Source: Propionibacteriaceae bacterium | GTDB taxonomy: Bacteria > Actinomycetota > Actinomycetes > Propionibacteriales > Propionibacteriaceae | Assembly: GCA_030528545.1 (NCBI GenBank) | Contig: JAUMYR010000151.1 | Location: 1 to 6,199 of the forward strand | Length of the DNA stretch: 6,199 nucleotides | Direction of reading: 5' to 3' | Part shown: in pieces, positions 1 to 6,199 of the stretch | Layout: each line of letters begins with the position of its first letter | Position numbering within the stretch: position 1 is the stretch's first letter | Notes under the pieces: model-generated | The model's database searches: none | Seen by the model: the letters and a program-made list of their open reading frames with translations, nothing else | Told to the model about the DNA's origin: nothing | Position numbers and translations under genes: made by a program

Positions 1-1
1 G

Positions 2-49
2 ATGGTCGACCACGACCTGGACCGGCAGAAGAAGCTCGCGGGGGTGTGA
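2..49 (+). CDS. C-terminal end of a GDP-mannose 4,6-dehydratase-like protein (partial)
   Basis: An open frame entering from the left edge reads MVDHDLDRQKKLAGV and stops at TGA 47-49, one base before the next ATG. The first residues, MVDHDL, match the position and pattern of MVEADL at the very end of the next gene's product, a GDP-mannose 4,6-dehydratase-family SDR. A terminal 'MV-D-DL' helix is typical of Gmd proteins. The simplest reading is a gmd gene co-transcribed with the next gene. Only 15 codons are visible, so no catalytic residue can be checked. Any extended SDR ending in a similar helix remains possible. Confidence 0.55.
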   Translation: MVDHDLDRQKKLAGV

Positions 50-50
50 G

Positions 51-983
51 ATGAGAGCGTTGATCACCGGGATCAGCGGTCAGGACGGCAGTTACCTCGC
101 CGAGTCCCTCAGCGCCGACGGGATCGAGGTATTCGGCACCTACTTCGGCGATGAGCCCACCTGCCTGCCCGCTGGTGTGCAGCTGAGCCCCCTCGACCTC
201 AGCGACCGGCAGCGGCTGGCGACACTCGTCCAGGAGGTCCGGCCAGATCAGGTATTTCACCTGGCCGCTGCGAGTTCGGTCGCGGCGTCCTGGGAGAACC
301 CGGTCGGCACCTGTGAGATCAACGGCACGGCCAGCGTCGCCCTGCTGGAGGCCTGCTGGCAGTCGCAGCGCTCCAGCGGGCAGCCGGTCAGGTTCGTGCA
401 GGCCGCCACCGCGGAGGTCTTCGGGGAGGCCGCACCGCCGCAGACCGAGGAGACCCCGCTGCGTCCGGCCAACCCCTACGGGGCCGCGAAAGCCCTGGCT
501 CATCTGGCCGTCGGGGTCTACCGCGGACGCGGCCTCGGTGCATCCAGCCTCCTGCTGTACAACCACGAGTCGCCCAGGCGTCCCGAGACCTTCGTGAGCC
601 GCAAGATCACCTCGACCGTGGCCCGGATCGCCCGCGGCGAGGCCCGCCAGCTGCGGCTGGGCAACCTGGAGGCGCGTCGCGACTGGGGCTGGGCACCCGA
701 CTATGTTCGGGCCATGCGGTTGGCGGCCGGCGCCGAGCCGGGCGATTTCGTCATCGCGACCGGGGTCTCGCACAGCGTCCGCGATTTCGTCTCGGCCGCT
801 TTCGCCCACGTCGGGATCACCGATTGGGAGCCATATGTCGTTGTCGACCCGGCTTTGTACCGGCCCGTTGATCCGGGCGAACAGGTGGGAGACGCCAGCC
901 GGGCCAGGGAGGTGCTGGGGTGGCGGCCCAGCCTCACCTTCCCCGAACTGGTCGCCGCGATGGTGGAGGCGGACCTGAGATGA
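51..983 (+). CDS. GDP-mannose 4,6-dehydratase-family extended SDR (dehydratase or GDP-4-keto-6-deoxymannose reductase)
   Basis: A 310-residue NAD(P)-dependent sugar-nucleotide enzyme of the cytoplasmic extended SDR family. It shows the Rossmann motif TGISGQDG (residues 6-13), the HLAA strand (70-73), an active-site segment ATAEVFG with T120 and E122, and the catalytic pair Y143-x3-K147 in NPYGAAK. Family signatures of GDP-mannose 4,6-dehydratase follow: NHESPRR (171-177), SRKIT (183-187), RDWG...DYVRAM (210-222) and GD..RAREVLGW.P (280-293). Known Gmd proteins are usually 340-370 residues. This one is about 40 shorter and lacks the RRSS-type cofactor/tetramer loop expected after the first strands, having GTYFGDE there instead. 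Its length and N-terminal half resemble Rmd-type 4-keto reductases. With a likely gmd just upstream (1-bp gap), it could catalyse the second step to a GDP-6-deoxyhexose such as GDP-rhamnose, or be a paralogous dehydratase. The start ATG at 51 has a G-rich stretch (40-44) six bases upstream. Its stop overlaps the next start (ATGA). Confidence 0.85.
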   Translation: MRALITGISGQDGSYLAESLSADGIEVFGTYFGDEPTCLPAGVQLSPLDLSDRQRLATLVQEVRPDQVFHLAAASSVAASWENPVGTCEINGTASVALLEACWQSQRSSGQPVRFVQAATAEVFGEAAPPQTEETPLRPANPYGAAKALAHLAVGVYRGRGLGASSLLLYNHESPRRPETFVSRKITSTVARIARGEARQLRLGNLEARRDWGWAPDYVRAMRLAAGAEPGDFVIATGVSHSVRDFVSAAFAHVGITDWEPYVVVDPALYRPVDPGEQVGDASRAREVLGWRPSLTFPELVAAMVEADLR

Positions 984-2083
984 ACACCCCCACGATCGCT
1001 ATCGCCCATGATTACCTGACCCAGCGCGGCGGTGCGGAACGTGTCGTCCTGGCCATGTCACGGGCTTTCCCCGAGGCCGTGATCTATACCACGCTGTACG
1101 ACCCCGAGGGCACCTACCCCGACTTCGCGTCCGCGACGATCCGCACCTCCTGGCTCAACCGCTTCGGCGTGTTTCGGAGGGATCACCGCAAGGCGCTACC
1201 GCTGCTCGCGCTGGCCTCCGACACCCTGCGCGTGGACGCCGACATCGTGGTGGTCTCCACCAGCGGTTGGGCACACGCCTTCCCGACCCGGGGGCGGCGC
1301 TTCGTCTACTGCCACTCCCCCGCCCGCTGGCTGTATCTGACGAAGACCTATCTAGGTGGGTCGGCTCTGCGCTCGGTCAAGGGAGTCGTGCTGCTGGCAC
1401 TGCGGCCTCTCCTACGCCGCTGGGACCTGAAGCGGGCCCGAGCCGCGGGGACATACGTGGCGAACTCACGAGTGATACGGACCCGGATCCGGGAGTGTTA
1501 CGGCATCGAGGCCGAGGTCTTTCCCGCTCCGCACAGCTTCGACCCGTCGTTACCGGCCGAACCCATCGCGGAACTAGCCGGACGCGAGGGCTATTACCTC
1601 GTGGTGTCGCGCCTGCTGCCCTATAAGAACGTCACCGAAGTGGTGCGAGCTTTCCGCGGGATACCACAGCACCGCCTAGTCATCATCGGAGATGGTCCCC
1701 TCCGCGATGAGCTGCTGGCCGGCTGCCCACCGAACGTGACCATGCTGCGCGGGTTGTCCGACGGACAGATGCGCTACGCCTACCGGAACTGCCGGGCGCT
1801 GATCGCCCCCAGTATCGAGGACTACGGCCTGACTCCGATCGAGGCCGGGGCCTTCGGCAAACCGACGCTGGCGCTAAGGGCGGGCGGCTACCTGGACACC
1901 GTCGCCGAGGGCGTGAGCGGAGCGTTCTTCGAGGCCCCCACCCCGGAGGCGATCGCCGAGGCGGTCGCGGCTGATCACCACGACTGGGACGCCACCGCGA
2001 TCATTGACCACATCGATCAGTTCTCGGAGGCCAGGTTCATCCAGCGATTGCGCGACGAGGTGGCCAAGCTGGCGAATCGCTGA
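980..2083 (+). CDS. Family 4-type (GT-B) glycosyltransferase
   Basis: A 367-residue retaining GT-B glycosyltransferase, expected to transfer a sugar from a nucleotide donor (possibly GDP-mannose or a GDP-6-deoxyhexose, inferred from the neighbours) to a lipid-linked acceptor at the inner membrane face. The N terminus has AHDYLTQRGGAERV (9-22), the glycine-rich acceptor loop seen in WbaZ-like mannosyltransferases. FVYCHSPARWLY (108-119) is a typical second N-domain motif. The C domain carries VVSRLLPYKN (208-217), IIGDGPLR (235-242) and the EX7E donor motif E280-DYGLTPI-E288. The ATG at 980 was chosen over an in-frame upstream start at 920. It overlaps the previous stop (ATGA), has GGAGG (965-969) ten bases upstream, and the protein then begins exactly at the family's first beta strand. 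The last 47 bases are shared with the convergent kinase gene. Donor and acceptor cannot be read from sequence. Confidence 0.88.
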   Translation: MNTPTIAIAHDYLTQRGGAERVVLAMSRAFPEAVIYTTLYDPEGTYPDFASATIRTSWLNRFGVFRRDHRKALPLLALASDTLRVDADIVVVSTSGWAHAFPTRGRRFVYCHSPARWLYLTKTYLGGSALRSVKGVVLLALRPLLRRWDLKRARAAGTYVANSRVIRTRIRECYGIEAEVFPAPHSFDPSLPAEPIAELAGREGYYLVVSRLLPYKNVTEVVRAFRGIPQHRLVIIGDGPLRDELLAGCPPNVTMLRGLSDGQMRYAYRNCRALIAPSIEDYGLTPIEAGAFGKPTLALRAGGYLDTVAEGVSGAFFEAPTPEAIAEAVAADHHDWDATAIIDHIDQFSEARFIQRLRDEVAKLANR

Positions 2084-3563
2084 CCGGGGCGGTGTCTTCC
2101 GGGGGTGTGGATGAAGGCCGGTGTCCGGGCTGTGCGGCGGGCATCGGCCGCGCGACCGGCGTCGCCGGGATGGGCTGGACTGCTGGGGCCTGCGGCAGCG
2201 CCTCCTTCTCGGGCTCGCTCTCGTAGGAAGAATAAGACTGACCGTAGTTGCCGTTGCCGTAGCCGTAGACGACCGCTCCGAGTCCCCTCTTGGGGACCAG
2301 GTTGAGCACCGAGCCGAGCAGGTGCCCGTTGATCTGTCCCAACAACTTGGTGGCGAGCCGCAGCTGCTCCTTGAAGGTCTTGCCGACCGCCACGACGAGC
2401 AGGGCGCCGTCGCTGGCCTTCGTCAACAGCCCGGCGTCGGTCACCGGGAGCAGCGGTGGCGCGTCGATGATGACCGTGTAGTCGACCGCCAGCGCTTCGA
2501 TCAGCCGCTGCATCCGATGGCTGCCCACCAGCTCGCTGGGGTTGGGCGGGATACGCCCCGAGGGCATCAGCAGCAGGTCGCGGATGTCGGTCATCTGCAC
2601 CGCATCGGCCACCGTGGCGTCCCCGGCCAACACCTGGGTCAGGCCGACGACGTTGTCGATCTGGAACGCCCGATGCAGCTGGGGGCGACGCAGGTCGGCG
2701 TCGATGAGGATGGTGCGCTGCCCGGCCTCGGCCAGCAGCCGCGCAAGATTGGCCGAGACCGTCGATTTGCCCTCACCCGGGTTGCAGCTGGTGACGACGA
2801 TCGACTTGGGACGACGGTCCACGTCGACGAACCGCAGGTTGGTGCGCAACTGGCGCAGCGCCTCCGCGGCAGTACCGGTCTCGGAGCCACCATTGGTTCG
2901 CTGACGGCGCAGCGCATCGACCTTCGGGATTACGCCAAGCGCACTGCGTCCCGTCAGCGACTCGACATCGGCGACGTGGCGGATCCGACCGTCGAGCGAC
3001 CGGCGGACGAAAGCGAATCCATAACCCACAGCGAGTCCGGCGCCAGCCCCGATGCCGAGGTTCATCAACCAATCCGGCGAAAATGGCGTCTCGGCCGGTT
3101 TCGCATCGTACAGCGGATATAGCGTCACATGGGAACGAGCGTTCTCGTCTAATCCGAGGGTCTCTAATTTGATAATCTCCTCCGCGGTCGCTTTCATCGC
3201 AGCATTGGCGAGGTCAGCGGTCTGCCGCGGGTCGCTGCCGATCGCTGTGATGACAAGCGATCGGGTGTTCGGCACCACGTGGGCCGAGACGCTTCCCGGC
3301 ACGGAACCGAGTTCGGCCTGAATCCGCGCCGTAACCCCTTCGCTACCGACGAACGGCACATACGATGCGGCTTTCCGCTCCGCGGCGGCCTGAGCTGAGA
3401 ATGGGTCAGCCCCGGCGATCACGACGTAGCCAGTAGATTTCGCGGAATACTTCACAGGAACCGTCAGCGTATAAGCAGCAGCAGCGCCGGTGCCCAGCAT
3501 AATGAACAACAGCAACCATAACAGGTTCGCTCGCGTCATGCGCGCAAAGTCCAGCAAGGTCAC
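2037..3563 (-). CDS. Wzz/Wzc-like polysaccharide co-polymerase fused to BY-type tyrosine kinase
   Basis: A 508-residue membrane protein that in this family controls polysaccharide chain length and export through cyclic tyrosine autophosphorylation. Residues 1-190 form a Wzz domain: a first membrane helix (about 12-32), an extracytoplasmic segment, then PFSPDW (160-165) leading into a second helix (about 166-186). The cytoplasmic BY-kinase domain has Walker A NPGEGKST (261-268), Walker A' ILIDADLRRP (285-294) and Walker B VIIDAPP (364-370). A tyrosine cluster follows (Y433, Y435, Y440, Y444, Y447), the expected autophosphorylation site. Unusually, about 60 further residues rich in Pro and Ala follow the cluster (from about 449). 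The start is GTG at 3563-3561, with GGGGAGG eight bases upstream. A downstream ATG (residue 9) lacks comparable support. The gene is divergent from the HprK-like operon and convergent with the glycosyltransferase. DNA encoding the Wzz half is less GC-rich (about 59%) than the rest. The natural partner phosphatase is probably the gene at 5899. Confidence 0.92.
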   Translation of the reverse strand: MTLLDFARMTRANLLWLLLFIMLGTGAAAAYTLTVPVKYSAKSTGYVVIAGADPFSAQAAAERKAASYVPFVGSEGVTARIQAELGSVPGSVSAHVVPNTRSLVITAIGSDPRQTADLANAAMKATAEEIIKLETLGLDENARSHVTLYPLYDAKPAETPFSPDWLMNLGIGAGAGLAVGYGFAFVRRSLDGRIRHVADVESLTGRSALGVIPKVDALRRQRTNGGSETGTAAEALRQLRTNLRFVDVDRRPKSIVVTSCNPGEGKSTVSANLARLLAEAGQRTILIDADLRRPQLHRAFQIDNVVGLTQVLAGDATVADAVQMTDIRDLLLMPSGRIPPNPSELVGSHRMQRLIEALAVDYTVIIDAPPLLPVTDAGLLTKASDGALLVVAVGKTFKEQLRLATKLLGQINGHLLGSVLNLVPKRGLGAVVYGYGNGNYGQSYSSYESEPEKEALPQAPAVQPIPATPVARPMPAAQPGHRPSSTPPEDTAPVSDSPAWPPRRAIAG

Positions 3564-3571
3564 AAAGGATA

Positions 3572-3578
3572 CCTCCCC
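3572..3578 (-). promoter_or_regulatory. Ribosome binding site deciding the GTG start of the kinase gene
   Basis: Read on the minus strand this is GGGGAGG, eight bases before GTG at 3563-3561. It supports the GTG start over the ATG eight codons further in. Confidence 0.7.
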
Positions 3579-3593
3579 ACCGAATCTAGCGCG

Positions 3594-3622
3594 AGTGTAT
3601 CCAAGCGGCGGACTAGATCGGC
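3594..3622 (-). promoter_or_regulatory. Candidate promoter of the Wzz/BY-kinase gene
   Basis: On the minus strand a TACACT box (3599-3594) fits the actinobacterial TANNNT -10 consensus. It would give a transcript start near 3587 and a short leader of about 24 bases containing the GGGGAGG ribosome site. The -35 region (about 3622-3617, GCCGAT) is poor. The box lies in a 9-base element repeated, inverted, at the opposite promoter. TAGATT (3588-3583) is a weaker alternative -10. Confidence 0.45.
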
Positions 3623-3636
3623 TCCACTAGTATACT
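3608..3636 (+). promoter_or_regulatory. Candidate leaderless promoter of the HprK-like operon
   Basis: TATACT (3631-3636), overlapping TAGTAT (3628-3633), fits the TANNNT -10 consensus and lies only four bases before ATG 3641. Initiation six to eight bases downstream would fall on one of the tandem ATGs (3641 or 3644), giving a leaderless mRNA. No Shine-Dalgarno sequence precedes the ATG, which agrees. A weak -35-like CGGACT lies at 3609-3614 with a 16-base spacer. Its upstream half overlaps that of the opposite promoter. Confidence 0.55.
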
Positions 3637-3640
3637 CGCC

Positions 3641-4465
3641 ATGATGACTGCCTGGTCTCCTCATTCAGCTGCTGCGACAGCCCGACCGCCTTTCAGTGAC
3701 CCCGCCCCGTCGCTAAAGGAGGACGCCGCCACGCTGGATCTCTACGCTCTGGACACCCCCGTACAGCTCCATCTCACCGGTGAGCGGGTTGGGGAGTTCG
3801 CATCGCAGCTCCGTGCTCTGTGGGCCCGGTGCATTCCCGGCGGCACTCCGTCGCTGGAGCCTTCCGCGATCCACTGGGACACCGGCGAGGACACCCGCCC
3901 TGTCGGCGAGCAGCCCGAGCTGACTAGGCAAATCACGCTCGCTCTCATCAAGACCCAGGTGGGGAAGCTGTTGATGCTGCACGCTGGTGCGGTGTGCCAT
4001 CCAGACACCGGCGAGGCGATCGCTTATGCCGCTGCCGGGGGTACGGGTAAGACCACCCTCACCCGCCTGCTCGCCAGCCGCATGGGTTATCTCACCGACG
4101 AGACGGTCGGGCTGCGCGCCGATGGCTCGATCGCGGCGTACCCGAAACCACTGTCGGTGCGCACTGGCCCACACGACAAGAGGGAATACAGCCCGGACGA
4201 ACTGGGCCTGATCGGCGCCCACCCTAAACCCCGGCTGCACCGTCTCGCGCTGCTGTGCCGCGACGGCGGCCCGCTGCGCGTCGAACGGGTCAGCCTGACC
4301 GAGGCCGTCCTCGCGCTTGCCCCCGAGACCTCTTCGATGGACCGGCTGCCCCGTCCCTTGCACTGGCTTGCCCGGCTCTACGACGACCTGGGCGGCGTCG
4401 TCCGCTACCGCTACGGCGAAGCTTCCGACGTGGCCTCACATATCTGGGAGGAGTTCGGATGCTGA
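3641..4465 (+). CDS. HPr-kinase-like P-loop ATPase (HprK-related kinase)
   Basis: A 274-residue protein related to the catalytic domain of HPr kinase/phosphorylase. It is expected to phosphorylate a Ser/Thr or small-molecule acceptor that is unknown here. Visible features in order: a disordered-looking first 30 residues, LHAGAV (113-118, the LHASAV-type strand before the P-loop), Walker A AAGGTGKTT (131-139, K137), YLTDETVGL (150-158, matching the acidic LSDD metal/catalytic segment of HprK relatives) and YPKPLSVR (167-174), also typical of HprK-related proteins. It lacks the N-terminal DRTGG-type domain of true HPr kinases, so a role in PTS carbon control is unlikely. HprK relatives of this shape are known beside PqqD-like and nucleotidyltransferase genes in EPS loci, and as tailoring kinases in lasso peptide clusters. 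Start: tandem ATGs at 3641/3644 with no ribosome site and a -10 immediately upstream. Its end overlaps the next gene by 7 bp, so translation is probably coupled. Confidence 0.82.
   Translation: MMTAWSPHSAAATARPPFSDPAPSLKEDAATLDLYALDTPVQLHLTGERVGEFASQLRALWARCIPGGTPSLEPSAIHWDTGEDTRPVGEQPELTRQITLALIKTQVGKLLMLHAGAVCHPDTGEAIAYAAAGGTGKTTLTRLLASRMGYLTDETVGLRADGSIAAYPKPLSVRTGPHDKREYSPDELGLIGAHPKPRLHRLALLCRDGGPLRVERVSLTEAVLALAPETSSMDRLPRPLHWLARLYDDLGGVVRYRYGEASDVASHIWEEFGC
4447..4453 (+). promoter_or_regulatory. Ribosome binding site of the first PqqD-like gene
   Basis: GGAGGAG, five bases before ATG 4459, lies inside the last codons of the HprK-like gene. It decides the start of the small gene and rules out the longer upstream frame. 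Confidence 0.75.
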
Positions 4466-4719
4466 GTCTGCACCCCGATGTGGTCGACGTCCTCCTCACC
4501 GACGAGGGCGGCCTCGTCATGCGTCCCAGAGAGTTGCTGCAACTCGGCCCGATCGCGGCCCTAATCGTTTCTTCGTGCGCCACTCCCACGACGCCTAGCG
4601 ACCTCGCCGCGACGTGTGAGGAGGAGTTCGGCGCCCCACCGGGCGGCGACACACTCACCACCGTGACCGCCCTGATCGAAGAACTGACGGCGTCCGGCAT
4701 CCTCGCTGTTATTGACTGA
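4459..4719 (+). CDS. Small PqqD-like protein (possible RiPP-recognition-element fold), paralogue 1
   Basis: An 86-residue protein. The start is fixed by a strong ribosome site and a 7-bp overlap with the preceding stop, although the frame stays open further upstream. The pattern suits the PqqD / RRE fold: a short beta-rich first half (LHPDVVDVLLTDEGGLVMRP), a central helix at about 26-39, a polar helix (47-57, DLAATCEEEFG) and a terminal amphipathic helix (63-80) ending in LTASGIL, the usual 'L...G.L' PqqD ending. Known PqqD-type domains bind leader peptides and present them to a modifying enzyme. By position between an HprK-like kinase and a nucleotidyltransferase, it resembles the PqqD-family proteins of the 'HPr-rel-A' gene set. 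Sequence identity to textbook PqqD is low and the assignment rests on pattern and context. An unrelated small helical partner of the kinase is possible. Confidence 0.65.
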   Translation: MLSLHPDVVDVLLTDEGGLVMRPRELLQLGPIAALIVSSCATPTTPSDLAATCEEEFGAPPGGDTLTTVTALIEELTASGILAVID

Positions 4720-4751
4720 GCTGCTCGCCCTCATCTCGCCCCACCCGGTCC

Positions 4752-4764
4752 TAGGCTGGAGGGG
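4752..4764 (+). promoter_or_regulatory. Possible internal leaderless promoter before the nucleotidyltransferase gene
   Basis: TAGGCT (4752-4757) fits TANNNT and ends six bases before GTG 4764, which would place the transcript start on the start codon. There is no convincing -35 at the correct distance. GGAGGGG (4758-4764) is too close to serve GTG 4764 and about 14 bases from ATG 4779. A single short motif is weak evidence. Confidence 0.3.
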
Positions 4765-5642
4765 TGAACGAATCAGGGATGTCGGCGTGGCCTCGGGTTC
4801 AGCTGGCTCATGCGACCGCGCAGGTGATCGCTGAGGACATCGGCTCCCGTGTGCTGCACATTAAAGGACCGGCTCTCGACCCGTCCCTGCTGCATCGTCT
4901 GGACGGCGATGTGAAGCCCCGCGGCAGCTCAGATGCCGACCTCCTCGTCGAGCCCGGCCGGGTCGGCGACCTGGTAGAGGCCCTGACACGGCACCGTTTC
5001 CGGCTGGTCACGCATTTCGAAACTGGCTCCGCGTTCGAGCACGCGGCCAGCCTGTGGCACGAGAAGCTGGGCTGGGTCGATGTGCACCGCCGGTTCCCCG
5101 GGATTGGGATGCCTGCCGCCGAAGCCTTCGACCGCCTCTGGGCCCACCGGCAGCAGATCCGCATCGCTGGATACCCCTGTGCAGCCCCGTCCCGCCTGGC
5201 CCAACGCCTAATGCTGCTACTACACGCGGCCCGCGGCGGTGGCGTCCACACCGCCGATGTGGCACGGGCCTGGGGGGACGCCACCACCGACGAGAGGCGG
5301 GCAGTCTCGGTGCTGGCGAGGGAACTAGCCGCCGAGGTTGGTCTGGCGGCCGCGACCGGCGGCTTGGACGCCTATGCCGACCACCCTGAGTACGAGCTGT
5401 GGCGTCACTTCTCCACCGGGGAGCGCAGCCGGATCGGCGAGTGGCGGGCGCGGCTGAAGGCCGCCCCGGACGCCAGGACGGCGCTCAAGCTGGCGTCCCG
5501 GGCGGTGCGGGTGAACACCGACGCGCTGGCGATGAAGCTACACCGCCGCCCCACGAGATCCGAAGTAGTCCGGGAGTTCGGCCACCGGCTGTGGACTAGC
5601 GTCAACGAAATCGCCCACCGAGCTCGCCGGGGGCGGCCATGA
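4764..5642 (+). CDS. NTP_transf_5-type nucleotidyltransferase family protein
   Basis: A 292-residue protein of the polymerase-beta-like nucleotidyltransferase fold, of the PF14907 (NTP_transf_5) kind. Motifs: HIKGPAL (32-38, the family's early 'KG..L' motif); RGSSDADLLV (53-62), the GSxxDxD signature whose D57 and D59 bind catalytic metal; and VDVHRRF (105-111), whose D106 is the third carboxylate. The C-terminal two thirds are helical, with LLLHAARGG (151-159) typical of the family. Relatives occur in EPS/exosortase loci and in lasso peptide clusters with an HprK-like kinase, where one was reported to extend a phosphorylated peptide with hexoses. Most remain uncharacterised. Substrate here is unknown. 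GTG 4764 is kept as start because a -10-like box fits a leaderless transcript. ATG 4779 (five codons in) is a real alternative. It follows a 44-bp gap, the only one in this gene run, and ends in an ATGA overlap with the next gene. Confidence 0.85.
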   Translation: MNESGMSAWPRVQLAHATAQVIAEDIGSRVLHIKGPALDPSLLHRLDGDVKPRGSSDADLLVEPGRVGDLVEALTRHRFRLVTHFETGSAFEHAASLWHEKLGWVDVHRRFPGIGMPAAEAFDRLWAHRQQIRIAGYPCAAPSRLAQRLMLLLHAARGGGVHTADVARAWGDATTDERRAVSVLARELAAEVGLAAATGGLDAYADHPEYELWRHFSTGERSRIGEWRARLKAAPDARTALKLASRAVRVNTDALAMKLHRRPTRSEVVREFGHRLWTSVNEIAHRARRGRP

Positions 5643-5902
5643 CCTATTCTGTGCCACCGCACCTAGGCCACGTCATCGATGAAGAGGCCGACAGGGTCTA
5701 CCTCATGGTCCTGCCCGATGGCGATCCGCAGGTGCTCCAGGGCACCGCATACGCCATCTGGTGTGCTGCGATCTCGGGAACCGATCCCGTCGCAGCCGTG
5801 ACAGAAGCGTTCCCGGACGAGCCGTACGACCTCGTCAGCACACAAACCATCGAGTTCATCGACCAGCTGATCGCGGCGGGTTACCTGACGGAGAGACCAT
5901 GA
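5639..5902 (+). CDS. PqqD-family protein (RiPP-recognition-element fold), paralogue 2
   Basis: An 87-residue protein with a clear PqqD pattern. It opens with a beta hairpin (HVIDEEADRVYLMVLPDG, 11-28), continues with the helix motif QVLQGTAYAIW (31-41, the 'L.gta..IW' signature) and an acidic linker, and ends with a terminal helix IEFIDQLIAAGYL (71-83). PqqD domains typically bind a peptide substrate or a partner enzyme. It is translationally coupled on both sides by ATGA overlaps, with the nucleotidyltransferase upstream and the tyrosine phosphatase downstream. It is clearly distinct in sequence from the PqqD-like protein at 4459, so this operon has two different adaptors, plausibly one for each enzyme (kinase and nucleotidyltransferase). 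The partner and peptide are not visible. Confidence 0.8.
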   Translation: MTYSVPPHLGHVIDEEADRVYLMVLPDGDPQVLQGTAYAIWCAAISGTDPVAAVTEAFPDEPYDLVSTQTIEFIDQLIAAGYLTERP

Positions 5903-6199
5903 GCGAACCATTCCACCTGTTATTCGTATGCACCGCGAACATCTGCCGGTCCCTCTATGCCGAGGGGCGCGCGCGCCAGCTTCTGCCCACCGGTAGCCCG
6001 GTGACGGTCAGCAGCGCCGGCACCCACGGTTTCGTCGGCCATTCCCTGGATGCCGACATGGCGGCCTGCCTGCTCGCCCACGGCCCACAGGCCCCTTTGC
6101 GCAGCCGCAGGCTGGATTCGGGAATCCTGAGCGAAGCCGACCTAGTGCTCACCGCAGAATCGGCACACCGCAATTTCATCGTTGAGGAGTGGCCGACCG
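5899..6199 (+). CDS. Low-molecular-weight protein-tyrosine phosphatase (3' partial)
   Basis: One hundred codons are visible before the window ends without a stop. The N terminus LLFVCTANICRS (7-18) is the LMW-PTP phosphate loop C-X5-R-S, with nucleophile C11 and R17. SSAGTHGFVGHSLDADM (38-54) and ADLVLTAESAHR (80-91) are family-typical second and third motifs. The catalytic D-P-Y/D-P-F loop expected near residues 115-125 lies outside the window. Such enzymes dephosphorylate BY-kinases of the Wzc type. Here the phosphatase is the last visible gene of the HprK-like/PqqD operon, while its presumed kinase partner is transcribed divergently at 3563. The start overlaps the preceding stop (ATGA) and GGAGAG (5890-5895) precedes it. 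Arsenate reductases share the fold, but context favours a phosphatase. Confidence 0.9.
   Translation, partial: MSEPFHLLFVCTANICRSLYAEGRARQLLPTGSPVTVSSAGTHGFVGHSLDADMAACLLAHGPQAPLRSRRLDSGILSEADLVLTAESAHRNFIVEEWPT

What the first reader, a model, noticed from the sequence alone, without database searches (positions are those of the whole stretch)
3641..6199. Actinobacterial HprK-like / PqqD / nucleotidyltransferase / PqqD / LMW-PTP operon of unknown function in a polysaccharide locus
Seen: five consecutive same-strand genes, nearly all overlapping, encode an HprK-related kinase lacking the DRTGG domain, two PqqD-like proteins, an NTP_transf_5 nucleotidyltransferase and a tyrosine phosphatase. 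Established: an uncharacterised HprK-related/PqqD/nucleotidyltransferase gene set ('HPr-rel-A') accompanies EPS and exosortase loci in Gram-negative bacteria. Inference: this is an actinobacterial counterpart that phosphorylates, and perhaps nucleotidylates or glycosylates, an unknown peptide, protein or lipid-linked acceptor during surface polysaccharide assembly. The phosphatase ties it to phospho-regulation.
Basis: partly seen in the sequence, partly recalled or inferred. Interest (0 to 1): 0.8.

Follow-up and report, generated by a model that had tools for sequence, protein, structure and literature searches.

The report
Kinase system tagging exported surface proteins
Four of these five neighbouring genes look like a cellular assembly line that puts phosphate, and probably a further group, onto one serine of a whole class of exported bacterial surface proteins, recognised by a short tag hidden in their export signal; if true, this explains what a widespread uncharacterised gene set beside bacterial slime-coat genes is for.

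Summary
The five genes are real (3641-6199): a PEPCK/HprK-clan kinase, PqqD-type RRE 1, an NTP_transf_5 nucleotidyltransferase, RRE 2 and a truncated LMW tyrosine phosphatase, in a polysaccharide locus. Relatives show two modules: kinase+RRE1 (adjacent or fused in 48 of 49 loci) and NTP+RRE2. The key finding lies outside the window. Genomes with the kinase encode Tat-exported proteins sharing one leader, RRxxxKGAAWAxPx[VIL]...AxA|xS: in three families 97 of 111 kinase-positive genomes, against 5 of 275 negative ones, often inside the cassette. WxxPx[VIL] is the published binding motif of lasso-peptide RREs, and RRE2's best sequence match among solved structures is lasso RRE TbiB1. A Ser/Thr stands 14 residues after the motif's proline, just past the signal-peptidase site. 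In Bacillota 'LPP' peptides (2026) the same kind of kinase phosphorylates a serine at almost the same place. Best reading: an actinobacterial counterpart of LPP acting on full-size exported proteins, 1 to 35 per genome. Phosphorylation is inferred by homology; the NTP step and attachment to polysaccharide are weaker inferences. The phosphatase more likely serves the neighbouring BY-kinase. The window itself holds no Tat substrate gene.

The parts
51..983 (+). GDP-mannose 4,6-dehydratase-like SDR (polysaccharide context)
   Evidence: PF16363 306.7 bits; TIGR01472 gmd 266.5 bits, below its 415 cut-off
980..2083 (+). GT4-type glycosyltransferase (polysaccharide context)
   Evidence: PF00534 80 bits
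2037..3563 (-). Wzz/BY-kinase polysaccharide co-polymerase with tyrosine autokinase
   Evidence: TIGR01007 173 bits, cut-off 108; relatives in 28 of 49 kinase loci
3641..4465 (+). PEPCK/HprK-clan kinase; invariant H114, K137 (GTGKTT), D153-E154 (YLTDET), K169PLS
4459..4719 (+). PqqD-type RRE 1, the kinase's partner
   Evidence: PF05402 27.3 bits; adjacent or fused to the kinase in 48 of 49 loci; profile hits lasso RRE 9x90 and PqqD 3g2b at E about 1e-3
4764..5642 (+). NTP_transf_5 nucleotidyltransferase, likely catalytic D57xD59 and D106xH108
   Evidence: PF14907 41.2 bits; conserved residues; model pLDDT 95, fold like MenT1/ANT(2'')-Ia, weaker FKRP
5639..5902 (+). PqqD-type RRE 2, the nucleotidyltransferase's partner
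   Evidence: profile A7 best PDB hit lasso RRE TbiB1 5v1u E 1.7e-8; directly downstream of NTP in 25 of the 31 loci with NTP (counted)
5899..6199 (+). LMW protein-tyrosine phosphatase, cut by the window end; probably the BY-kinase's phosphatase
   Evidence: PF01451 60.7 bits; CTANICRS loop

Best explanation
A two-module RRE-guided modification system for Tat-exported surface proteins. Step 1 (inferred from the motif match): RRE-1 and RRE-2 bind the W-x-x-P-x-[VIL] motif buried in the hydrophobic part of a Tat signal peptide, while the protein is in the cytoplasm. Step 2 (inferred from LPP and paeninodin): the kinase held by RRE-1 phosphorylates, perhaps repeatedly, the Ser/Thr that stands 14 residues after the motif's proline, residue +2 of the mature protein if signal peptidase cuts at AxA. 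Step 3 (inferred, weaker): the NTP_transf_5 enzyme held by RRE-2 adds a nucleotidyl, glycosyl or polyol-phosphate group to that phosphate, as PsmN is reported to put hexoses on phosphoserine. Step 4 (inferred from the signal): the folded, modified protein leaves by Tat and the leader is cut off, leaving the decorated residue near the new N-terminus. Step 5 (speculative): that group joins the protein to the exopolysaccharide made by the surrounding genes, an N-terminal anchor. Shown here: the gene modules, the co-occurrence, the linkage, the motif and the spacing. Not shown: any chemistry, and any substrate gene in the window's own genome.
For: Modules: kinase+RRE-1 adjacent or fused in 48 of 49 loci; NTP in 31 of 49, RRE-2 in 30 of those 31 loci, directly downstream of NTP in 25. 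Co-occurrence with the Tat leader (A3, E<=1e-6): family of Knoellia sp. Soil729 (119 genomes): kinase and Tat 56, kinase only 8, Tat only 1, neither 54; NTP and Tat 54, NTP only 2, Tat only 3, neither 60. Family of Cutibacterium avidum (147): 29/6/3/109. Family of Rathayibacter sp. VKM Ac-2857 (120): 12/0/1/107. Class-wide sample (197): 9 Tat-positive, 7 of them with NTP, all 9 with the kinase. Linkage: 28 of 150 transcribed Tat hits within 5 kb of kinase or NTP, about 1 expected; without the genomes I took for seeds, 17 of 49 genomes; 25 of 49 kinase-selected loci hold one. Motif: W and P in 101 of 101, P+2 = V64 I31 L4 A2, P+14 = S95 T5 R1; with a model cut before the Ser, the 15 non-seed hits with WxxP give S12 T2 C1; 6 hits without WxxP were left out. 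RRE identity: RRE-2 profile best hits are TbiB1, PbaB1 and LppB chains. Precedent: PMC13381572 sections 6, 7 and 12: HprK-like LppK with RRE and NTP transferase, leader YxxPxV..., phosphorylated Ser3, S3A abolishes it, clusters in capsule loci. PsmK/PsmN passage in the review PMC9266682. Second class: Acidimicrobiia locus L050 carries an HprK-like kinase, two PqqD, NTP_transf_5, UDP-sugar dehydrogenase and a GAAWAAPQV Tat protein.
Against: No experiment. The window has no Tat substrate gene and no genome is held for it. 14 of 111 kinase-positive genomes lack the Tat leader at E<=1e-6 (3 of 20 at E<=1e-3), and 5 Tat-positive genomes lack a detectable kinase even at E<=1e-3. The co-occurrence tests ignore phylogeny, though the pattern repeats in three families and a class-wide sample. 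Motif invariance is partly built in, as the hits were found with a model containing W, P and S. My controls for the +2 Ser are weak. LppN showed no activity in its heterologous host, and for PsmN the review leaves open whether it glycosylates or nucleotidylates. The Acidimicrobiia leader has no Ser/Thr at P+14. The kinase has D-E where lasso kinases are described with an HKDD motif. The RRE motif sits in the Tat hydrophobic region, so RRE and Tat translocase would have to take turns.
Confidence: 0.7

Rival explanations
1. The kinase/RRE/NTP set modifies a small peptide, lipid or sugar of exopolysaccharide assembly; the Tat proteins are merely matrix proteins kept in the same genomes and loci.
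For: Many loci are polysaccharide loci; paeninodin and LPP substrates are small peptides; 14 of 111 kinase-positive genomes lack the Tat leader.
Against: The Tat leaders carry the RRE-binding motif and a fixed hydroxyl residue, which mere neighbours need not; NTP tracks the Tat leader almost one to one (54 both, 2 and 3 exceptions of 119).
Confidence: 0.15
2. The system is an export checkpoint: RREs act as Tat leader chaperones and phosphorylation times export or cleavage, with no lasting decoration.
For: In LPP, loss of LppK left processed peptide barely detectable; a type I signal peptidase gene lies within 0.6 kb of the kinase in 7 of 49 loci.
Against: The conserved Ser/Thr is on the mature side of the expected cleavage site, and a dedicated nucleotidyltransferase with its own RRE suggests a permanent group.
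Confidence: 0.1
3. A carbon-regulation kinase of the HprK/P type acting on HPr, with the LMW-PTP as its phosphatase.
For: Same broad fold class as PEPCK, to which HprK is known to be related (kinship recalled).
Against: No HPr-kinase Pfam hit in the window protein; tied to an RRE in 48 of 49 loci; no HPr family among the 20 neighbour families annotated, though HPr was not searched for.
Confidence: 0.03

Closest known systems
Linear polyphosphorylated peptides (LPP; LppK/LppB/LppN/LppS/LppD), Paenibacillus, PMC13381572
   Same: HprK-like kinase, discrete RRE, NTP transferase, aromatic-xxP leader motif, Ser 15 residues after the Pro (14 here) and just past a signal-peptidase site, home in capsule loci
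   Different: Here Actinomycetota; two RREs; the leader is a Tat signal with W instead of Y; substrates are full-size exported proteins (median mature length 153; up to 35 genes per genome), many of them away from the cassette; no dedicated exporter noted; the paper calls LPP and paeninodins restricted to Bacillota
Paeninodin-type lasso peptides (PadeK/ThcoK, PsmK/PsmN, B1 RRE)
   Same: Kinase phosphorylating a Ser of the precursor, PsmN-type nucleotidyltransferase, WxxPxL-type leader bound by an RRE
   Different: No macrolactam synthetase or B2 peptidase among the 20 neighbour families annotated; Ser next to the leader, not at the C-terminus
HPr-rel-A system (TIGR04352/TIGR04353)
   Same: HprK-related kinase with PqqD protein near polysaccharide genes (context recalled)
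   Different: Window proteins score far below both cut-offs
Exosortase/PEP-CTERM and similar sorting systems (recalled)
   Same: Works like one: one machinery, a short tag shared by many unrelated exported proteins
   Different: Tag is N-terminal and in a Tat leader; the enzymes are a cytoplasmic kinase and nucleotidyltransferase, no transpeptidase

Membership tests
LPP system | HprK-like kinase in the cluster | tested here: met
LPP system | discrete RRE domain | tested here: met
   RRE-2 profile hits TbiB1 E 1.7e-8, PbaB1 9x90 E 6.5e-5, LppB 9x8z E 7.7e-5 (chain names); RRE-1 weaker
LPP system | NTP transferase of the LppN/PsmN kind | tested here: inconclusive
   PF14907 met and minimal-nucleotidyltransferase fold; no direct comparison with LppN or PsmN
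LPP system | precursor leader with [Y/W]xxPx[L/V/I/F/A] | tested here: met
   WxxPx[VILA] in 101 of 101 Tat leaders, in relatives only; no precursor gene lies in the window
LPP system | phosphorylated Ser next to the leader cleavage site | not testable with these tools
   Ser/Thr at P+14 in 100 of 101; phosphorylation itself unknown
LPP system | SipW-like signal peptidase gene in the cluster | tested here: inconclusive
   Peptidase_S26 genes in 9 of 49 kinase loci, 7 within 0.6 kb of the kinase; not shown to be SipW-like
LPP system | MsbA-like exporter in the cluster | tested here: inconclusive
   none among the 20 neighbour families annotated; not searched for directly
LPP system | found in Bacillota | tested here: not met
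   the 49 loci come from Actinomycetota by record title
HPr-rel-A | TIGR04352 and TIGR04353 above cut-off | tested here: not met
   22.9 of 200 and 14.4 of 35 bits
HPr kinase/phosphorylase | Hpr_kinase_C domain | tested here: not met
   no hit at E<=1 for the window protein; the distant relative in L050 gives PF07475 E 0.0027, below cut-off
Lasso peptide cluster | macrolactam synthetase and B2 peptidase | tested here: inconclusive
   absent from the 20 neighbour families annotated; not searched for directly

The most novel reading that the evidence does not exclude
A new N-terminal protein-anchoring pathway of Actinomycetota: an RRE-binding WxxP tag hidden in Tat signal peptides directs kinase and nucleotidyltransferase to a fixed Ser/Thr at mature position +2, and the resulting phospho-linked group joins up to dozens of surface proteins per genome to the exopolysaccharide.
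Probability: 0.35. Interest if true: 0.93.

Novelty: new variant of a known kind. Interest (0 to 1): 0.85.

Why it matters
It gives a testable function to an uncharacterised gene set of actinobacterial polysaccharide loci, and to a large group of Tat-exported proteins of mostly unknown domains (no Pfam family in 10 of 10 scanned; an NCBIfam family above cut-off in 2 of 20). It would extend RRE-guided chemistry, known from small peptides, to whole families of folded exported proteins, and show one peptide stretch serving as both Tat signal and RRE leader. It also offers a lead on what LPP and paeninodins, whose roles are called unknown, do beside capsule loci: phosphate-linked attachment.

Tried and rejected
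Plasmid search with the kinase found nothing; viral contigs gave no relative. PDB sequence search with the kinase profile listed no HprK chain, with NTP nothing; HprK chains are not among the rows shown in the fold searches, which excludes nothing. Pfam found no family at E<=0.01 in ten Tat proteins. NCBIfam scans of twenty others or the same (ten each, twenty different proteins) gave only choice-of-anchor G above cut-off, in two. A control set of other Tat proteins from 30 kinase-negative genomes was poor: of 29 loci read only 7 signals passed my filter, 6 of them lipoprotein-like by eye. A second control, 29 signal-peptide-like ORFs from the held loci, had S/T at +2 in 14%, but the set is crude and contains membrane proteins. 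The iterated kinase profile drifted to other P-loop proteins and was dropped for the A1 profile. Some PqqD hits inside the kinase gene are frame artefacts and were not counted. Paper searches for HprK+PqqD+nucleotidyltransferase, HPr-rel-A, twin-arginine+PqqD+kinase, choice-of-anchor+twin-arginine, HprK+RRE and RRE+twin-arginine listed no account of this actinobacterial system, judged from titles, abstracts' beginnings and, for PMC13381572 alone, its text in part; the library lacks most subscription papers. Papers: PMC13381572 seen as sections 6, 7, 12 and passages; PMC9266682 as passages; all others as search listings only.
Full report
What is there. The window's right half encodes five + strand genes with three overlapping junctions: kinase, PqqD-1, NTP_transf_5 protein, PqqD-2 and the start of an LMW-PTP. 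The left half is a polysaccharide locus: a gmd-like dehydratase, a GT4 glycosyltransferase and, on the other strand, a Wzz/BY-kinase. No whole genome is held for the window. The nearest kinase relative listed is 71% identical (a Propionibacteriaceae MAG by its source name).

Conservation. A profile of 38 kinases (A1) found 51 loci in the genome collection, 49 of them clear relatives, in Propionibacteriaceae, Knoellia/Terrabacter-type, Nocardioides-type and Kocuria/Zhihengliuella/Rathayibacter organisms by record title. The other two are L050, a distant relative discussed below, and L051, a weak partial match. Within the held flanks of the 49 loci PqqD-1 is adjacent to or fused with the kinase in 48 (all but L011), NTP is present in 31, PqqD-2 in 34 (30 of the 31 with NTP, directly downstream of it in 25), LMW-PTP in 20, BY-kinase in 28, and all five in 17. 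Several contigs end early, so absences are soft. The exact window order is seen in L017, L019 and L035, and in L006 and L038 with one inserted gene. Six kinases in these loci carry the PqqD domain as a C-terminal fusion, as do P0091 and P0107 by eye. So the unit is two enzyme+RRE pairs, kinase+RRE-1 and NTP+RRE-2. The phosphatase is looser: the BY-kinase is present in 15 of its 20 loci and in 13 of the other 29 (counted). Twenty neighbour families were annotated: many are polysaccharide genes, and some loci stand beside housekeeping genes.

The substrate clue. Reading gaps between cassette genes in L002 and L038 showed Tat-signal proteins; the gap in L006 held another gene. A scan found the same leader, RRxxxKGAAWAxP...AxAxS, in many loci but not in the window. 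In L002, L005 and L010 it lies downstream of NTP-RRE-2, in Terrabacter-type loci downstream of kinase-RRE-1, in L038 between RRE-1 and NTP, in L001 downstream of the phosphatase. Of 20 kinase-bearing genomes examined, 17 have the leader at E<=1e-3; in four (G001, G002, G004, G015) the only copy found lies in the cassette locus.

Co-occurrence. With kinase E<=1e-10 and leader E<=1e-6: family of Knoellia sp. Soil729, 119 genomes: both 56, kinase only 8, leader only 1, neither 54. Family of Cutibacterium avidum, 147 genomes: 29, 6, 3, 109. Family of Rathayibacter sp. VKM Ac-2857, 120 genomes: 12, 0, 1, 107. Together 97 of 111 kinase-positive and 5 of 275 kinase-negative genomes have the leader. 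NTP in the first family: both 54, NTP only 2, leader only 3, neither 60; the 8 kinase-only genomes also lack NTP. A class-wide sample of 197 genomes has 9 with the leader; 7 of them have NTP and all 9 have the kinase. At E<=1e-3 the kinase stays absent from the 5 leader-only genomes G323, G369, G422, G456 and G548, and from the NTP-positive, kinase-negative G081, G300 and G317. Completeness of these genomes is not given. Fisher tests treat genomes as independent, which they are not.

Linkage. Of 150 leader hits transcribed (its listing is cut; 56 of 57 genomes), 28 lie within 5 kb of a kinase or NTP hit, in 24 genomes; about 1 was expected. Leaving out seven genomes that I took to have supplied seeds, 17 of 49 remain linked. 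Among the 49 kinase-selected loci 25 hold a leader hit, by my count of the listing at E<=3e-3.

The motif. In 101 aligned leaders (E<1e-3, duplicates removed) W and the P three residues later are invariant, P+2 is V 64, I 31, L 4, A 2, and P+14 is S 95, T 5, R 1 (with one sequence fewer, gives S 94, T 5, R 1). Neighbouring positions have far fewer S/T, at most 39%. The hits were found with a model holding these columns. With the model cut before the Ser, 37 hits in the loci tested divide into 16 seed-like (all S), 15 others with WxxP (S 12, T 2, C 1, the C at E 0.34) and 6 without WxxP, left out. Lasso RREs bind [Y/W]xxPx[L/V/I/F/A], and LPP leaders read YxxPxVLxHQxIxFETxxS (PMC13381572, section 6), which puts that Ser at P+15. 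In LPP the HprK-like kinase adds one to four phosphates to Ser3 just past the leader cleavage site, S3A abolishes this, S3T and S3Y were not phosphorylated, and without the kinase little processed peptide appears (section 7). Y/W and P matter for RRE binding (passages). The paper calls LPP and paeninodins Bacillota-restricted, often beside capsule loci, and of unknown role (section 12). PsmN is reported to put hexoses on phosphoserine in pseudomycoidin, with nucleotidylation not excluded (review passage, PMC9266682).

Substrates. Of 101 leader proteins, 2 have a C-terminal hydrophobic segment by a crude test, 8 any such segment in the mature part, 8 an LPxTG-like string near the end, and the median mature length is 153; some are cut by locus ends. 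Two of the 20 proteins scanned with NCBIfam are choice-of-anchor G proteins, a name given to domains found with various surface anchors (recalled); the tails printed show no LPxTG, though one (L049) is among the two with a hydrophobic end. One genome, G538, lists 35 leader matches. This fits a multi-substrate sorting system whose anchor, if any, would be N-terminal. That last step is inference only.

Reach. L050, an Acidimicrobiia MAG, carries PqqD (36.5 bits), NTP_transf_5 (108.6), an HprK-like kinase (PF07475 E 0.0027, below cut-off), a second PqqD (48.7), a UDP-sugar dehydrogenase and a Tat protein with GAAWAAPQV. It came in through the kinase alone; its leader lacks Ser/Thr at P+14.

Verdict. 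The system works like LPP maturation, moved to Tat-exported proteins. I call it a new variant of a known kind, confidence 0.7 for RRE-guided phosphorylation of the +2 residue, less for what NTP adds, and about one third for attachment to polysaccharide.

Noticed in passing
L012, L013, L016, L021, L023, L045, L047 (also L018, L019 further off): A type I signal peptidase gene (Peptidase_S26) lies within 0.6 kb of the kinase in seven loci of two distant groups, recalling LppS of LPP.
   Followed up: partly
L050:127-7524: An Acidimicrobiia polysaccharide locus with distant versions of kinase, PqqD and NTP_transf_5 and a GAAWAAP Tat protein.
   Followed up: partly
L009:4536-6969: A second, divergent cassette (NTP, two PqqD, weak kinase hit) near the first.
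   Followed up: no
G362, G426, G433, G451: Partial kinase matches interrupted by an in-frame TAG; G362 and G426 have no other kinase hit and no Tat leader.
   Followed up: no
G016, G232, G279, G281, G284, G296, G315, G320: Genomes with the kinase but neither NTP nor Tat leader at the thresholds used: perhaps a second use of kinase+RRE-1.
   Followed up: no
leader proteins such as L002, L005, L025, L026, L034: Many Tat proteins share a CKxPG-like motif after the mature N-terminus (C 40, P 42, G 51 of 101 in the aligned columns).
   Followed up: no
L028 and L043: Kinase followed by two PqqD genes and a Tat protein, without an NTP in the held DNA.
   Followed up: no
L032:11913-13589 and seven other loci: A MauE-domain protein recurs in eight kinase loci.
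   Followed up: no
kinase relatives such as P0011, P0014, P0059: Some carry a precomputed Pfam domain PF27840.1, which was not found in the window kinase with the Pfam copy here; what that family is was not looked up.
   Followed up: no
window 51-983: The gmd-like dehydratase scores below the gmd cut-off (266 of 415 bits) and is short (310 aa), so its sugar product is open.
   Followed up: no
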